Positions 1 through 64,000 of a DNA stretch of 64,000 bases are shown here, in pieces; the stretch's first letter is position 1, and the number at the start of each line of letters is the position of its first letter. The notes under the pieces are model-generated. The model worked only from the letters and a program-made list of their open reading frames with translations. It was not told where the DNA came from and searched no databases. The position numbers and the translations under genes were made by a program. The DNA comes from Myxococcus stipitatus (GTDB lineage: Bacteria > Myxococcota > Myxococcia > Myxococcales > Myxococcaceae), in NCBI RefSeq assembly GCF_038561935.1, contig NZ_CP102770.1, positions 9,238,001-9,302,000 on the forward strand, written 5' to 3'.

Positions 1-669
1 GAGCTGAAGGCCCAGGGGCTGCCCGTGGGCCGGCACCGCGTGGCCCGGCTCATGCGCGAGGCTGGGCTCCGCGCTCGTCGACGCAGACGGTTCGTGCACA
101 CCACGGACTCCAAGCACGGCCTCCCGGTGGCGCCCAACGTGCTGGCTCGCGACTTCAATCCACCAAGGCCCGACCGGACGTGGGCGACGGACATCACGTA
201 CGTGCCCACGCGGGAGGGCTGGCTCTACCTGGCAGTAGTGCTGGACCTCTTCAGTCGGCGCGTCATCGGTTGGGCCATGGACCGCTGCATCGACCGGCAC
301 CTGGTGCTTTCGGCTCTCGACATGGCGCTCAAAGGTCGCTGTCCCCCAGCGGGACTGTTGCACCACTCGGATAGGGGCAGCCAATACGCCAGTGAGGACT
401 ACCAGCGAGCGCTGGCCGCCCGCGGCATCCGATGCAGCATGAGCCGCAAGGGCAACTGCTGGGACAACGCCGTGGTGGAGAGCTTCTTCTCCACGCTGAA
501 GACAGAGCTGGTGCACGAAGCGGACTTCTCGACGCGCGAGGCGGCGAAGGGTGGCTTGTTCGAGTTCATCGAGGTGTTCTACAACCGCAAGCGGCGGCAC
601 TCCTCACTTGGCTACGTCAGTCCCGCCGAGTTCGAGAAGACCGCCTCGCAGGCGCCACTGGCTGCTTAA
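1..669 (+). CDS. IS3-family transposase OrfB (5' partial)
   Basis: DDE-type transposase catalytic subunit of an IS3-family element. The reading frame is open to the left edge of the window (residues ELKAQGLP precede the first GTG at 25), so the N-terminus is missing. A helix-turn-helix-like stretch with VGRHRVARLMREAGL is followed by the integrase core. The catalytic triad is visible: Asp in WATDITY (codon at 190), Asp in HHSDRGSQY (codon 370) and Glu in VVESFFSTLK (codon 478). The last two are separated by 35 residues, the classic D(35)E arrangement. The C-terminus has the usual NRKRRHSSLGYVSP motif. OrfA and the programmed frameshift site would lie to the left. The element looks intact and possibly active as far as it can be seen. 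Confidence 0.97.
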   Translation, partial: ELKAQGLPVGRHRVARLMREAGLRARRRRRFVHTTDSKHGLPVAPNVLARDFNPPRPDRTWATDITYVPTREGWLYLAVVLDLFSRRVIGWAMDRCIDRHLVLSALDMALKGRCPPAGLLHHSDRGSQYASEDYQRALAARGIRCSMSRKGNCWDNAVVESFFSTLKTELVHEADFSTREAAKGGLFEFIEVFYNRKRRHSSLGYVSPAEFEKTASQAPLAA

Positions 670-700
670 CCCACCTGTCCACAGAACCCGGGCAAGCTCA
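1..700 (+). mobile_element. IS3-family insertion sequence, right part
   Basis: The left end lies outside the window, so only most of the transposase OrfB and the right terminus are present. I place the right end at 700. The last bases of the element (about 674-700) read, on the opposite strand, TGAGCTTGCCCGGGTTCTG and then TGGACAGG, which is the usual style of IS3-family terminal repeats (TGA..., then a CGGGTT..GTGGACA block). A coding frame for an unrelated membrane protein begins immediately after 700. The matching left repeat and any target duplication cannot be checked here. Confidence 0.85.
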
Positions 701-1097
701 GAACGCCCTCGCCATCATGGGAGGCACGCTCCTCTTCGTGCTGCCCGGGCTCTATGTGGCCCTGTGCACGAGCCTCGCTCCCGCAGCCGTCGCCGTGGAC
801 GGACTGGGGCCACTGGCCTCGCTTCGAAGCTCCTACACACTCATCCAGGGGTATCGCCTGCGGCTGCTCGGCGTCGTGCTCCCCCTGGTCCTCACCATGC
901 TCCTCGTCAGCAGCGCGGGGGATGGCCTCATGAACCTGATGCAGGGGCTTCCCACCCCGCTCTTCTTCGCAGCCGGCTTCGTCACCACCCTGATGACCAT
1001 GGCCGCGCTGGCCCTGTACGAAACCGCCCTGGTGCTCGCCTACCAGCGACTGCGGGAGCGACAGCCCGTCTCGCCATCGACATCAGGAATGGCCTGA
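701..1097 (+). pseudogene. C-terminal fragment of a multi-pass membrane protein, cut by the IS3 element
   Basis: Directly after the IS terminus a frame runs to a TGA at 1095-1097. It encodes about 131 residues with three or four hydrophobic segments (around GTLLFVLPGLYVALC, LLGVVLPLVLTMLLVS, LFFAAGFVTTLMTMAALAL). A segment with LRSSYTLIQGYRLRLLGV resembles the conserved part of YciC/DUF-type bacterial membrane proteins, where an (S/T)..L..G.RWR motif sits between helices. There is no plausible start or ribosome site. The first in-frame ATG (717) would begin inside the first helix. The N-terminal part must lie left of the element. Function unknown; family assignment is tentative. Confidence 0.7.
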
Positions 1098-1308
1098 GCG
1101 CGCGCCCCGACGCCTTCCACCTCAAACAGGCAAATCAAGACATCCTGACGTGGGTGCCAATCCCAGCAGGTGCTGTTCTTCGAATCCTCCAAGGCCCCGC
1201 CATTTCGACTCCGCGGCGAATCGACAACCATGTCACAGTCAAGGCCGAGGGGCCGGAGAGTCGTGGCGCGAGGTCTGACCATGGCTCGCGCCAGGAGAAG
1301 GAAGAAAC

Positions 1309-2781
1309 ATGCGTTGTCGCTTTTCAGGGTGGGTGTGGGCGCTGCTGTTCGTCGTGGGTTGCTCTTCGCCGAGCGGTGAGGACGACGGGGCCGGGAACGT
1401 GGACCCCAAGGACTTCTACCGGGGAGGCTCTCGACTCAAGGCGCACGTGACGACCACGGCGGAGGGGCTGAGCTGGCCGACGAAGTCGCGCGACACGTGG
1501 CACGACAGCACGTTGAACAAGGCCTGTGCCTGGGAGGCGTCCGGTCCTGACGGTGCCTTCACCTGCATGCCCCAAGACCTGGAGTTGGTTCCCAACAAGG
1601 GGCGGGGCCTCTACATCGACGCCGCCTGCACCGAGGGGCTCTATGCCAGGAGCACACCCCTACCCTCGGGTCCCCTCTTCGTGAAGAAGAAGGACTATTG
1701 TGCCTCCTCCTCGAGCATCCACGTCGTGGGAGAACGGATCGCGACCACGTCCGCATACTTCCACGACGGCACGAAGTGCGCCGCCACGCAGCTCTCGCCG
1801 GACATCGAGGTGTACCGAGTAGGAGAGGAAGTGGTGGATGGAACCTTCGTCCGGGGCACGCTGAAACAGATGCAGAGCGGGCCTCGGCTCTCGGCCTACT
1901 TCATCGAGGGCGAGGATGGGTCGATGCAGTTCTCCCACCTCCAGGACATGCTCCAGGACACCCCGTGCACGCCTGCCAAGACGAGCGACGGAAAGTCTCG
2001 CTGCGTGCCCATGGGCCACACCACCGTGCGGAACCATGACAGCGACCTCGCGGTGAACGACACTTGCACTGAGCTCGCCTTCTCGGACGTCTGTGTGAGT
2101 ACCCCGCGCTTCGCGGTGGTCCCCGCCGAGGGAGCATGCGGCCCGGGTTCCACCGTCTACGAGGCGGGAGAACCGGTCACCCAGCTCTACATCTCCAGGT
2201 CGGACGGCAAATGCCAGCCGAGCACGGACGGACCTCCGAACGGGCACTCCTTCGGGGCGGGTGTCGAGATTCCCGCGTCGACCTTCCTGGAGGCCAAGGA
2301 GGCCCACCTCAAGTCGTATGGTCGGCTCAAGGTGCGCGGACTGCGACTGGATGACTCGGTCCTGATACCCCTCGCACTGCACGACACCCAGCTGGACACC
2401 CACTGCACGTTCAGGGAGGACATGAGCCAGAAACTGCGGTGCTTCCCCGACTCGAGCCTCTTCTTCCACAGGGAACTCTTCGCGGATTCCGCGTGCGCGA
2501 ATCCACTGGCATTGGCATTCGAGACCACTCCGCAGTGTGGGTCATCATCTTCGTCCCGCTATGTCCTCGAGGCCACCTACACTGGCGACTGGACTCTGGG
2601 GCATCGCGTCTTTCGCCCAGGCCCGAAGTACGAGGGTCCCATCTTCATGGGGAACACCCTCGGAGGGAACAACCCTCCCAACTGCCGTCCCCTCGAGCGC
2701 CCACCTGGGTTGATCGCCTACAAACTGGGGGCGGAGATACCCGCCACTTCGCTGGTCGAAGGCACACGAGTACGAGACTGA
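1309..2781 (+). CDS. Cys-rich lipoprotein with internal repeats, unknown function
   Basis: A 490-residue predicted lipoprotein: short basic N-terminus, hydrophobic segment and lipobox (LLFVVGC, Cys at about residue 18), then a Ser/Gly/Asp-rich linker. The start is supported by an AGGAGAAGGA ribosome site just upstream. The mature part has a recurring module of about 60-130 residues whose signature is a Cys, a few residues, then (R/T)C.P. Examples are CAWE..FTCMP, TPC..SRCVP and THC..LRCFP. Each is followed by a Cys pair (ACTEG...YC, DTCTE..VC, ADSACAN...QC), suggesting repeated small disulfide-bonded domains. No catalytic motif is seen. It faces the cell exterior or periplasm. Such proteins are common in myxobacteria, but I do not recognise a named family. 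Confidence 0.85.
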   Translation: MRCRFSGWVWALLFVVGCSSPSGEDDGAGNVDPKDFYRGGSRLKAHVTTTAEGLSWPTKSRDTWHDSTLNKACAWEASGPDGAFTCMPQDLELVPNKGRGLYIDAACTEGLYARSTPLPSGPLFVKKKDYCASSSSIHVVGERIATTSAYFHDGTKCAATQLSPDIEVYRVGEEVVDGTFVRGTLKQMQSGPRLSAYFIEGEDGSMQFSHLQDMLQDTPCTPAKTSDGKSRCVPMGHTTVRNHDSDLAVNDTCTELAFSDVCVSTPRFAVVPAEGACGPGSTVYEAGEPVTQLYISRSDGKCQPSTDGPPNGHSFGAGVEIPASTFLEAKEAHLKSYGRLKVRGLRLDDSVLIPLALHDTQLDTHCTFREDMSQKLRCFPDSSLFFHRELFADSACANPLALAFETTPQCGSSSSSRYVLEATYTGDWTLGHRVFRPGPKYEGPIFMGNTLGGNNPPNCRPLERPPGLIAYKLGAEIPATSLVEGTRVRD

Positions 2782-2857
2782 CGCTCGGGAGCCTGACCTC
2801 CGCTGGGCAGATATGACGGCGTGCGGCGTGCCCATGCTATGCACCCGCACCGCCGCC

Positions 2858-3526
2858 ATGAACATGTCTTCTTCGCCGATGCCTCGTGTCCGAGCCCTGA
2901 CCTCGGGACTCTGTCTGCTCACCTTGCTGTCGCTTGCCGCGTGTGGCGACTCCGACGACTCGTCCCTCTGGGTCGAGGGCACATTCGAGTCCGACTTCGA
3001 CGGCCATCGGGTGGACCACAGCGACTTCGACCGGTACACCCGAGCCACCGCCTCGAGGGCGGACCTTCCGCCCACCGTGAACCACCTTCAGCTCTGCGGC
3101 ACTTCGCCGGAGGAGAGCACCGGTGGGCCACGGGTCGACCGGGCGTACTGCTTCAACCTCTACATCGACAAGCAACTCCCGCGCGGCACTCCCGCGACAT
3201 TCACTCTCGCCGGGAGGACAGAGCTCCCCGAGCCCCCCGGCCCCAACGGGCATCGGGCCGTCTTCTCACCACACGAGGGGCATTCCGCGAGCGTGCGGCA
3301 GGTCTGGGTCACGCCCTATTGCGGTCCAGGTGTCACCGCCCCCAACCCCGTGTACCAGGAAGTGACGGGGACGCTGGAGGTGTCGACGTACGACGACACC
3401 CTGATCGCAGGGAGGCTCGTCGCGGAGATGTCTGGGCAATCCGCGAGCGGTTGCCCGACCCAGCGGACGCGAGCCGACATCCAGTTCACCGTCCCGTTTG
3501 GCTCCGGGTCGAACGGACATCACTAG
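2858..3526 (+). CDS. Lipoprotein, unknown function
   Basis: About 222 residues from the ATG at 2858 (alternatives at 2864 and 2879; a longer frame reaches 2813 but would put 15 non-signal residues first). The N-terminus has a basic region, a leucine-rich core (GLCLLTLLSLAAC) and a lipobox ending in Cys, then an acidic DSDDSS linker typical of exported myxobacterial lipoproteins. The mature domain appears beta-rich, with two or three Cys (QLCGT, YCFN, YCGPG, SGCPT) that could form disulfides. It ends with a polar tail. It follows the Cys-rich lipoprotein gene on the same strand by under 80 bp, so the two may be co-transcribed. No homologous family recognised. Confidence 0.8.
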   Translation: MNMSSSPMPRVRALTSGLCLLTLLSLAACGDSDDSSLWVEGTFESDFDGHRVDHSDFDRYTRATASRADLPPTVNHLQLCGTSPEESTGGPRVDRAYCFNLYIDKQLPRGTPATFTLAGRTELPEPPGPNGHRAVFSPHEGHSASVRQVWVTPYCGPGVTAPNPVYQEVTGTLEVSTYDDTLIAGRLVAEMSGQSASGCPTQRTRADIQFTVPFGSGSNGHH

Positions 3527-3542
3527 AGGCCCGCCAGCCAGA

Positions 3543-3592
3543 GCAACCTGGTTGCGACGTCCAGGACGGCGGGACCCGACCGCAATCCCGCC
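3543..3592. terminator. Weak inverted repeats between convergent genes
   Basis: Two short dyads lie between the lipoprotein and the convergent MFS gene: GCAAC-CTG-GTTGC (3543-3555) and GGCGGG/CCCGCC (3568-3573 with 3587-3592). No T-tract follows. They may act as a bidirectional stop, but the evidence is only the dyads and the convergent layout. Confidence 0.35.
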
Positions 3593-3628
3593 TGCCGCGA
3601 CGTTCGCCTCACCAGACTTTTCGGACCG

Positions 3629-4864
3629 TCACCCTGAACCCTGTTCGGTGCGCAGGGACAGCCCCGAGTCAGCTCCGCGGGGCTCCCGCATCAGGTAGAG
3701 CGCACCGGCAGTCGCGAGCGCAAGCGCCGCGGTGACCGCGGCGGCGGGCCAACCGAAGAACGAGACGATGGGGCCGGCAAGGGCGGTGCCGAGACTCCCG
3801 CCAATGAAATAGACAACCATGTAGACGCTGTTGAATCGAGCCGGCTGCAGAGGGTCGATGTTCAGGACCCGGCGCTGGTTGGCGACCTGGGCGGCGAACA
3901 GGCCTGTGTCGAACAGGGCCAAAGCCAAGAGCATCAAGGGAGCGAAGCTCAAGGCGGGCGCCATCGCCAATGTGCACGCGAGGGCCAGCGCCAGGCCGGC
4001 GAACACGACCGGGCGGCTTCCGAACCTGTCCGCCAGTTGTCCCGCGACGCGGGTCGCGACGATTCCCGCCACGCCCGCGAGCGAGTAGAGGCCGATGACG
4101 GTCGCCGACAGGTTGAGCGGCGGCATGGCGAGCGCCAGAGACAGCCCCATCCAGATCAGGCTGAAGGCGAAGAACCACAATGCCCCGGACACGGCCGCCA
4201 CGCTCAGTTCAGGAGAGGTGCGCAGCAATCGCGGCATGGCGACCAAGGTCGCGAGGTAGGGTTGAGCGCCGCGTTGAGCCGCGCCGGGAAGAATGGCCCT
4301 GCTCCCCACCGCGCAAACCAGACAGGCGCCGGCCACGATGAGCAGCATGGCGCGCCATCCGAGCCCATCGGATAGACCGCCCCCGACCGCCCGGCCGAGC
4401 AGCACGCCCGCCGATATCCCAGCCGTGACGCTCCCCAGCGCACGTCCCCGCGTTTCGGTGGGCGAGTGCTTGCCGGCCAGGGTGCTCATCTGAGCGCCGG
4501 TGCTCGCGCAGATCCCCGAGCACAGGAGCGCAGCGCCAAAGGTGTAGACGTTCGTGGCGATGGCGGCGAGCGCGAGGGACAGGCTCAGGACGGCGAGCTG
4601 GACGGACACCAGCTGTCGGGCGGGCAGGAGGTCCACCAGGGGAACCAGAAATGCCAGGCCGAACATGTACCCCAGGACGGGCAAGCCCGCCGCCGTGCTC
4701 GTCGACGCGAGCGACGCGCCGAGATCGGCGGCGATGCGGGTGAGCTCCGGCTGGACGACGTAGCTCGTCGACGTGGCCACGCCGGCCGCGACCGCGAGGA
4801 AGAAGACGCCTCTTCCACTGAGGCTTTCGAGGCGCGGGGCGCCATGAAGGTGCGCTGAAGTCAT
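3629..4864 (-). CDS. MFS transporter (drug/metabolite exporter type)
   Basis: A 411-residue major facilitator superfamily protein with about 12 hydrophobic segments. The start is the ATG at 4864 (MTSAHLHG...). A longer in-frame extension to 5017 is Ser/Arg-rich, has no ribosome site, and would overlap the divergent promoter region. MFS signatures seen include the loop 2-3 type motif near SPTETRGRALGSVTAG, the ADRFGSRPVVFAG motif-A-like loop after helix 8, and NQRRVLNIDPLQPARFNSVYM, typical of the YnfM/AraJ-like branch. It probably exports a small molecule by proton antiport. It is divergent from the DUF1592 gene, with a 230-bp gap holding both promoters. Substrate unknown. Confidence 0.92.
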   Translation of the reverse strand: MTSAHLHGAPRLESLSGRGVFFLAVAAGVATSTSYVVQPELTRIAADLGASLASTSTAAGLPVLGYMFGLAFLVPLVDLLPARQLVSVQLAVLSLSLALAAIATNVYTFGAALLCSGICASTGAQMSTLAGKHSPTETRGRALGSVTAGISAGVLLGRAVGGGLSDGLGWRAMLLIVAGACLVCAVGSRAILPGAAQRGAQPYLATLVAMPRLLRTSPELSVAAVSGALWFFAFSLIWMGLSLALAMPPLNLSATVIGLYSLAGVAGIVATRVAGQLADRFGSRPVVFAGLALALACTLAMAPALSFAPLMLLALALFDTGLFAAQVANQRRVLNIDPLQPARFNSVYMVVYFIGGSLGTALAGPIVSFFGWPAAAVTAALALATAGALYLMREPRGADSGLSLRTEQGSG

Positions 4865-5094
4865 GCTCGCGACGATAGGTGTGGCGTCATGATGCGTCTG
4901 GCGGGATTCGGGCCTGAACAGGAACGAGCGCCATGCGCGGGAAGACGACGCGGTGGGGTTCAGGGCGGCAGTCCAAAAAGTCTGTGCTCCCTGGCATGGC
5001 CTGCCTCCGACATACATCCCCGCCCTGCCGAACGTTCGAACAGGTCATGGGGCCTGCTTGCCATCCCCCCTGTCGCCCGTGCCACTCTGGCCAG

Positions 5095-7428
5095 ATGAAC
5101 CGCGTCCTCTTGCTGGCCGGACTGTTGAGCCTCGTTGCGTGCAAGGGCACCGCCAACGCGCCAACCCCCCATGATGGAGGCCCCGACACCCCAGGGGGAC
5201 CCGATGGTGGGCCCGGGGAGAACCGGGCCGCGGCGTGTGTGGTGCAATCGATGCTCACCGCTCGCTGCTCCAGCTGTCACGGCGCGCTGCCCACCCAGGG
5301 CGCGACGATGCCGCTGCGGACCCTGCACGACATGCGGGTGAGCTCGGCGATGGATGGGAGCCTCAGCACGGCCCAGCGCGCGCTCATCCGCATGCGCGCG
5401 GACGTGTCCCCGATGCCACCCGCCCCGCAGGAGCGCGCGAGCGCCGCCGAGCTCTCCGCGCTCGAGACCTGGATGGCGGAGGGGATGCCCCTCTGCGGTG
5501 AGACGGGCGGCCCGCCCGTGACGGGGGTGTCCGAGCCCAACCTGCTCGACCCGTCCGCGCTCTTCAGCTGCACCGCGGGCGTGCGCTCGGATGCGCCCAC
5601 GCGCATTCGCCGCATGAACCGGCGCGAGTTCACCCGCAACGTCGGCGGCTCGGTGGAGCGCAGCTGGACCGGGTTCAGCTTCTACGACAACCCGCTCGAC
5701 CCCAGCGCCATCGAGCAGTACAGCTCATGGGCCACGGACGAGACCCTGGACGAAGCCACGGTGGAGCTCTTCCTTCCGGTGGTCGGTGAAGCCGCCTCGC
5801 CGTGGACGATGAACTACCCGGACGGCAACCGGATGGAGCGCGTCTTCACCAACAGCCGCTTCAGCTGCATGTTCAACGACGCGAACCCGAGCGACTCCTG
5901 CAAGCGCTTCCACCTCGGCCAGATGCTCGAGTTCGGCGTCTTCTTCCGTCCGCCCACCGAGGATGAGCTCACCCGCCTCACCGCCTTCGCGACCGAGGTC
6001 ATCGCGCAGGAGCCGAGCAAGTCTCCTCAAATCCGCGCGGACTCCATCACGAGAATCTCCAACGCCGCGTGGATGATGACCGGCGCCATGTTCCGCCGGG
6101 AGATGGGCGGCGAGCCGGCCGGTGGGCGCGTGGAGCTGACCAGCCTCGAGCTGGGCTCGCAGCTGGCCTACGCCCTGGGAGGACGCGCGCCCTCGGCCAC
6201 GCCGAGCTTCGTGTGGCCGCACTACTCCGCGCCCCTCGAGGGGCATCTGGCGGACGTGGCGACCGCCGCGAAGGATGGCTCGCTCAAGCAGGATGCGACG
6301 ACCACTGCCTTGATTGCGAAGCACCTGGGCGGTGTCGACGCAAACCAGAACGGGACACCGCGCTTCGACCTGGTGCAGGACTACAACGAGGAGCAGCGCT
6401 CCAAGCGCGGGCAGTACTGGCTGGGTGACGGCGTCGCGGGCTTCTTCCGCGAGTGGCTCGGCTACGGGCATGTGGCCGGGGTGTTCAAGGAGTCCCCGGC
6501 GGCGACCTCGCGCTTCGAGCTGGAGGGGCTCGGCAACATCAGCGCGATCTCCTACGAGAACCTGCTCACCAACTTCCACCCGCTGGAGCCCACCTTCATC
6601 CAGCAGTTCGATGACCTGATTGCGCGGGTGGTGGTCGAGGACAAGGACGTGCTGGCGAACCTGCTCACCACGCGCACCTTCTACGTGCCGTCCATGCAGA
6701 ACGCGGCCTACGACTCGCACAAGGGCCTCTCGCACCCCTACAACGTCAGTGAAATCCTCCCGGCGACCGTCGCGGGCCGCTGGAAGACGCTGCCCGCCAC
6801 CGAGCGCGCGGGCGTGCTGACCCACCCGGTGTGGCTCGCCGCGCACGGCGGCAACTTCGAGGACGACCCGTCCATCGTCCACCGCGGCAAGTGGGTGCGC
6901 GAGAACCTGCTGTGTGGCTTCGTCCCGCCGCTCAGCAGCGTGCAGGTGGCGGCCCAGGTCGGCGCCCATGCCGCCGACAAGAACGCGCGCCGTCGCCTGC
7001 AGGAGGCGACCGCTGGAGCGCAGTGCCAGGGCTGCCACCGCTTGATGGAGCCGCTCGGCCTGCCCTTCGAGATCTACAACCACGCGGGCTTCCTGCGCGC
7101 GAGGGACCACTCGACCAGCGGAGGCTGGACCACGCCGGACGGAAGCTCGACGCTCACGTCGATGCCGGACCCCGCGCTGAACGGCACGGTGCGCGACGCG
7201 GTGGAGCTGAGCGAGCGGCTGGCGACCTCGCGGCACGTGAAGCGCTGCTTCGTGCGACAGACGTTCCGCTACTTCATGGGCCGCCCGGAGAACCTGAGCG
7301 ATGCCTGCACGCTGACGCGGATGGAGCAGACCTACGATGAGAACCAGGGTTCGTTCTCCAAGATGCTGACCACGCTGATGACCAGCGACACCTGGAAGAC
7401 GCGGCGCGTGCCGCAGGCTGGAGAATGA
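5095..7428 (+). CDS. DUF1592/DUF1588/DUF1585 cytochrome-like lipoprotein
   Basis: A 777-residue exported protein of the planctomycete/myxobacterial DUF1592 type. The start at 5095 gives a clean lipoprotein signal (LLLAGLLSLVAC) followed by a low-complexity Asp/Gly/Pro linker. The first domain has a haem-type CxxCH motif (CSSCH), and a second CxxCH (CQGCH) lies near residue 645. In order: RIRRMNRREFTRNV (DUF1587-like), a DUF1592 region around ELTSLELGSQLAYAL, a DUF1588 region with RGKWVRENLLCG, then CQGCHRLMEPLGLPFEIY, and a C-terminal DUF1585 region with CFVRQTFRYFMGRPE. The family function is not established; secreted redox or polymer-associated roles have been proposed. Its stop overlaps the start of the DUF1552 gene (ATGA), so the pair is translationally coupled. 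Confidence 0.93.
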   Translation: MNRVLLLAGLLSLVACKGTANAPTPHDGGPDTPGGPDGGPGENRAAACVVQSMLTARCSSCHGALPTQGATMPLRTLHDMRVSSAMDGSLSTAQRALIRMRADVSPMPPAPQERASAAELSALETWMAEGMPLCGETGGPPVTGVSEPNLLDPSALFSCTAGVRSDAPTRIRRMNRREFTRNVGGSVERSWTGFSFYDNPLDPSAIEQYSSWATDETLDEATVELFLPVVGEAASPWTMNYPDGNRMERVFTNSRFSCMFNDANPSDSCKRFHLGQMLEFGVFFRPPTEDELTRLTAFATEVIAQEPSKSPQIRADSITRISNAAWMMTGAMFRREMGGEPAGGRVELTSLELGSQLAYALGGRAPSATPSFVWPHYSAPLEGHLADVATAAKDGSLKQDATTTALIAKHLGGVDANQNGTPRFDLVQDYNEEQRSKRGQYWLGDGVAGFFREWLGYGHVAGVFKESPAATSRFELEGLGNISAISYENLLTNFHPLEPTFIQQFDDLIARVVVEDKDVLANLLTTRTFYVPSMQNAAYDSHKGLSHPYNVSEILPATVAGRWKTLPATERAGVLTHPVWLAAHGGNFEDDPSIVHRGKWVRENLLCGFVPPLSSVQVAAQVGAHAADKNARRRLQEATAGAQCQGCHRLMEPLGLPFEIYNHAGFLRARDHSTSGGWTTPDGSSTLTSMPDPALNGTVRDAVELSERLATSRHVKRCFVRQTFRYFMGRPENLSDACTLTRMEQTYDENQGSFSKMLTTLMTSDTWKTRRVPQAGE

Positions 7429-8831
7429 CTGTCATGTTCTCGCGACGAACCGTCCTGAAGGGCATGGCCGCCGGCCTCTTCGCGCCCTACTTCCACGACG
7501 TCTACGCCCAGTCGTCCGCGTTGCCGGCGCGCCTGGTGCTGGTCCTCGAGTGCAATGGCGTCTACCCCCGCGCGCTCCTGAGCACGGGCACCCGCACGGC
7601 GCTGGGTGGACGCGCCAACACGTCCGACCGCATCTTCTGGGACGCGTACAAGGACACGCCGCTGGTGCGTGAGGACGACAACCTCGCCAGCGCGCTGTGT
7701 CTCGGGCCGCTAGCGGCGTCTTCCGGCAACATCGACCTGGTGAAACGCTCCGCCGTGCTGCTGGGGCTCTCCAACCTCATCGCGGGCGGCGGACACTCCA
7801 GCGGGACGGGCGGGCTGAGCTGCGCGGTGAATGGCGCGGGCGCGACGTTCGACGCGGTGATTGCCCCGCGTCTGCGCCGTGGGGCGCCGTTCGATGTGCT
7901 GCGCCTGGGCACCAGCTCCGCGCGCGTGTCCATCGTCTACGAGACCTGCGCGCTCGGACCGCGCAAGCCCGCGGGCATCATCGTCAACCCGTCGCTCGCG
8001 TTCGACAGCACCTTCGGCTCGCTGCTCGGGGGCTCGACGACCGGGCGTGACCGCAAGATGCTCTTCGACTTCGCGCTGGCCGACTCGCGCAAGGCACTGG
8101 CGGAGTTCCGAGGCAACTCCAACGAGCGGCTGAAGCTGGAGCGCTACCTCGCCTCGCTCGAGTCGCTTCGCACGCGGGAGAACCAGCTCGCGGGCATGGC
8201 GGACCGCGTGCGGCCCTACCTGCCGCCCGCGCCGAAGGACAACCCGCTCATCACCGGCGCTGGCTCACCGCCCGACTCGCTGAAGTGGTTCGAGGCGCAG
8301 TTCCAGATTGCCACCGCGTCCCTCCTGGGCGGGCTGACGAACACGGTGGTGCTGGCGACGGGTACGTCGGGCTTCGACGTGGCCTATGGCGCGGACGTGG
8401 CCGACGTGCAGCGCCACAGCCTGCAGCACGGCCTGGATGCGGGGCAGAACTGGGACCGCGTCGCCGAGGTCACCCGCCGCCACGTGCAGCTGGTGGCGAA
8501 CCTGGCGAGGACGCTGGCGGCCACGCCCGAGGTCGGCGCGAGCGGCTCGATGCTGGACCACACCGCCATCGTGTTCATGTCCGACAACGGCGAGCAGCAC
8601 CACTCGACCTCGCGGGAGTGGCCGAAGCTCGTGGTGGGTGGCAACGCGCTGGGCCTGAAGACCGACGGGCGCACGGTGGTGTACCCGAAGTACGACGCGG
8701 CCCGGAACCGGCAGGTCTCCAACCTCTTCAACACGCTCGGCCACGCGTTCGGAGACGTGGACTTCAACACCTTCGGGCAGGAAGGCAGCACGCGCATCGC
8801 GCCGGGACCGCTGAGCGAGCTTTACGGCTGA
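7425..8831 (+). CDS. DUF1552 family exported protein
   Basis: A 468-residue DUF1552 protein, the usual partner of DUF1592 proteins. The N-terminus carries a twin-arginine export signal, SRRTVLKG, followed by a hydrophobic stretch ending near VYAQS, so it is probably folded before export by Tat. ATG at 7425 overlaps the previous stop; ATG at 7434 (MFSRRT) is an equally possible start. The central part has conserved-looking motifs: GGGHSSGTGGLSC near residue 125, a coiled ERLKLERYLASLESLRTRENQL segment, and a late IVFMSDNGEQHHS segment resembling the metal site of alkaline-phosphatase/sulfatase-like DUF1501 and DUF1552 proteins. Its substrate is unknown. The two genes form a likely two-protein extracytoplasmic complex. 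Confidence 0.92.
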   Translation: MTVMFSRRTVLKGMAAGLFAPYFHDVYAQSSALPARLVLVLECNGVYPRALLSTGTRTALGGRANTSDRIFWDAYKDTPLVREDDNLASALCLGPLAASSGNIDLVKRSAVLLGLSNLIAGGGHSSGTGGLSCAVNGAGATFDAVIAPRLRRGAPFDVLRLGTSSARVSIVYETCALGPRKPAGIIVNPSLAFDSTFGSLLGGSTTGRDRKMLFDFALADSRKALAEFRGNSNERLKLERYLASLESLRTRENQLAGMADRVRPYLPPAPKDNPLITGAGSPPDSLKWFEAQFQIATASLLGGLTNTVVLATGTSGFDVAYGADVADVQRHSLQHGLDAGQNWDRVAEVTRRHVQLVANLARTLAATPEVGASGSMLDHTAIVFMSDNGEQHHSTSREWPKLVVGGNALGLKTDGRTVVYPKYDAARNRQVSNLFNTLGHAFGDVDFNTFGQEGSTRIAPGPLSELYG

Positions 8832-8832
8832 G

Positions 8833-8896
8833 CCGCGAGAGCAGGACGTGTGCGCCTTCCCCAAGCCCCACGGGGAAGCGCGCACGGTCCTCGCGG
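8833..8896. terminator. Long bidirectional hairpin between convergent genes
   Basis: The 78-bp gap between the DUF1552 gene and the convergent thioredoxin-fold gene is largely self-complementary. The outer arms are CCGCGAG (8833-8839) and CTCGCGG (8890-8896). The inner arms are CTTCCCC (8856-8862) and GGGGAAG (8872-8878), extended by GTGCGC/GCGCAC with one bulge. It probably terminates both genes. Confidence 0.75.
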
Positions 8897-8909
8897 GGGG
8901 CGGCCTCGC

Positions 8910-10235
8910 TCACTTCGCGCCCGGGAGCGCGGCCAGCGCGGCTCGCACCGCGTCCACGGCGTACTGGGAGAACTCGCGCTGCATCCTGGGCAGGCGCTCC
9001 GCCTCCGCGAGCGCCGTCTCCAGGTCCTTGCGCGCCTCGTCCGTGCGGCCGGCCCGCTCCAGGGTCCTCGCCCGACTCAGCCACACCGCCAACCGTCGGC
9101 CGCCCTGGGCCCGCTTCAGCGCGCGGTCCGTCGCGGCGAGCGCATCGTCATGGCGGCCGAGCTCGCGGAGGGTCGCGGCCACCCGCGTGCTGGCGGAGAA
9201 GTCGTCCGGGAGCTCTCGCTCCGTCTGGGCGAAGAGCTCGAGGGTGGCCGCCAGGTGTCCGCTCGCCTCCGCGGCGCTGTAGAGATGGGAGTCCCACGCC
9301 GCCCTGCCCCGCGCCGTGGTCTCCTCGGCGCGGTACGCGAGCACCTTGGCGTAGTACTCCTCGGAGAGCTTCCGGGCTCCCTCCTTGTCACCCCGCGCTT
9401 CGAGCAGGTCCGCCATGGAGTCGTAGAGCCAGGTCTGGCGCTTCGCGCCGTGCTTCTGGGCCTGCTCGAAGGCCTTCTCGAAGTGGACCTCCAGTGCCTT
9501 CATGGCCGGCGCGGCCCAGGGCTTGGGCTCCTGGGCGTAGCGCGCGCACGAGTAGCCGGTGCTCGCCGCGCCCGCTCGCGCTTCCTCGTCGAGGCTCGGG
9601 ACGGTCCTCACCGCGTACTCCGCGCAGGATTGGAAGGCCTCGGCGTTCCACAGCGCGTTGAGCGCGGACTCCACTGCCCGGGTGCGACGGCTCCAATTCC
9701 CGGGGCCTTGCGCCACCGCCTCCTGATACTTCCGCGCCGCCAGCTCGTGCTCCCTCCGGGCATAGGCGCGGTCGCCCTCGAGCAGCAGCAACTCCGGCCC
9801 CGACACCTGGGTGCTCAGCGCGCGCCGGGCATCGTCGAGCAGCGCCAGGACATCCTCCAGTCCCGCGCCGCCCATCCAGCGCAGCGCGGGCGTCTCGGTC
9901 TCGGAGTCGAGCACCAGCAACGTGGGCAGGTTGTCCACCGGGAAGCGCTCCAGGAGCGGCTCATTGATGGGGTCATCCACGTCCACCGCGAGCAGGACAT
10001 AGTCCTGCGCCTTCGCGATGAAGTCAGGCGAGGCGAAGACCTGGGCTTCCATGGTCCGACAGGGCGGACACCACACCGCGCCGAAGTCGATGAAGAGCGG
10101 CTTGCGCTCGGCGCGGGCCTGGGCGAGCGCCGCGGCGTAGTCGTTCCGGATGAACGTCGCGTGCTCGGGGGGGCGTCCCTTCGTGGTGGCGCACCCCACG
10201 AGGACCGCAAGACAGACAGGGAGGAGCAGCTTCAT
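8910..10235 (-). CDS. Thioredoxin-fold lipoprotein with TPR-like C-terminus
   Basis: A 441-residue lipoprotein with lipobox LAVLVGC. Residues about 30-140 form a thioredoxin-like domain with active-site motif WCPPC (about residue 55), preceded by PLFIDFGA and followed by the cis-Pro region (DNLPTLLVLD). This places it near the DsbD-gamma/Thioredoxin_7 group. The WCPPC pair indicates thiol reductase or disulfide exchange activity on the periplasmic side. Residues 170-440 are helical with repeated Ala-rich pairs, for example YARREHELAARKYQEAV and TRVAATLRELGRHDDALAATDRAL, consistent with tetratricopeptide repeats for protein binding. A close analogue by architecture is the family of exported thioredoxin-TPR proteins in Myxococcota. 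Client protein unknown. Confidence 0.9.
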   Translation of the reverse strand: MKLLLPVCLAVLVGCATTKGRPPEHATFIRNDYAAALAQARAERKPLFIDFGAVWCPPCRTMEAQVFASPDFIAKAQDYVLLAVDVDDPINEPLLERFPVDNLPTLLVLDSETETPALRWMGGAGLEDVLALLDDARRALSTQVSGPELLLLEGDRAYARREHELAARKYQEAVAQGPGNWSRRTRAVESALNALWNAEAFQSCAEYAVRTVPSLDEEARAGAASTGYSCARYAQEPKPWAAPAMKALEVHFEKAFEQAQKHGAKRQTWLYDSMADLLEARGDKEGARKLSEEYYAKVLAYRAEETTARGRAAWDSHLYSAAEASGHLAATLELFAQTERELPDDFSASTRVAATLRELGRHDDALAATDRALKRAQGGRRLAVWLSRARTLERAGRTDEARKDLETALAEAERLPRMQREFSQYAVDAVRAALAALPGAK

Positions 10236-10619
10236 GAGCAGCGACTCTAGTCCGCAGCCCCACGACCTCCGATGTCCGGGAAGCGCTCGCAGGCCCGTTC
10301 AGGTGCGTCCAGGTGGGCCGGGATGCCCACGTCGCCCGCCGGCCCGACGCAAGGATGCACACCTGATGGCGACTCAGGTGCAGCGCCCTCAAGCCTTCAT
10401 GCCCCTCGGATTCAGCACACCTTGGCGGCCGGCAGCCCTTTCCAGGGCCGGTGCCCATGACAACCTTGAGAGTCCATTCACAAGCAAGAAACCCCAAAGG
10501 CATCTCATCCACCCGAGGCAAGACAGCGAGCGTTCGGACACACCCTGTGACCACGAGTAGGAGGCAGCATCCCGCTGGAGCACCTGGACCTCGCCATCCC
10601 GGCTCCTCGTGAAATTATC

Positions 10620-10634
10620 CAGACACAATGTCTG
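10620..10634. promoter_or_regulatory. Inverted repeat, candidate operator
   Basis: Perfect dyad CAGACA-CAA-TGTCTG (10620-10634), about 155 bp before the likely start of the first HExxH gene. It lies in non-coding, locally AT-rich DNA. Its form (6-bp arms, 3-bp spacer) suits a dimeric regulator site; no regulator gene is adjacent. Confidence 0.4.
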
Positions 10635-10687
10635 CCTTGTCACTCCGCACTGACGCATCTGCCTCCCACCGGGGTCGCGCATGCCTT

Positions 10688-10707
10688 GTCTTTGTGGCAA
10701 GAAAGAC
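10688..10707. promoter_or_regulatory. Second inverted repeat near the operon promoter
   Basis: GTCTTT (10688-10693) and AAAGAC (10702-10707) separated by 8 bp, about 80 bp before the GTG start of the first HExxH gene and next to the AT-rich stretch that probably contains the promoter. Candidate operator or 5' leader hairpin. Confidence 0.35.
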
Positions 10708-10789
10708 CGGCAATTCTTAAAAAGGAATACTTCCAGGCTGAACCGGGTTGATGGCGCTGAGTGGCTCCATCCGCCAAGGGGAGGACGGC

Positions 10790-12274
10790 GTGCAACTGAT
10801 TGATGCGATCCGGCAGGTCGACGGGCAGCTTCAGCAGCACGAACAGTTCGGCGACTCCTCACGCATCGTGGGCCGAGTCATCGAGCGGTACAAATTCGCG
10901 TTGGAGGTCCTCGCGCGAAGCAACCCAAGGCTCCAGGCGCTGGCGTCGCGCGTCGAGCTGCTGGATGTCCGCTCGGTGGACATGCTCCTGGGTGACCTCC
11001 TGGTCCGCGCGGAGCTGGAGGCAGCGGTCAGCCGCATCGAGTCCTCCGGCCCCTCCGGCGCGGAATCCGAGAAGCTGGCCTCCCTGCTCGAGGACGCGCT
11101 GGGGCCCACGCCCCGGGAACGCGGCCCGGGGCTCGCCCGGCGAGGCATGGAGCGCGAGCTCATCGTCGGCCCCTCGGCGCGGACCTGGGTCTGGGACCTC
11201 CCCGACGCGTCGACACCGCTGGCCGACACCCTCCGCGAGAGCATCCAGAAGGGCTTCATGCCCGGCGCGCAGAGCAGCGTGAACATCCTCCGCCCGACTC
11301 CGCGCGGTGTGCAGGGATTGGAGCGCGCCTGCACCCTGCTCCACCGCCTGGTGCCTCACATGGCGGACAGCATCTTCCGCCACCTGCACTCCATCGCCGT
11401 GGCCCACATCCGGGGCGCGCGCGGACGCATGCTCACGGGCTCGGGCGGGGATGGCACCCCCTGCATGATCTTCATCGACCCGGACGAGCTGGAGAATCCC
11501 TGGGACACCGCCGGCCACATCCTGCACGAGGGCATCCACCTCAAGCTCTCGGACCTCATCCGCACCGGCGCCATCGTCACGGATGACGAGCCCGTCGACC
11601 TTCCCTGGGGCCGCAGGACGGCGCTCTCGAACACCCTCTTCGCCTTCCACGCCTACGTGCACATGCACGTGTTCCGCGCTGCGGTGGAGCACCTCGGCCC
11701 GGCCTGCCACGCCGAGTTCGGCGCCCCTCGCGACTACCAGGCCCCCGCCCACGCGATGTCCGTGGTGAACAACGAGACCGCCGTGCCCTACTCGCGCGCG
11801 GAGGAGCGGCTCGACTTCCTGCACGCGCAGCTCTCCGGCCCGCTGTCCCCGCGTCTGACACCACATGGGCGACAGCTCGTCGCGTGGCTCTGGGACACGC
11901 TGCGTCCCTTCGAGCGTGCCTCCACAGGCCCCATCGAGTCCGTCGCGGCCCCACCGCGCGCGCCACCCTCCTCCGCGCGCTACCGGAAGGGCACTCACCT
12001 GTCGCTGCGCCGCTCGCCATCTTCCGAGGCGCTGTTCGCCCTGGACCCGCGCACCCAACGAATCGTCACCCTCAACCTCGCGGCCTGGCTCGCGTTCGAG
12101 CTGTGCGAGGACAAGACCGAGGAGGAGATGCTCTCCGCGTACACCGCCTCGCTTGGACTGGGCACCGAGCGCGGCTGGGCACAGCTCGCCCCCACCCTCG
12201 AGGGGCTCGTGGCGAGCGGCATGGTGGAGCGTCTTCCCCAGGCAGCCCGCGCCTCCGGAGGCGCCTCCCGATGA
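10790..12274 (+). CDS. HExxH peptide-modification enzyme with C-terminal PqqD-like domain (paralogue 1)
   Basis: A 494-residue protein. I choose the GTG at 10790 because AGGGGAGG lies six bases upstream and because it aligns with the start of the paralogue next door; an ATG at 10751 would add 13 residues without a ribosome site. Residues about 1-400 carry the metal motif HEGIH (about residue 246, in AGHILHEGIHLKL) and a conserved downstream HAYVH (about 287) that could supply the third ligand. This is the mod_HExxH-type domain of RiPP clusters, some members of which are reported to be 2-oxoglutarate-dependent peptide beta-hydroxylases rather than proteases. Residues about 415-490 resemble PqqD (FALDPRTQRIVTLNLAAWLAFELC..KTEEEM), a leader-peptide recognition element. 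First gene of a four-gene operon. Confidence 0.85.
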   Translation: MQLIDAIRQVDGQLQQHEQFGDSSRIVGRVIERYKFALEVLARSNPRLQALASRVELLDVRSVDMLLGDLLVRAELEAAVSRIESSGPSGAESEKLASLLEDALGPTPRERGPGLARRGMERELIVGPSARTWVWDLPDASTPLADTLRESIQKGFMPGAQSSVNILRPTPRGVQGLERACTLLHRLVPHMADSIFRHLHSIAVAHIRGARGRMLTGSGGDGTPCMIFIDPDELENPWDTAGHILHEGIHLKLSDLIRTGAIVTDDEPVDLPWGRRTALSNTLFAFHAYVHMHVFRAAVEHLGPACHAEFGAPRDYQAPAHAMSVVNNETAVPYSRAEERLDFLHAQLSGPLSPRLTPHGRQLVAWLWDTLRPFERASTGPIESVAAPPRAPPSSARYRKGTHLSLRRSPSSEALFALDPRTQRIVTLNLAAWLAFELCEDKTEEEMLSAYTASLGLGTERGWAQLAPTLEGLVASGMVERLPQAARASGGASR

Positions 12275-13731
12275 CCACCCCCAAGGACCTCATCCAGCAG
12301 GCGGACCGCGCGCTGGTCGCCCACCCCTCGTTCGGGGATACACCCCGCATCCTCGCGCGCGTCCTCACCCGCTACCGCTTCGGCCTGGAGCTGTTCGCCG
12401 AGCGCCTGCCCTCGCTCGCCCGGACCGTCACCGCCATCGAGGCGCTCGAGGACGGCGACGCGCGGCGCATCTTCTTCGACCCGCTGGTCCGGCTCGCGCT
12501 GGAGCAGGCCTTCTCCGACCTCGAAGCGGGGAGCCTGAAGTCACCCCATCCCCTGGAGGAGTGCCTCCCGGGCGCCCTCGCGGCGCTGCCGCTGGGCCTG
12601 TCTGAATCCCGCATGCCGTCGCGCTGGCTCGTGGGCCAGGACACACCCAAGTGGCTGTGGGGCGAGGCCCAGGCCTCGGACCCTCATTCGCTGGCGCTGC
12701 AGTCCGCGTTCGACGGCGTCTTCGGCGCGAGGCCCGGGAGCAGCGGGAAGCTCCTGAGCCCCGACGCGGAGGCCCAGCGTCGGCTCAACGACGCCATCGA
12801 CCTGCTCACCACGCTCCTGCCCCAGTCGGGCGTCGGCGCGCTCACCCATGTGGAGGCCATCGCCCTGCTCAGCGCGCGGCTCGAGGGAGGCACTGTCCTG
12901 TCCGCCGCGGGGGGAGACCTGACGCCCTCCACCATCTTCCTGGCCATCCGCGACCTGGACAACCCGTGGGACATCGCCGGCTGCATCCTCCACGAATCGC
13001 TGCACATGAAGCTCTTCGATGCCACACGCTCCACCGCGCTCGTGGCCCAGCCCGAGGAGACCATCCAGGTCCCGTGGCGGAACATCCGCTGGTCCATCGT
13101 CCGCGCGGTGTTCTCCTACCATGTGTATGTCCATCTCGCGTTGTTCAAGGCCGCGGCGCTCTCGGCGGACGACGTGTTGCTCCGACGGTTTGGAGACCCC
13201 TCCGCCTACCTCTCGCATGCCCACGCGACCTCGGTGGAGCGCAAGGCGGGTGCGCCACGCTATGACCGCTCCATCGACCGGACGCGCTTCCTCGGCCAGC
13301 AACTGCTGACGGAGTGGGCGCACCTGCTCACGCCCCAGGGGCGCGACTTCGTGCGCTGGCTCAATGACTCGCTCGAGCCCGTGAGTCGCGCCGTCTACGG
13401 CGACGCGGTCCGTGAGAGCCCGCCTCCGACGGCAGACCTCACGGCGTATCGGAAGACACGGGGCCTGCGGGCCCGCGCCTCGCCTCGGGGCGAGTGCTTG
13501 ATGGTGTTCTCGCCGGAGACGCCGCGCATCCACTGGCTGGATTTGAATGCGTGGCTCATCTTCGAGCTCAGCGATGGCCGCACGCTCCCGGAGATGGAGC
13601 GAGCGTACCTGGAGGTCGTGGGCGGCAGGGTCGATGCCGCTGAAGCACGACGTCAGCTCCGCACGGGGCTCGACTCACTCGTACGCAGTACCCTCGTAGA
13701 GCCAACACGGCAGCAAGGAGAAGCGACATGA
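12271..13731 (+). CDS. HExxH peptide-modification enzyme with C-terminal PqqD-like domain (paralogue 2)
   Basis: A 486-residue paralogue of the preceding protein, coupled to it by an ATGA overlap. The N-terminal segments align (SFGDTPRILARVLTRYRFGLE with QFGDSSRIVGRVIERYKFALE). The metal motif is HESLH (about residue 241, in AGCILHESLHMKL), again followed by HVYVH about 40 residues later. The context DLDNPWDIAG matches DELENPWDTAG upstream of the motif in paralogue 1. The C-terminal 80 residues have a PqqD-like pattern (VFSPETPRIHWLDLNAWLIFEL..GRTLPEM). Overall similarity is modest, so the two probably act on different residues of one substrate or as a heterodimer. The stop overlaps the start of the small precursor gene (ATGA). 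Reaction inferred, not shown. Confidence 0.85.
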   Translation: MTTPKDLIQQADRALVAHPSFGDTPRILARVLTRYRFGLELFAERLPSLARTVTAIEALEDGDARRIFFDPLVRLALEQAFSDLEAGSLKSPHPLEECLPGALAALPLGLSESRMPSRWLVGQDTPKWLWGEAQASDPHSLALQSAFDGVFGARPGSSGKLLSPDAEAQRRLNDAIDLLTTLLPQSGVGALTHVEAIALLSARLEGGTVLSAAGGDLTPSTIFLAIRDLDNPWDIAGCILHESLHMKLFDATRSTALVAQPEETIQVPWRNIRWSIVRAVFSYHVYVHLALFKAAALSADDVLLRRFGDPSAYLSHAHATSVERKAGAPRYDRSIDRTRFLGQQLLTEWAHLLTPQGRDFVRWLNDSLEPVSRAVYGDAVRESPPPTADLTAYRKTRGLRARASPRGECLMVFSPETPRIHWLDLNAWLIFELSDGRTLPEMERAYLEVVGGRVDAAEARRQLRTGLDSLVRSTLVEPTRQQGEAT

Positions 13732-13883
13732 ACCCCAATGACACGCAGTGGCTGGAGACGGTGAAGAACCTGGTGGCCGAGAAGCAGCAGCTCCAGGCGC
13801 CCAGCGTGACGTGCGGCTCCAGCGCCGAGCGTCAGTGGTGGCCGCCGTACACGGTCAACGACACGAAGCGGAACGAGGACTGA
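13728..13883 (+). CDS. Putative RiPP precursor peptide, 51 residues
   Basis: A small gene in the frame starting at 13728, preceded by AAGGAGAAG and overlapping the stop of the second HExxH gene by ATGA. It encodes 51 residues. The N-terminal half (MNPNDTQWLETVKNLVAEKQ and on) is predicted helical with a hydrophobic face (W8, L9, V12, L15, V16), as expected for a leader bound by a PqqD-like element. The C-terminal half is enriched in modifiable residues: one Cys (position 29), Ser/Thr, a WWPPY block (37-41) and then VNDTKRNED with Asn and Asp, typical targets for beta-hydroxylation. No signal peptide and no double-Gly site is visible. I infer a precursor from size, position and composition; cleavage site and modifications are unknown. 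Confidence 0.75.
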   Translation: MNPNDTQWLETVKNLVAEKQQLQAPSVTCGSSAERQWWPPYTVNDTKRNED

Positions 13884-13906
13884 CCGCTTCGCTCATCCCG
13901 CTGTCC

Positions 13907-13964
13907 GGCCCGCCGTGCCCACGCTCCGGTGCCTCCGCGAACCGGAAGCCGGGCCCGGCGGGCC
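13907..13964 (+). terminator. Nested hairpin between precursor and FAD enzyme genes
   Basis: GGCCCGCCG (13907-13915) pairs perfectly with CGGCGGGCC (13956-13964). Inside it TCCGGT (13925-13930) pairs with ACCGGA (13941-13946). A pyrimidine run (TCTCTCC) follows. It lies in the 126-bp gap after the precursor gene and could be a partial terminator or a 3' stabiliser that raises precursor mRNA over the downstream oxidoreductase. Confidence 0.65.
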
Positions 13965-14009
13965 TCTCTCCCCGTCTCCATACCCGCCCCACCGAGGAGC
14001 CTCGCGCGA

Positions 14010-15461
14010 ATGAGCACCCATGACATCCTCGTAGCGGGCAATGGCGCGCTGGGACTGGCGACCGCGCGTGCCCTCTCCCTCCAGGACCCCGAGCTGCGCA
14101 TCGCCGTGGTGGGGCCCGTCGGAAGGCCCGCGGGGGCCTCCCCCGCCGCCGGAGCGATGCTGGGCTGCTACGGCGAGGTGACGGCGCCGCTGCTGCGGAC
14201 CCCGGCCGGACGCGCACGCCATGCGCAGAGCGTGCTCGCCGCGAAGCTGTGGCCCGCCTGGCTCGAAGCGCTCAACAGCCAACTTCCCGTCCACGAGCAG
14301 GTGCACATCCACCCGGGCACCATCGTGTTCAGCAACGCGAAGTCGGGCACCATCGAGGACGAGAACTTCCTCGCCATCCAGCAGGCGGTCCGGGACGAGG
14401 GCGAGCCTCACGAGGAGCTCGACCCCAACCAGGTCCCCGGCCTGAACCCCGCGGAGGACTGTCGTCCCAAGAGAGCGCTGTTCCTTCCTCGCGAGGGCAC
14501 CGTGGACGCCAGTCGCCTGCTGCGCGGGCTGACACGGGTGCTGGAGCAGTCTCCGAAAGTGACGCTCGTGGATGGAGCGGTCAAGGCGCTCGATATCCAC
14601 AAGGGTCGTGTCACCGGCGTTCGGCTGGAGGATGGAACGACGTTGTCGGCGCCGCAGGTCGTGCTCGCGATGGGCGTCGGGACGCAGGCGGTCCTCGATG
14701 AGGTGCCGGAGCTGGCCCGTCGCATCCCTCGCATCTTCTGCGGTGGTGGCACCTCGCTGCTGCTCCAGGTGCCTCGGCAGACGCTCCGCCATGTGGTGCG
14801 GACCCCCAACCGCGCCTTCGCCTGTGGATTGCACGCGCTTCCTCGCGCGGACAATCAGGTCTACGTCGGCGCGACGAACATCCTGTCGGCGAAGCCCCTG
14901 CTGCGCACCACGCCCGCGGACATGTACTTCGTCCTCGAGTGCCTCCTGGAGCAGATCGACCAGGACCTCTGCGCCGCGCAGCTCGTCACCTGGCAGGCCG
15001 GCAACCGGCCCGTCACCGTCGACACGTGCCCCCTCATCGGCCCGACGTCGGTCGAGGGGCTCTGGCTGCTGACGGGCACCTATCGCGACGGACTCTTCCA
15101 GTCGCCGCTGCTCGGCCAGCACCTGGCGCGGCGGATGTGCCGACAGCCTGGACTCATCCAGGAGGACTTCCTCCCGGAGCGAAAGCCGCTCTCCCTCTAC
15201 TCGCTGAAGGAAGCCCGCGAGGAGGCCCTCAAGCACTACGTAGCCATGGGATGGGAGCACGGCATCCGGCTGCCAAAGGTCGGCTGGCACCGCTCGTTCC
15301 CGCGCTTCTACCAACAGCTGCTCGACTCACTCTACGCGGAGCTGGGTGAGGAGGAGTTCGTCCTTCCCCCCGAGCTGCTCGCCATCGTCGAGAGCAACCG
15401 CGCGACGATGGTGCCCTTCTTCCGCAACTACTACGCCGAGGTCCGCAAGGCCTGGGCCTGA
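14010..15461 (+). CDS. FAD-dependent oxidoreductase (DAO/glycine oxidase-like) with C-terminal extension
   Basis: A 483-residue flavoprotein. The N-terminal Rossmann motif is DILVAGNGALGLATARAL (GxGxxG), followed by an FAD-binding region with SPAAGAMLGCYGE, which in ThiO/DAO enzymes lies over the flavin. A second dinucleotide segment (VVLAMGVGTQAVL) and the C-terminal DAO signature (LWLLTGTYRDGLFQSPLLGQHLA, near residue 350-372) are clear. After the usual end of the fold there is an extra Tyr/Trp/Glu-rich tail of about 100 residues (from PERKPLSLYSLKEA) not typical of glycine oxidase. A GAGGAG ribosome site precedes the ATG. In this operon it probably oxidises a C-N or hydroxyl-bearing carbon in the modified peptide, or a free amino acid linked to it. 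Substrate unknown. Confidence 0.85.
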   Translation: MSTHDILVAGNGALGLATARALSLQDPELRIAVVGPVGRPAGASPAAGAMLGCYGEVTAPLLRTPAGRARHAQSVLAAKLWPAWLEALNSQLPVHEQVHIHPGTIVFSNAKSGTIEDENFLAIQQAVRDEGEPHEELDPNQVPGLNPAEDCRPKRALFLPREGTVDASRLLRGLTRVLEQSPKVTLVDGAVKALDIHKGRVTGVRLEDGTTLSAPQVVLAMGVGTQAVLDEVPELARRIPRIFCGGGTSLLLQVPRQTLRHVVRTPNRAFACGLHALPRADNQVYVGATNILSAKPLLRTTPADMYFVLECLLEQIDQDLCAAQLVTWQAGNRPVTVDTCPLIGPTSVEGLWLLTGTYRDGLFQSPLLGQHLARRMCRQPGLIQEDFLPERKPLSLYSLKEAREEALKHYVAMGWEHGIRLPKVGWHRSFPRFYQQLLDSLYAELGEEEFVLPPELLAIVESNRATMVPFFRNYYAEVRKAWA

Positions 15462-15503
15462 CGGCCCTCGCGGCGGTTTGGCGTCAGCAGCGCTCCCGCG
15501 ACT

Positions 15504-17105
15504 TCAACGCTCGTCGACTCTCAAGAGGGAGACCTTGTAGCCCATCCGCATCAGCCGGTCATGGGCATGGGTCAGGTTGAGCTGACTGAAGAATGGCAGG
15601 GAGTGAGGCCAGTTCGACTTGTGCTTGGTGATGATGGCGAACACCACCTCATATTTTGAGGGGTCGGGCCTGGTATCGGGGATGAACTTCCCCAGCGTGG
15701 GCCGTGTCTTCACGACCTGATTCCGGGTGTGGGCCCGGAACGCGGCATCCATCAAGAAGGAGTCGGCGGAGACGACGCCTTGCGCGAAGAGGTGGCTCAG
15801 TGTCGCGGAGCGCGTCTTTCTCTTCACATGGACGAACTGGCTGTCTGTCGTGAACAGGTCGCATGCCTCGATGGCAGTCTTGCTCTCGTCCACGAAGGCG
15901 TTCTTCCGGTCCATCAGCGCATAGTTCTTCGAGGTCTTCGCCACCTGGCTGTTGTAGTCGTTCTCGTGCTGCGCGCTCCCCGCGGGCGGAAGCACGAGCG
16001 TCGAAGCCGGAATCCGCCCCAACTTCGCCTTCACGCCATCGGCGAACCCCTTGTCGAGCTGGAACCATTCTCCTCCGGAGAGGACGTAGACTTTCCCGTC
16101 CAGCTCCGTCTCGAAGACAATCGTGTCGAACACGCTCCATTTGGAGAGCGGCACGTCCGAGTTCGAGAGGTGGAGCCTCACCATGTCCTTCTTGAGCCTC
16201 GCGAGCGAGAGCTCCTCCTCGTCCACGGTCCGGAGATACTCCTCCATCAGCAACTCATAGCGAGGAGACAATTCATCCTCCGTGGAGAAGGAGAGCCCCG
16301 GTGACTCGCGCCAATCGATGATGTCGGGAGGCGCCAGATGCAGGTCATCGTGTTTCTTGGAGCGGATCGTCTCGAGCAACGTCGTGGACAGCCTCTCGAT
16401 CACTGACGGGTCGCGCACGGCCCGCAGCCGGTCGAACCAGGGGAAGTGCTCCCGGTAGACCTTGTCCTGATAGGCCGTCAGCAGCCTTTCACACTTCGCG
16501 CCCAGGTCTTCGACCTCCAGCTTCGCGCTCAACGCCAGAGAGTCCGACCCCGCGATCAGCTTCGCGAACTCCGCATCGCCAGGCTTCCCCGCGATGACCC
16601 GAGGGATGTCCTGATGCAGGTTCAGCGCGAACGCCGTCATCGGTGAGTTCTGGCTCAACTGCTTCCGCGTCTGCGTCGTGAGGCTCTCGACGTTCCTCAC
16701 ATCGACGCTCCGAAGCTGCTTCGGGTCCACCGAGTTCAGCACCACCTTGATGCCGAAGTCTCGCTCGAAGCAGTCGCTCTTCAGCAGGTTCCTCCCGTGC
16801 CCCTGGGTGAAGACCAACCACCGCTTCTGAACCTGAATGAAGAGGACTCCGCAGATGTTGTTATGCCTCGGTTCCGGGAGGCGCTCCTCCAGCATCGGCG
16901 ACACAAAGCCCATCCACGCGGGGGCATTGGCTCGCTTGGAGGACACATAGAACTCCCCCGTGAACCCCATCCCGCGCTTCATCTTCATCGGTTCCACGGA
17001 GCTGAGGTCCTTGAGACAGTCCTTCGGCTTGCTGAACTCGCTCTTGATCAACAAGGCGGTCAGATGCCTGACACGCTTTCGCGGCTGAGCCTTCTTCGTA
17101 GCCAC
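15504..17105 (-). CDS. DUF6119 / TIGR04141 family sporadically distributed protein
   Basis: A 533-residue protein starting at the GTG at 17105 with GGGGGA just upstream. The pattern fits the TIGR04141 family: an N-terminal beta-strand region, a middle FPWFDRLRAVRD segment, LAPPDIIDWRE near residue 270, then VFETELDGKVYVLSGGEWFQLDKGF and a C-terminal VVFAIITKHKSNWPHSLPFFSQLNL. Family members are about this length, very patchily distributed and often found near restriction or other defence genes. No function has been demonstrated to my knowledge. It is convergent with the RiPP operon and transcribed alone. It lies about 3 kb from the RelA/SpoT-ATPase operon, so this part of the window may be a variable island. 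Confidence 0.8.
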   Translation of the reverse strand: MATKKAQPRKRVRHLTALLIKSEFSKPKDCLKDLSSVEPMKMKRGMGFTGEFYVSSKRANAPAWMGFVSPMLEERLPEPRHNNICGVLFIQVQKRWLVFTQGHGRNLLKSDCFERDFGIKVVLNSVDPKQLRSVDVRNVESLTTQTRKQLSQNSPMTAFALNLHQDIPRVIAGKPGDAEFAKLIAGSDSLALSAKLEVEDLGAKCERLLTAYQDKVYREHFPWFDRLRAVRDPSVIERLSTTLLETIRSKKHDDLHLAPPDIIDWRESPGLSFSTEDELSPRYELLMEEYLRTVDEEELSLARLKKDMVRLHLSNSDVPLSKWSVFDTIVFETELDGKVYVLSGGEWFQLDKGFADGVKAKLGRIPASTLVLPPAGSAQHENDYNSQVAKTSKNYALMDRKNAFVDESKTAIEACDLFTTDSQFVHVKRKTRSATLSHLFAQGVVSADSFLMDAAFRAHTRNQVVKTRPTLGKFIPDTRPDPSKYEVVFAIITKHKSNWPHSLPFFSQLNLTHAHDRLMRMGYKVSLLRVDER

Positions 17106-17419
17106 ACATTCCCCCGGTCGAGTGCTGTGTTTCGACTCGGAGAATGAAGCCCCATCGTTTCGGTGTCTCTACCACCACGGAGGTAACCCCCAGTATGAAG
17201 CGAGTTTCGTCCAGCGACGGCCCCACGAACCGGGGTCCGGTCCTTCCCGTGCTCCGTGGATTTTCGTCGCATTTCGACGGATTACGATTCCCGCGCAACG
17301 AGCCCGATGCGGGCTGTCGAATTGCCACACCAATTCACGCAACTTGATTACAATAGACTCGCCGTCGACAACTCAATGAGCGGCCCCCGAGCAGGGGATT
17401 CCACCGTAGGAGCACATCC
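17106..17419. other. Intergenic region with AT-rich promoter segment
   Basis: Between the divergent DUF6119 gene and the small secreted gene. It contains short dyads (CGAGT/ACTCG near 17124-17143; CGTCG/CGACG near 17265-17280) and, at 17339, the GCAACTTGATTAC element annotated separately. No gene supported. Confidence 0.5.
17339..17356 (+). promoter_or_regulatory. GCAACTTRATTAC element, copy 1
   Basis: GCAACTTGATTACAATAG begins at 17339, 81 bp before the start codon of the small secreted protein gene. The 13-mer core recurs at 59171 and 60261 upstream of two other exported-protein genes. TACAAT could serve as a -10 hexamer, so the element may be a promoter or an activator/repressor site. Confidence 0.6.
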
Positions 17420-17725
17420 ATGAAAAAGCACTTCATCCTCCTCGCCGCGTTGTCCATGCCCTTCCTCGCGGGCGCATCCGCGGAGTCCATTGCCCCCGAG
17501 GCGAGCTTCGAGTCACTCGTCAGTGAGGACCCGGCCGCCAGCGCGCGTCTCGGGCCCACGCTGCTCCCCTACTGCTGGGACCTGGACCAGGACACATGCA
17601 ACGGCACGGGGCAGACCCAGAACTGCACCGACGGCGAGTGGACGGACTACGTCTGCACCTGCCGCGAGTACCCGAGGTATCCCTCCGGCACCAAGCGCAT
17701 CTGGGACTGTCCCGAGGTTCGCTAA
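17420..17725 (+). CDS. Small Cys-rich secreted protein
   Basis: A 101-residue exported protein. AGGAG lies seven bases before the ATG. The Sec signal peptide is clear: MKKHFILLAALSMPFLAGASA with a likely cleavage after ASA. The mature part starts with an acidic pro-like segment (ESIAPEASFESLVSEDPAAS) followed by a compact 50-residue tail. This tail has six Cys (YCWD, DTCNG, NCTDG, VCTC, WDCPE), enough for three disulfides, and several Trp/Tyr. It is flanked by the shared GCAACTTGATTAC element upstream and a strong terminator downstream, so it is monocistronic. I recognise no family. A secreted peptide, inhibitor or cell-surface factor is possible. Confidence 0.85.
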   Translation: MKKHFILLAALSMPFLAGASAESIAPEASFESLVSEDPAASARLGPTLLPYCWDLDQDTCNGTGQTQNCTDGEWTDYVCTCREYPRYPSGTKRIWDCPEVR

Positions 17726-17748
17726 TCGAGCAGGCGCCATGCACCAAG

Positions 17749-17779
17749 GCCCCCCGCGCCGCACGTCGGCACGGGGGGC
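17749..17779 (+). terminator. Strong intrinsic terminator-like hairpin
   Basis: GCCCCCCG (17749-17756) and CGGGGGGC (17772-17779) form a perfect outer stem. GCCG/CGGC (17758-17761, 17767-17770) form an inner stem around CACGT. It lies 24 bp after the stop of the small secreted protein gene and is followed by TGTCTCGTC. Confidence 0.8.
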
Positions 17780-18045
17780 TGTCTCGTCAGGACAGCACGC
17801 CCGGGCGGCTCACCTCCTTGCACCTCGTGGGAGCGTCGAGACCGACCGAGCTCGGCCCCGCGCGCATGCCCGATGGCGGAGACCCAGGGGAGTCGGCGTT
17901 CCATCAGGACGCACGGGCGTGACGACAGGACGCCGGACGGCAGGGCCCCTCCGGGCTCCTGTCGACGGCGGGCCTGGAGCCGTAGATGGCACGCACCTTG
18001 CGATGCAGCTCGACTCACCGCGCCCCATCTCTCCCCGAGCTGACC
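17780..18045. other. Gap before the metzincin operon
   Basis: About 265 bp of non-coding DNA of ordinary base composition. It must hold the promoter for the two-gene unit starting at 18046. No repeat or RNA recognised. Confidence 0.4.
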
Positions 18046-18873
18046 ATGTCTGAGTATGCAGGGAGTCGTCGAAGTGCATCCCTGGATGCGTTGTTCGTCG
18101 AGACACCCAAGTCCACACTGCTCCCACCCAAGAAGCAGCTGGACGTCGGCAGGCCCCTCAAGAAGTCGAGTCCACAGCACAAGGCGCTGCTCAACCGCCT
18201 GATGGCGATGCACCCCGTCGACCACCTGTTGATGGGCGCCTCCGGAGCCGTCGCCTTCGCTGAGTCGGCCAGTCAGCGCGCGCAGAGCCTCGGCTTCACC
18301 AAGCCCGCGGATGTGCTCAACTACCTCGACCTGATGGTCATGTTCGGGCACCGCTTCGACATCGACCCCCAGCTTCCCTGGGTGGGCCCCGCGCTCAGCA
18401 AGAAGTCGATGACCCTGCTCTTCGAGAGCGCGCTGTCCTACCTGGGCACCGTCTCCGGGGACACCGGCAACCTCTACATCAAGGCCTTGCTCCGAGCGCG
18501 CAAGGTCTCCCCCACCTCGCTCATGGACAGGGTGGGCGTCTCGGAGAGTGAGGCGTCGCGCCTGCTCTCCACCCTCCACCCCGAGAAGAGCCGGGCGATG
18601 GGCTCCCAGCTGTCGTCCCTGCTCACGCTCGCGCAGGCGCTCGTGGCCCCGCACAGCAAGGGTGTGCGTCCTCTCTATCTCGTGCTCATGTACCTGCTGG
18701 GGAGCCACTTCGAGACCGACCCGAGATACGCGTGGGCCAGCGTGCTCCTGCGCGACTCCCAGACCAGCGAGTCCCTTCGCTACAAGAATCTCTACGCGGA
18801 AGCCTCTTCAAGACTCCGCCTCGCGCTCCGTGCACGCGGTGGGCTCGAGACGCTTGTCGAGGAGGTGCGCTGA
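18046..18873 (+). CDS. Unknown soluble protein with duplicated FG.xFDxDP motif, partner of a metzincin
   Basis: A 275-residue protein with no signal peptide or membrane segment and mostly predicted helices. The ATG at 18046 starts MSEYAGS. A motif occurs twice: LDLMVMFGHRFDIDPQLPWV at about residue 98 and LVLMYLLGSHFETDPRYAWA at about residue 213. This suggests an ancient internal duplication of a region of about 110 residues. It is coupled to the downstream metalloprotease by a TGATG stop/start. Similar helical proteins with FG..FD.DP..PW motifs occur in myxobacteria next to secreted enzymes or type VI-like genes as far as I recall, but I cannot assign a family. It could be a chaperone, adaptor or inhibitor of the protease. 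Confidence 0.8.
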   Translation: MSEYAGSRRSASLDALFVETPKSTLLPPKKQLDVGRPLKKSSPQHKALLNRLMAMHPVDHLLMGASGAVAFAESASQRAQSLGFTKPADVLNYLDLMVMFGHRFDIDPQLPWVGPALSKKSMTLLFESALSYLGTVSGDTGNLYIKALLRARKVSPTSLMDRVGVSESEASRLLSTLHPEKSRAMGSQLSSLLTLAQALVAPHSKGVRPLYLVLMYLLGSHFETDPRYAWASVLLRDSQTSESLRYKNLYAEASSRLRLALRARGGLETLVEEVR

Positions 18874-19772
18874 TGGGCTGCTGTTTCGGCAGGAGACGAG
18901 CGGAGCGCCTGCGTCCCGTCGAGGTGGAGGAGCCGCCCCTCGAGCAGCCGTGGGAGACGGAGGAGTGGGCGACCCGAACGATGTGGACGCTGGATGAGCG
19001 GGACGATGTCGAGAATGTCTTCGACATCCTGGCCGTGTTCTCGAGCGAAGGCGCATTCATGGAGTCACTCGAGCGCATCGACCAGGACCAGCTCCTGGAG
19101 AACATCCACGAGTGCATCCGGCAGATGAACGAGGCGTTCCATCACAGCGGCGTCACCGTGAGAGGGCGCCTGGTGGCCATCGAGCGGTTCTCGCCTCCAC
19201 CCCCCTTCATCACGACCTCCATGTACCGGGACGCCTTGCTAGGGGAGCCAGCGAGTGGGGCGGAGCGCGAGCGCCGCCGGCAGGAGCCCATCCCTTTCGA
19301 AATGGATGACTACTACGGGTCCATCCGAAACATGTGCCTGACGCTCCGCGGGCGCTACCGGCCGCACGTCGTGCTCTTCGTCTCGGGGAACATCGGCGAC
19401 CCCATCAGCGGTGGCATCGGGGTCACGACGTGGGACGAGTCCATCGCGGTGGTGCCAGCCGCCAAGCTCCTGAACGAGCATGCGCCCGCGCACGAGATCG
19501 GCCACCTCTTCGGGTGTGAGCACAATCGGGAGGCCGTCACGGTGCGCACCGGCGCGTCCTGCTACGGCTACATCGCCGACCACTGGCGCACCATCATGGC
19601 CTACAACACCACCGAACCCCAACGCGAAGTCCCCGTCATCGGACGCTTCAGCAATCCTGACGTCAGCTACAACGATGGCAAGCATCCGCCGCACGTCACG
19701 GGTGACGCAGGCGCGAACAACGTCCTGCAAATCAATACCTTCGCCCCGACGCTCCTCGGGATTCGCGACTGA
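18873..19772 (+). CDS. Metzincin zinc metalloprotease without signal peptide
   Basis: A 299-residue protein starting at ATG 18873, overlapping the preceding stop. The zinc motif HEIGHLFGCEH (HExxHxxGxxH, about residue 207) is followed by TIMAYNTTE, the Met-turn that defines metzincins. Between them is a Cys/Tyr-rich loop (GASCYGYIADHW). The N-terminus begins MGCCFGRRRAERL with no Sec or Tat signal, followed by an acidic stretch. The protease domain itself begins around LQENIHECIRQMNEAF-like helix at residue 70, suggesting a small pro-region. Lack of a signal and coupling to an unknown partner suggest export by another route (for example as a type VI or contractile-system effector) or a cytoplasmic role. 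Substrate unknown. Confidence 0.88.
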   Translation: MGCCFGRRRAERLRPVEVEEPPLEQPWETEEWATRTMWTLDERDDVENVFDILAVFSSEGAFMESLERIDQDQLLENIHECIRQMNEAFHHSGVTVRGRLVAIERFSPPPPFITTSMYRDALLGEPASGAERERRRQEPIPFEMDDYYGSIRNMCLTLRGRYRPHVVLFVSGNIGDPISGGIGVTTWDESIAVVPAAKLLNEHAPAHEIGHLFGCEHNREAVTVRTGASCYGYIADHWRTIMAYNTTEPQREVPVIGRFSNPDVSYNDGKHPPHVTGDAGANNVLQINTFAPTLLGIRD

Positions 19773-20055
19773 GGATGTTCCTACCTCGATAGAGGGGCGA
19801 CTTCGAAACTTGGAGGCGCCACCGCCGCATACCACCGTCGGCGTCACCGCGCGTGGAGGAGGGGCGTTCAGGAGGCGCCCTCGCCAGTCCGAGCCCGGGG
19901 GGCCCCCTCCACGCTGCTGACCGAGGGTAATCCCGTAGGCCGGACTGAACTTCCTGTTTCCTGGACCGGACTTAGCGCTCCTCACACGGTGAGCGGTGGT
20001 GGGGAACTTGCTCCTCTTCGCCGCCCAACCCGTGAAGCGATTTGCCAACAAGGAA
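19773..20055. other. Gap between metzincin operon and RelA/SpoT-ATPase operon
   Basis: Roughly 280 bp. On the minus strand a stretch near 19820-19860 reads PRAVTPTVV, matching the GAVTPTVVYGYGG region of the prolyl oligopeptidase gene at 25.7 kb. 22 consecutive bases are identical (19831-19852 and 25671-25692). It may be a scrap of a related gene or a chance match. A large hairpin overlaps it. Confidence 0.4.
19851..19914. terminator. Large hairpin after the metzincin gene
   Basis: GCGTGGAGG (19851-19859) pairs with CCTCCACGC (19906-19914); further internal pairings are possible. It lies about 80 bp after the metzincin stop and upstream of the next operon, so it may separate the two transcription units. 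No T-tract. Confidence 0.45.
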
Positions 20056-20097
20056 GTTGCACAACTAGCCTGTTGTACAACTGGCGTGTTGTGTATC
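20056..20097. promoter_or_regulatory. Three operator-like repeats with 16-bp period
   Basis: GTTGCACAAC (20056-20065), GTTGTACAAC (20072-20081) and GTTGTGTATC (20088-20097) recur exactly every 16 bp. The second is a perfect palindrome and the first differs by one base pair. A weaker copy (ATTTGCCAAC, 20040-20049) keeps the same phase. The array ends 24 bp before the likely GTG start of the RelA/SpoT-like gene, so it overlaps the promoter or leader. It looks like a cooperative repressor site; no DNA-binding regulator is encoded next to it, although the operon's third protein has a winged helix. Confidence 0.65.
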
Positions 20098-20120
20098 TCC
20101 GGCCAGAGAGGGAGGGAGTG

Positions 20121-20987
20121 GTGCCAGCCTCCGAAGCATGGATCCCCGAGGCGCGGCGCCGCCTCGTCGACGACCACTTTCCCTGGGACGAAGTGGGTAC
20201 CCGCCCAGAGATGTGGGAGGACCGCCTTTCCGAGGTCTATCGGTGGCTCGAGCAACACAGCGCTCTCTACCGACTCATCGCCACGGGGCTGCTCGCACGC
20301 GTCGAGCCGATTCTCGACCAGCTTCAGGCGGCGGTACTCGAAGTCGAGCCAGACCGCCTCTTCGTGAAGGTGGATGCCAGCCACATCACGAAGTCGCCGG
20401 AGAGCATTCTCGAGAAGATGGCGCGGAAATGGCCAGGACTCGAGCAGGCGCCGCCTGTCAGCTTTCACAACGTCGATCAACTCAATGACCTGGGCCGCTT
20501 TCGCATCGTCGCCAACTTCCTCGGTGACGTGGACGACATCACCCGGCACCTCTCCGAGCCCTATGACGCGAGAAAGGCCTCGCTGCTCACCCCGGCTCAG
20601 CGGCTCCTTCGCGATGAGTTCACCCTTCACGATAATCGCTTCGAGGACCTCATCCTCGTCCCACCCAACTCTCGCACGAGCGGCGAGCGTTGCCGCAAGG
20701 GCCGGTTCAGCCCGAGGCAACCCGAACTACGTGGACACCAGGTAGAGGTGCAGATCGTCACGCTGCTCCAGGAGGCCTGGGACAAGAAGGACCACTGCCT
20801 CATCTACGAACGTGTCCGCCGCGGCGAACACGTTCCTCTCATGCACCAAATCATCTGCACCGATTTGAGCGCCCAGCTCTTCGTCGCGGACTCCCAGTTC
20901 GAACAGCTTCGGCGTGAGGGGCTCCCTCGTCGGGAAGAGTCCACTGGCACCTCCGAGCTCCAGGAGAACCAACGTGCGCCTGCGTAA
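20121..20987 (+). CDS. RelA/SpoT-like nucleotidyltransferase, first gene of an ATPase operon
   Basis: A 288-residue protein; the GTG at 20121 (or 20118) follows GAGGGAGGGA, while longer frames run through the operator repeats. RelA/SpoT synthetase features appear in order: ITKSPESILEKM (the KSxxSxxxK motif, about residue 93), NDLGRFRIVANFLGDVDD (D.xG.R motif with the metal-binding Asp, about 117), and HQVEVQIVTLLQEAWDKKDHCLIYE (the E.QI.T...W....H..YE block with the second acidic residue). The GYxxxH loop of housekeeping synthetases is not seen; an Arg/Pro-rich segment replaces it. There is no hydrolase domain, TGS or ACT. It thus resembles small alarmone synthetases, including toxic ones that pyrophosphorylate nucleotides or tRNA. 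It overlaps the next gene by 14 nt. Confidence 0.8.
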   Translation: MPASEAWIPEARRRLVDDHFPWDEVGTRPEMWEDRLSEVYRWLEQHSALYRLIATGLLARVEPILDQLQAAVLEVEPDRLFVKVDASHITKSPESILEKMARKWPGLEQAPPVSFHNVDQLNDLGRFRIVANFLGDVDDITRHLSEPYDARKASLLTPAQRLLRDEFTLHDNRFEDLILVPPNSRTSGERCRKGRFSPRQPELRGHQVEVQIVTLLQEAWDKKDHCLIYERVRRGEHVPLMHQIICTDLSAQLFVADSQFEQLRREGLPRREESTGTSELQENQRAPA

Positions 20988-22395
20988 CGAAGCCCTGGCG
21001 ACTGGAAGCCTGCTGGTCCTCCCGCCATCGGGGACCACTCCCAGAACCCACAGTCTATTGCTCCTGGTCGAAGGCGCCGCTGACATCCGCGCGCTGAGAA
21101 ACATCGAAGCGGCGTGCGCGCCTGTCGTGGGGCGCCAGGTGAAGTGGCATACGGTGGCGAATCAGCGGGACCTCGCGACCATCTCACCGCGGCCAGACCC
21201 GTCCCGGATTACTCGCGTGGAGGTCGCTGAACTCCGAGGACTCTCCGTCGAGGTCCTTCGCGAGTTGCTCATACCTGCCCTGCTCCTGCTCCAGCAGGGA
21301 CAGCCATGCTTTCCTAGCGCGACACGCACAGAGGGGAGCGTCGTTCACGGCGTGGATTTCCTGGGCCGAGATTCCGAACTCACGGCGCTGCGCGAGTTCG
21401 TCATGTCCGGTCAGCATGTCCTCCTGGCGGCACCGCGCAGATCTGGGAAGACCTCGCTGCTGCGTCGGTTCGCGGAGCTGAATACCTCCGAGCTGAATAC
21501 CCTCTTCGTGGATGTGGAGTCATTTCAGTCCGCGGAAGTCCTGACCAGCGAGTTCGTCGCTCGAAGTCGAGGACAGGTCTTCACGACGGAAGTCCTGAAG
21601 CAGGTCCGTGGACGGGGATGGCAAGGCGCACTGAGCGAGGCCATTCGCTCGCTCGCCTCCGGCCCCAAGCCCCTGGTGCTCATCCTCGATGAACTCGTCT
21701 TCCTGATAGACAACCTCCGGCGCACCCCGGAAGACGTCTTAGAGCTGCTCACAGTGCTGGGGGCAGCAGTGGCGGAAACCGGAGCCCGCCTCGTGGTCGC
21801 AGGTTCGATGCCACTGGAGCAGGTGACCCGCGACCTGCTCACTGGCCCCCTGCCTGGGGCGTTCGGAGCGCTCCGTCGCTACGCCCTGCCACCGCTTGCC
21901 CACGACAGACTCGCATTGGATTTGAGGCGCGTCATGCTGGGAACAGGGCTTGTCGCCGAGAACGGAGACATGGACTGGCTGTTGCGGAACGTCGACTTCT
22001 CGATGCCCTACCCCGCGCTCCGGTTCATCGCGCATCTTGCATCGTCAGCCTATGAGCGCGCCCTGAGCGCCGCGACACTCGATGAGGAGCTCGAGAACTT
22101 TCTTTCGAGAACAACCGCCTTCGCCGAACTCCTCGGGCAGATTCGACTGGAAGCGCAGACCCATCTGTCCATCGCGCAGGGGGTCGAAAAAGTTCTCGAC
22201 CGGCTCTCACGAGCAGACGCATCCATGGACGCCCAGGACGTCCGGGCGATGCTTGGCGATACCGAGAAGTCCCAGGAGCAGCGCTTCGCCTGGCTGGTCG
22301 AGTACTTCCCTCTCACTCTCGAACAAGGTCGGGTCCGCATCGCCTCCCGTCTCTTCCAACGATTCTGGCGCGGGCATCGAGGTCGCACACCGTGA
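20974..22395 (+). CDS. AAA-type ATPase, second gene of the RelA/SpoT operon
   Basis: A 473-residue protein. The GTG at 20974 has AGGAG seven bases upstream and overlaps the end of the RelA/SpoT-like gene. An N-terminal domain of about 135 residues contains a LLLLVEGAADIRALRNIE segment (a fold resembling an effector-associated domain, not identified). The ATPase core has VDFLGRDSELTALREF, Walker A APRRSGKTS (about residue 155), Walker B PLVLILDELVFLID (about 233) and a sensor-like LVVAGSMPLEQ. This is the archaeal-type/STAND-related AAA pattern (ATPase_2). A C-terminal helical region with a winged-helix-like end (AWLVEYFPLTLEQGRVRIASRLFQRFW) follows. It ends in GTGA overlap with the next ATPase. 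Probably senses a trigger and controls the nucleotidyltransferase. Confidence 0.82.
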   Translation: MRLRNEALATGSLLVLPPSGTTPRTHSLLLLVEGAADIRALRNIEAACAPVVGRQVKWHTVANQRDLATISPRPDPSRITRVEVAELRGLSVEVLRELLIPALLLLQQGQPCFPSATRTEGSVVHGVDFLGRDSELTALREFVMSGQHVLLAAPRRSGKTSLLRRFAELNTSELNTLFVDVESFQSAEVLTSEFVARSRGQVFTTEVLKQVRGRGWQGALSEAIRSLASGPKPLVLILDELVFLIDNLRRTPEDVLELLTVLGAAVAETGARLVVAGSMPLEQVTRDLLTGPLPGAFGALRRYALPPLAHDRLALDLRRVMLGTGLVAENGDMDWLLRNVDFSMPYPALRFIAHLASSAYERALSAATLDEELENFLSRTTAFAELLGQIRLEAQTHLSIAQGVEKVLDRLSRADASMDAQDVRAMLGDTEKSQEQRFAWLVEYFPLTLEQGRVRIASRLFQRFWRGHRGRTP

Positions 22396-24983
22396 ACAGC
22401 CCCATCTCTCTCTACAATCCACGCTCCACGCCGCCAGCGCAGCTCGAGGCCATGCTCGTGGGACGGGACGCGCTGTTGAAGGAGCTGCTCGACAACCTCC
22501 ACGCGCAGTCGCGTTCACGAACCCGCCAACACTGGCTCCTTCGAGGACCGAGAGGCATGGGGAAGACCCACCTCACTGGGGTCCTCCACCATCGAGTCAG
22601 GGGAGATGCTCGACTTTCGGAGAGCTATCTTCCGCTCTGGCTCGGGGAGGCCGATGTCTACGAGGTCTACTCTCCAGCGACGCTCCTGGAGCGCATCGCG
22701 GAGCGACTGGTCGAAGCCGTTCCTGATGCGAAGCTCGCGGCGACCCTTCACACCCTCGAAGGCGTGGGTGACGAGGAGGGCTTCTTCCAGGAACTCTCGA
22801 GCCACCTCGGCGAGGAGGCCGAGCGACAGGGAAAGACCCTGCTGGTGTTGATGGAGAATCTTGATGCGCTCCTGGAGAGCTTTGCCGCGAAGGAGCGCGA
22901 GGCGCAGGTCCGCCAGCTCCGCTCCCTGCTCCTCCATGCCCCGCATTTCCTGTTCATCAGCACCACGCCGACTCGCTACATGGTGGAGCTGACGGACCCG
23001 AAGAAGCCCCTCTACAACCAGTTCAAGGAGCGGGACCTCCGCCCCCTGAGTGTGGAGGAGGTCGGCGTCGTCTTCTCGAAGCTGGTCGAGCTGACGGGAC
23101 GAAAGGGGATGGAAGCCGTCCTCGGCGACAGACAGGATGGAGTCCTCCGCCGCAAGGTGATTCATCAGCTCACGGGTGGGTTGCCGCGCTCGGTGGTCAT
23201 GACCTTCGAGGTGATGAGGGACAAGACCGGCATCAAGGCCTTGGTGGAAGACCTGCGGCGACTGCTGGACGCACAGACGGCCTACTTCGAGGCCCGACTC
23301 GCCCGACTCGCACCTCGCGAGCGGGCCATCGTGACCACGATGGCCCTGGCGTCCACCAACCTCACGAGCAAGGAGATCGCGACCCGAAGCCGGCTCCCCG
23401 AGCGGACGCTCTCCACTTTGGTCTCCCGGCTCGTCCAGGACGGCCATGTCGAGCCCACCTCTGGAACAGGTGGGAAAGGGACAGTCTACGGCCTGAGCGA
23501 GGGACTCTTCCGCCTGTGGTACCAGTACCGAAAGGGGAGGCTGCTGCTGGAACCCCTGGTTCGATTGCTCGCCTATCTGTTCAACCCGAGCGAACTCCAG
23601 GAAACCATCGCGAGACTCCAGCGGCACGTCGAAGAGAACCAGCCCGACTCACAGGACTCGGCCCATCTAGCGCTGCGGCAAGTCGAAGAGGCCTTGCGGC
23701 TCGCGACATCCGAAGAGGGACGGCTCGACCGAGAGCGACTCTGGAAGGAGTGCCAGGAAGAGGCGACAGCTATCCGGGATGCCCGCCAGACCATTGACCA
23801 ACTGAGAGCCTTTGTCAGCAAGTACAAAAACTTGGCCCCTCGGAAGAAGTTCCCTCCCATTATTGAGAGCGCTCTCAAGGTCATCCAGCGCCTGCCAGCC
23901 CCCCTTGCTACGGACTGCATCAGTTGGTTCAACGCCAGCATGTACGTGCTTTCGCTTCACAGCCCCGTCTTGGCAACTCGCCAACTACATCGCCTCCTGA
24001 ACTTTCTGGAATCTCAAGATAGTTCACTTCGTGAACTCGGCCCCTACACTCACCTTTCATTGGGCATCATCCACGAGAAGTCCGGCCAGGTTGAAGAAGC
24101 CCTGAGGCATATCGAAGCAGTGATTCTTGCCAAGAGCGCGTACAAGCCCAGGGTTGGCCCATTCCCGCTCGAAATGGCCCGCTGGATCAGGGCTGAATTG
24201 TACAAGAAGATCGGCCGCACTCCTGAAGCCATCCGCGATTACTCACACGTCATCGAAAGTGCACTCAGGTCTGGAGGCATACAAACCTCAATGGGTCTAC
24301 ATGCAGCCAATGCCCTCGCACGCGTTCACGAGAAAAGCGGAGACTGGAAACAGGCCAAGCAAGCCATCCACAATCTCCTCAAGCTGTCCGACAGCCTGCC
24401 GTTCCACAAACGAGACCGTCAGTTGATTGCGGGTGCGCAACTCCGACTCATTTTCAACAAGATGGCTCTTGGCGATCCCGCTTTGGTTCGGTTGCTCTCA
24501 TCCCTAGAACAGTGGATCAAGGAGAACCCTCACCACCAATTCATCGACATCGCACAAGAGATTTCGACCAGGCATGCGCCCATCATGAACATGTTTTCGG
24601 AGCGTAATCCGCAGCGAAGAGTCACCACGTTCCTGAGCAATCCCAACGCCTTCTATTCTAACCTCCCCATCGAGCAGTTGCGCCAACTCATCAAGGAACT
24701 CGAGGAATCGGCTTCGCCGGAAGAAGCTCCCCTAGTGCACACACACGCACTGGTTGCCGAGACCCTTGATGCAACCATTCTCAACGCACCGGGGGCAAAA
24801 GCCCGCCTGAATCGCGCACTCGGCCGACTCCCACCGGAGCTACGACAGGTGGTTCGAGAACGAATCGCCGATGAACAGACACGCGCCCCCACTCAACCGC
24901 CCCCTCCCAAGCGGCGCACAAACTCGTCATCCCCGGCACGGCCCGCGGCCTTGCGTTCGGCCGCGGACCCATTGGAGCGTTAG
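22392..24983 (+). CDS. STAND-like ATPase with winged helix and TPR-like repeats
   Basis: An 863-residue protein; GTG start at 22392 overlapping the previous stop. Residues about 20-320 form an AAA/STAND NTPase: FVGRD-like MLVGRDALLKELLDNL, Walker A RGPRGMGKTH (about residue 52), Walker B TLLVLMENLDALL (about 150) and FLFISTTPTR sensor. A winged helix follows (LTSKEIATRSRLPERTLSTLVSRLVQDGHV, about 325). From about residue 480 to 800 the protein is helical with TPR-like repeats (LGIIHEKSGQVEEALRHIEAV, ANALARVHEKSGDWKQAKQAI), a typical sensor arm. The last 50 residues are a Pro/Arg-rich tail. The repeat half is visibly lower in GC than the ATPase half, suggesting a different origin. Likely a ligand- or invader-sensing member of the operon. 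Confidence 0.82.
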   Translation: MNSPISLYNPRSTPPAQLEAMLVGRDALLKELLDNLHAQSRSRTRQHWLLRGPRGMGKTHLTGVLHHRVRGDARLSESYLPLWLGEADVYEVYSPATLLERIAERLVEAVPDAKLAATLHTLEGVGDEEGFFQELSSHLGEEAERQGKTLLVLMENLDALLESFAAKEREAQVRQLRSLLLHAPHFLFISTTPTRYMVELTDPKKPLYNQFKERDLRPLSVEEVGVVFSKLVELTGRKGMEAVLGDRQDGVLRRKVIHQLTGGLPRSVVMTFEVMRDKTGIKALVEDLRRLLDAQTAYFEARLARLAPRERAIVTTMALASTNLTSKEIATRSRLPERTLSTLVSRLVQDGHVEPTSGTGGKGTVYGLSEGLFRLWYQYRKGRLLLEPLVRLLAYLFNPSELQETIARLQRHVEENQPDSQDSAHLALRQVEEALRLATSEEGRLDRERLWKECQEEATAIRDARQTIDQLRAFVSKYKNLAPRKKFPPIIESALKVIQRLPAPLATDCISWFNASMYVLSLHSPVLATRQLHRLLNFLESQDSSLRELGPYTHLSLGIIHEKSGQVEEALRHIEAVILAKSAYKPRVGPFPLEMARWIRAELYKKIGRTPEAIRDYSHVIESALRSGGIQTSMGLHAANALARVHEKSGDWKQAKQAIHNLLKLSDSLPFHKRDRQLIAGAQLRLIFNKMALGDPALVRLLSSLEQWIKENPHHQFIDIAQEISTRHAPIMNMFSERNPQRRVTTFLSNPNAFYSNLPIEQLRQLIKELEESASPEEAPLVHTHALVAETLDATILNAPGAKARLNRALGRLPPELRQVVRERIADEQTRAPTQPPPPKRRTNSSSPARPAALRSAADPLER

Positions 24984-24991
24984 CTGCAACC

Positions 24992-27073
24992 TCAGTCCAT
25001 CAACTGCTGCGACAGATAGACATGGTGCAGCGCCCACCGGCGCGCGTTGAGCACCGGGTCGGAGTCGTTGGAGTGCCCGCCGTCCGTGTTCTCGTAATAG
25101 AGATACGGCAGCCCCATGGCCTCCAGCTTCGCGGCGAACTTGCGCGCGTGGCCCGGGTGCACCCGGTCGTCCTTCGTGTTCGTCGTGATGTACGGCTTGG
25201 GATACCGCACGCCCGCCTTCAGGTTCTGGTAGGCGGAGTACTTCGAGATGAACGCCGCATCCCCCGGAACCGCCGGGTCGCCGTACTCCCCCGCCCACGA
25301 CGCTCCCGCGGGCAGCTTCGTGTAGCGCATCATGTCGATGAGCGGGCTCTCGATGACCGCCGCGTTGAGCAGCTCCGGGTGCTGCGTCATCGCCACGCTG
25401 GTCAGCACCCCTCCGTTGGACCGCCCATAGATTCCGATGTGCGCGGGCGACGTCACCTTGCGCCGCGCCAGGTCCTCCAACACAGCGGCGAAGTCATCGA
25501 AGGAGCGCTGACGGTTCTCCCGCAGCGCGGCCTGGTGCCAACGCGGACCGAACTCGCCACCGCCTCGGATGTTGGCGACGACATACGCCCCGCCACGCTC
25601 CAGCCACAGCTTGCCCATCTCCGGCAGATAGACAGGGGGCTTGGACACCTGGAAGCCGCCATAGCCATACACCACCGTCGGCGTCACCGCGCCCGGCTTG
25701 AGCTTCGCCGGACGCACCAGGAAGTACGGCACCTTCGTCCCGTCCTTCGACTTCACCCAGAACTGCTCCACCCGGTGCTTGGAGGCATCGAAGCGCGCGG
25801 GCAGCGACTTCACCTGCTTCACCGTGTTCGTCGACGCATCGCCCAGCCACAGCGACGTCGGCGCGAGGAACCCCTCCGAGCGCGCGAACAGCTTGTCGTG
25901 TCCCCTCGACGTGCCGATGACGCTCACCGACGCGTTCTTCGGCATCGCCAGGCGCTTGCGGCTCCAGCGGCCCTTGCCCGGCGTGTACACATCCAGCGCG
26001 CCCTTCACGTCCTCATACAGATTCACGAGCAACCGGCTGCGCGTGGCCACCACCGCCTCGATGGCCTGACGCGGCCCGGGCTGGAAGATGAGCGTGGGCT
26101 TCGCCTTCGACGCCTCCGCCTTCAAGTCCGCCAGCGCATACGACAACAGCGCACCCTGCTTGAAGCCACCCCAGTCCTCCTCGAGGGTGAAGACAATCTG
26201 CCCATTGAGGTGCGTCTGGATGGACGCCTTGCGCGGGAAGGGCAGGCGCACGAGCCCCGCGTCACCGAGCAGGAAGTACTCCGACTCGAAGAACGTCACC
26301 GCCCGGTTGATGAGCACCGCCTGGAGCTGGCCGTCCACGTCGTGAATGACGATGGGCCGGGAGGACACGTCCGTGCGCTCTCCTCGATACACCTCCACCG
26401 CCTGCTCCAGCGGCGTGCCGCGCTTCCAGCGCTTGAGCACGAACGGGTAACCGGACTCCGTGAGGGTGTCACCGCCCCAGTCCCGCCCCACCAGCAGCGT
26501 GTCCGCGTCCAGCCAGTCCAGGGACTGCTTGCCTTCCGCCAGCCGGAAGCCGCCCTCCAGGAACTGCTTCGTGGTGGCGTCGAACTCGCGCGCCTCCACC
26601 GCGTCCTTTCCGCCGTTGGACAGGAAGACCATGCAGCGCAGGTCCGCCGGAGGAAGGCAGTCGCTGCCCTTGAAGACCCAGTTGGCGCCCTCCGCCTTCG
26701 ACAGGGCGTCCACATCCAGCACCGTCTCCCACGGGATGGAGGGGCTCGCGTAACCCTCCAGCGTGGTGCGCAGCCAGCGGCCTCGCGGGTTCGCCTGGTC
26801 CTGCCAGAAGGTGTCCACGCCGCCCGCGCGGAAGACGGGCGTGGGGATGCGGTCCGTCGCGGTGAAGATGCGCAGCGCCTCCGCCTGGAAGGAGGCGAAG
26901 CGCGGGTCCTTCTCCAGCGCGGCCTCTGTCTTCGCGTTCTGCGCGCGCACCCACTCCAGCGCCCGCTGCCCCTGCACCTCTTCCAGCCACAGGAACGGGT
27001 CCTCCTCGGCGGCCATGGCCGTGGAAGCGGTCAACAACCCGGTCAGCAGCGGTGCGACAAACAACCTGCGCAT
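24992..27073 (-). CDS. Prolyl oligopeptidase family serine peptidase (S9A)
   Basis: A 693-residue exported enzyme that cleaves short peptides after proline. The N-terminus is a Sec signal (MRRLFVAPLLTGLLTASTAMAA). Residues about 70-400 form the seven-bladed propeller typical of S9A; the C-terminal hydrolase domain begins around VTPTVVYGYGGFQV. The catalytic Ser lies in GIYGRSNGGVL (about 540), Asp in TKDDRVHPGHARKF (about 625) and His in DGGHSND (about 670). Length matches the family (about 690-720). It is convergent with the STAND ATPase gene (8-bp gap) and divergent from the alpha-2-macroglobulin gene, with about 200 bp between them for both promoters. A secreted digestive or periplasmic role is likely. 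Confidence 0.96.
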   Translation of the reverse strand: MRRLFVAPLLTGLLTASTAMAAEEDPFLWLEEVQGQRALEWVRAQNAKTEAALEKDPRFASFQAEALRIFTATDRIPTPVFRAGGVDTFWQDQANPRGRWLRTTLEGYASPSIPWETVLDVDALSKAEGANWVFKGSDCLPPADLRCMVFLSNGGKDAVEAREFDATTKQFLEGGFRLAEGKQSLDWLDADTLLVGRDWGGDTLTESGYPFVLKRWKRGTPLEQAVEVYRGERTDVSSRPIVIHDVDGQLQAVLINRAVTFFESEYFLLGDAGLVRLPFPRKASIQTHLNGQIVFTLEEDWGGFKQGALLSYALADLKAEASKAKPTLIFQPGPRQAIEAVVATRSRLLVNLYEDVKGALDVYTPGKGRWSRKRLAMPKNASVSVIGTSRGHDKLFARSEGFLAPTSLWLGDASTNTVKQVKSLPARFDASKHRVEQFWVKSKDGTKVPYFLVRPAKLKPGAVTPTVVYGYGGFQVSKPPVYLPEMGKLWLERGGAYVVANIRGGGEFGPRWHQAALRENRQRSFDDFAAVLEDLARRKVTSPAHIGIYGRSNGGVLTSVAMTQHPELLNAAVIESPLIDMMRYTKLPAGASWAGEYGDPAVPGDAAFISKYSAYQNLKAGVRYPKPYITTNTKDDRVHPGHARKFAAKLEAMGLPYLYYENTDGGHSNDSDPVLNARRWALHHVYLSQQLMD

Positions 27074-27276
27074 ATGTCCTCGTCTCCCTGGTGGCGCGAA
27101 CGGTGGCCTTCAACACGGCCCCGCCCTACCCATTCCAGGCGGGCCCCACCCCGCCGGGCGGGCAGCTTCCCCCAACCTTCCGCGCCCAGGCCACCCACCG
27201 TCCGAGCCCCCACCCGAGACACCCCGAGTCGCCAGGCGGGCAGAACTTCCAGAAAGGCCATGCGTTCAGAGCCGGC

Positions 27277-30200
27277 ATGACCCTCCCAGTCCCGCGCCTT
27301 CTCGGGGTGCTCGCCGCCCTGGGCCTCGCCGCGCCTTCGCTGCTGCCCCTCCCGGGGCTCGCCGCCCCGCGGCCCCTCCCCAGCCCTCAGGCGGACCGGC
27401 CGAATACCTTCATCACCACGGACAAGCCCCTGTATCGCCCCGGGGACCAGGTGCTGATGCGGGCGCTCTACCTCTCCGGCATCAGCCGCAAGCCCTACAC
27501 GGACATGGCGGGAGGCTACGCCGAGATTCGCGGCCCCCTGGGTGAGGTCGTCTGGCAGGGCTACATGACCACCCGCGAGTCCGTCTGGGGCCTCGCCTGG
27601 CGCATCCCCCAAGAGCAATCCGGTGGCGAATATACCTTGCGCGTCACCAGCGCCTTCCACGTCATGCCCATCGTCGAGCGGAAGTTCGACGTGCGCGCCT
27701 ACCGGGCCCCCCGGCTCAAGTCGCAGATTGAGTTCCTCCGGGACGGCTACGGCCCCGGCGACACCGTCTCCGCCACGCTCGACGTGAAGCGCGCCGAAGG
27801 CGGCGTGCCCGAGGGCGCCAAGGTGTCCGCCAACGCGCTCGTCGACGGCGCCACCGTGGCGCAGGTCTCCTGTGTCGTGGATGCCCAGGGCCTCTGCCCC
27901 GTGCGCTTCACCCTGCCCGCCCGCATCGAGCGCGGCGAGGGAACCCTGGCCTTCACCATCCAGGACGGCGGCGTGGTGGAGACCGCCGCCAAGACGATTC
28001 CCATCCTCCTCCAGACGCTGGACCTGGCGTTCTACCCGGAGGGGGGAGACCTGGTGGCCGGTGTCCCCTCGCGCGTCTACTTCGAGGCGCGCACGCCCGC
28101 GCAGAAGCCCGCGGACCTGACGGGGACCGTCATCGACGTGGAGACGGGCATGCCCGTGCTGGCCGTGCGCTCGGAGCACGAGGGCCGGGGCCGCTTCGCG
28201 CTCACCCCTCGCGCGGGGGCGCGGTATGCGCTGCGCATCACCGCTCCGGCCGGAATCCGGAAGACCTTCCCGCTGCCCGAGGTGAAGTCGGAGGGCGCCG
28301 TGCTCCGCTCGATGCAGGACGTGGTGCCCATGGGGCAGCACGTGAAGCTCGCGCTCGGCACCACGAACCTGAGCCGCGTGACGGTGACGCTGAGCCAGCG
28401 CGACGTCCGCATCGCCTCGGCGGTGGTGGACCCGCGTGAGTATCACTCCGTCATCCTGGACCCGGGCGACGCGGATGGCGTGCTCATCGCCACGGCGTGG
28501 GACTCGGACGGGAGGCCGCTCGCGGAGCGGCTCGTGTTCCGCCAGCCGACGAAGGACCTCGAGGTCTCGCTGACGACGAACCGCGACCGCACCGTGCCGG
28601 GCGCGAAGGTGGAGCTCACCGCGAAGACCACGCGCGACGGCAAGCCGGTCTCCGCGCTGGTGATGCTCTCCGTCACGGACGACGCGATGCTCCAGCTGAA
28701 GGAGAAGCGCGAGCAGGCCCCGGAGCTCCCGGTGATGGTGCTGCTGGAGCCCGAGGTGAAGGAGCTGGCCGACGCGCAGCTCTACCTGGACAAGAAGAAC
28801 CCCAAGTCCTCCCTCGCGGTGGACCTGCTGCTCGGTACACAGGGATGGAGGCGCTTCGCCTTCGCCAAGCCCACCGAGTTCCTCGCGCGCGGCGGGGACG
28901 TGGTCGACCGCATCCTGCTGATGAGCACGACGCCGCTTCCGCCGCTCCCCGCGCCGGCGCTGCCGGTCGATGCCATCGCGGGACGCCAGGCGGCTCCGGC
29001 CCAGGCCCAGCCTCCCGCGGACCAGCCCATGCTCCAGGAGGAGCGCAAGGAGCTGGAAGACGGGGCCAGCCTCGCCTTCAACGCGCCCATGCCGATGGTT
29101 CGGGCGCCACGCCCTCCCGCCGCCGTCGCGAAGAAGGCGGCCATGGAGCCCGCGTTCGCCCCCATCGAAGAGGCACGTGCCCGCGCGGACGTGGTCGCGC
29201 CGATGGGCGCCGAGGCCCCCATCGCCAGGGTCTCCACCCCGATGGTCCGCGAGTACGCCCACCTGGCCCGCCCCAGGCGCAAGCCGCAGGACCGGGTGGA
29301 CTTCGCGGAGACGCTCTACTGGAACGCCGGCGTGCGCACCGACGCGCGCACGGGTGAGGTCCGCGTGAGCTTCGCCACCAGCGACTCCGTGACGACATTC
29401 AAGGCCTTCGCCGGAGCGGTGGGCGCGGACGGCGCGCTGGGCTCGGCCGTGAAGGAGCTGGAGTCGGTGCAGCCGTTCTACGCGGAGCCCAAGCTGCCGC
29501 TCGAAGTCACCTCGGGAGACGTGGTGCAGCTCCCCGTGGCCCTGGTGAACGGGACGGACGCCACGCTGACGGATGCGCAGGTGAGGGCGGAGGTCCAGGG
29601 GGATGTGAAGTTCACGGGTGGCGGAGCCATGAGCCTGCACGCCCGTGAGCGCGGGCGTCAGCTCCTCTCGCTGAGCATCGGCCAGGAGTCGCGGCCGGTG
29701 GAGGTGAAGCTCATCGCCAGCGCCAGCAACTACTCGGACACCGTCACGCGCACGCTGGCCATCAAGCCCCTGGGCTTCCCCGCGAAGACCTCGTTCGGCG
29801 GCATGGTGTCCCCCCAGCGGCCCGCGGTGCACACCGTCGTCCTCCCCGAGCAGGTGGTGCCCGGCAGCATTCGCGCCTCCATCGTCGTGTACCCCAGCCC
29901 GCTGGCCAACATGACGGAGGGCCTGGCGCGGCTCATCCAGGAGCCGGGCGGCTGCTTCGAGCAGACGAGCTCCACCACGTACCCGATGACGATGGCGCAG
30001 CAGTACTTCCTGTCGCACGGCGGCGTCAGCCCGGACCTGGTGTCCTCCGCGCGCGAGAAGCTGGACCGGGGCCATGACCGGCTCGTGAGCTTCGAGACGA
30101 AGGAGCGCGGCTACGAGTGGTTCGGCGAGGCCCCCGGCCACGAGGCGCTGACCGCCTTCGGCCTGCTCCACTTCACGGACATGAAGCAGGTGCGCACGGT

Positions 30201-31386
30201 GAACGAGGCGATGATGGAGCGCACCCGGGGCTGGCTGATGGGGCAGCGCGACGGCAAGGGCGGCTTCAATCGCAAGCGCCGCGCGCTGCACGTCTGGCTG
30301 GAGGACGCGGACACCTCCAACGCGTACATCGTCTGGGCGCTGCTGGAGAGCGCGGCGTCTCGCGCGGAGGTGGCGCGGGAGCTCGCGAAGGAGATTGCCT
30401 CCGTGAAGAAGTCCGCGGACACCAGCTCCAACAGCTACGTCGTCGCGCTGGCGGCCAACGTGCTGTCCCTCGCGGGGGATGGCGAGGGCGCGCGGGCGCT
30501 GATGTCCCGGCTCGCGAAGCTCCAGAACTCACGCGGCGAGGTGGAGGGCGGCACGCAGTCCATCGTCGGCAGCTCGGGCGACACGCTGCGCATCGAGACC
30601 ACCGCCCTGGCGGCGCTGGCCTGGCTGCGCGAGCCGGAGCAGTACATGAGCCATGTGGTGCGGACGCTGAAGTACCTCGCGGAGTCCAACGACGGTGGCC
30701 GCTACGGCGCGACGCAGAGCACGGTGCTCGCGCTGCGCGTCATCAACACCTATGACCAGGCCCACGGCAAGAAGCTCCCGCCCGGGCAGGTGTACCTCTA
30801 CGTGGAGGGACGTCCGGTCGGCGAGCCCGTGCGCTTCGATGGCTCGACGCGCGAGGCCCTCAAGCTCGCGGACGTGAGCGGGCTGCTGGGGCCGGGGGGC
30901 CGCAAGGTGGAGCTGCGCATGGAGGGCGGCGAGGCGCTGTCCTACTCGATGGAGGTCACCTACACCGCGGTGCTCCCGCGGAGCTCCCAGGACACGCCCG
31001 TGGCGCTCGAGGTGGCGATGGCGAAGCGCGAGCTCGTCGAGGGCGAGCCCACCGAGGCGCGCGTCATGGTCGCCAATCGCACGGGCCAGCACCTTCCCAC
31101 CGCGGTGGCCATCTTCGGCGTGCCCGGCGGCATGGACGTGCGGCATGACCAGCTCAAGGAGCTGGTGAAGCGCAAGGTCGTGGATGCGTACGAGGTGCTG
31201 GGGCGCGACGTCGTCCTGTACTGGCGGGGCCTGGAGCCTCGCAAGCGCATCGACGTGCCGCTGTCCCTGGTGGCGACGGTGCCCGGCACGTACACCGGGC
31301 CCGCGAGCCGCGCATACCTCTACTACACGGACGAGCACAAGGTCTGGAGCGAGGGCGTGAAGGTCTCCATCAGCCCCAAGTCCTGA
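27277..31386 (+). CDS. Bacterial alpha-2-macroglobulin with thioester
   Basis: A 1369-residue protease-trap protein. ATG at 27277 gives a signal-like N-terminus (LLGVLAALGLAAPSLLPLP) without a lipobox Cys, so it is probably periplasmic and soluble. A frame extending upstream overlaps the promoter and has no ribosome site. MG2 begins at FITTDKPLYRPGDQV (about residue 47); further macroglobulin domains follow. A Pro/Ala/Met-rich stretch at about residues 555-665 (APALPVDAIAG...PMVREYAHL) lies where the bait region is expected. The thioester motif GGCFEQ is at about residue 891, with the usual partner helices after it and a C-terminal receptor-binding-like domain. It is not next to a penicillin-binding protein gene, unlike many bacterial A2Ms. 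Confidence 0.95.
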   Translation: MTLPVPRLLGVLAALGLAAPSLLPLPGLAAPRPLPSPQADRPNTFITTDKPLYRPGDQVLMRALYLSGISRKPYTDMAGGYAEIRGPLGEVVWQGYMTTRESVWGLAWRIPQEQSGGEYTLRVTSAFHVMPIVERKFDVRAYRAPRLKSQIEFLRDGYGPGDTVSATLDVKRAEGGVPEGAKVSANALVDGATVAQVSCVVDAQGLCPVRFTLPARIERGEGTLAFTIQDGGVVETAAKTIPILLQTLDLAFYPEGGDLVAGVPSRVYFEARTPAQKPADLTGTVIDVETGMPVLAVRSEHEGRGRFALTPRAGARYALRITAPAGIRKTFPLPEVKSEGAVLRSMQDVVPMGQHVKLALGTTNLSRVTVTLSQRDVRIASAVVDPREYHSVILDPGDADGVLIATAWDSDGRPLAERLVFRQPTKDLEVSLTTNRDRTVPGAKVELTAKTTRDGKPVSALVMLSVTDDAMLQLKEKREQAPELPVMVLLEPEVKELADAQLYLDKKNPKSSLAVDLLLGTQGWRRFAFAKPTEFLARGGDVVDRILLMSTTPLPPLPAPALPVDAIAGRQAAPAQAQPPADQPMLQEERKELEDGASLAFNAPMPMVRAPRPPAAVAKKAAMEPAFAPIEEARARADVVAPMGAEAPIARVSTPMVREYAHLARPRRKPQDRVDFAETLYWNAGVRTDARTGEVRVSFATSDSVTTFKAFAGAVGADGALGSAVKELESVQPFYAEPKLPLEVTSGDVVQLPVALVNGTDATLTDAQVRAEVQGDVKFTGGGAMSLHARERGRQLLSLSIGQESRPVEVKLIASASNYSDTVTRTLAIKPLGFPAKTSFGGMVSPQRPAVHTVVLPEQVVPGSIRASIVVYPSPLANMTEGLARLIQEPGGCFEQTSSTTYPMTMAQQYFLSHGGVSPDLVSSAREKLDRGHDRLVSFETKERGYEWFGEAPGHEALTAFGLLHFTDMKQVRTVNEAMMERTRGWLMGQRDGKGGFNRKRRALHVWLEDADTSNAYIVWALLESAASRAEVARELAKEIASVKKSADTSSNSYVVALAANVLSLAGDGEGARALMSRLAKLQNSRGEVEGGTQSIVGSSGDTLRIETTALAALAWLREPEQYMSHVVRTLKYLAESNDGGRYGATQSTVLALRVINTYDQAHGKKLPPGQVYLYVEGRPVGEPVRFDGSTREALKLADVSGLLGPGGRKVELRMEGGEALSYSMEVTYTAVLPRSSQDTPVALEVAMAKRELVEGEPTEARVMVANRTGQHLPTAVAIFGVPGGMDVRHDQLKELVKRKVVDAYEVLGRDVVLYWRGLEPRKRIDVPLSLVATVPGTYTGPASRAYLYYTDEHKVWSEGVKVSISPKS

Positions 31387-31398
31387 GCCGTGCTCCTC

Positions 31399-31435
31399 CT
31401 TCCAGGGACCGCCGTGACGTCAGGGTCCCTGGAAG
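31399..31435. terminator. Bidirectional 12-bp-stem terminator
   Basis: CTTCCAGGGACC (31399-31410) pairs perfectly with GGTCCCTGGAAG (31424-31435). The second arm is inside the last codons of the convergent dioxygenase gene, so one hairpin serves both the A2M and dioxygenase transcripts. Confidence 0.85.
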
Positions 31436-32178
31436 CGCTTCGCGCGGAAGGTGAGCACCAGGGTGTCCCGGTGCCCCGTGCCCTCCAGCGGTTGGATGGG
31501 CGTGCTCTCGTGGATGACACGCTCGTCGTCGAGCAGCAGCGCGGACCAGGGCTCCGTCAGGGTGAAGCGGATGCCGTTGGGGCCGTCGGCCTCGAAGACG
31601 CGCGTCTCTCCGCCCTTGATGCCCTGGCGGCCGATGAGCAGCACCGCGACCAGGTCCACGCCGTCGCGGTGCGCGCCCTCGGGCGTGGGGCGGCCGATGC
31701 CGTCCGTCGTGTCGATGCGGAACTGATGCGACTCCACGTACCAGGGCTGCTCACCCTTCAGCGCGGAGGCACAGGTGGCGAGGCGGCTGAGCAGCCTCGG
31801 CCACTCGGGCTGGGCGGCGACGGCGGCGCTCATCGGCTCGAACCAGCGCTCCAGGCCGCCGTGCAGGGCGTTGTACTCGACGGGCTGCCAGTGCGCGCGG
31901 TGCGGCACCGATGTGACGGTGTCTCCGTCCACGACGAAGCACGAGTGGCGCCGCGAGCGATAGCGGCCACCGTCGCGCAGGTAGCCATCGGCGGGAAGGT
32001 CATTCCAGGTGGGCCGCCAGAGGTCCAGCGTGGGGGCGGGGATGCCCACCAGCTCGGACAGGCCCGCGCGGTCCAGGACCGCATAACCCCTGTCACGCAG
32101 GGCGGGAAGGACAGCGGAGGGAGCGGATACAGGCGGAGAGAAGCTCATGGTCGCGCAGGCGTCGTGAAACCGAGACAT
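31420..32178 (-). CDS. 2OG-Fe(II) dioxygenase family protein
   Basis: A 252-residue protein of the 2OG-Fe dioxygenase family (PF10014-like). ATG at 32178 is preceded by GGAAGGA; ATG at 32148 is an alternative, and a longer frame to 32292 would overlap the LysR gene. The iron-binding facial triad is visible: HRD in EGAHRDGVDLVAVLL (about residue 170) and His in DDERVIHESTPI (about 220), followed by HRDTLVLTF whose Arg would bind the 2-oxoglutarate carboxylate. Such enzymes hydroxylate amino acids or peptides (some free Ile/Leu). It is the downstream neighbour of the LysR gene on the same strand with a 91-bp gap, so the two may be co-regulated. Substrate unknown. Confidence 0.88.
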   Translation of the reverse strand: MSRFHDACATMSFSPPVSAPSAVLPALRDRGYAVLDRAGLSELVGIPAPTLDLWRPTWNDLPADGYLRDGGRYRSRRHSCFVVDGDTVTSVPHRAHWQPVEYNALHGGLERWFEPMSAAVAAQPEWPRLLSRLATCASALKGEQPWYVESHQFRIDTTDGIGRPTPEGAHRDGVDLVAVLLIGRQGIKGGETRVFEADGPNGIRFTLTEPWSALLLDDERVIHESTPIQPLEGTGHRDTLVLTFRAKRFQGP

Positions 32179-32269
32179 CGTCCTTCCGGACACCGCCGTC
32201 AACACCACTTCCATGCCTTGCTCGTCGGTGCTCCAACCGACAAGCCCGCCTCCCGGGCAGCCGGACGCG

Positions 32270-33190
32270 TCACGCCGTGCTCGCCAGCTCATCGAAGGCC
32301 CGGAGGAAGCGCTGCTCGAGCACCTCCAGGAAGGCGCGCACCTTGGGGGACAGGTTTCGCGCGCTGGGATAGAGGGCGTGCCACTCCACGGGCGGCGGCG
32401 CGTAGGCGTCCAGCACCGAGCGCAGCTTCCCGGCGAGCACCGCCGGACGCGCGAAGGACTCCGGCAGGCGGGTGATGCCGTGCCCCGCCACCGCGAGGTC
32501 TCGCAGGAGCACGAAGCTGTTGACTCGCATCCGCTCCTTCACGCGGATGGCCACCTTGCGGCGGCCCTGGGCGAAGTCCCACTGCGCGGGCTGATGCTTC
32601 GTGCTCATGACCAGGCAGTCGTGGGACGCGAGGTCCTCGGGGCGCCGGAGGCGGCCCTTGCGGCGGAGGTACGAGGGGCTCGCGTACAGCTTCAAGCCTC
32701 CGGACATCGTGAAGCGGAGCGACTTGAGGGACGAGTCCGGGAGCGGCCCGGGACGCAGCGCGAGGTCGAAGCCCTCGTTGACCAGGTCGACGTAGCGGTC
32801 CGTCAGCTCCACGTCGACGTGCACCTCCGGATAGCGCTCGAGGTACTCGGAGAGGATGCCGCGCAGCAGGAGCTGGCCGGGCTCGAACAGCATCGCGATG
32901 CGCAGCCGTCCGGAGGGACGGGCGCGGGTGTCGAGCACGTGCTGTCCCGCTTCGTGGAGCTGCGAGAGCGCGGGCTGGGCCTGGGCGTAGAAGGCGGTCC
33001 CCACCTCGGTCAGCTTCAACGTCCGCGTCGTGCGCTCCAGCAGCCTCGCGCCCAGCGAGTCCTCCAGCTGCGCCACCTTCAGGCTCACCGTGGACTTGGA
33101 CATGCCGAGCACCTTCGCCGCCGCGCGGAAGCTGCGGGAGTCCACCACCTGCACGAAGACGGCGATGAGGTCCAAGGCTCGAAGGTCCAT
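32270..33190 (-). CDS. LysR-family transcriptional regulator
   Basis: A 306-residue LTTR. Start at ATG 33190 (MDLRALDLIAVFVQVVD). The N-terminal winged helix-turn-helix is SFRAAAKVLGMSKSTVSLKVAQLEDSLGARLLERTTRTLKL-like, with the usual LERTTR and LT..G ends; the effector domain follows (RLRIAMLFEPGQLLLRGIL ... LYASPSYLRRKG). It belongs to the CrgA/aminoadipate-type group judged by the ..ARPSGRLR linker. It is divergent from the SnoaL-like gene (100-bp gap), the classical arrangement for an LTTR controlling its neighbour. The stretch around 33190-33290 should contain its operator, but I cannot pick one T-N11-A site with confidence. Confidence 0.95.
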   Translation of the reverse strand: MDLRALDLIAVFVQVVDSRSFRAAAKVLGMSKSTVSLKVAQLEDSLGARLLERTTRTLKLTEVGTAFYAQAQPALSQLHEAGQHVLDTRARPSGRLRIAMLFEPGQLLLRGILSEYLERYPEVHVDVELTDRYVDLVNEGFDLALRPGPLPDSSLKSLRFTMSGGLKLYASPSYLRRKGRLRRPEDLASHDCLVMSTKHQPAQWDFAQGRRKVAIRVKERMRVNSFVLLRDLAVAGHGITRLPESFARPAVLAGKLRSVLDAYAPPPVEWHALYPSARNLSPKVRAFLEVLEQRFLRAFDELASTA

Positions 33191-33289
33191 TGTCCCTGAG
33201 ATTAGGACAGAGCTTCCTGGAATGGTGGATTGTCCGAGGGCCTTGCGACTCGCATGTTGTGGGCCACACACGCCACACGAGGAGTCGAC

Positions 33290-33739
33290 ATGGAGCCCAC
33301 GCAAGGGTTTGACGAAGCCGGTGTCCTGGCCGCGGTGGAGCGCGTCCGCGATGCGCTGAAGGACATGGATGCGCGGCGCCTGGCCGCATGCTTCGCGGAG
33401 GACGCGGACTTCAATGCGCCGCCGGGGACGTGGCTGCGCGGACGCAAGGCCATCGAGGAGACGCATGAGGTCATCTTCTCGCCCACGCCCCAGCCGGGAC
33501 GCGTGAGCTTCGCCCAGGCGAAGTCCACGACGCGCATCCTGGGCGTCCGCTTCCTGCGCCCCGATGTGGCGGTGGTGGATTGGGAGTGGACCCAGACCGG
33601 CGCGACGTTCGACGGACAGCCCTGGCCGGACCGGCGCGGCATGTTGTCCATGGTGTGGACGCGCGACGAGGACGCCGAGTGGCGGGTGCGCGTCTGGCGG
33701 AACAAGGACTACGCGCAGCTCGTGGGGGCGCCCAAGTAG
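33290..33739 (+). CDS. SnoaL-like/NTF2-fold protein (SgcJ/EcaC type)
   Basis: A 149-residue protein. ATG 33290 has GAGGAG upstream. The NTF2-like cone fold pattern is typical: an N-terminal helix pair (AVERVRDALKDMDARRLAACFAEDADF), then GTWLRGRKAIEE and a beta-sheet with VRFLRPDVAVVDWEWTQ and a final WRVRVWRNKD strand. Members are small enzymes or ligand-binding proteins (DUF4440/SgcJ). It is the likely target of the divergent LysR regulator. Its 3' end overlaps the convergent gene by 31 bp. Function unknown. Confidence 0.85.
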   Translation: MEPTQGFDEAGVLAAVERVRDALKDMDARRLAACFAEDADFNAPPGTWLRGRKAIEETHEVIFSPTPQPGRVSFAQAKSTTRILGVRFLRPDVAVVDWEWTQTGATFDGQPWPDRRGMLSMVWTRDEDAEWRVRVWRNKDYAQLVGAPK

Positions 33740-34332
33740 CGCTCCAGCGTCTCATCGACGGCGCGGCGCCAATCCAACGCGAGCGCCTCGTAGGTGCCGA
33801 GGACCCGCTCATCTCGCAGCAGGTCCTCGGAGGAGCACGACAGGTAGGTGCGGCAGGCGTCCTCCAGCGCTTCGCGCAGCCACTGGATGAAGCGCGCGGA
33901 GACGTCGTTCCGGACCTTGGCGCTCTCGGCGTGGAACCCATCGAGATAGGTCCGCGCGAGCACCGCCATGTGGAGCTGCCAGCCCAGCATGAGGCAGTAG
34001 AGGTCCGCGTATCTCCGGGAGGGCTCGCCCGGGTCCCGCGCCTCCATCACCTGGATGAGCTGGAACATCCACTCCTTCACCCGAGGCTCGGAGACTTCGA
34101 GCACGGCGAAGATCGAGGTCCGATTCCCCTCCACCCGATACACGAGGTCTTCATTCCCGACCTCGTCCAACAGCCACGACGCGAGCCCCTCGGCGTGCTC
34201 CGAGAACTCCGCGATGCGGTCATCCACGGACCCCAGCACGGTGAGGTCGACGCTCTCGAAGGGGCGGAAGAAGATGTGAATCACCCACCAGGCGAAGCCA
34301 CATCCCAGGAAGTACCTGTGCTGTTCCTTCAT
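33709..34332 (-). CDS. Unknown protein, 207 residues
   Basis: Start at ATG 34332 (MKEQHRYFLGCGFAWW). One weak hydrophobic segment lies near the N-terminus (GCGFAWWVIHIFF); the rest is soluble and helical, rich in Glu/Leu/Arg, with LGWQLHMAVLARTYLDGFHAES and WLREALEDACRTYLSC. No known motif recognised. It is downstream of the DUF2156 gene on the same strand with a 26-bp gap, so they probably form an operon. Its last 31 bases overlap the convergent SnoaL-like gene. It may be a membrane-associated partner of the DUF2156 protein. Confidence 0.75.
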   Translation of the reverse strand: MKEQHRYFLGCGFAWWVIHIFFRPFESVDLTVLGSVDDRIAEFSEHAEGLASWLLDEVGNEDLVYRVEGNRTSIFAVLEVSEPRVKEWMFQLIQVMEARDPGEPSRRYADLYCLMLGWQLHMAVLARTYLDGFHAESAKVRNDVSARFIQWLREALEDACRTYLSCSSEDLLRDERVLGTYEALALDWRRAVDETLERYLGAPTSCA

Positions 34333-34358
34333 CGCCCCTGCCTCCCGCGCACCTCGGA

Positions 34359-35735
34359 CTAGCGTGCGGGCAATCGGAAGTCTCTCGCGCGGAGGAGCAG
34401 TGCCGAGGCCGTCGCGGGCGCCAACACGGCGGCGGTGATGACGAGCCAGTCCACGGGCCCTCGTGCGCGGGGGACATTGTAGGTCGCGGCCTGCACGAAG
34501 GTGAGACATGCATCCGCGGCGGTGAGCCCCACCAGCGCGGTGGCCAGCCCCTCCCGCCAGCGGCGCACCAGGGAGAAGAGCCCCGCCGCCAGCGCCACGT
34601 CGAACAGCACCCAACCCCACTGCACGCTCATGGAGGGAAACCACTGCGCTGTCGCGGGCAGCGCGAGCATCGCCGTCCAGGGCACGAGCAGCACGGCCAG
34701 CGCATGCACCAGGAGGCGGGGCCGCCTCAACAGCGTGGCTAGACCGAAGCGCACGAGGCCCCCTCGCGCGAAGGCGCGAAGTGCGTCGTACATGGCCAGG
34801 GCTCCGCCACGGGGCTCGGGATAGGCGAGATAGAGGGGCACCCAGCTGTCCGGGCGGAACTTCGCCTTGAAGGCGCGCAGGCCCTCGAAGTCGAACAGGG
34901 GTCTGCCGCATGTGCGGGCCAATCGCAGCCATGGACGCACGGGTCCCGCGAGGGGGGCCAGGCCGAGCGTCACGTAGCGACGGCCCTCGGCGGCGGCGGC
35001 GCGCATGGCGGCGTCGACCAGGGCTTCCGCGGTGCCATTGGGGGCCTCGGGGTCTCTCAGGAGGTCCTGGAGGAACCAGCCGTCACGCGCGTAGACGGGG
35101 GAGACCAGGAGGAAGCCCACGAACTGGCCCTTCACCTCCGCGGCGAAGGCGCGTCGCTCGCGTGCGAAGGTGTCCGGGGACAGCCGCACGAGGAAGCCCA
35201 TGGGGGCCATGCGGCGCGACGCGAGCCAGCGCTGCTTCAATCGCTCCAGCGCCTGGCGTGTGGGGTGCGACTCATCCTCCAGGTCCGCCGCTGGAATCTC
35301 GCGCACCACCACCCCGTGCGAGCGCGCGCGGCGGAGCTGCTCACGCAGGCTGCGACTGCCACGCACCACGGTGTCCCAGCGCGAGGGCTCCCACACGGGC
35401 TGCTCGCCGATGGCGAGTGACTCCATGGGAGCCCACTGGGTCAGCCGAGGCTCGGTGGCGAAGAAGCACACGCGCCTGCCCGCGCGGCGAGCCGCGTCCT
35501 GGAAGCCCTGGACCGCACGAGAGAGAGAATCCTCCGAGGTGATGGGTGCACCCGCCGCGACCCACGCGCCCCCTGTGTCCACGTAGGCGACGAAGGCGTC
35601 TCCCGCGGGGTCGAACCAGTAGCGGAAGCCCGGCATCAGCACCTGGAAGGACGTGGCGTTCCAACCGAACCGGCGCAGCAGCTCCAGCGCCCGCGCTCGC
35701 TCCTCGTCACTCCCTGACTCCCCTACGGCGACCAT
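34359..35735 (-). CDS. DUF2156 acyltransferase-like protein with C-terminal membrane domain
   Basis: A 458-residue protein. Residues about 1-320 match DUF2156, the GNAT-like catalytic domain of lysylphosphatidylglycerol synthase MprF. They have FQVLMPGFRYWFDPAGDAFVAYVDTGGAWVAAGAPI at the start, then WEPSRWDTVVRGSRSLREQLRRA and GRRYVTLGLAPLAG..FDFEGLRAFKAKF. The last 120 residues form three or four membrane helices (LLVHALAVLLVPWTAML, WGWVLFDVALAAGLFSL, WLVITAAVLAPATASALLL). Here the membrane part follows the catalytic part, the reverse of MprF, where the flippase precedes it. It may modify phospholipids or another membrane substrate with an aminoacyl group; I cannot tell which. Monocistronic or first of a two-gene operon. 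Confidence 0.85.
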   Translation of the reverse strand: MVAVGESGSDEERARALELLRRFGWNATSFQVLMPGFRYWFDPAGDAFVAYVDTGGAWVAAGAPITSEDSLSRAVQGFQDAARRAGRRVCFFATEPRLTQWAPMESLAIGEQPVWEPSRWDTVVRGSRSLREQLRRARSHGVVVREIPAADLEDESHPTRQALERLKQRWLASRRMAPMGFLVRLSPDTFARERRAFAAEVKGQFVGFLLVSPVYARDGWFLQDLLRDPEAPNGTAEALVDAAMRAAAAEGRRYVTLGLAPLAGPVRPWLRLARTCGRPLFDFEGLRAFKAKFRPDSWVPLYLAYPEPRGGALAMYDALRAFARGGLVRFGLATLLRRPRLLVHALAVLLVPWTAMLALPATAQWFPSMSVQWGWVLFDVALAAGLFSLVRRWREGLATALVGLTAADACLTFVQAATYNVPRARGPVDWLVITAAVLAPATASALLLRARDFRLPAR

Positions 35736-36058
35736 GTACCTCGGACTCCTCGTGCAGGACGTGGCTCAGCGTCCCATCAAGTCTCGACCCGTGAAGAGGT
35801 GATGACAAGGCGAGATGACGGACAGGCACTGCCTCGACTGGGTGCCCCCGGAGTCACTTCATGGGCAACGTCGATGATGAGCCCTCCTTGCATTTGCAGG
35901 CTCTGCGCCCGAACACAAACGCGCAGCCCGACGGTGTCAGGAGTCCCGGGCAACCCATCGCCCACCCTCTCTACTCACCGAGGCCAGCGATACCGCGCCA
36001 GCTTGCATTCCAGACTTAGCAGAGTTACCTCGTTTTATTCGTGCGACGCCCCCAACAC
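35736..36058. other. Intergenic region upstream of the toxin gene
   Basis: About 320 bp between two divergent genes. No gene or RNA recognised. The end near the toxin gene is AT-rich (AGAGTTACCTCGTTTTATTC at 36020-36039) and probably contains its promoter. Confidence 0.5.
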
Positions 36059-36685
36059 ATGCTCCGCACGAGTGTGCTTGTGCTGCTCACCTGCATTGGG
36101 TGCGGGTCGGCCACCGTTGGCGCGTCCGCAGGAGCGCTTCCCGCAACCGCGCGATGGGTCGGGCCTACCCTTCCGTCACCCGACGGTGGGACGGTGCAGA
36201 CAGTCATCTACTACGGCCCGTGGAGCTGCAATGCCACGTACATGGCGCAGTGCGAGCGACGATGCGCAGCGGAGGGCCATTCGCTGCTGGGCTGCATCTG
36301 GGTGGCGGACATCAAGGGAGACTGGACAGGACGCTTCCTGGGGCTTCCCGCCAAGGCAGGGACTCGTCATGGAGTGAAACACTGTTGCTGCAGTTACCCA
36401 GAAGTGGGGAACACCGAGGACCTCCGGCGGCTCTGGGACAATGCTCGCAGGGGGTTCAGGCGAGACTGGGCCACGGAGTTCGGTTCATGGCCCCAATCCG
36501 GTGGGCGCAACTGGCCTGGCCATCACATCCACGACCTGCTCCATGGGGGCGCCCCTGTCGCGCGAAACAACGTCCTTCCAGTTCCAGACGATGTCCACAA
36601 ACTCCTCAACGATGCCTACCCAGCCTGCTACTCCAGAGACCCACGGTGGCTCGGAGTGGGCCCCATGAAGCCGTACGTGGACTGA
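36059..36685 (+). CDS. Lipoprotein toxin with HNH-like nuclease C-terminus (SitA-like candidate)
   Basis: A 208-residue lipoprotein. ATG 36059 yields a signal with lipobox VLLTCIGC (Cys about 14); a start at 36041 would add six residues. The middle has five or six Cys (WSCNATY, CERRCAAEG, GCIW, CCCSY). The C-terminal 70 residues form a nuclease-like module, NWPGHHIHDLLHGGAPV..NNVLPVPDDVH, resembling an HNH/beta-beta-alpha-metal site with His-His, Gly-Gly, Asn and a final His. A YPACY and PMKPYVD tail closes it. A gene for an SMI1-type protein follows after two bases. A lipoprotein signal, C-terminal nuclease and adjacent immunity gene is the architecture of the SitA toxins exchanged through outer-membrane fusion in Myxococcus. 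Assignment to SitA is inference. Confidence 0.82.
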   Translation: MLRTSVLVLLTCIGCGSATVGASAGALPATARWVGPTLPSPDGGTVQTVIYYGPWSCNATYMAQCERRCAAEGHSLLGCIWVADIKGDWTGRFLGLPAKAGTRHGVKHCCCSYPEVGNTEDLRRLWDNARRGFRRDWATEFGSWPQSGGRNWPGHHIHDLLHGGAPVARNNVLPVPDDVHKLLNDAYPACYSRDPRWLGVGPMKPYVD

Positions 36686-36687
36686 CG

Positions 36688-37164
36688 ATGACGATGGATG
36701 AACTCCTCGGCGAACTCTCACGCGCCCACCACCCTCACCCGCCAGCAACCTCGGCGGAGATTGCCGAATTCGAGTCACGCGTCGGCTGGAAGCTCGACGA
36801 CGCGCTGCGAGCGTTCTACCTCCACTGCAACGGCGCCGAGCTCTTCGAGCCTCTCCCCGATGCGCGCTACATCATCCTTCCCCTCGCGAAGATTCGGCGC
36901 GCTCGCGTCGCGATATTCGGACGGGATGAGGACTCCGCAGGGCCGCCTGACTTGTGGACGCTCGTTGATGCCCAGGACGGCGAGTGGGCACTCCTGGACA
37001 CAAGCGCTGGCTCCGGTCCGTATCCACTCCTCGACGCGTGGCACGAGACCTTCCCCAACCGGTGCCGCCCCATCGCCACTTCGTTCCGCGAGTTCCTCGC
37101 ACGTGCCCTCGCGGGAGGGGACCAGCTCTACTGGCTCAACGAAGACGGACCGCCCGAGTCCTGA
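36688..37164 (+). CDS. SMI1/KNR4-family immunity protein
   Basis: A 158-residue cytoplasmic protein, ATG two bases after the toxin stop. The SMI1/KNR4 pattern is clear: an N-terminal helix (MDELLGELSRAHHPHPPATSAEIAEFESRVG), WKLDDALRAFYLHCNGAELF (the conserved LP..F..F....NG.....L-like core), then ILPLAKIRRARVAIFG and a WTLVDAQDGEWALLDT strand pair, ending with SFREFLARALAGGDQLYWL. SMI1 superfamily proteins commonly neutralise the nuclease toxin encoded next to them. It is convergent with mtgA (6-bp gap). The pair is the only such toxin/immunity unit in the window. Confidence 0.9.
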   Translation: MTMDELLGELSRAHHPHPPATSAEIAEFESRVGWKLDDALRAFYLHCNGAELFEPLPDARYIILPLAKIRRARVAIFGRDEDSAGPPDLWTLVDAQDGEWALLDTSAGSGPYPLLDAWHETFPNRCRPIATSFREFLARALAGGDQLYWLNEDGPPES

Positions 37165-37170
37165 ACCCGG

Positions 37171-38025
37171 CTACGTGTCGTCGCCCCCGTCCTCCTCGGC
37201 CGCCTCCGCGCTGGCGGCGGGCGTGCGGCCCAGGAGCCGGTCGATGTCTCCTCGCGCGTCGCTGGCCTCCGCGTTGGAGATGCGCCCCACCGACTCGAGC
37301 TGGTCCACAATCCAGTGGGCCCGCTTCCACAGCGCCCGAGAGCCCGAGGACGGTGAGCGCTTCCGAGGCGCCGGCAGCATCGCCGCGAGGATGGCCCCCT
37401 GCCCGATGGAGAGCTGCGACGCGGACACCCCGAAGTGCTCGCGCGCCCCCGCCTCGATTCCGTAGACGCCGTTCCCCCACTCGATGACGTTGAGATACAG
37501 CGTGAGGATGCGCTTCTTCGTGAGCGCGTCCTCCAACCTGCGCGCCAGCACCAGCTCCTTCACCTTGCGGAACAAGCTCCGGTCCGTCGACAACCAGAGG
37601 TTCTTCGCGAGCTGCTGGGTGATGGTCGAAGCCCCTCGCCCCAGCCTCCCCTTCTCCCACGCCTCCTCCAGCGCCCGGCGCACCTCCGTCGTGTCCAACC
37701 CCTCGTGCCCGTAGAAGCCCGCGTCCTCCGACACCAACACGGACGCCACCGCGGTCTTCGAGACCGCTCCCAACGACACCCAGTGCTGCCGTCGCCGGAC
37801 CTTCTTGCCCGCCTCGCGTGCCTCCTCGGCACGCTGCTCCATCAGCGCCGTCGACTTCGGATTCTCCCGCTCGAAGGCCGTCGCCTCCGGCAGCGTGGCG
37901 TACTCGTACACACCGAAGCCGAGCAGCAGCACCACCCCCGCCAGCAGCACCTTGAAACGCCACGCCTTGCGGCGCGGCGGCGGCACGACAGCAGACGGCT
38001 CGGGGCGTCCATCCAGGGTCGACAT
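37171..38025 (-). CDS. mtgA: Monofunctional peptidoglycan glycosyltransferase
   Basis: A 284-residue GT51 enzyme that polymerises lipid II into glycan strands on the outer face of the inner membrane. ATG at 38025 (MSTLDGRPE) starts a basic N-terminus followed by one membrane anchor (VLLAGVVLLLGFGVYEY). The GT51 motifs are present: EDAGFYGHEGLD (catalytic Glu, motif 1), GRGASTITQQLAKNLWL (motif 2), KVKELVLARRLEDALTKKRILTLYLNVIEWGNGVYGIEAGAREHF (motifs 3-4) and LPAPRKRSP (motif 5). There is no transpeptidase domain. It lies 51 bp downstream of the MASE1 kinase gene on the same strand. Length is typical. Confidence 0.96.
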   Translation of the reverse strand: MSTLDGRPEPSAVVPPPRRKAWRFKVLLAGVVLLLGFGVYEYATLPEATAFERENPKSTALMEQRAEEAREAGKKVRRRQHWVSLGAVSKTAVASVLVSEDAGFYGHEGLDTTEVRRALEEAWEKGRLGRGASTITQQLAKNLWLSTDRSLFRKVKELVLARRLEDALTKKRILTLYLNVIEWGNGVYGIEAGAREHFGVSASQLSIGQGAILAAMLPAPRKRSPSSGSRALWKRAHWIVDQLESVGRISNAEASDARGDIDRLLGRTPAASAEAAEEDGGDDT

Positions 38026-38076
38026 CGGCGCCGTGCATAGCACGCCCCCGTGCCCGCTTCCCCAGCGAGCCCCCCT

Positions 38077-40263
38077 TCAAGCGCCAGCCCGCGGCAGCGA
38101 GTCCACATCCGCCCCCTGGAGCGACACCCCCGGCTCCACCGGAAGCTCCAGCATGAAGGAAGACCCCGCCCCCTCCGTGCTCACCACCTGGATGGAGCCC
38201 CCATGCGCCTCGGCGATGCGCCGGGTGAGGTACAGCCCCAATCCCAAGCCCCCATACTCGTGCGAGGAGACCGCCCGCTCGAAGGGACCGAAGATGCGCT
38301 CCCGAGCCTCCGCCGGAATCCCGATGCCCCGGTCCGTCACCACCACCCGCGCGCGCCGCCCCACCTGGCTCAGCGCCACGTCCACCTCCGCCCCCGCCCC
38401 GAACTTGAGCGCGTTCGCGAGCAGGTTGGAGAGCGCCTGCTCCACGCGCCCCCGGTCCAACCACCCACGCACCCGTCCTCCCGACACCGTCATCCGCAGC
38501 GTGCTGCCAGAGCGCGCCGCCTCGCCCGCGTAGCGCTCCAGCACCTCCTCCACCAGCCCCGTGAGGTCCACCCACTCGCGCTGGAGCTCCGGCCCCCCGG
38601 TCTTGAACAGGCTGACGTCCAGCACGTTCTCCACCAGCCGCGTGAGCCGCCGCCCTTGCTGAGCGATGGCCTCCAGCCGCTCCATCACGAAGCGGTCCAC
38701 CCCGGCCCGCCGGACCAACAACCCCATCAAGCCCTGCACCCGCAACGTGAGCGTCGCCAGCGGCGTGCGCAGCTCATGCGCCGCCACCGAGATGAAGTCC
38801 TCGCGCACCGCGACGGCCGCACGCGCCTCCTCCAGGAGCCGCGCGTTCTCCAACGCCATCGAGCACCGCCGCGCCACATCCTCCGCCAGCACCTGCTCCT
38901 TGCGCCCCCGAATCCCCCGCCCCAGCTCCATCGCCAGCGCGCCCACCTCCGCCCCTCGCACGCGCAAGGGCACCAGCACCCCCGAGCCCTCCGCGCCCTC
39001 CCACGACCGGGTCTCCGACGGCAGCGGAGGAAACCACCCGCGCAGCCCCGCCTCGCGCTCGGCCGTCCACCCCTCCGCGGCCACGCGCTCCACCACGCCG
39101 CTCCCATCGCGCAACCAGATGGCCGCCCCCGCCGCCACCTCGGGGACCAGCAGCCGCGTCACCCGAGGCAACGCCCCCCGCCAGTCCGGCGACTCGGCCA
39201 GCACCGCGCCCACCGTCGCCAGCACCCGCTGCGCCGTCTCCGCGCGCCGCCGCTCCGACACCACCGCCGCCACCGTCAGCGCGGACAGGCTGAGCACCGC
39301 GAGGAACACCTGCACGGACAACACCCGCTCGGACACCGACACCGTCAGCTCACCGAAGGGCCCTCGCCCCAGGCGCGTGTACTCCACCGCCACCGCGCTC
39401 ATCACCGCGGACGCACTCGCCGCCCCGCGCGCCCCCAGCCGCAGCGCCGCGGCGATGACCAACGGAAACGCCGCATACGGCAGCGTGGTGGAGACCGCCG
39501 CGGAGCCCGACGGCGAGTCCCCTTGGAAGACGAGCACCCCCACCGCGAACACGAGCGACAACAAGACATACGACTCCAGCCGCCGCCTCGGGGGAGAGGA
39601 CCGCCTGCCCCCAGGCCACCACGTCAGCACCAGCGGCGCCACCAGCACCGTGCCCAGCGCGTCGCTCAGCCACCAGACCAGGCCCTCGCGCCAGAACGAC
39701 ACCAGGCCCAGCCACGTCGTCGCGCCCAGCGCGCCCAGCAGCGCGCTCGGCAGCACGCCGATGGCGGCCCCCAGGAACAACAGCCCCGTGACGTCCTGCA
39801 CGCGACGGAAGCGGATGTCTCCCCCCGGCCAGCGCGACATCAGCGCGGCCCCCAGCCAGGTGCGCAGCATGTTGCCCACCGCCCAGGTCACCGCCAGCCC
39901 CCAGGGCCTGCCCATGGCCAGCTCGGAACACACCTCCACCGCGAAGACGGCGAACAGCAGCGTGGGCCACATGCTCCGCGGAGAGCGCAGCAGGAACGCC
40001 AGCGTCATCCCCGCGGGCAGCCAGAGGATGGCCCCGCTGAACGGTGGAAACACGAAGTGGGCGCTGATGACCTTCAGGGCCTCGAAGGACACCGCGAGCA
40101 GTACCGCGCGCTCCCAGCCGGCGCGCCCCAGCGTGAGTGACATTCCCACCCCCACCGCAAGGTAACCAGCACGCAAGCGGAAGCCGGGCCCCGGGCGGCG
40201 GAGCGACAAGGCCCTTGGCCGGCTTGTCCACCGCCGTGCGCTCGCGACGCGGGAGACAGGCAC
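38077..40263 (-). CDS. MASE1-domain sensor histidine kinase
   Basis: A 728-residue hybrid-free sensor kinase. The GTG at 40263 has AGGAGG eight bases upstream; an ATG at 40143 is less well placed. Residues about 40-320 are an integral membrane sensor of the MASE1 type (SGAILWLPAGMTLAFLLR, then seven more helices). A linker GAF-like domain follows (about 340-480), then HisKA with the phospho-acceptor His in VAAHELRTPLATL (about residue 497). The ATPase domain has the N box LLANALKFG, G1 TDRGIGIPAE and G2 GLGLGLYLTRRIAEAHGG. The ligand for MASE1 is unknown. No response regulator gene is adjacent, and mtgA lies downstream, so a link to envelope stress is possible but unproven. Confidence 0.92.
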   Translation of the reverse strand: MPVSRVASARRWTSRPRALSLRRPGPGFRLRAGYLAVGVGMSLTLGRAGWERAVLLAVSFEALKVISAHFVFPPFSGAILWLPAGMTLAFLLRSPRSMWPTLLFAVFAVEVCSELAMGRPWGLAVTWAVGNMLRTWLGAALMSRWPGGDIRFRRVQDVTGLLFLGAAIGVLPSALLGALGATTWLGLVSFWREGLVWWLSDALGTVLVAPLVLTWWPGGRRSSPPRRRLESYVLLSLVFAVGVLVFQGDSPSGSAAVSTTLPYAAFPLVIAAALRLGARGAASASAVMSAVAVEYTRLGRGPFGELTVSVSERVLSVQVFLAVLSLSALTVAAVVSERRRAETAQRVLATVGAVLAESPDWRGALPRVTRLLVPEVAAGAAIWLRDGSGVVERVAAEGWTAEREAGLRGWFPPLPSETRSWEGAEGSGVLVPLRVRGAEVGALAMELGRGIRGRKEQVLAEDVARRCSMALENARLLEEARAAVAVREDFISVAAHELRTPLATLTLRVQGLMGLLVRRAGVDRFVMERLEAIAQQGRRLTRLVENVLDVSLFKTGGPELQREWVDLTGLVEEVLERYAGEAARSGSTLRMTVSGGRVRGWLDRGRVEQALSNLLANALKFGAGAEVDVALSQVGRRARVVVTDRGIGIPAEARERIFGPFERAVSSHEYGGLGLGLYLTRRIAEAHGGSIQVVSTEGAGSSFMLELPVEPGVSLQGADVDSLPRAGA

Positions 40264-40297
40264 CCATGCGCCCTCCTGGCTAGACTGCGGAGGCCCC

Positions 40298-40867
40298 GTG
40301 CCCTTCGCCTACTTCGACAGTCTCACCCCCGACCAGCAGCGCGCCTATCGGATGAGCGATGGAGTGAGCACCCTCCGGGTCAGGGCCCCCGTGGCGCTGG
40401 CCCCCCTGGTCGCGGCGGTGCGGGAGGCCCTGGCCACCGGCGCCTGCCCGCCCCTGGAGCGCGCCACCGCGAAGCTGAGTGATGCCCTGTGCGAGCGACT
40501 GGACGTGGCCTCCGTGCGGGTGGAGGTGCTCGAGGTGCGCCCCTCCTCCGAGGAGGGGGAGCTGCACGGGCTCTACACGTGGGAGCCCGGGCGCCGTCCT
40601 CGGCTCCAGGTGTGGATGCGCACCGCGAAGCAGGCGCGCGTGGTGGCCTTCCGCACGTACCTTCGCACCTTCCTCCATGAGCTGTGTCATCACCTGGACT
40701 TCCAGCTCCTGGAGCTCCCGCATTCGTTCCACACGAATGGTTTCTTCCAGCGGGAGTCCAGCCTCTTCCAGCAGCTGGTGCCCCGCGCCATGCCGCGAGG
40801 CGGCGAAACACAAAAAGCACGCGCGAGAAACAGGAAGGGTGTGGAGGACGACACCCCACCCCGCTGA
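40298..40867 (+). CDS. Small HExxH metallopeptidase-like protein
   Basis: A 189-residue protein of no named family that I recognise. The GTG at 40298 follows GGAGG; it is divergent from the kinase gene with a 34-bp gap. It carries a zinc motif HELCHHLD (about residue 127, in FLHELCHHLDFQLL). About 15 residues later HTNGFFQRESSL (His and Glu) could complete the site, as in SprT-like or ImmA-like zinc proteins. There is no signal peptide. A Gly/Lys/Arg-rich tail ends the protein. It may process a cytoplasmic substrate; function not assigned. Confidence 0.8.
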   Translation: MPFAYFDSLTPDQQRAYRMSDGVSTLRVRAPVALAPLVAAVREALATGACPPLERATAKLSDALCERLDVASVRVEVLEVRPSSEEGELHGLYTWEPGRRPRLQVWMRTAKQARVVAFRTYLRTFLHELCHHLDFQLLELPHSFHTNGFFQRESSLFQQLVPRAMPRGGETQKARARNRKGVEDDTPPR

Positions 40868-40936
40868 CGGGTTTCTTGCATCCCCATCAACGAATTGGGA
40901 ACGCGCGCCACAAGCGAGGCTAGATTCCGCCTCCCT

Positions 40937-43489
40937 ATGGCGCACCCGACCGAAGACAAGAACTTCCGCCTCCCCACCACCGTTCGCCCCCAGCGCTACG
41001 CGGCCACGCTGACCCTGGACCTGGGAGCGAAGTCCTTCACCGGACAGCAGACGGTGGAGGTGGAGGTCTCCGCGCCCACGCGCGAAATCATCCTCCACGC
41101 CATCGCCCTGCAGGTCGGCGAGGTGACGTTCCGCTCGGGAGGCACGCAGCTCAAGCCGTCCTCCATCCGTGCGGTGGAAGTCAGCGAGACAGTGGTGCTC
41201 GGCTTCGATGCGCCCCTGCCCCAGGGCCGCGCCACGCTGGAGGTCGCATGGAAGGGCCCCTTCACGGACGGCCTGCGCGGCATGTACCTGGCGGGCAAGG
41301 TGGTGGCCACGCAGTTCGAGGCCGCCGACGCGCGCCGCGTCTTCCCCAGCTTCGATGAGCCCGCCTTCAAGGCGAAGTGGGCCCTGAGCGTGCGCGTGCC
41401 CCAGGGGCTCGCGGTGCTGGGCAACGGCCCCGTCGTGAAGGAGGAGCAGGACGGCGTCTGGAACAAGGTGACGTTCCAGGAGACGGAGGTGCTCAGCAGC
41501 TACCTGGTCGCGCTGGTGGTGGGCCCGCTGGTGGGCACGCCCGCGCAGCTCGTGGGCGGCGTGCCGGTGCGCACCTGGTCACTCCAGGAGAAGGGGCACC
41601 TGACGCGCTTTGGCCAGGACGTGGCGCTGGCCGTGCTCCCCAGGCTGCAGGACTACTTCGGCCTGCCATATGCCTTCACCAAGGTGGACCAGGTGGGCAT
41701 CCCGGACTTCGAGGCGGGCGCCATGGAGAACGCCGGCCTGATTACCTACCGCGAGGTGGCGCTGCTGCTGGACCCGGCCACCGCGCCCCTGTCCGTGCAG
41801 AAGCGCGTGGCGGAGGTGGTGACACACGAGCTGGCGCACCAGTGGTTCGGCAACTGGGTCACCATGGTGTGGTGGGACGACCTCTGGCTCAACGAGGCCT
41901 TCGCCACGTGGATGGCGTTCAAGATTGTCGACCAGTGGCGCCCCGAGTGGCGCATGTGGCTGGACTTCGACGCGCACCGCGCCAGCGCGCTGTACCTGGA
42001 CGCGCTCAAGTCCACGCACCCCATCCACGGAGAGGTGCGCAACGCGAGCGAGGCGGGCGAGAGCTTCGACGCGATTACGTACGAGAAGGGCGGCGCGGTG
42101 CTGCGCATGATCGAGGGCTTCCTCGGCGAGGGCCCCTTCCGTGAAGGCATCCGCCTCTACATGCGCAAGCACGCGCGCGCCAACGCGGTGAAGGAGGACT
42201 TGTGGAACGCGCTGGGCGAGGCCGCCCGGCAGCCCGTGGAGGAGCTGGCCACGGCGTGGGTGGGCCAGAGCGGCTTCCCCCTGGTGACGGCGAGCGTGAA
42301 CGGGCGCGAGGTGACGCTGTCGCAGCGGCGCTTCTATTCCGAGCCCGGCGTGGAGAGCGCGGAGAAGTGGCCGGTGCCCATGGTGCTGCGCTACCAGGAC
42401 GCCTCCGGCGTGCGCGAGCAGCGCGTGCTGCTGCGCGACAAGCAGGCGAAGGTGACGCTGGAGGGCTCCGGCGCGGTGAAGTGGCTGTGCGCCAACGCGG
42501 GCTCCACGGGCTTCTACCGGGTGGAGTACGACAAGGCGACGCTGGCGGGGCTGGCCACGAACCTGCGCGCGCTGGAGCCCGCGGAGCGCATCTCGCTGCT
42601 CGCGGACCAGTGGGCGCTGGTGCGCTCGGGGCGCGCGTCGGTGGGGGACCTGCTGGACCTGGCGGCCCGCTTCAGCGACGAGGAGGACGACTCCGTCCTG
42701 GACGAGCTGGTGGGGCGGCTGGCCTACGTCGAGGGCCGGCTGGTGGAGGGCGAGGACCAGGTGCGCCTGCGCGCGTGGGTGGAGCGGCTGTTGGGCCCGG
42801 GCCTGAAGAAGCTGGGCTGGCAGGCGGCGGCGGGTGAGTCGGACGCGGTGAAGCTGCGGCGCGCGGCGCTGGTGCGCGCGGTGGGTGGGCTGGCCCGCGG
42901 CCCGGACGCGCTCGCGGAGGCCCGTCCGCGCGTCGCGCGCATGCTCAAGGGAGAGCGTGACGCGCTGGAGCCGAACCTGCTGGATGCCTCGGTGGCCATC
43001 GTCGCGCGCGCCGGCGACGCGGCCCTGTTCGATACGTTCCTCCAGAAGCTGCCCTCCGAGCCGGACCCGGCCACGCAGCGCCGCTACCTCATGGCGCTCA
43101 CCGCCTTCGAGGAGCCCGCGCTGGCCGCTCGCGCGCAGGACCTGCTCTTCTCCGAGACGGTGAAGACGCAGGACGTGGCCAGCTTCGTGTCGGGCCTGCT
43201 GGCCAACCGCACCGGGCGCGACGCGTGGTGGGCGCGGATGCGCAAGCAGTGGAAGGACGTCATCGCCCGCACGGGTGGCGCGCCCATGCTGCTGCGGCGA
43301 ATCGTGGAGTCGCTGGGCATGCTGCGCACGCGCGAGGAGCTGGAGGCGGTGAAGGCCCTGTTGAAGGACCACCCCATCAACGAGGCGCAGCAGGCCACGG
43401 CGCAGACGCTGGAGCGGCTGGCGCAGGACGTGGAGCTGCTCGAGCGCTGCGGCCCCGAGGTCTCCGCGTGGCTCAAGCGCCAGGCCTGA
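40937..43489 (+). CDS. M1-family aminopeptidase N
   Basis: An 850-residue zinc aminopeptidase of the puromycin-sensitive/ERAP branch. ATG 40937 starts MAHPTEDKNFRLPTTV. The substrate-binding exopeptidase motif GAMEN is at about residue 261 and the zinc motif HELAHQWFGNWVTM..W..LWLNEAFA at about residue 297. An N-terminal beta-saddle (QTVEVEVSAPTREIILHA) and a C-terminal ERAP1-like helical domain complete the usual architecture. No signal peptide, so probably cytoplasmic peptide turnover. The HpcH-like gene follows after 6 bp, suggesting co-transcription. Confidence 0.97.
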   Translation: MAHPTEDKNFRLPTTVRPQRYAATLTLDLGAKSFTGQQTVEVEVSAPTREIILHAIALQVGEVTFRSGGTQLKPSSIRAVEVSETVVLGFDAPLPQGRATLEVAWKGPFTDGLRGMYLAGKVVATQFEAADARRVFPSFDEPAFKAKWALSVRVPQGLAVLGNGPVVKEEQDGVWNKVTFQETEVLSSYLVALVVGPLVGTPAQLVGGVPVRTWSLQEKGHLTRFGQDVALAVLPRLQDYFGLPYAFTKVDQVGIPDFEAGAMENAGLITYREVALLLDPATAPLSVQKRVAEVVTHELAHQWFGNWVTMVWWDDLWLNEAFATWMAFKIVDQWRPEWRMWLDFDAHRASALYLDALKSTHPIHGEVRNASEAGESFDAITYEKGGAVLRMIEGFLGEGPFREGIRLYMRKHARANAVKEDLWNALGEAARQPVEELATAWVGQSGFPLVTASVNGREVTLSQRRFYSEPGVESAEKWPVPMVLRYQDASGVREQRVLLRDKQAKVTLEGSGAVKWLCANAGSTGFYRVEYDKATLAGLATNLRALEPAERISLLADQWALVRSGRASVGDLLDLAARFSDEEDDSVLDELVGRLAYVEGRLVEGEDQVRLRAWVERLLGPGLKKLGWQAAAGESDAVKLRRAALVRAVGGLARGPDALAEARPRVARMLKGERDALEPNLLDASVAIVARAGDAALFDTFLQKLPSEPDPATQRRYLMALTAFEEPALAARAQDLLFSETVKTQDVASFVSGLLANRTGRDAWWARMRKQWKDVIARTGGAPMLLRRIVESLGMLRTREELEAVKALLKDHPINEAQQATAQTLERLAQDVELLERCGPEVSAWLKRQA

Positions 43490-43495
43490 TGTCCC

Positions 43496-44851
43496 ATGAA
43501 GACCACCCTGACGCCCTCCAGCCTCTCCGGCGCGCGTGAGTCCCTGCGGCGCGCCAACACCGAGCTCGCCCACGCGTACCCGGGCGAGTCGCCCCGCCGC
43601 CAGCCGGTGCATGTCGTCTATGGCGGGGCCCACCTCTTCCGCGCGGAGTCGGCGCGGAAGCTGGGGGACCTGGCGCTCGCGGCGATGAAGGACTACGCGC
43701 CGGACTCGGCGGAGCTGGCGCATGGCCTGGGCCTCCCCCAGCGAGGGCGCTTCGCCCAGCGCGTCTATGAGCGGGTGCAGGAGAAGCTCAAGCGCGAGCC
43801 GGTGGAGGACTACCGCATCGACTTCGAGGACGGCTACGGCCACCGCCCCGACGCGGAGGAGGACACCCACGCCGTCGCCGCCGCGAAGGAGATGGCGCGC
43901 GGGCTGGAGCTGGGCACGCTGCCGCCGTTCACCGGCATCCGGGTGAAGTCCTTCACGGAGGAGCTGTTCGAGCGCTCCTCCCGCACGCTGGACGTGTTCG
44001 TCACCACGTTGCTGGAGCACAGCGGTGGCAGGTTGCCGCCGTCCTTCGTCGTGACGCTGCCCAAGGTGTCCCTGCCCGAGCAGGTGGCGGCGCTCGCGCG
44101 CATCCTGGAGGTGCTGGAGCAGGGGCACGGGCTCGCGCGCGGGGCGCTGGGGATGGAGCTGATGGTGGAGACGCCCCAGGCCCTCTTCAATCGCGAGGGG
44201 AAGATGAACCTGCAGGCGCTGGTGTCCGCGGGCGAGGGCCGCTGCGGCGCCGTGCACCTGGGCTTGTATGACTACACCGCCGCGCTGAACGTCAGCGCGC
44301 ATGTGCAGAGCATGTTGCACCCCGCCTGCGACTTCCTGCGCGACTTCGTGCAGGCGGCGCTCGCGGGCACGGGCGTGCAGCTGTCCGACGGCGTCACCAA
44401 CGTGATGCCGGTGCCCCCGCATCGCAAGCAAGGCGATGAGCCGCTCCTGCCCACGCAGCTGCGGGAGAACAGCGAGGCGGTGCAGCGGGTGTGGCAGCTC
44501 ACCTACCGGCACATCCGCCACTCGCTGGAGCGCGGCTGGTATCAAGGCTGGGACCTGCACCCCGCCCAGCTCCCCGTGCGCTACGCGGCGGTGTACGCCT
44601 TCTTCCTCGAGGGCCTGGACGCGGCCACCCGCCGGCTCAAGGCCTTCATGGAGAAGGCGGCCCAGGCCACGCTGGTGGGCAACGTGTTCGACGACGCGGC
44701 CACGGGCCAGGGACTGCTCAACTTCTTCCTGCGGGGCTTGAGCTGCGGCGCGCTCACCCAGGATGAGGTGCTGGCCACCGGCCTCACCGTGGAGGAGCTG
44801 CGGACGCGCTCCTTCCGCACCATCCTCGAGTCACGCCGCGCCCGCACGTAG
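43496..44851 (+). CDS. HpcH/HpaI-like aldolase (DUF6986)
   Basis: A 451-residue protein of the aldolase/citrate-lyase superfamily. The TIM-barrel signatures include YRIDFEDGYGHRPDAEED (metal-binding acidic cluster, about residue 105), GIRVKSF, VTLPKVSLPEQ and GALGMELMVETPQAL (the E..ET motif of the family). These are followed by HLGLYDYTAAL and WDLHPAQLPVRYAAVYAFF. Length and composition fit the DUF6986 group, which is often near ureide or allantoin genes in other bacteria. No such genes are seen here. It probably cleaves or forms a C-C bond on a small acid; substrate unknown. It follows the aminopeptidase gene by 6 bp. Confidence 0.85.
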   Translation: MKTTLTPSSLSGARESLRRANTELAHAYPGESPRRQPVHVVYGGAHLFRAESARKLGDLALAAMKDYAPDSAELAHGLGLPQRGRFAQRVYERVQEKLKREPVEDYRIDFEDGYGHRPDAEEDTHAVAAAKEMARGLELGTLPPFTGIRVKSFTEELFERSSRTLDVFVTTLLEHSGGRLPPSFVVTLPKVSLPEQVAALARILEVLEQGHGLARGALGMELMVETPQALFNREGKMNLQALVSAGEGRCGAVHLGLYDYTAALNVSAHVQSMLHPACDFLRDFVQAALAGTGVQLSDGVTNVMPVPPHRKQGDEPLLPTQLRENSEAVQRVWQLTYRHIRHSLERGWYQGWDLHPAQLPVRYAAVYAFFLEGLDAATRRLKAFMEKAAQATLVGNVFDDAATGQGLLNFFLRGLSCGALTQDEVLATGLTVEELRTRSFRTILESRRART

Positions 44852-44863
44852 GCGGCGAAAGGC

Positions 44864-45964
44864 TCACGACTGACCGGAGGGGCGCTGCTCCTCCGGCGGC
44901 GAGGACTCGGGCGCGCTCGCCGCGCGGTGGGCGCGGAACCAGGCCACGTCGATGGCCGCCGCGCCCAGGAGGAACAGCAGCGGCCCCGGCTTCGCGGCGA
45001 GCCCCAGCAGTCCCCACACGGTGACGGCCCCCGCCAGGAGGAACGGCAGCACCGAGGGCACGGCCTCGCGGGCGCGAGGGACCGCGGCCAGCAGCGCGAG
45101 CGACATGAGGGCCAGCACCGCGAGCGGCGCGCCGGAGCGGCTGCGGCCGGACGTCGCGTAGAAGCTGGTCGTCTGGGTGAGGTTCGGCGCCCAGCCGTAC
45201 TGGCTCTCCGTGTACTGGTAGCCCGTGGGCCGGCCACTGCGGTCCACCTCCGTCACCTGCCGGTCCTGGTAGCCGTAGCCGCCCAGCGACGTCCACAGCT
45301 TCATCCCCGAGCCCCAGGTGAACATCATCGACAGCGCGCACACCGCCGCGCCCGCGAGCACCCAGCGCTTCAGCCGCGTGGCCTCCGGTGAAGGCCGCAG
45401 CTCCGGAGCGGACGCGGCCGAGGCCTGGAACACGCGCCACTGCACGTAGCCCAGCACCACCGCGGCGCCGAGCCAGACGAGCGGCACCAGCCCGAGGCTC
45501 AAGGACAGGAAGGCGAAGGTGAAGGCCAGCGCCGTGAAGAGCGGGAGGAACGCGGGATGCGAGGCCATGTGGGCCAGCTTCTCCAGCGGCGCGGGGACGG
45601 GGCGGCCCGCGGCGCCCCACTCACGAGCCCCCAGCAGCACGCTGCCCGCGAGCATCACCCCGGACCACGGCAGGCCGATGCCGCCGCCGATGACGGGGAG
45701 AATCGGCAGGAGCACGGCCGAGGCGACCAGACCCGAGCCCAGCAGCGGCAGCGAGCCCCCCGGCAAGCGCTCTCGCAGCCGAGGGTCTTCCAGGAGCGTG
45801 CGCACCGCATGGCCCGCGGCCTCGGCGGTGCGGCGCGCGGAGTCCGCGGCCTCCTCCGCGGAGGGGAGGCCGCTGAAACCGGCGGACTTCACGTCGCGGC
45901 CACAGACAGGACACGCGGTGGCGCGGGCATCGGGAAGTGGCTGACCGCAGTGCGGACACGACAT
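44864..45964 (-). CDS. Zinc-ribbon membrane protein
   Basis: A 366-residue protein beginning MSCPHCGQPL and CPVCGRDV, a four-Cys zinc ribbon (CxxC-x14-CxxC). The rest is an integral membrane region of about 8 hydrophobic segments (LPILPVIGGGIGLPWSGVMLAGSVLL, LPLFTALAFTFAFLSLSLGL and others). A Tyr/Gln-rich periplasmic-looking loop (GYGYQDRQVTEVDRSGRPTGYQYTESQYGW) lies between helices. No enzyme signature is seen. Convergent with the aldolase gene (12-bp gap). Such zinc-ribbon multi-pass proteins are common in Myxococcota with no known function. Confidence 0.85.
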   Translation of the reverse strand: MSCPHCGQPLPDARATACPVCGRDVKSAGFSGLPSAEEAADSARRTAEAAGHAVRTLLEDPRLRERLPGGSLPLLGSGLVASAVLLPILPVIGGGIGLPWSGVMLAGSVLLGAREWGAAGRPVPAPLEKLAHMASHPAFLPLFTALAFTFAFLSLSLGLVPLVWLGAAVVLGYVQWRVFQASAASAPELRPSPEATRLKRWVLAGAAVCALSMMFTWGSGMKLWTSLGGYGYQDRQVTEVDRSGRPTGYQYTESQYGWAPNLTQTTSFYATSGRSRSGAPLAVLALMSLALLAAVPRAREAVPSVLPFLLAGAVTVWGLLGLAAKPGPLLFLLGAAAIDVAWFRAHRAASAPESSPPEEQRPSGQS

Positions 45965-46075
45965 GGCTCACTCCGGAGGACGGCGTGGGCCTCGCAGCCT
46001 AGCGCCTCCCGGGGCGCGCACCATGACTACCCGCAGGCGACACGCCGGGCGCCACCTCGCGCCCGAGCCCCCCAC

Positions 46076-47143
46076 TCACCAGAGCATGTCCTGGTACTCG
46101 GTGACGCCGGGCAGGTTGGAGAGCTGGAGCGTCTGGCTCCCCACCTTCACCGTGCCCTCGAAGAGGCCCACCGGCTGCGCGAAGTGGCTGATGACCAGGC
46201 GCAGGTTGCGCTCCTCGCGGTGGACGTAGAAGGGCTGGAAGCGCAGGTCCACCGCGCCGTCCGCCGTCGTCAGCTTCCACGGCCCCATCAGGTTCTTCGC
46301 GTCGTACTCGAAGCGCGCGCGCGCCAGCGGGTACAGCCGGTCCCCCAGCCAGAGCGCGTTCTCGTTGGCCTCGGTCGCGCTCTCGTTGAAGCCCTCGACG
46401 AGATTCAGGCCGATGGGCATTCCATCCGCCAGCCGCCCGGAGGCGAAGGCCCAGCGCCAGGCCGTATGCCGCGCCAGATAGCCCTGCGTGTAGTCGATGC
46501 CGCCCACGCCTCCATCCAGCCGGAAGCGCTTGCCGCCCGCCTCCAGGCTGCCGAAGGACAAGAGGCCGTTGCGCTTCATCGTGACGTTGACGAGCCCGTC
46601 TCCCGGCACCGGCGCAATCACCGTCAGCGCCGGAGGACCTCCCGCCACGAGCAGCTCGCCGTTCCACTGGAAGGTGTTGAGGCTGCCGGTGCGCACGCGG
46701 CTGACGTCCACCTGCACCTGGTAGCGCTCGTCCTCCTCGCCCCGGCGGATGGCCAGCTTGCCGCCCAGCGTGCGGAAGGACGCGTTGAGCCCCGCGCCGG
46801 GCTTGTCGCCCAGGGACACCATGGGGCCCGGGGCGCCCAGGAAGCTCACGTCACACAGGACCTTGCGCTCGCCCAGGTCCACGGCCACGGCGAAGGCGCT
46901 GGACGAGTACCCCAGGTCCACCACCGCGAAGAGCGCCGCCACCTCTTGCGTGGCGGTGAAGGTGTAGTGCCAGCGCTTGCGCTTGAGCAGCCGCGTGGTC
47001 CGGGCCGGGGCCCACTTCCCCAGCAGTCTGGGGAGGTCCACCTCGGGCAGCTCGCCCTGGTAGGTACCGAAGCGCGGCTCCCCTTGCGTGGTGGCCACGG
47101 ACTCCGGCGCCAGGGGAAGGAGGGCATCTTTCTCGGGCGTCAT
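46076..47143 (-). CDS. DUF2804 family protein
   Basis: A 355-residue soluble protein of the DUF2804 family. It is beta-rich throughout. Typical blocks are LLKRKRWHYTFTATQEVAALFAVVDLGYSSSAFA near the N-terminus, then GGVGGIDYTQGYLARHTAWRWAFASGRL with the conserved W..A...G, and GLNLVEGFNESATEANENALWLGDRLYPL. The C-terminus has FQPFYVHREERNLRLVISHFAQPVGLFEGTV. The fold looks like a large beta-sandwich, possibly lipid- or glycan-handling. Function undetermined. ATG 47143 begins MTPEKDALL. Confidence 0.88.
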   Translation of the reverse strand: MTPEKDALLPLAPESVATTQGEPRFGTYQGELPEVDLPRLLGKWAPARTTRLLKRKRWHYTFTATQEVAALFAVVDLGYSSSAFAVAVDLGERKVLCDVSFLGAPGPMVSLGDKPGAGLNASFRTLGGKLAIRRGEEDERYQVQVDVSRVRTGSLNTFQWNGELLVAGGPPALTVIAPVPGDGLVNVTMKRNGLLSFGSLEAGGKRFRLDGGVGGIDYTQGYLARHTAWRWAFASGRLADGMPIGLNLVEGFNESATEANENALWLGDRLYPLARARFEYDAKNLMGPWKLTTADGAVDLRFQPFYVHREERNLRLVISHFAQPVGLFEGTVKVGSQTLQLSNLPGVTEYQDMLW

Positions 47144-47239
47144 CTCGCCCCATTGGAAGCGAACCGGCGGCCATTGTCATCCACGCCGGAGGTCCCCGAG
47201 GCCCCAACAGACGCCTCGGAGACACTGTCCGCCCCGCCC

Positions 47240-48412
47240 TCAGCTCCGGCCGAAGACGATGCGCTCGTCGCCCAGCAGCCGGGTGACGGCGCGCAGCGCC
47301 ACCAGCGCCACCGCGACACTGGACGCCGAGGCGAGGAGGAAGGGCAGCGGCCGGAGCATCTCGCCGCGCAGCACCTCGCCCGCCAGCAACTCCTGTCCCA
47401 GCACCGGCACCGCGAACATCCACAGCTCCGACTTCATCGGCATGAGCGACAGCACGACGCCCGGCGCCATGGGCACCATCATCAGGAGGTTCAGGTAGAG
47501 CTGCGCCTCCTTGAAGGAGCGTGCGTAGGTGGACACCCACATCTGGGCCGCCGAGGCCGCCAGCGTCAGCGGGAGCACCGTGACGAGCATCACGCCGATG
47601 AAGGCCGCATCCGGGTGGACCGTCACGCCCAGGTCCTCCAGCGGCGCGCGCTTGAGGGCCAGGACGAAGCCCATCATCGTCACCACCGTCGCGAACACCG
47701 ACATGACGACGGTGGCCGCCCACTTGCCCAGCACCACCACGCCCCTGGGCGCGGGGTTGAGCAGCAGGGGCTCCAGCGAGCCGCGCTCGCGCTCTCCCGC
47801 CAGCGCGTCACTCGCGAGCTGGAGGCCCCCGGCGAAGGTGACCATCACCAGGAACAGCGGCACCATGTTGAGCCACTGCGCCGCGCTCTGGGCGGGGGTG
47901 GCCAGGTCCGCGTCCGCCACGCGCACGGCCATGGCGAGCTCCGGCGAGACGCCGCGCGCGTACAGCCGCTGGCTCCCCACCTGTCCCGAGTACGCCTCCA
48001 GGAGCCTGCGGGCCCGCTGCACGGGCATGAGGGCCGCGCGCCGCGAGCTGTCCGCCACCAGGCGCACCTCCGCCGTGTGTCCCTGGGAGAAGTCGCGGCC
48101 GTAGTCCTCGGGCACCACCAGCACCATGTCGAGCGCGCCGTCGCGGACGCGCTCCTCGTAGTTCTGGGGGGCCTCCTTGAGAATCGCCCCCTGCCGCTCC
48201 AGGAAGGCCATCAGGCTGGGCGCATGCTCGCGCCCCACCACGGCCAGCTCCACCGGCTGGTCCCTGCGCATCATGGACGCCACCATCTGCAGCGTCAGGA
48301 GCGTCATCAAGGGCCCCAGCACCGGCAGCATCATGACGGTGAGCAGCGAGCGCTTGTCGCGCAGATGGTCCCGCATCTCCTTGCGAAAGACCGTACCGAC
48401 CTGGCGTCTCAT
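47240..48412 (-). CDS. ABC transporter permease, NatB-like
   Basis: A 390-residue ABC-2 permease with six or more membrane helices: one at the N-terminus (LLTVMMLPVLGPLMTLL), then a large extracytoplasmic domain, then five or more (WLNMVPLFLVMVTFAGGL, VVMSVFATVVTMMGFVLAL, VMLVTVLPLTLAA and others). The signature KEMRDHLRDKRSLLTVM and GERERGSLEPLLLNPAPRG fit the NatB/YhaP group of sodium or drug exporters. ATG 48412 overlaps the stop of the ATPase gene (ATGA), so the two are coupled. Confidence 0.93.
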   Translation of the reverse strand: MRRQVGTVFRKEMRDHLRDKRSLLTVMMLPVLGPLMTLLTLQMVASMMRRDQPVELAVVGREHAPSLMAFLERQGAILKEAPQNYEERVRDGALDMVLVVPEDYGRDFSQGHTAEVRLVADSSRRAALMPVQRARRLLEAYSGQVGSQRLYARGVSPELAMAVRVADADLATPAQSAAQWLNMVPLFLVMVTFAGGLQLASDALAGERERGSLEPLLLNPAPRGVVVLGKWAATVVMSVFATVVTMMGFVLALKRAPLEDLGVTVHPDAAFIGVMLVTVLPLTLAASAAQMWVSTYARSFKEAQLYLNLLMMVPMAPGVVLSLMPMKSELWMFAVPVLGQELLAGEVLRGEMLRPLPFLLASASSVAVALVALRAVTRLLGDERIVFGRS

Positions 48413-49143
48413 GACGTCAACCCCTGCTCACTGCCGATGGTCGCGACGAAGGCTTCTTCCAGGTTGTCCTTGCCGGTGCTCGCACGCAGCGCGTCCGGCG
48501 TCCCATCCGCCACCACCCGCCCGCGCGCCACGACGACGATGCGCTCACACAGCGCCGCCACCTCCTGCATGACGTGGCTGGAGAAGACGACACAGCGCCC
48601 CTCGTCCCGCAGCCGCCGCAGCAGCGTGCGCACCGCGCGAGTGCTCATCACATCCAGCCCGTTGGTGGGCTCGTCCAGCAGGACATTGCGAGGTCCATGC
48701 ACCAGCGCCCGCGCCAGCGCCACCTTCACGCGCTCGCCCTGGCTGAAGCCCTCCACGCGCCGGTCCGCGATGTCCTTCATGTCCAACAGGTCCACCAGCT
48801 CGTCCACGCGCTTGTCGAGCGCCGCGCCGGACAGCCCGTGCAGCTCGCCGTAGTAGCGCGCGTGCTCACGAGCCGTGAGCCGAGGGTACAGGCCGCGCGC
48901 ATCCGGCAGGACGCCCAGCGCGCGCCGCACGTCCTCGGGGCGAGTCACCACGTCCACGCCATCCACCGTCGCCGAGCCGCCATCCGGACGCACCAGCGTG
49001 TAGAGCATGCGCAGCGTCGTCGTCTTGCCCGCGCCGTTGGGGCCCAGCAGGCCCGTGATCATCCCGTCCTCGGCGGTGAAGGACACATCCTCCACGGCCG
49101 TCACCTTCCCGAAGCGCTTGTGCAGGTTCGTCGCTCGAATCAT
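48409..49143 (-). CDS. ABC transporter ATP-binding protein, NatA-like
   Basis: A 244-residue ATPase; ATG 49143 (MIRATNLHKRFGKV). Walker A GPNGAGKTT, signature FSQGERVK, Walker B NVLLDEPTNGLD and switch His (SSHVM) are complete. It is the partner of the downstream permease through a 4-base overlap. The Q-loop-near motif LGVLPDARGLYPRLT fits the sodium/drug-resistance class. Upstream 13 bp away is the alpha/beta hydrolase gene on the same strand, which may be co-transcribed. Confidence 0.95.
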   Translation of the reverse strand: MIRATNLHKRFGKVTAVEDVSFTAEDGMITGLLGPNGAGKTTTLRMLYTLVRPDGGSATVDGVDVVTRPEDVRRALGVLPDARGLYPRLTAREHARYYGELHGLSGAALDKRVDELVDLLDMKDIADRRVEGFSQGERVKVALARALVHGPRNVLLDEPTNGLDVMSTRAVRTLLRRLRDEGRCVVFSSHVMQEVAALCERIVVVARGRVVADGTPDALRASTGKDNLEEAFVATIGSEQGLTS

Positions 49144-49156
49144 CGCGCGCTCCTCC

Positions 49157-50659
49157 TCAGGGCACGGAGCCGGCGAAAGTCGTGAAGAGCGGAGGCCGGG
49201 ACACCTTGCCCCCACACGAGGTCTTCAGGTTCGCCACGCTGCCCTGCGCCACCACCTCCGCCATCAGCGCGCGCACGCAGGCGACGCCCTGGGTGTTGTG
49301 GCCCACGCCCGGCGACACCACGTGCAGGCTGTTCTTGAGCGTGCGCATCGCCTCCTCGCCCCATGACGGCGGCGTCACCGGGTCCAGCTCTCCGGAGAGC
49401 AGCAGCGTGGGCACGTCGGAGACCACGGGCTGGCGGAAGTCCGGAGGCAGCGTCGCGCGAGGCCAGTCCGCGCACAGGGCCAGCGTCTCCAGCCCCATGG
49501 AGGAACCGAACCACGTCCCCTTCGACTCGCGCTCCACCGCCGCCGCGTCGAAGAAGGGCGCGTCCTCCGCGCAGACGACGGCGAACTGGAGCCCCCGGTT
49601 CAGCGACTTCTCCAGGCCCCCCATCCCCAGGCTCAACGCGACGAAGGGCGCCCAGTCATCCCGCGTCACCCGGTCCAGCATCAGCGGCACCAGCGAGGAC
49701 GACTCCGCGATGTAGAGCTGCTGGAACACGCCCCCCAGCAGGGCCTGTCGCGAGACGACCATCTCCTCCAGCACGCCCGTGCGAGGGTGCGCCACCTTCA
49801 CGCGCGCGGGCGCCTCCGCGAGCTTCGCCAGCAGCGCCTCCGTGCGTGCGCGCAGCGCGGGGAAGCTCTTCTCGCAGGACGCGTCCTGCTCGCAGTGGGC
49901 CAGGAGCATGTCCACCGCGCGCTGTGCATCCCGCGGCATGTACAGCGGAAGGGTCAGCCCCATGGGCGCCACGCCATCGAGGATGGCGGTGCGCACGCGC
50001 TCCGGGAACTGGCGCATGTACACCAGCGCCGCGCGCGTGCCGTAGGACACGCCCCAGAGGTTGAGCTTCTCGTACCCCAGCGCCGCGCGCACCTCGTCCA
50101 GGTCCGCCATGGCGATGGGCGTGGTGTACTGCCGCACGTCCGCGTCCCAGTGCTTCCGGCACTCGCGCAGGCGCGCCATCGTCGCCGTGTCGTCGAAGTG
50201 GGCGGACAGCCCCGCCTCCTCCCCCGCGAACTCACACTTGAGCGGACTGCCCTCGCCGGTGCCCCGCATGTCCACCAGCACGATGTCGCGCTGGCGACGG
50301 ATGCGCTCCACCCCGCCCAGCATCATCCCCGCCTGGGTGGCCGCCTGCCCGGGGCCTCCCACCAGGAACACCAGCGGGTCCGGCTGCGGCTGGGCCGCCA
50401 GCGCCGGCACCACCGCCACCCGCAGCGCCAGCTTGCGTCCCGCCCGGGCCGCGCGGTCCTCGAAGACCTCATGTGTGCCGCACAGCGCCGGAGTCGCCAA
50501 GCCCTCCAACCGGCAGGGCTTCAGCTCCAACGTGCGCCGCGTGGAGCCCGAGCTCCCCTGGGAACAGGACGCCAGCACCACCGCCATGAGCCCAAACATC
50601 CAGCCGCGTCGAACGCCACGGGTGATGTGGACCCCTCCATTGGATAGCGGACTCTTCAT
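49157..50659 (-). CDS. Alpha/beta hydrolase, TAP-like secreted peptidase (lipoprotein)
   Basis: A 500-residue exported hydrolase. ATG 50659 has a GGGGGA stretch upstream; ATG 50599 is an alternative that shortens the basic region of the signal. The lipobox is VVLASC (Cys about 32). The fold follows the tricorn-interacting/proline iminopeptidase group (PF00561 plus TAP C-terminal domain). The nucleophile elbow is LWGVSYGTRAAL (Ser about residue 203), Asp lies in LLLSGELDPVTPPSW (about 430) and His in VSPGVGHNTQG (about 458). A HGG-like oxyanion GGPGQAATQAG precedes. It may release amino acids from peptides at the cell surface. Confidence 0.9.
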   Translation of the reverse strand: MKSPLSNGGVHITRGVRRGWMFGLMAVVLASCSQGSSGSTRRTLELKPCRLEGLATPALCGTHEVFEDRAARAGRKLALRVAVVPALAAQPQPDPLVFLVGGPGQAATQAGMMLGGVERIRRQRDIVLVDMRGTGEGSPLKCEFAGEEAGLSAHFDDTATMARLRECRKHWDADVRQYTTPIAMADLDEVRAALGYEKLNLWGVSYGTRAALVYMRQFPERVRTAILDGVAPMGLTLPLYMPRDAQRAVDMLLAHCEQDASCEKSFPALRARTEALLAKLAEAPARVKVAHPRTGVLEEMVVSRQALLGGVFQQLYIAESSSLVPLMLDRVTRDDWAPFVALSLGMGGLEKSLNRGLQFAVVCAEDAPFFDAAAVERESKGTWFGSSMGLETLALCADWPRATLPPDFRQPVVSDVPTLLLSGELDPVTPPSWGEEAMRTLKNSLHVVSPGVGHNTQGVACVRALMAEVVAQGSVANLKTSCGGKVSRPPLFTTFAGSVP

Positions 50660-50805
50660 GTGTGTCCCCCGACTATAGAACGTGACGGGGAAAGGCCGAT
50701 TGCCAGCGCGCCGGCCCTCGCTTCGCGGTACACCTTGCGGCCAAGAATCCCCCGGAACGCGCGGGTGTGAATCCCACGCGGGAAGGGCCGTCTGGTGATA
50801 CGCCC

Positions 50806-51648
50806 ATGCCCACGATGAAACGCGCCGCCCTCGTCCTGGTTGCCCTCACCTTCACCACGCTCAGCGGCTGCGCCGCGCTGCAGAGCGCCCTGAAGAGCGC
50901 CTTCAAGAAGCCCACCCTCACCTTCAAGACGGCCCGGCTCTCCAGCGCCTCGCTCTCCGACGCCACCGTCGACCTCGTCTACGAGGTCAACAACCCCAAC
51001 GGCTTCGGCCTGGAGCTGGCGTCGGTGGACTACGCCTTCTTCGTCGAGGGCAAGCAGGTGGTGGCGGGCAAGCCGCGCAAGGGCCTGGACCTCAAGGCCA
51101 ACGGCCGCAGCGAGCTCGTCTTCCCCGCCAACGTGAAGTTCGCGGACATCGCCCCCGTCGTGGAGACCTTTCTCAACAAGGACCAGGCCGCCTACAAGGC
51201 CCAGGGCAGCGTCGGCGTCCAGACGCCCATCGGCGTGTTGTCCTTCCCCCTCCAGAAGGAGGGCACCTTCGACGTCCCCAAGATTCCCCAGGTCAGCTTC
51301 CAGCAGCCGCGCATCACCAGCATCAACCTCACCAGCGCCACGGTGGAGTTCCCCCTGGCCATCACCAACCGCAACAGCTTCCCGCTGCCCGTCGCCGGCA
51401 TCACCGGCGCGCTCAAGGTCGCCGGGGCGGATGTGGGCACCCTGTCCACCGGCAACCTGGGCATGCTCGACGGCAGTGGGACCAAGCAGGTGTCCCTGCC
51501 GCTGACCATCCACTTCGCGCGCGCCGCCTCCGCCGCCATGGCCCTGCGCTCGGGGGGCAACGCCAAGTTGAGCCTGGACGGACGCCTCACCTCGGACGCC
51601 CAGTCCGTGCCCCTCAACCTGAACCAGCTCGTCAACATCGTGAAATGA
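50806..51648 (+). CDS. LEA type 2 (WHy-domain) lipoprotein
   Basis: A 280-residue protein with a lipobox (LTTLSGC). ATG 50806 (MPTMKRA) or 50815 is the start; a longer GTG frame at 50767 is less likely. Two WHy/LEA-2 repeats follow: the first starts [32 protein letters not shown] (about residue 55) and the second [28 protein letters not shown] (about 185). The NPN and NRN motifs are characteristic. LEA-2 proteins are linked to desiccation or stress; bacterial ones are common surface lipoproteins. It is divergent from the hydrolase gene, with about 145 bp between the two. Confidence 0.9.
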
Positions 51649-51698
51649 CGGCTGTCCGGGCGCCGGGCGGGCGGAAGTCCACCTCCCGGTTGTTCCAG

Positions 51699-51726
51699 GG
51701 CGCCCTAGCCGTTACGGTTGGGCGCC
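51699..51726 (+). terminator. Hairpin in the LEA-panD gap
   Basis: GGCGCCC (51699-51705) pairs with GGGCGCC (51720-51726), followed by TTTC. It lies 50 bp after the LEA-2 stop and only 16 bp before the panD ATG, so it is either a terminator read through into panD or part of the panD leader. No riboswitch is recognised. Confidence 0.6.
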
Positions 51727-51742
51727 TTTCGGGACACACGCC

Positions 51743-52135
51743 ATGAGCCGCATCCTCTTCAAGTCCAAGATCCACCGCGCGACGGTGACGCAGGCCGACC
51801 TGGATTACGAAGGTTCGGTCACCATCGACCGCAACCTCCTCCACGCCGCGGACATCGTCCCGTATGAGAAGGTCGCCGTCTGGAACGTCACCCGCGGAAC
51901 CCGACTGGAGACGTACGCCCTGGAGGGTGAGCCCGGCAGCGGCGTCATCTGCATCAACGGCGCCGCCGCGCACCTCAACCAGCCCGGGGACGTGGTCATC
52001 CTCGCCACCTTCACCGAGGTGGAGGAGTCCAAGGTCCGCGACTGGAAGCCCACGGTGGTGTTCGTCGACGGGAAGAACCGCATCGTCCCCGGGCGCACAG
52101 AAGAAGTGCCGGGCCCCGCGCGACGGAGCGCGTGA
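51743..52135 (+). CDS. panD: Aspartate 1-decarboxylase
   Basis: A 130-residue pyruvoyl enzyme converting L-aspartate to beta-alanine for pantothenate and coenzyme A. The self-processing site is DYEGSVTID, with Gly24-Ser25 where cleavage yields the pyruvoyl group. [12 protein letters not shown] at the N-terminus (Lys9), [27 protein letters not shown] and [18 protein letters not shown] are typical. Length matches the family. The only pantothenate gene in the window. Confidence 0.98.
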
Positions 52136-52236
52136 GACGTTTGCCCGCCTTTCGCGGCGGCTTTTCCCTCCGCGTGCCTTTTGCCATGCTCGGCCCTCCA
52201 TTACCGGGGGCCCCTGGCCCCGGAGGCAACACCACG

Positions 52237-52680
52237 ATGAGGCGGATGTGGGTGGGAGCCAGCGTGCTCGCGCTGGGGCTCTCTGGCTGTACGGGCGTGG
52301 GCTCCTTCCGGCCCAACCCCAACGATGAGGACCCGCTCTACGGAGCCATCCCCGTCGTCCGCGCGCCTTCGCAGACGCGCTGCGCGGGCCACGGCAAGTC
52401 CTCCGTGCGCGCCCACTGCGACGACGCGCTCTACCTGGCCACCGAGTACACCCGCCGCCTCTCCGTGGGCGACGAGGTCTGCCTCGAGGGTGGCTACGGC
52501 GAGGAGCCGGGCTCCGCGTGCAAGGCCCGCGCGGCCGTCATCGACACGTCCCCCAACCAGGTGAAGCTCGAGGTCCGAGGGGCCAAGCCCGACTCGCGCT
52601 GGTTCAATGTGGAGATGCGCCACGCCTGGTATGAAGAAGGCGCGCTCGTGGACCTCTACCTCGCCGAGCGGGGTTATTAG
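52237..52680 (+). CDS. Lipoprotein, unknown function
   Basis: A 147-residue lipoprotein: ATG 52237 with GGAGG upstream, then lipobox ALGLSGC (Cys about 17). The longer frame to 52132 would overlap the panD stop. The mature domain has three or four Cys (QTRCAGHG, AHCDDA, EVCLEGG, SACKA) and a beta-rich C-terminal half (AVIDTSPNQVKLEVRGAKPDSRWFNVEMRHAWYEE). No known family seen. It is 100 bp after panD and 17 bp before the EcsC-like gene, which may be co-transcribed. Confidence 0.82.
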   Translation: MRRMWVGASVLALGLSGCTGVGSFRPNPNDEDPLYGAIPVVRAPSQTRCAGHGKSSVRAHCDDALYLATEYTRRLSVGDEVCLEGGYGEEPGSACKARAAVIDTSPNQVKLEVRGAKPDSRWFNVEMRHAWYEEGALVDLYLAERGY

Positions 52681-52697
52681 ACGACAGGAGGGACCCG

Positions 52698-53327
52698 ATG
52701 GCCTTCTACGACAGCGTGGCGGAACGCCTGGCCTTCATGAAGAAGCTGACCCCGGCGGAGCTCAAGAAGCTGGGCTCGGCGAGGCTGTCGGACATCGTCC
52801 TCCAGGAGACAAAGCGCGCCCGGGTCCGGGTGGCGGAGCTGGAGAAGCGCTACCCCCGGGCGGAGGTGCGGGAGCTGGCCCAGCGGCTGGTGGACGAGAA
52901 GAAGAACCTGGCCAGCATGGTGGGCGGCGTCAGCGGCGTCTTCGGGCTGGTGGCCCTGCCCGCGGACCTGCTGTTCATGGCCTATCTCCAAATCATCCTG
53001 CTGACGGACGTGGCCACGCTCTACAAGGTGAACCTCAAGAGCGAGCGCGCCCGGGCGGAGATGCTGGACCTGTTTGGTTATGCCAACGGCCTGGGCCCCT
53101 TGCAGCGCTCCAGTCCCAAGGTGCTCGGGAAGCTGGCGGCGATGCTGCTGGAGAAGGGCGGCCTCCACACCCTGGGCAGGGCCATGCCGCTGGTGGCCGC
53201 GCCCATCACCGCCTACTTCAACAACCAGCACATCCAACGGGTGGGTGAGCAGGCGGTCCGCTTCTACGAGGGCTTCGACAAGGCCCACGCCAAGGCCCGG
53301 GCCCAGCGCCATCAGCAGACCGGCTGA
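52698..53327 (+). CDS. EcsC-family protein
   Basis: A 209-residue protein with a GGAGGGA ribosome site. The EcsC pattern is seen: an N-terminal helical stretch (LAFMKKLTPAELKKLGSARLSDIVLQETKRARVRVAELEKRYP), a hydrophobic pair of helices (MVGGVSGVFGLVALPADLLFMAYLQIILLTDVATLY) and a C-terminal LVAAPITAYFNNQHIQRVGEQAVRFYEGF block, which includes the NN..I...G..A..YY-like signature. EcsC is linked to protease or secretion functions in Bacillus, but the family's activity is unknown. Confidence 0.85.
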   Translation: MAFYDSVAERLAFMKKLTPAELKKLGSARLSDIVLQETKRARVRVAELEKRYPRAEVRELAQRLVDEKKNLASMVGGVSGVFGLVALPADLLFMAYLQIILLTDVATLYKVNLKSERARAEMLDLFGYANGLGPLQRSSPKVLGKLAAMLLEKGGLHTLGRAMPLVAAPITAYFNNQHIQRVGEQAVRFYEGFDKAHAKARAQRHQQTG

Positions 53328-53488
53328 CGCCCGGCTCGGAAAAAAGTCTTAACGCTACCGATATGACTTCTTCGCCAGGGCGTTCCCGTTTCCAAGCGGG
53401 GGCGTGAATCCCCAGCCATGGCGGGCGACCGTTCAGCCTGTCCCACATGCTGACGGGGACGCATCGCCCGGGAGACGGAGGCACGAAG

Positions 53489-54058
53489 ATGTCCGAGCTT
53501 TCGGTGGAAGTGCGGGTCCAGGTGGCGCGGTTGCGGAACCTCATCATCGACGTCGCGCGCTGCGGCGCCCTCGGCAGCCCCATAGGTTCCCTGCCGCACC
53601 ATGAGCTGGACCCCATGGAAGTCCAGGCCATCTGGTGGCTGAAGGCGGAGAGCCTGCTGCCCGTCAATGTCCTCGCCGACCGCCTGGGCGGCATCGCCCT
53701 GCCCCGCCTCAGCCGGCTGTTGGACCGGCTGGAGGACGCCAAGCTCGTCCAGCGCGAGCGCTCCGTGCGGCATGATCGCCGTCGGGTGCGCGTGCGCCTC
53801 ACGGAGCAGGGACGGGCCCTGGCGGAGAACGCGGACTCGGTGGTGCAGGAGCGCATGGCGCGGCTCCTCATGCCCCTGGGCGGCGAGCAGCGCAGCGCGC
53901 TCATCGACCTCCTGGAGGGCTGGGTGGAGGCGCTGGGCTGCTGGAACCGCGCGGAGGAGATGGCCGCCGAGGAGTCCGACGCGGACGCCGCCCGCGCGGT
54001 CCATCGTCCCCGGCTCACCGCCGTCGAGGACGTGGGCGTCACCGCCAACGCGGCCTGA
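53489..54058 (+). CDS. MarR-family transcriptional regulator
   Basis: A 189-residue winged-helix protein. ATG 53489 follows GGAGGC; a longer frame to 53447 has none. The DNA-binding part reads LPHHELDPMEVQAIWWLKAESLLPVNVLADRLGGIALPRLSRLLDRLEDAKLVQRERSVRHDRRRVRVRLTEQGRAL, with the MarR wing (DRR.V.V.LT..G). The C-terminal helix pair forms the dimer. Ligand unknown. It lies upstream of and convergent with the DUF4340 gene. The 53328-53450 leader contains an AAAAAAGTCTTAACG stretch that could be its promoter; an autoregulatory site is not certain. Confidence 0.93.
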   Translation: MSELSVEVRVQVARLRNLIIDVARCGALGSPIGSLPHHELDPMEVQAIWWLKAESLLPVNVLADRLGGIALPRLSRLLDRLEDAKLVQRERSVRHDRRRVRVRLTEQGRALAENADSVVQERMARLLMPLGGEQRSALIDLLEGWVEALGCWNRAEEMAAEESDADAARAVHRPRLTAVEDVGVTANAA

Positions 54059-54072
54059 CGCCCCTCCCCGCG

Positions 54073-55536
54073 TCACTGAGAAGCGGCGCGAAGCTGTTCC
54101 TCCAGTTGGCGCCGCAGCTCCGGCGGCAGCGACTCCAGTCCCTGGAGCGACGGCGGAGGACGCCGCTTGAAGAGCTCGACACCCTTTGCGAGCTGCTCTC
54201 TCACGCTCTCGGACACCGCGTAGGTGAAGCCGTCCACGGAGCCGCGAGCGTACAGCTCGGGGCTTCCCTCCCGTGCCCCTGGCACCGCCTTGCCCAGCCA
54301 GAGGCGCCGGGGAGGCGCACCCTCCAGGGTGAGCTCCACGTGCGTGGAGGGTGACGCCAGGCCGGACGCAGCCTCCGTCACCGCGCCATCAATGAGCCGG
54401 GTGCCCCGGAGGTCTCGCAGCCAGGACAGCCGCGCGTCCACCTGCGCCGGCTCGAAGTCGAAGCCCTCGGGGAGTCGGGCCGGCTCGGTGAGCTTCCACG
54501 CGCCGCCGTCCTTCACGGCGACGACCCGCTGCCCGCCCACCTGGAGCAGCAGCCGCGTCACCTTCCCTGGCTCGAAGTCGAGGAGGCGCAGGTCTCGAAA
54601 CTCCTCCAGGCGCGGGCGCAGCCGGGCGGCGGACGCAGCGGCGAGGAGATAGACCTGGGTCTCGCCCTCCACCCTCGCCGCGACGGTGCCATCCGCCTCG
54701 CCGGGCTCGGCGTCCAGTTGGAGCACCCACTTGCGTCCCTCCTTGAGCTGCACCTCCACGCGGTCGTGCGCGCCGGAGAACCGGGCCTCGGCGGCCTTCG
54801 CCGCGTCCGCGTCCAGGAAGTCCTGGGCGTGGAGGCTCGCGAGCTGCTGGACGAACCGCCGCGCGGCCTGGCCATCGAACCGGAAGCCCTCGGGCGTCGT
54901 CCCATCCACCAGCTTCCAGGCCCCGTCTCCGGCGCCCGCCTCCAAGGTCCACCGCCCGCCCTCCTTCGCGTGGAGGACCAGCTTCGACACGTCCTCGACG
55001 GCCAGGTCCATCACCCGGCGCTGGCGCCAGTCCTTGAGGTCCTTGCGCACGCTCCAGTCCAGCGGCCCGGGCTGCGCGAAGACGTCATCGCGTCCCGGCT
55101 GGCGCAGGTACACCCCGCCGTTGCGGGAGGCCTTGCCGAGCACGTACTCCACGGCCGGCCCGCCCTCCTGGACGACCTTGACCTTCAACCCCTTGGCATC
55201 GTCGACCTCGAGCTCCGCGTGGCGCTCGGCGCGGTCGGTGACGAAGTCCGGGTGGCGCACCTCCTTGAGCCGCTCCAGCGCGCCCGCCACCAGGGCGGTA
55301 TCCGCCGGGTGCTTCACATCGGGCTTCTCCGGAGCGGACACGAACCAGCGTCCGGACTCCTTGCGCAACACGGCGGCGCGGGCGCCCGACAGCTCCAGCG
55401 CCGTCACGCGCGCCGGGTCCAGCGTCACCGGCTCCAGCTTGTGGACTCCCACGCTGACGCGCGGCTCGTGGGTGGCGAACACCAGCACGAGCAGCACCGC
55501 GAACGCGCCCAGGGCAATGAGCGTTCCTCTCTTCAT
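54073..55536 (-). CDS. DUF4340 protein of a Gld-like ABC operon
   Basis: A 487-residue protein with one N-terminal membrane anchor (LIALGAFAVLLVLVFA), then a large extracytoplasmic region of repeated DUF4340 modules. The module signature is KLE..TLDPARVTALELSGARAAVLRKESGRWFVSAPE and later DLAVEDVSKLVLHAKEGGRWTLEAG and DFEPGKVTRLLLQVGGQRVVAVKDGGAWKL, three strand-rich copies. It lies 21 bp after the GldG-like gene and ends the operon. DUF4340 proteins usually accompany ABC-2 transporters of the Gld type; role unknown, probably a periplasmic partner. Confidence 0.92.
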   Translation of the reverse strand: MKRGTLIALGAFAVLLVLVFATHEPRVSVGVHKLEPVTLDPARVTALELSGARAAVLRKESGRWFVSAPEKPDVKHPADTALVAGALERLKEVRHPDFVTDRAERHAELEVDDAKGLKVKVVQEGGPAVEYVLGKASRNGGVYLRQPGRDDVFAQPGPLDWSVRKDLKDWRQRRVMDLAVEDVSKLVLHAKEGGRWTLEAGAGDGAWKLVDGTTPEGFRFDGQAARRFVQQLASLHAQDFLDADAAKAAEARFSGAHDRVEVQLKEGRKWVLQLDAEPGEADGTVAARVEGETQVYLLAAASAARLRPRLEEFRDLRLLDFEPGKVTRLLLQVGGQRVVAVKDGGAWKLTEPARLPEGFDFEPAQVDARLSWLRDLRGTRLIDGAVTEAASGLASPSTHVELTLEGAPPRRLWLGKAVPGAREGSPELYARGSVDGFTYAVSESVREQLAKGVELFKRRPPPSLQGLESLPPELRRQLEEQLRAASQ

Positions 55537-55557
55537 GGCACTTTCCTCGGCTCCGCT

Positions 55558-57189
55558 TCAGACGGTGACGGTGGCCCGACGCGCCTCCCGCCGCCTCCAG
55601 CGGACGAGCCCGAAGGCGGCGAGCGCGAAGGGAATCCCGAACGCATTTCCAAACTTCACGGCATTGCGCGTCGACGCGCTCAGCTCCTCCTGGAGCGGCG
55701 CTTCCGCCAGGCCGCGCGTGCGCATCTTCAAGAGCGCCGGGTCCAGCAGCAGCCAGTCCGCGACGTTCAGCGCCAGCGCCTGGTTGGGGCGGCTCATGAA
55801 GTCGTCCCACAGCACGGAGGACCCGCCCGCGACGATGACGCGCGACTCCCCCTGGCTCTCCGCCAGCACGGGCGTCCCGCTCGACGTGCTGGCCTGGGCC
55901 TCCGACGCGAAGTGGCTCTTCAGCTTCCCACTCACCTGCACCATCAGCGGGTGTGGCCCGCTGAGCGAGGGAGACTCCGAGCGCCAGTCGCGGCGAGGGT
56001 CGATGCGGAAGGGCGCGCCCTCCAGCCAGCTCTTGCGCGAGGACTTCGCCAGCACCGCCGCCTGGGCGCCCTCGGGCGCCGTCACGGTGACGGCGGTGCT
56101 GAAGGGGAAGGTGACGCCCGACAGGCCCTCGGTGATGGGGCTGTCGCCCTCCAGCCGCTCCAGCATGGGGACGAACGGATAGGGCACCGGCATGGACACC
56201 ACCATGAAGCCCCGGCGCTCCTGCACGTTGAGCTGCGCGGACGCGACGTCCGCCACCAGCTGGTCCCCCACCTGGATGCCATAGGTCGCGAGCAGCGGCC
56301 CCAGCCCGTGCGCGGTGTCGGTCGGCTCGAAGGTCTTCAGGTCCACCTGCACCTTGTCCAGGAAGAAGGCCACGCTCTTGCCCGACATGATGAGCTGGTC
56401 GATGGCCTTCACCTCCGCGGGGGTAAAGGCCGTCTTCGGTCCGATGACGAGCAGCGCATCCACGTCCGCGTCCACCCGCTCCTTGCCGGCCAGGTCCACC
56501 GGCCGCACCTCGTACGTCTGGCCGAGCAGCGACTGGAGACTCCGCAGCTTCTCGTGCAGGACGGGCGCGCCATGTCCCTGCGCCACGCCCAGCACCGGCG
56601 TCTTCGCCCGCGTCAGCTTGCGCACCAGCGTCGTCAGGTCGTACTCCAGCGTGCCCGTGTCCTGGACGACGGGGATGACCTCCTTCTTCTCCTGATGCCG
56701 GATGACGATGCCCATGTACGCGCGCTTCGTCTGCATCTGGTCATCCTCGATGACGCGAATCTCCACGGGCTGCACGCCCGCCTCCGCCAGCTCCTTCTCC
56801 ACGGAGGTGGGCTCGCGAAAGACGCGGCCGAAGATGTCCCGCTTCGTCTCGCGCTTCGCCTCCTGGTCCTCGTGGGTCTCCTGGCTCATGGGGTCCAGGA
56901 ACTCGAAGGAGAGCTTCCCCCCGGAGGCCACGCGGAACTCCTCCAGCAGGTCCCGGACGTAGCGCGCGTTGCCCGCATAGGGCGGCGGCAGGTCGTCGGT
57001 GAAGTACGCCGTGACGGTGACGGGCTCCTCCAGCTTCTCCAGCGTCTCTCGCGAGGCCTGCGCGAGCGTGTAGACCTGGTCTCGCGTCGCGTCGAAACGG
57101 AGGAACGCACGCAGGCCCAGGATGTTGAGCAGCACCAGGCAGCCGACGATGGCGGCCAGGAAGAGGTTCGCGTTGGCGGTGGCTTTCAT
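55558..57189 (-). CDS. GldG-family extracytoplasmic ABC component
   Basis: A 543-residue protein. ATG 57189 (MKATANANLFL) begins an N-terminal membrane helix; a C-terminal one (NAFGIPFALAAFGLVRW) is followed by a basic end. The region between has the GldG pattern: FDATRDQVYTLAQASRETLEKLEEPVTVTAYFTDDLPPPY and ALLVIGPKTAFTPAEVKAIDQLIMSGKSVAFFLDKV. This family works with GldA/GldF in ABC export and, in Bacteroidota, gliding. Myxobacterial copies have no proven gliding role. It overlaps neither neighbour but is separated from the permease by only 8 bp. Confidence 0.92.
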   Translation of the reverse strand: MKATANANLFLAAIVGCLVLLNILGLRAFLRFDATRDQVYTLAQASRETLEKLEEPVTVTAYFTDDLPPPYAGNARYVRDLLEEFRVASGGKLSFEFLDPMSQETHEDQEAKRETKRDIFGRVFREPTSVEKELAEAGVQPVEIRVIEDDQMQTKRAYMGIVIRHQEKKEVIPVVQDTGTLEYDLTTLVRKLTRAKTPVLGVAQGHGAPVLHEKLRSLQSLLGQTYEVRPVDLAGKERVDADVDALLVIGPKTAFTPAEVKAIDQLIMSGKSVAFFLDKVQVDLKTFEPTDTAHGLGPLLATYGIQVGDQLVADVASAQLNVQERRGFMVVSMPVPYPFVPMLERLEGDSPITEGLSGVTFPFSTAVTVTAPEGAQAAVLAKSSRKSWLEGAPFRIDPRRDWRSESPSLSGPHPLMVQVSGKLKSHFASEAQASTSSGTPVLAESQGESRVIVAGGSSVLWDDFMSRPNQALALNVADWLLLDPALLKMRTRGLAEAPLQEELSASTRNAVKFGNAFGIPFALAAFGLVRWRRREARRATVTV

Positions 57190-57197
57190 CGTCAACC

Positions 57198-57917
57198 TCA
57201 CTGACGGACGTTGCCCAGGGTGCGCGTGGTCAGCGCCAGTCCCACGGCCGTGAGCGACAGGTAGAAGAGGACGTCGCGCGTATCCAGCACGCCTCGCGCG
57301 ATGTTCGCGAAGTGGTAGTCGACCGACAGGTACTGGAGCAGCTCCCCCACCGACTCCGGCAGCAGCAGGGCGAACTTGTCCACGAAGTAGAAGGCGAAGC
57401 ACAACAGCAACCCGATGATGAACCCGACAATCTGGTTGCGGCTGAGCGCGCTGGCCCACAAGCCCAGCGCCAGGAAGCTGGACGCCATCAACAGCAGCCC
57501 CAGGTAGCCCATCACCACCGGCCCCCAGTCGAAGCGAGCCCCCTGCGCGGTGAGGCTCGCCACGGTGAGGGAATAGGGCAGCGTCCACAGCAACCCCACC
57601 CCCACCATGCCCAGCGCCGCGAGGAACTTGCCGAGCACCACCTCCCAGTCGCGCAAGGGCATGCTCAACAAGAGTTCCAGCGTGCCGCTCTTGCGCTCCT
57701 CCGCCAGCAACCGCATGGTCACCGCGGGCGCGAAGACGACGAACAGCACGGGCGCGATGCCGAAGAACCCCCGCAGCGAGGCCTGCCCCGCGACGAAGAG
57801 CGTGCTGAAGTACAGCCAGCCCGCAACCACCAGGAAGACACCAATGACGATGTATGCGACAGGAGAGTTGAAGAAGCTCCTGAACTCACGCCTGGCGACG
57901 GCCAGTGTCGTGTCCAT
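57198..57917 (-). CDS. ABC-2 permease, GldF-like
   Basis: A 239-residue permease with six membrane segments: SPVAYIVIGVFLVVAGWLYFSTL, FFGIAPVLFVVFAPAVTM, ALGMVGVGLLWTLPYSLTVA, VMGYLGLLLMASSFLALGLWA, IVGFIIGLLLCFAFYFVD and a C-terminal one. The cytoplasmic RREFRSFFNSPVAY and EERKSGTLELLLSMPLRDWEVVLGKFLA are characteristic of GldF/ABC-2 permeases. It is the membrane subunit for the ATPase upstream. Confidence 0.95.
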   Translation of the reverse strand: MDTTLAVARREFRSFFNSPVAYIVIGVFLVVAGWLYFSTLFVAGQASLRGFFGIAPVLFVVFAPAVTMRLLAEERKSGTLELLLSMPLRDWEVVLGKFLAALGMVGVGLLWTLPYSLTVASLTAQGARFDWGPVVMGYLGLLLMASSFLALGLWASALSRNQIVGFIIGLLLCFAFYFVDKFALLLPESVGELLQYLSVDYHFANIARGVLDTRDVLFYLSLTAVGLALTTRTLGNVRQ

Positions 57918-57955
57918 TCTCCACCTCAGTTTTGTTCAAATGCCAGTCAGTCGAC

Positions 57956-58936
57956 TCAAGCCGCCAGGCTCGCCCTCGCGTCCTCGCCGCCCGTGAGCTT
58001 GCGGAACGTCTCTTCCAGGCTGACGTGCCGCCGCGTCACCTCGAGCAGACACAGCTCGTGGCGCACCGCGGCCTCGAAGAGCTCCCGGCGGATGTCCTCC
58101 GCGCCGTGGCGCAGGTGGAAGCCCAGCGTCCCGCCGCCCTCCCCTTCCGCCACCTCGACGCCCGTGACGCCCGGGACGCGCTCCAGCACCGCGCGCACCG
58201 CGTCCGCCTGGAGCGGACCTCCGGTTCGCGACGTGAGCACGACGGTGACCAGGCCGCCCTCGCCCTTGCCCAGCCGCTCCGGCGTGTCGTCCGCCACCAG
58301 CCGCCCGTCATTGATGATGAGCACACGGTCGCAGGTGCTCTGCACCTCGCTCAGGATGTGCGTGCTGAGGATGACGGTCTTCTCCCGCCCCAGCTCCTTC
58401 ACGAGCGAGCGAATCTCGACAATCTGGTTGGGGTCCAGGCCCGTGGTCGGCTCATCCAGGATGAGCACATCCGGGTCGTGGACAATGGCTTGCGCCAACC
58501 CCACTCGCTGACGGTAGCCCTTGGAGAGCTGATGGATGTCCTTGCCCAGCACGTCCTTCAGGCCACAGCGCTCCACGGCGTTGCGTATCTGCCCGGCCCG
58601 CCGCGCCTTGGGAATGCCTCTCACCTCCGAGACGAAGTCCAGGAAGTCCTTGACCATCATCTCCTCGTAGAGGGGATTGTTCTCAGGCAGATACCCCAGC
58701 AGGCGGCGCGAGGCCACCGGGTCGGCGAGGACGTCAATGCCTCGCACGCTCGCCCGGCCCGCCGTCGGCGTCACGAACCCCGCCAGAATCTTCATCGTGG
58801 TGGACTTCCCCGCCCCGTTGGGTCCAAGGAATCCCACCACCTGCCCCCGGGGAACCTCGAAGCTGACGCCACGCAGCGCCTGGGTGGCGCCGTAGCTCTT
58901 CGTCAGACCTTCGATCCGGATCATTGGTTGAGACAC
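57956..58936 (-). CDS. ABC transporter ATP-binding protein, GldA-like
   Basis: A 326-residue ATPase; GTG 58936 (VSQPMIRIEGLTKSYG) with GGTGAG upstream is preferred, ATG 58924 being the alternative. Walker A GPNGAGKST, Q-loop GYLPENNPLYEEM, signature LSKGYRQRV, Walker B VLILDEPTTGLD and H-switch STHILSE are complete. The C-terminal 90 residues form an accessory domain. It heads the operon ATPase-permease-GldG-DUF4340, all on the minus strand over about 4.9 kb. Substrate of the exporter is unknown. Confidence 0.95.
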   Translation of the reverse strand: MSQPMIRIEGLTKSYGATQALRGVSFEVPRGQVVGFLGPNGAGKSTTMKILAGFVTPTAGRASVRGIDVLADPVASRRLLGYLPENNPLYEEMMVKDFLDFVSEVRGIPKARRAGQIRNAVERCGLKDVLGKDIHQLSKGYRQRVGLAQAIVHDPDVLILDEPTTGLDPNQIVEIRSLVKELGREKTVILSTHILSEVQSTCDRVLIINDGRLVADDTPERLGKGEGGLVTVVLTSRTGGPLQADAVRAVLERVPGVTGVEVAEGEGGGTLGFHLRHGAEDIRRELFEAAVRHELCLLEVTRRHVSLEETFRKLTGGEDARASLAA

Positions 58937-59302
58937 GGGCTCACCCCATGAAACGAATGGTTGCTGCGCATCGGTACTGCTCTTAAAGCAGCCAACGGCG
59001 CCGTCAACCCGCGCTCCCCCCAAAAATTTCCGGGAGCGTCGACCTCGCGATTTTCATCCGGACTGAAACGCTCCGCGCGCCGGCCGGCCGCGGGCTCCCG
59101 GACACCGCTTGATGACTTCCGAACAGCGCGCCCCCTGGTCCTCGCCCCACGCCGGGACCACCTCGTAAATGCAACTTGATTACTTTTAGATATCAATTGC
59201 ATATTGCGGGCGCGCCCCGGCCACCGGAGGCGCCCTGAAGCTGAAGTCCACCCCCCCTGCCGTCACCGCACTTCCGCGGTCTCACACCCGGAGACATCCC
59301 TC
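58937..59302. other. Regulatory gap between ABC operon and lipoprotein array
   Basis: About 365 bp separating divergent units. Much of it is GC-rich except for an AT-rich block at 59165-59211 containing the GCAACTTGATTAC element, whose other flank (ATATCAATTGCAT) forms a near dyad. The promoter of the first lipoprotein gene is probably here. No gene seen. Confidence 0.55.
59171..59203 (+). promoter_or_regulatory. GCAACTTRATTAC element, copy 2, with dyad
   Basis: GCAACTTGATTAC at 59171-59183, followed by TTTTAGATATCAATTGCAT. ATGCAA-C-TTGAT (from 59170) and ATCAATTGCAT (to about 59202) form an imperfect dyad. The copy is 132 bp before the ATG of the first lipoprotein of the array. Same core as copies 1 and 3. 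Confidence 0.65.
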
Positions 59303-59902
59303 ATGCTGTCCTGTCCCTCGTTATCGAAGTCCCTGTTCGCCAGTGGCGTGCTGCTGCTGCTCGTCGGTTGTGGGGCGCCCACCGAGGAGGAGCTGGGGTC
59401 CCTCGAGTCAGAGGTCACCTCCTCCGAGGCCGCGCTGCTGCCCGCGTGCCCGGCCTCACCCGAGCTGTCCGAGGTCGTCGAGCACGCCTGCGTGCACGCG
59501 GAGCTGGGCCCCTTCGAGCCCGTCACCGCCGCCACCCTGGGAGCCCCCGTGCTGGTGGACGTCAGCACGCCCCACACCGCGTACAACATCACCCTCCCCC
59601 CAAGCTCCCAGTCCTGGGGCTGGGCGGGCCGCGTCTCGTTCCTCCCCGATGCGTCGGGTGAGTTCGCGTTCATGCTGTCGCGGGAGCGGGGGCTGCGCAT
59701 CTACGACGCGGCGACCGGCGCCGAGGTGGCGCGGGAGTGCCGCTACTCGGTGCCCACGGACGTGTGTGGTGCCCTGAAGACAGCCATCATCGCGGACCTC
59801 GAGGCGGGCACCGAGTACCACCTGGAGTTCCACGCCCTCCTGTCCTGCAACGCGTCCTTCTCGCTCCTCATCGAAGAGGCGGCCCACCCTCACGAGGGCT
59901 GA
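59303..59902 (+). CDS. Lipoprotein with HAC..HA domain, paralogue 1
   Basis: A 199-residue lipoprotein: ATG 59303 with GGAGA upstream, then lipobox LLLLVGC (Cys about 21) and an acidic linker with SLESEVTSSEAA. The mature domain has VVEHACVHAELGPF (about 60), AYNITLPPSSQSWGWAGRVSFLP and FAFMLSRERGLRIYDAATGAEV, then CRYSVPTDVCGAL and YHLEFHALLSCNASFSLLI. The same layout occurs in the next two genes. Four Cys suggest two disulfides. Probably beta-sandwich, surface exposed. No known family recognised. Confidence 0.85.
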   Translation: MLSCPSLSKSLFASGVLLLLVGCGAPTEEELGSLESEVTSSEAALLPACPASPELSEVVEHACVHAELGPFEPVTAATLGAPVLVDVSTPHTAYNITLPPSSQSWGWAGRVSFLPDASGEFAFMLSRERGLRIYDAATGAEVARECRYSVPTDVCGALKTAIIADLEAGTEYHLEFHALLSCNASFSLLIEEAAHPHEG

Positions 59903-60363
59903 GCTTCAACCTCCATCCCTCGCTGGAGCTCGCACGGCACCAGGCCACCGCGCCCGGTACGGCACCCATGCATTCCACCGACCTCCTCCTCCTGAACCCG
60001 CATGGGGCACTCCCGCATGCGATGGAACCTCCACGCCCGGCGGGACGCATGCGCCGTGGCGGACTCCCGCAGCGCTGGTGGCGAGATGCCCCGGAACGCC
60101 GCTCCGGTCCTCCCGACGGAAGACCCGTGCGTGCTCCGCGGCCCCATCGCCCCTGAGCCCCACTCCGCGCTCCGGAGTGGCCCACCGGACACCTGACGTC
60201 GACAGGGAGCCGTCGCGCGTGTGACGCGACCCGCGCCCGGAAACTCCCTACCCGATTATTGCAACTTAATTACCATAAACCCATGAAACACCACTCCGGA
60301 GGCGGAGGCGGACACCCGCGTCGGTGCCCGCGCGTCGCTCCCGGCGCCTGGAAGGAAATCCCC
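59903..60363. other. Gap between lipoprotein paralogues 1 and 2
   Basis: About 460 bp. It holds a small perfect hairpin, CCACTCCG/CGGAGTGG (60160-60180), of possible terminator type but without T-tract, and at 60261 the third GCAACTTRATTAC copy. Overlapping frames here have no ribosome sites. No gene supported. Confidence 0.5.
60261..60279 (+). promoter_or_regulatory. GCAACTTRATTAC element, copy 3
   Basis: GCAACTTAATTACCATAAA at 60261-60279, 103 bp before the ATG of lipoprotein paralogue 2. It differs from copies 1 and 2 only at the eighth base of the core (A for G). Confidence 0.65.
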
Positions 60364-61071
60364 ATGAAGCTGCTGAAGCAGACCCTGTGTGGTGTCGTGC
60401 TCGCGCTGTCCCTGTCGGCCTGCGGTCCCTTGGATGGAGCGGAGCTGGAGCCCTTGGAGCAGGAGGGACAGCCCCTGGAGGCGACCTGCGTCTCCGTCGA
60501 TGACACCCTGATGACCACGCATGCCTGCGGCCATGCGAACAACAGCGCGGACAACGTGAATGTGACGGCCAGCGCCACGCGCGTCGCCACCGCGCCGGAC
60601 ATCAGCCCTCGCCACAAGCACTACACCCTCTCCCTGCCCGCGGGCGCGGAGGGCTCGGTGACCTTCACCCCGGTCGCCGTGACGTCGGCCACCTCCACCG
60701 TGGAGTCGTTGTCGTTCTACCTGTCGCAGAACGTGGCCTTCACCGTGGTGGACACGACGACCAGCGCCACGGTGGCCCCGCTCATCGGCGAGTCCGTCGC
60801 GGAGGCGTCCTGCCCGCTCATCGCAGCCCGGACGTATGACCTCGTGGTGGGCCGCGAGTACATCCTCGCCACCGGTCCCGCCTCGGGCAATCAGGTCCGC
60901 CTCGTTCCCGAGTACCACTACGACAGCCGGGACCGCTTCTACCGGGACCAGGACGGTGACGGGTACGGCGCCAACTCGCCCGTGTACCGCTTCGCCTGCG
61001 AGCCGCCCGCGGGCTACGTGAAGCAGCGGTTCGACTGCGACGACACCAACCCCGCCATCTTCAACTGCTGA
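60364..61071 (+). CDS. Lipoprotein with HAC..HA domain, paralogue 2, with DxDxDG tail
   Basis: A 235-residue lipoprotein. ATG 60364 with GGAAGGA upstream; lipobox LALSLSAC (Cys about 20). The shared domain has TTHACGHANNSADNVNVTA (about 55), HYTLSLPAGAEGSVTFTP, SLSFYLSQNVAFTVVDTTTSATV and CPLIAARTYDLVVGREYIL. Unlike the paralogues, its last 45 residues form a calcium-binding-like tail: FYRDQDGDGYG (DxDxDG loop), then CEPPAGYV and FDCDDTNPAIFNC. This pattern resembles the repeat of myxobacterial MopE-like or thrombospondin type 3 domains. A surface or matrix protein is likely. A strong terminator follows. Confidence 0.88.
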   Translation: MKLLKQTLCGVVLALSLSACGPLDGAELEPLEQEGQPLEATCVSVDDTLMTTHACGHANNSADNVNVTASATRVATAPDISPRHKHYTLSLPAGAEGSVTFTPVAVTSATSTVESLSFYLSQNVAFTVVDTTTSATVAPLIGESVAEASCPLIAARTYDLVVGREYILATGPASGNQVRLVPEYHYDSRDRFYRDQDGDGYGANSPVYRFACEPPAGYVKQRFDCDDTNPAIFNC

Positions 61072-61095
61072 GTCGCCCCACGACGACGCATCCCC

Positions 61096-61124
61096 GGGGC
61101 GCCCTCCTCGCTCGAGGGCGCCCC
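61096..61124 (+). terminator. Strong intrinsic terminator
   Basis: GGGGCGCCCTC (61096-61106) and GAGGGCGCCCC (61114-61124), perfect 11-bp stem with a 7-base loop, followed by GCCCTTTCCCTCTCTGTCC. 25 bp after paralogue 2. Confidence 0.88.
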
Positions 61125-61157
61125 GCCCTTTCCCTCTCTGTCCTTTCGAGTCGCACC

Positions 61158-62075
61158 ATGTCCCCGCGTTCCACTCGCACCGCCGCCCTGCTCTCCACCT
61201 GCGCCCTCCTCGCCATGACGGGCTGCGGGTCCGAAGACCCGTCCTCCCCCACCCCAGACCCCAGCGACGTCACGAAGCCCCACGTCACCGCGTCCAGCCC
61301 CGCCGAAGGCGCCACCGACGTCCTGCCCGTCCAACGCTTCAAGCAGGATGCGAAGACCACCGGCCTCCAGCGGGTCGTCACCGTCTCCTTCAGCGAGCCC
61401 ATGGACCGCCAGCAGGCCCAGGTGTCGCTCATCGACGTCGCCGCCTCCGACGTCGCGCCACGCGCGCTGACGGGAACCTGGTCCGAGGACGGCAAGAGCC
61501 TGTCCGTCACCATCCCCCGCCCCCAAGCCGACCTCCCGCCGCTCGAGGAGGACAGACCCTACGCGCTGGACCTCACGGCCCTGCGAGATGTTTCGGGCAA
61601 CACGCTGGACGCGGCGCATGAGGGCCTGAAGGACGGCCGCCTCGACTTCACCACCGGCAAGCGGGACCGCGTCGTCGAACACGCCTGCGCCCACGCGCTC
61701 CTGGACACGCCCATCCCCGTCACCGCGGGCGCCTCCCCCACCGCCGCGTATCCCGCGACCGACACCTCCCACAAGGCCTACACGCTGACGCTGCCGGCGA
61801 GCGGCTCCTCCTTCCTTGGCTACACGGAGGTCGTCTCCGCCGAGCGCGAGGAGTCCATCGTCATGTACCTGGCCCATGAGTTCACCGTGACGGTGCACGA
61901 CGTGACGGAAGCGGAGACGGTCATCCCCACCACGCTCGCGCCCGCGCCGGACGTCTGCGCGCCCGCGATTACGCACACGCTCAAGTTCACCGCGCCCGCG
62001 GGGGACCGCTTCCTGCGCCTCACCCACGGGCCCGCCGCGCGAGACACGTACACCTTCGTCTTCGAGCGGCTCTAG
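61158..62075 (+). CDS. Lipoprotein with Ig-like plus HAC..HA domain, paralogue 3
   Basis: A 305-residue lipoprotein: lipobox LLAMTGC (Cys about 23), Ser/Pro linker, then a bacterial Ig-like domain (VTASSPAEGATDVLPVQRF...VVTVSFSEPMDRQQAQVSLI, about 35-150) of the SbsA/Big_5 type. The last 140 residues are the shared domain: VVEHACAHALLDTPIPVTAG, AYTLTLPASGSSFLG, IVMYLAHEFTVTVHDVTEAETV and CAPAITHTLKFTAPAG. It has no GCAACTT element directly upstream, and it follows a terminator, so it may have its own promoter in the 61125-61157 stretch or read-through. Its stop overlaps the convergent Crp/Fnr gene by three bases. Confidence 0.87.
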   Translation: MSPRSTRTAALLSTCALLAMTGCGSEDPSSPTPDPSDVTKPHVTASSPAEGATDVLPVQRFKQDAKTTGLQRVVTVSFSEPMDRQQAQVSLIDVAASDVAPRALTGTWSEDGKSLSVTIPRPQADLPPLEEDRPYALDLTALRDVSGNTLDAAHEGLKDGRLDFTTGKRDRVVEHACAHALLDTPIPVTAGASPTAAYPATDTSHKAYTLTLPASGSSFLGYTEVVSAEREESIVMYLAHEFTVTVHDVTEAETVIPTTLAPAPDVCAPAITHTLKFTAPAGDRFLRLTHGPAARDTYTFVFERL

Positions 62076-62671
62076 TCCTCCTCGGACTCCGCGCGCTTGC
62101 GGCGGCGAGACATGATGCGGCTCAGGGCCACCTCGGTGATGCCCAGGTACGCGGCCACGTCTCGCTGCGGCACGCGGCCCTTCAAGTGAGGGTGCTCCGC
62201 CCAGAACATGTCCAGCCGCTCCTCGGCGGAGAACTCCAGGAACTCCTGCTCGCGGCGCTCCTTCATGAGGAAGTGCCGCTCCGCGACGCGGCGGAGCACC
62301 TTCACCCAGCACACGTGGCCCGCCTCCAGCACCTGGAGGTCCTGCTCGCGGAACACCAGGAGGCGCGAGGGCTCCAGCGCCTCGATGGTGGTCATCGACG
62401 GCACCCGCATGAGCATCTCCGCATAGGCCCCCACGAGGTCGCCTTCGGAGCGGAACGCCTTCACCAGCTCCGCGCCGCGCGCCGACACCCGCACCAGCCG
62501 GAACACGCCCTGGAGCACCAGCCCGAAGCGGTCCACCTTCTCGCCCGGGCGCAGGAAGAGGCCCTTGCGCTCCACCCCCTGCTCGCGCCCCAGCGCCTCC
62601 GCGCGCTCCCACTCCTGTTCGGGGATGGGACCGAGCGGAGCCATCTTCTCGTAGAGCTTCGGGTATCTCAC
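62072..62671 (-). CDS. Crp/Fnr-family regulator
   Basis: A 199-residue regulator. Start is a GTG at 62671. The cyclic-nucleotide-type barrel covers residues about 20-125 (FLRPGEKVDRFGLVLQGVFRLVRVSARGAELVKAFRSEGDLVGAYAEML) and contains no clear phosphate-binding RxS motif. The long dimer helix and winged helix end with HPHLKGRVPQRDVAAYLGITEVALSRIMSRRRKRA. So it belongs to the effector-unassigned Crp group. It is divergent from the hydroxylase gene; the site between them has direct repeats. Convergent overlap with the previous lipoprotein leaves no space for a terminator. Confidence 0.9.
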   Translation of the reverse strand: MRYPKLYEKMAPLGPIPEQEWERAEALGREQGVERKGLFLRPGEKVDRFGLVLQGVFRLVRVSARGAELVKAFRSEGDLVGAYAEMLMRVPSMTTIEALEPSRLLVFREQDLQVLEAGHVCWVKVLRRVAERHFLMKERREQEFLEFSAEERLDMFWAEHPHLKGRVPQRDVAAYLGITEVALSRIMSRRRKRAESEED

Positions 62672-62684
62672 GGGGCGACCCGGG

Positions 62685-62704
62685 AGGTTAACCCAGGTTA
62701 AGGC
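62685..62704. promoter_or_regulatory. Direct repeats AGGTTAA(C/G) in divergent promoter
   Basis: AGGTTAACCC (62685-62694) and AGGTTAAGGC (62695-62704) lie in tandem with a 10-bp period, between the Crp-type gene and the hydroxylase gene (start 62737). The first contains the palindrome GGTTAACC. A likely operator for the divergent regulator; it lies on one face of the helix. Confidence 0.5.
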
Positions 62705-62736
62705 AGCGCTCGAACCCCGCGGCGTACGTTGCCGGC

Positions 62737-63981
62737 ATGTCCATCAACGTCTACGCCATCGCCACGCCCTTCGTCATCGCGCTGGCGATGGGCGAGTTCA
62801 TCTACTGCGTGGCGAAGCGCAACGGCTACTACAGCTTCCAGGACTCCATCGCGAGCGTGGGCACGGCCGTCATCAACCAGTGCGTCAACGTCGCCGTCGC
62901 CCTGATGGTGCTGCCCCTCTTCGCGCAATTGGGACAGTTCGCGTTCTGGAAGTTCGACAGCACCTCGCCGTGGGCGATTCTGGGATTGTTCCTGGGCGTC
63001 GACTTCCTCTTCTACTGGTTCCACCGCTTCGGGCACCGCACCAACATCGGCTGGGCCGCGCACTCGCCCCACCACTCCACCGAGGAGCTCAACTACGCGG
63101 TGGCCCTGCGCGCCAGCGTCACCCAGCGCCTGTTCTCGTTCCTCTTCTACTGGCCGCTCGTCCTCGTCGGCTTCTCGCCGGAGGCCGTGCTGGCCATGGT
63201 GGCCTTCCACCTGGTCCTCCAGTTCATCCCCCACACGCGCGTCATCCCCAAGATGCCCCGGTGGGTGGAGTCCTGGCTCAACACGCCGTCCCACCACCGC
63301 GTCCACCACGCGCGCAATGAGCGCTACCTCGACAAGAACTACGCGGGCTCGCTCATCATCTGGGACCGCATGTTCGGCACCTACGCGGAGGAGACGGAGG
63401 AGTGCTCCTACGGCGTCACCACGCCGCCCAACACCTGGGACCCCACCTTCATCAACTTCCAGTACTGGGGGAAGCTCGTCAGCGACGCGGTGAAGACGCG
63501 CTCCCACTGGGACCGGCTGCGCCTGTGGCTCATGCCCACCGGCTGGCGGCCCTCGGATTTGCCGCCGCGCGATGAGCTCAAGTGGACACCCGGCGAGGAC
63601 GCGAAGTTCCAGTCGACGGAGCTGCCCAACATCCGCGGCTACCTCATCTTCCAGATGGTGACGTCCATGCCGTTCATGCTGTTGGTCAGCCATCACGGTT
63701 CGCCATTGACGGGCTGGCAGAAGCTGACGCTCAGCATCCTCTTCTGGGCGATGGCCACCGCGTGGGGCGGAATGATGGAGTCCAAACGCTGGGGCCTGCC
63801 GCTGGAGATGGCCCGTGTCCTCACGTCCGGTGGCTCTGTGTTGTTGTGGCTCACGCAAGCCGGCGCGCCGCTCTCCTGGAGAACACTCACGGCCGCGTGG
63901 CTCGCGGTGACACTGGTGTGGTTGAGCGTGACGCGCATGAGCCATCGCACTTCCGCGCCCGAGCCGCGCGCCTCGCGCTGA
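62737..63981 (+). CDS. Fatty acid hydroxylase/sterol desaturase superfamily protein (AGMO-like)
   Basis: A 414-residue integral membrane di-iron enzyme. ATG 62737 (MSINVYAIATPF). Histidine boxes: HRFGH (about 104), HSPHHS (about 111) and HHRVHHARN (about 185-192), plus an additional H in FHLVLQFIPH. Hydrophobic segments flank them (LGLFLGVDFLFYWF, LFSFLFYWPLVLVGF, LAMVAFHLVLQFI) and another group lies in the C-terminal third. The spacing and HRTNIGWAAHSPHHSTEELNYAVALRASVTQRLF resemble alkylglycerol monooxygenase (TMEM195), which cleaves ether lipids. Myxobacteria make ether lipids during development, so a role there is plausible but unproven. Probably regulated by the divergent Crp-type protein. 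Confidence 0.93.
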   Translation: MSINVYAIATPFVIALAMGEFIYCVAKRNGYYSFQDSIASVGTAVINQCVNVAVALMVLPLFAQLGQFAFWKFDSTSPWAILGLFLGVDFLFYWFHRFGHRTNIGWAAHSPHHSTEELNYAVALRASVTQRLFSFLFYWPLVLVGFSPEAVLAMVAFHLVLQFIPHTRVIPKMPRWVESWLNTPSHHRVHHARNERYLDKNYAGSLIIWDRMFGTYAEETEECSYGVTTPPNTWDPTFINFQYWGKLVSDAVKTRSHWDRLRLWLMPTGWRPSDLPPRDELKWTPGEDAKFQSTELPNIRGYLIFQMVTSMPFMLLVSHHGSPLTGWQKLTLSILFWAMATAWGGMMESKRWGLPLEMARVLTSGGSVLLWLTQAGAPLSWRTLTAAWLAVTLVWLSVTRMSHRTSAPEPRASR

Positions 63982-64000
63982 ACATCCTCGGGCCGGCCCA

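Follow-up and report, generated by a model that had tools for sequence, protein, structure and literature searches.

Three perfect inverted repeats, set in tandem with a period of 16 bp, precede a three-gene operon (g1-g2-g3) of Myxococcus stipitatus; the array is real and it is conserved at homologous operons. Our preferred explanation, to which we give a probability of roughly 70%, is that the array would serve as the operator of the operon promoter and that the NLR-like ATPase g3 would repress its own operon through it. The initial annotation of this DNA had suggested that the repeats are operators of a repressor, possibly the winged-helix ATPase of the operon itself, and the comparative evidence from sequences supports such an interpretation.

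Structure of the array and its position on the promoter

In the window (the whole stretch of 64,000 nucleotides that was analysed) three perfect CAAC-N6-GTTG inverted repeats with a 16-bp period and 2-bp gaps span 20046..20091. Operator 1 (CAACAAGGAAGTTG) lies at 20046-20059, operator 2 (CAACTAGCCTGTTG) at 20062-20075 and operator 3 (CAACTGGCGTGTTG) at 20078-20091, and each is an exact match. The initial annotation had described this region as decamers recurring at exactly 16 bp, with a weaker fourth copy in phase upstream. All of these are in place: GTTGCACAAC at 20056-20065, GTTGTACAAC at 20072-20081, GTTGTGTATC at 20088-20097 and the weaker copy ATTTGCCAAC at 20040. The 16-bp repeat thus stands and the decamer as its unit does not, the better parse being CAAC-N6-GTTG plus a 2-bp gap. 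The earlier noted GTTGNACAAC is the junction between neighbouring units, and by this parse the weaker fourth and the degenerate third decamer copy become the outer half-sites of three perfect operators. GTTGNNCAAC as the repeat unit was dropped, since the clear arrays start with CAAC and end with GTTG; a first pattern based on it missed genome G022, which is recovered by the CAAC-N6-GTTG tandem pattern. The half-site centres of each repeat are 10 bp apart, i.e. one helical turn. Dimeric winged-helix regulators commonly bind half-sites spaced in this way.

The single decamer is only mildly enriched in the window (12 matches at up to one mismatch, shuffle mean 5.47, with 2/100 shuffles reaching 12), and it is the tandem arrangement that stands out. 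Specifically, GTTGNACAAC-N6-GTTGNACAAC at up to three mismatches has 5 overlapping matches in the whole 10.17-Mb genome, all within the array, while its reversed control has 1. The 180 bp upstream of the g1 start codon contain 3 exact CAAC-N6-GTTG sites, a number that none of 1000 dinucleotide shuffles of the same 180 bp reaches even when one mismatch is allowed. Identity at lag 16 is 20/26, which is reached by 0/300 shuffles and is the best among lags 8-40. A functionless repeat that arose by chance or drift is practically negligible as an explanation: short repeats are common, and three-unit GTTGNNCAAC in viral sequences is not above the controls with other spacing, but the shuffles, the genome-wide rarity and the conservation across distant loci contradict it. 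The earlier statement that the array is hard to obtain by chance is borne out. Plasmid iterons were also considered and rejected, because the array stands directly before g1 on a 10.1-Mb contig and not beside a replication initiator gene; g1-g3 have no replication initiator match at the cut-off in Pfam and NCBIfam.

The array overlaps promoter-like elements. A putative −35 element, TTGCCA at 20042..20047 (+), overlaps the first half-site, its promoter function being assigned by sequence comparison. After an 18-bp spacer, a putative −10 element TAGCCT at 20066..20071 (+) falls in the centre of operator 2; it was deduced from relatives that have TATTGT, TAATGT or TATAAT at this place. Both elements of the window match the consensus poorly; TTGACA is the −35 in 12 of the 15 promoters compared. 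A Shine-Dalgarno-like GGGAGGGAG at 20110..20118 (+) precedes the GTG start at 20121.

According to sequence comparison, TTGACA or TTGCCA runs into CAAC in the myxobacterial operons, and 18 bp on a poor −10 of the type TACCTT, TAGGTT, TAGCCT or TGGCTT forms the spacer of the next site; these arrays lie between the putative −35 and about +20. Loci L018, L019 and L020 have TTGACA and, behind a 17-bp spacer, TATTGT, TAATGT and TAAAGT, respectively, and these elements overlap the array. At L021, L160 and L161 the sites come after a TATAAT-like −10, and at L163 and L165 they lie before and over the inferred −35. The sites thus overlap sigma-70-like elements (called by consensus) at varying offsets. 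Overlap that is kept while the offset varies fits a repressor, and an activator would not easily tolerate such positions. It is consistent with the earlier proposal that the repeats sit where a repressor would block transcription.

An activator site that switches the operon on is an improbable alternative. Activators can be recruited by direct repeats, the promoter of the window is weak, and at L163 and L165 the arrays have the upstream placement just described. Most arrays, however, cover the −35 to start region, and the position after the −10 at L021, L160 and L161 would be a poor place for an activator. Action at the RNA level, as a transcribed leader, was set aside as unlikely for L163 and L165, where the array mostly precedes the inferred −35.

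The operon and its distribution

The first gene, g1 (20121..20987, + strand, GTG start), encodes a divergent RelA/SpoT-type synthetase-like protein of 288 aa. It is overlapped by g2 (20974..22395, +), which encodes a STAND-type ATPase of 473 aa. The third gene, g3 (22392..24983, +), encodes an AAA+ ATPase of 863 aa with a winged helix at about 308-368 and a TPR C-terminus. The overlaps 20974/20987 and 22392/22395 suggest one transcript. Directly upstream of the operon, at 18732-19772 (+), the window has a gene for a reprolysin-like M12 metallopeptidase; at L010 and L011 a longer HELGH-motif protein is encoded some kb from the operon, and kinship of the two is not implied. A DUF6119 family protein (15504-17105, −; Pfam E 1.6e-147) is encoded nearby.

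The g1 protein matches Pfam RelA_SpoT (E 1.8e-6, 28.6 bits, the gathering score being 27) and, in a profile comparison, RelQ/YjbM 5f2v (E 4e-9) and also YwaC; in NCBIfam the window protein has no match, and its relative at L021 matches YjbM below the cut-off. D123 and E209 are invariant in 10/10 g1 proteins and align with acidic residues of the RelQ synthetase motifs. SGYRS of RelQ corresponds to SGE in 8/10 g1 proteins, with Asn in 1/10 and His in 1/10; L015, one of the ten, has TGE. The Tyr of SGYRS stacks the nucleotide. As this Tyr is lost, we call g1 synthetase-like, and it may use another acceptor.

A scan of species genomes gave nine loci with g1 relatives: three in myxobacteria, three in Deltaproteobacteria MAGs and one each in a Solibacteraceae MAG, a Lentisphaeria MAG and a MAG titled Marinifilum, the last title being doubtful. 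At all nine loci g2 comes after g1, and g3 follows in 7/9; at L016 and L018 the contig ends first, and another contig of the L018 genome begins inside g2 and carries g3. The 16-bp array is present at 9/9. Conservation at homologous loci, proposed earlier as a check of the array, was thus looked for and found at every homologous operon examined that has a readable upstream region.

A g1 match is present in 13 of 195 phylum genomes; it is of operon grade (E 1.2e-13 or lower) in 10 and weak in the other 3. A g3 match is found in nine of the ten genomes with operon-grade g1. The tenth, G142, has a decayed copy, as judged from its g1, a short piece interrupted by an in-frame stop, and from the lack of a g3 match in the genome; the operator array upstream of this decayed g1 is intact (G142:C36:5276-5485, locus L030). 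The first tandem pattern occurs in 9/195 phylum genomes, all among the ten (reversed control 1/195). The exact CAACN6GTTGN2CAACN6GTTG is found in 11/195, namely in all ten operon-grade genomes, where it sits just before g1, and in G026 (reversed control 0). In the genus the first pattern, at up to one mismatch, occurs in 3/27 genomes, each time at the operon (reversed control 1/27). Within the phylum the tandem site is nearly confined to the operon family; the half-site sequence differs in some relatives. Upstream of 21 RelA/SpoT loci outside the operon there is no comparable pair within 1.5 kb (best 9-11 of 16), whereas two operon loci in the same comparison score 15-16 of 16. Outside the phylum the operon is rare: when the g1 profile was run on genomes drawn from two other phyla, only the starting genome gave an operon-grade match; 14/297 and 4/288 genomes match at all, the rest of them weakly.

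Periodicity was surveyed in 26 upstream regions, i.e. 22 of operons and four of plasmid loci. The 22 comprise 19 with g1 (including the decayed G142, and L016, whose contig ends before g3) and three with g2-g3 only. Among lags 8-40, lag 16 scores highest, alone or in a tie, in 22/22 operon regions, those from MAGs of other groups among them, and at most 5/300 shuffles reach it; the ties are at L016 (with lag 19) and L157 (with lag 15). At none of the four plasmid loci is lag 16 the best, the best lags being 27, 31, 15 and 20. At least one CAAC-N6-GTTG site with up to one mismatch was found in 21/26 regions and none at L160, L157, L158, L131 and L132. L021 has a single site at this threshold, which 57/1000 shuffles reach; each of the other 20 regions has at least two, a count that no more than 12/1000 shuffles attain. 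Left out of the periodicity and site counts were L159 and L164, whose upstream sequence is missing or too short, and L162, a near-copy of L161 whose own array is visible in sequence comparison. At L160 and L157, where starts are uncertain, the surveyed segment was moved into the called ORF by 30 and 20 bases, respectively.

A site without the operon is available for comparison. The G020 operon of roughly 5 kb with its array (L012 5822-10850) is absent from G026, where its flanks adjoin (L135 7276-7287); by this comparison the module looks like one discrete inserted piece. Neither g1 nor g3 has a match in G026. At a distance of about 1 kb from the empty site this genome carries an orphan pair of perfect operators (G026:C13:66292-66321; L135 about 8293-8322), either a remnant or chance.

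Candidate binder of the array

In distant groups the sites turn up together with the operon, and related genomes that lack it have almost none of them; the binder should accordingly be an operon product. Since operon and array are found together in MAGs titled Solibacteraceae, Lentisphaeria and others, the binder most likely travels with the operon. A conserved host regulator from outside the operon is a very unlikely binder. An operator alone does not name its protein, and G026 has its orphan pair in a genome lacking g1 and g3; apart from G026, however, the tandem site is absent from the phylum genomes without the operon, and it recurs with the operon across distant groups.

Plasmid relatives help to choose among the operon proteins. 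The plasmid search found g3 relatives in 8 records and no g1 relative. On Agrobacterium (L134) and Sphingobium (L133) plasmids g3 occurs without g1 or g2 in the fetched stretch. L134 has four CAAC-N6-GTTG-like sites at up to one mismatch, one of them perfect (0/1000 shuffles reach 4), and L133, whose record has only 1.04 kb upstream, has two imperfect ones at the same threshold (2/1000 shuffles reach 2). Sites of this kind before two plasmid loci with g3 only point to g3, with its AAA+, winged-helix and TPR parts, as the likeliest binder. At a Moraxella locus (L131) a g2-like and g3 pair is accompanied by three ACTATAAAATTATAGT-type repeats 27 bp apart, and at L132 (g3-like, Mycobacterium plasmid) there is no array. 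Two loci of G107 and one of G011 have g2-g3 with a 16-bp array whose half-sites are different or partly different. The g2-g3 pairs without g1 at L156, L157 and L158 have a 16-bp array, with different half-sites at L157 and L158.

Viral contigs gave no g1 relative; among phages the L019 g1 query gave three records with weak RelA/SpoT-like matches. Viral arrays were not counted, the three-unit GTTGNNCAAC being present in 6 stretches versus 2 for the 17-bp and 27 for the 15-bp spacing control. L047 and L050, two of these six, resemble each other, and a tblastn search with the operon proteins gave no hit in any of the six stretches. On viral contig L051, GTTGNNCAAC repeats joined by CTAG stand just before an ORF (1061-1102), possibly as an unrelated operator.

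In the AF2 models g2 and g3 fit the AAA+ and winged-helix module of solved STAND/NLR proteins. The g3 model (pLDDT 79.6, pTM 0.56) is nearest to A. pernix ORC2 1w5s (Z 20.2, rmsd 4.2, 333 aligned), tied with 2qen (19.6); NRC4 gives Z 18.0, and the top Foldseek rank is held by the STAND-TPR protein 6mfv. TPR families (Pfam) and modelled helical repeats at about 490-831 make up its C-terminus. The winged helix of the window g3 matches MarR_2 at E 7e-4, below the Pfam cut-off, and the curated cut-off is passed by that of relatives, with TrmB at L133 and MarR_2 at L132. For the g2 model (pLDDT 86.8) the nearest structure is the archaeal Walker ATPase 2qen (Z 19.1, rmsd 5.1, 316 aligned), and plant NLRs come second.

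We consider it unlikely that g2, or a complex of g2 and g3, is the repressor that binds the operator. The g2 model also ends in a predicted winged-helix-like unit, and g2 stands beside g1 or g3 in 9/9 and 10/10 loci of two surveys, being missing only at a few plasmid g3 loci, which speaks against repression by g3 itself. Winged helices of STAND proteins are, moreover, often nucleotide-state locks and not DNA readers. Evidence to the contrary comes from the CAAC-N6-GTTG-like sites at the lone g3 loci L133 and L134 and from g2 itself, which has no match to a regulator family in Pfam at E up to 0.1.

A further lead in favour of g3 comes from its winged helix. Among 23 g3 proteins that go with an array, 18 have Arg at the residue aligned with Arg346, with GTT-type half-sites (read by eye). 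At this position there is Thr at L021 and Val at L160, where the sites are ATTG-rich, and Glu at L131, L157 and L158, where the sites are of other kinds; the g3 of L132 keeps Arg346 yet has no array. Automatic register choice gave other registers at G139, L017, L020, L163, L165 and L133 and was unclear at L021 and L157. With registers partly set by eye, the tracking of half-site type by residue 346 is only suggestive, and as g3 proteins are related to each other it is a lead and not a test.

With g3 as repressor the mechanism could be as follows. The protein, with its MarR/TrmB-like winged helix and TPR sensor-like tail, would bind the array as dimers or as a row of protomers. Bound g3 would cover the −35, −10 or start region, and g1-g2-g3 would thereby stay low. 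A signal sensed by the TPR tail, or the state of the ATPase, would then release g3, and levels of g1, the synthetase-like protein, and of g2, the other STAND ATPase, would rise. We infer from the sequence comparisons the binding by g3, the repression, the release by a trigger and a role in defence or stress. In the neighbourhood of plasmid g3 relatives there are genes with the annotations QatD, Pycsar effector, AbiE-type toxin-antitoxin and cyclase/ThiF; L132 shows none of this kind. These neighbours make a conflict role of the operon family plausible.

Relation to known systems

The literature consulted describes toxSAS and STAND systems as well as an AAA ATPase antitoxin hub (PMC10440598, PMC10907252, PMC8832971, PMC8195603). 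Word searches of open-licence PMC papers returned, in the text they cover, no description of this operon, of the array or of a STAND ATPase that represses its own promoter. No known antitoxin is named for g2 or g3 by Pfam, PADLOC or NCBIfam, and PADLOC gives only weak matches for the window proteins.

Our analysis outlines a three-gene module of an alarmone-synthetase-like protein and two STAND ATPases. If repression by g3 is true, DNA reading of the Orc1/Cdc6 type and sensing of the NLR type would be joined in one protein, and the promoter would offer a simple read-out of receptor state, helpful for finding the trigger. A broader and more tentative idea, which we hold to be possible and somewhat doubtful, is that the members of a bacterial NLR-like receptor family would also act as sequence-specific repressors of the operons that encode them. 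The winged helix, a lock in eukaryotic NLRs, would here read DNA as in Orc1, a trigger-driven conformational change would both free the promoter and unleash an effector of the alarmone-synthetase type, and operator sequence and recognition helix would evolve together across the family.

Promoters covered by tandem operators are known from other autoregulated operons, e.g. those of type II toxin-antitoxin systems and of self-repressing MarR/TrmB-type regulators. The operon studied here resembles them in having palindromic sites over −35/−10 that are near-unique to their own operon and co-inherited with it. It differs in the proposed repressor, a large AAA+/TPR STAND ATPase and not a small antitoxin or MarR protein. 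Compared with the small alarmone synthetases RelQ/RelP and toxSAS (CapRel, FaRel2), g1 is alike in matching RelQ/YjbM and YwaC and in keeping the acidic residues D123 and E209; it differs from RelQ in lacking the SGYRS Tyr, and its partners are ATPases and not a recognised toxSAS antitoxin.

As in STAND/NLR ATPases (Avs, bacterial NACHT, NRC4, CED-4 and the archaeal 2qen and 6mfv), g3 is predicted to combine AAA+, a winged helix and a TPR tail, and its plasmid relatives are found near genes annotated Qat or Pycsar. In contrast to those ATPases, the putative effector is a separate gene, there are two STAND ATPases per operon, and the promoter carries an array. In archaeal Orc1 it is the winged helix that recognises the repeated sites of the origin. 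The modelled AAA+ and winged helix of g3 superpose on ORC2 (1w5s) of this Orc1/Cdc6 family; here, by difference, the array is at a promoter, in an operon with no recognised replication gene.
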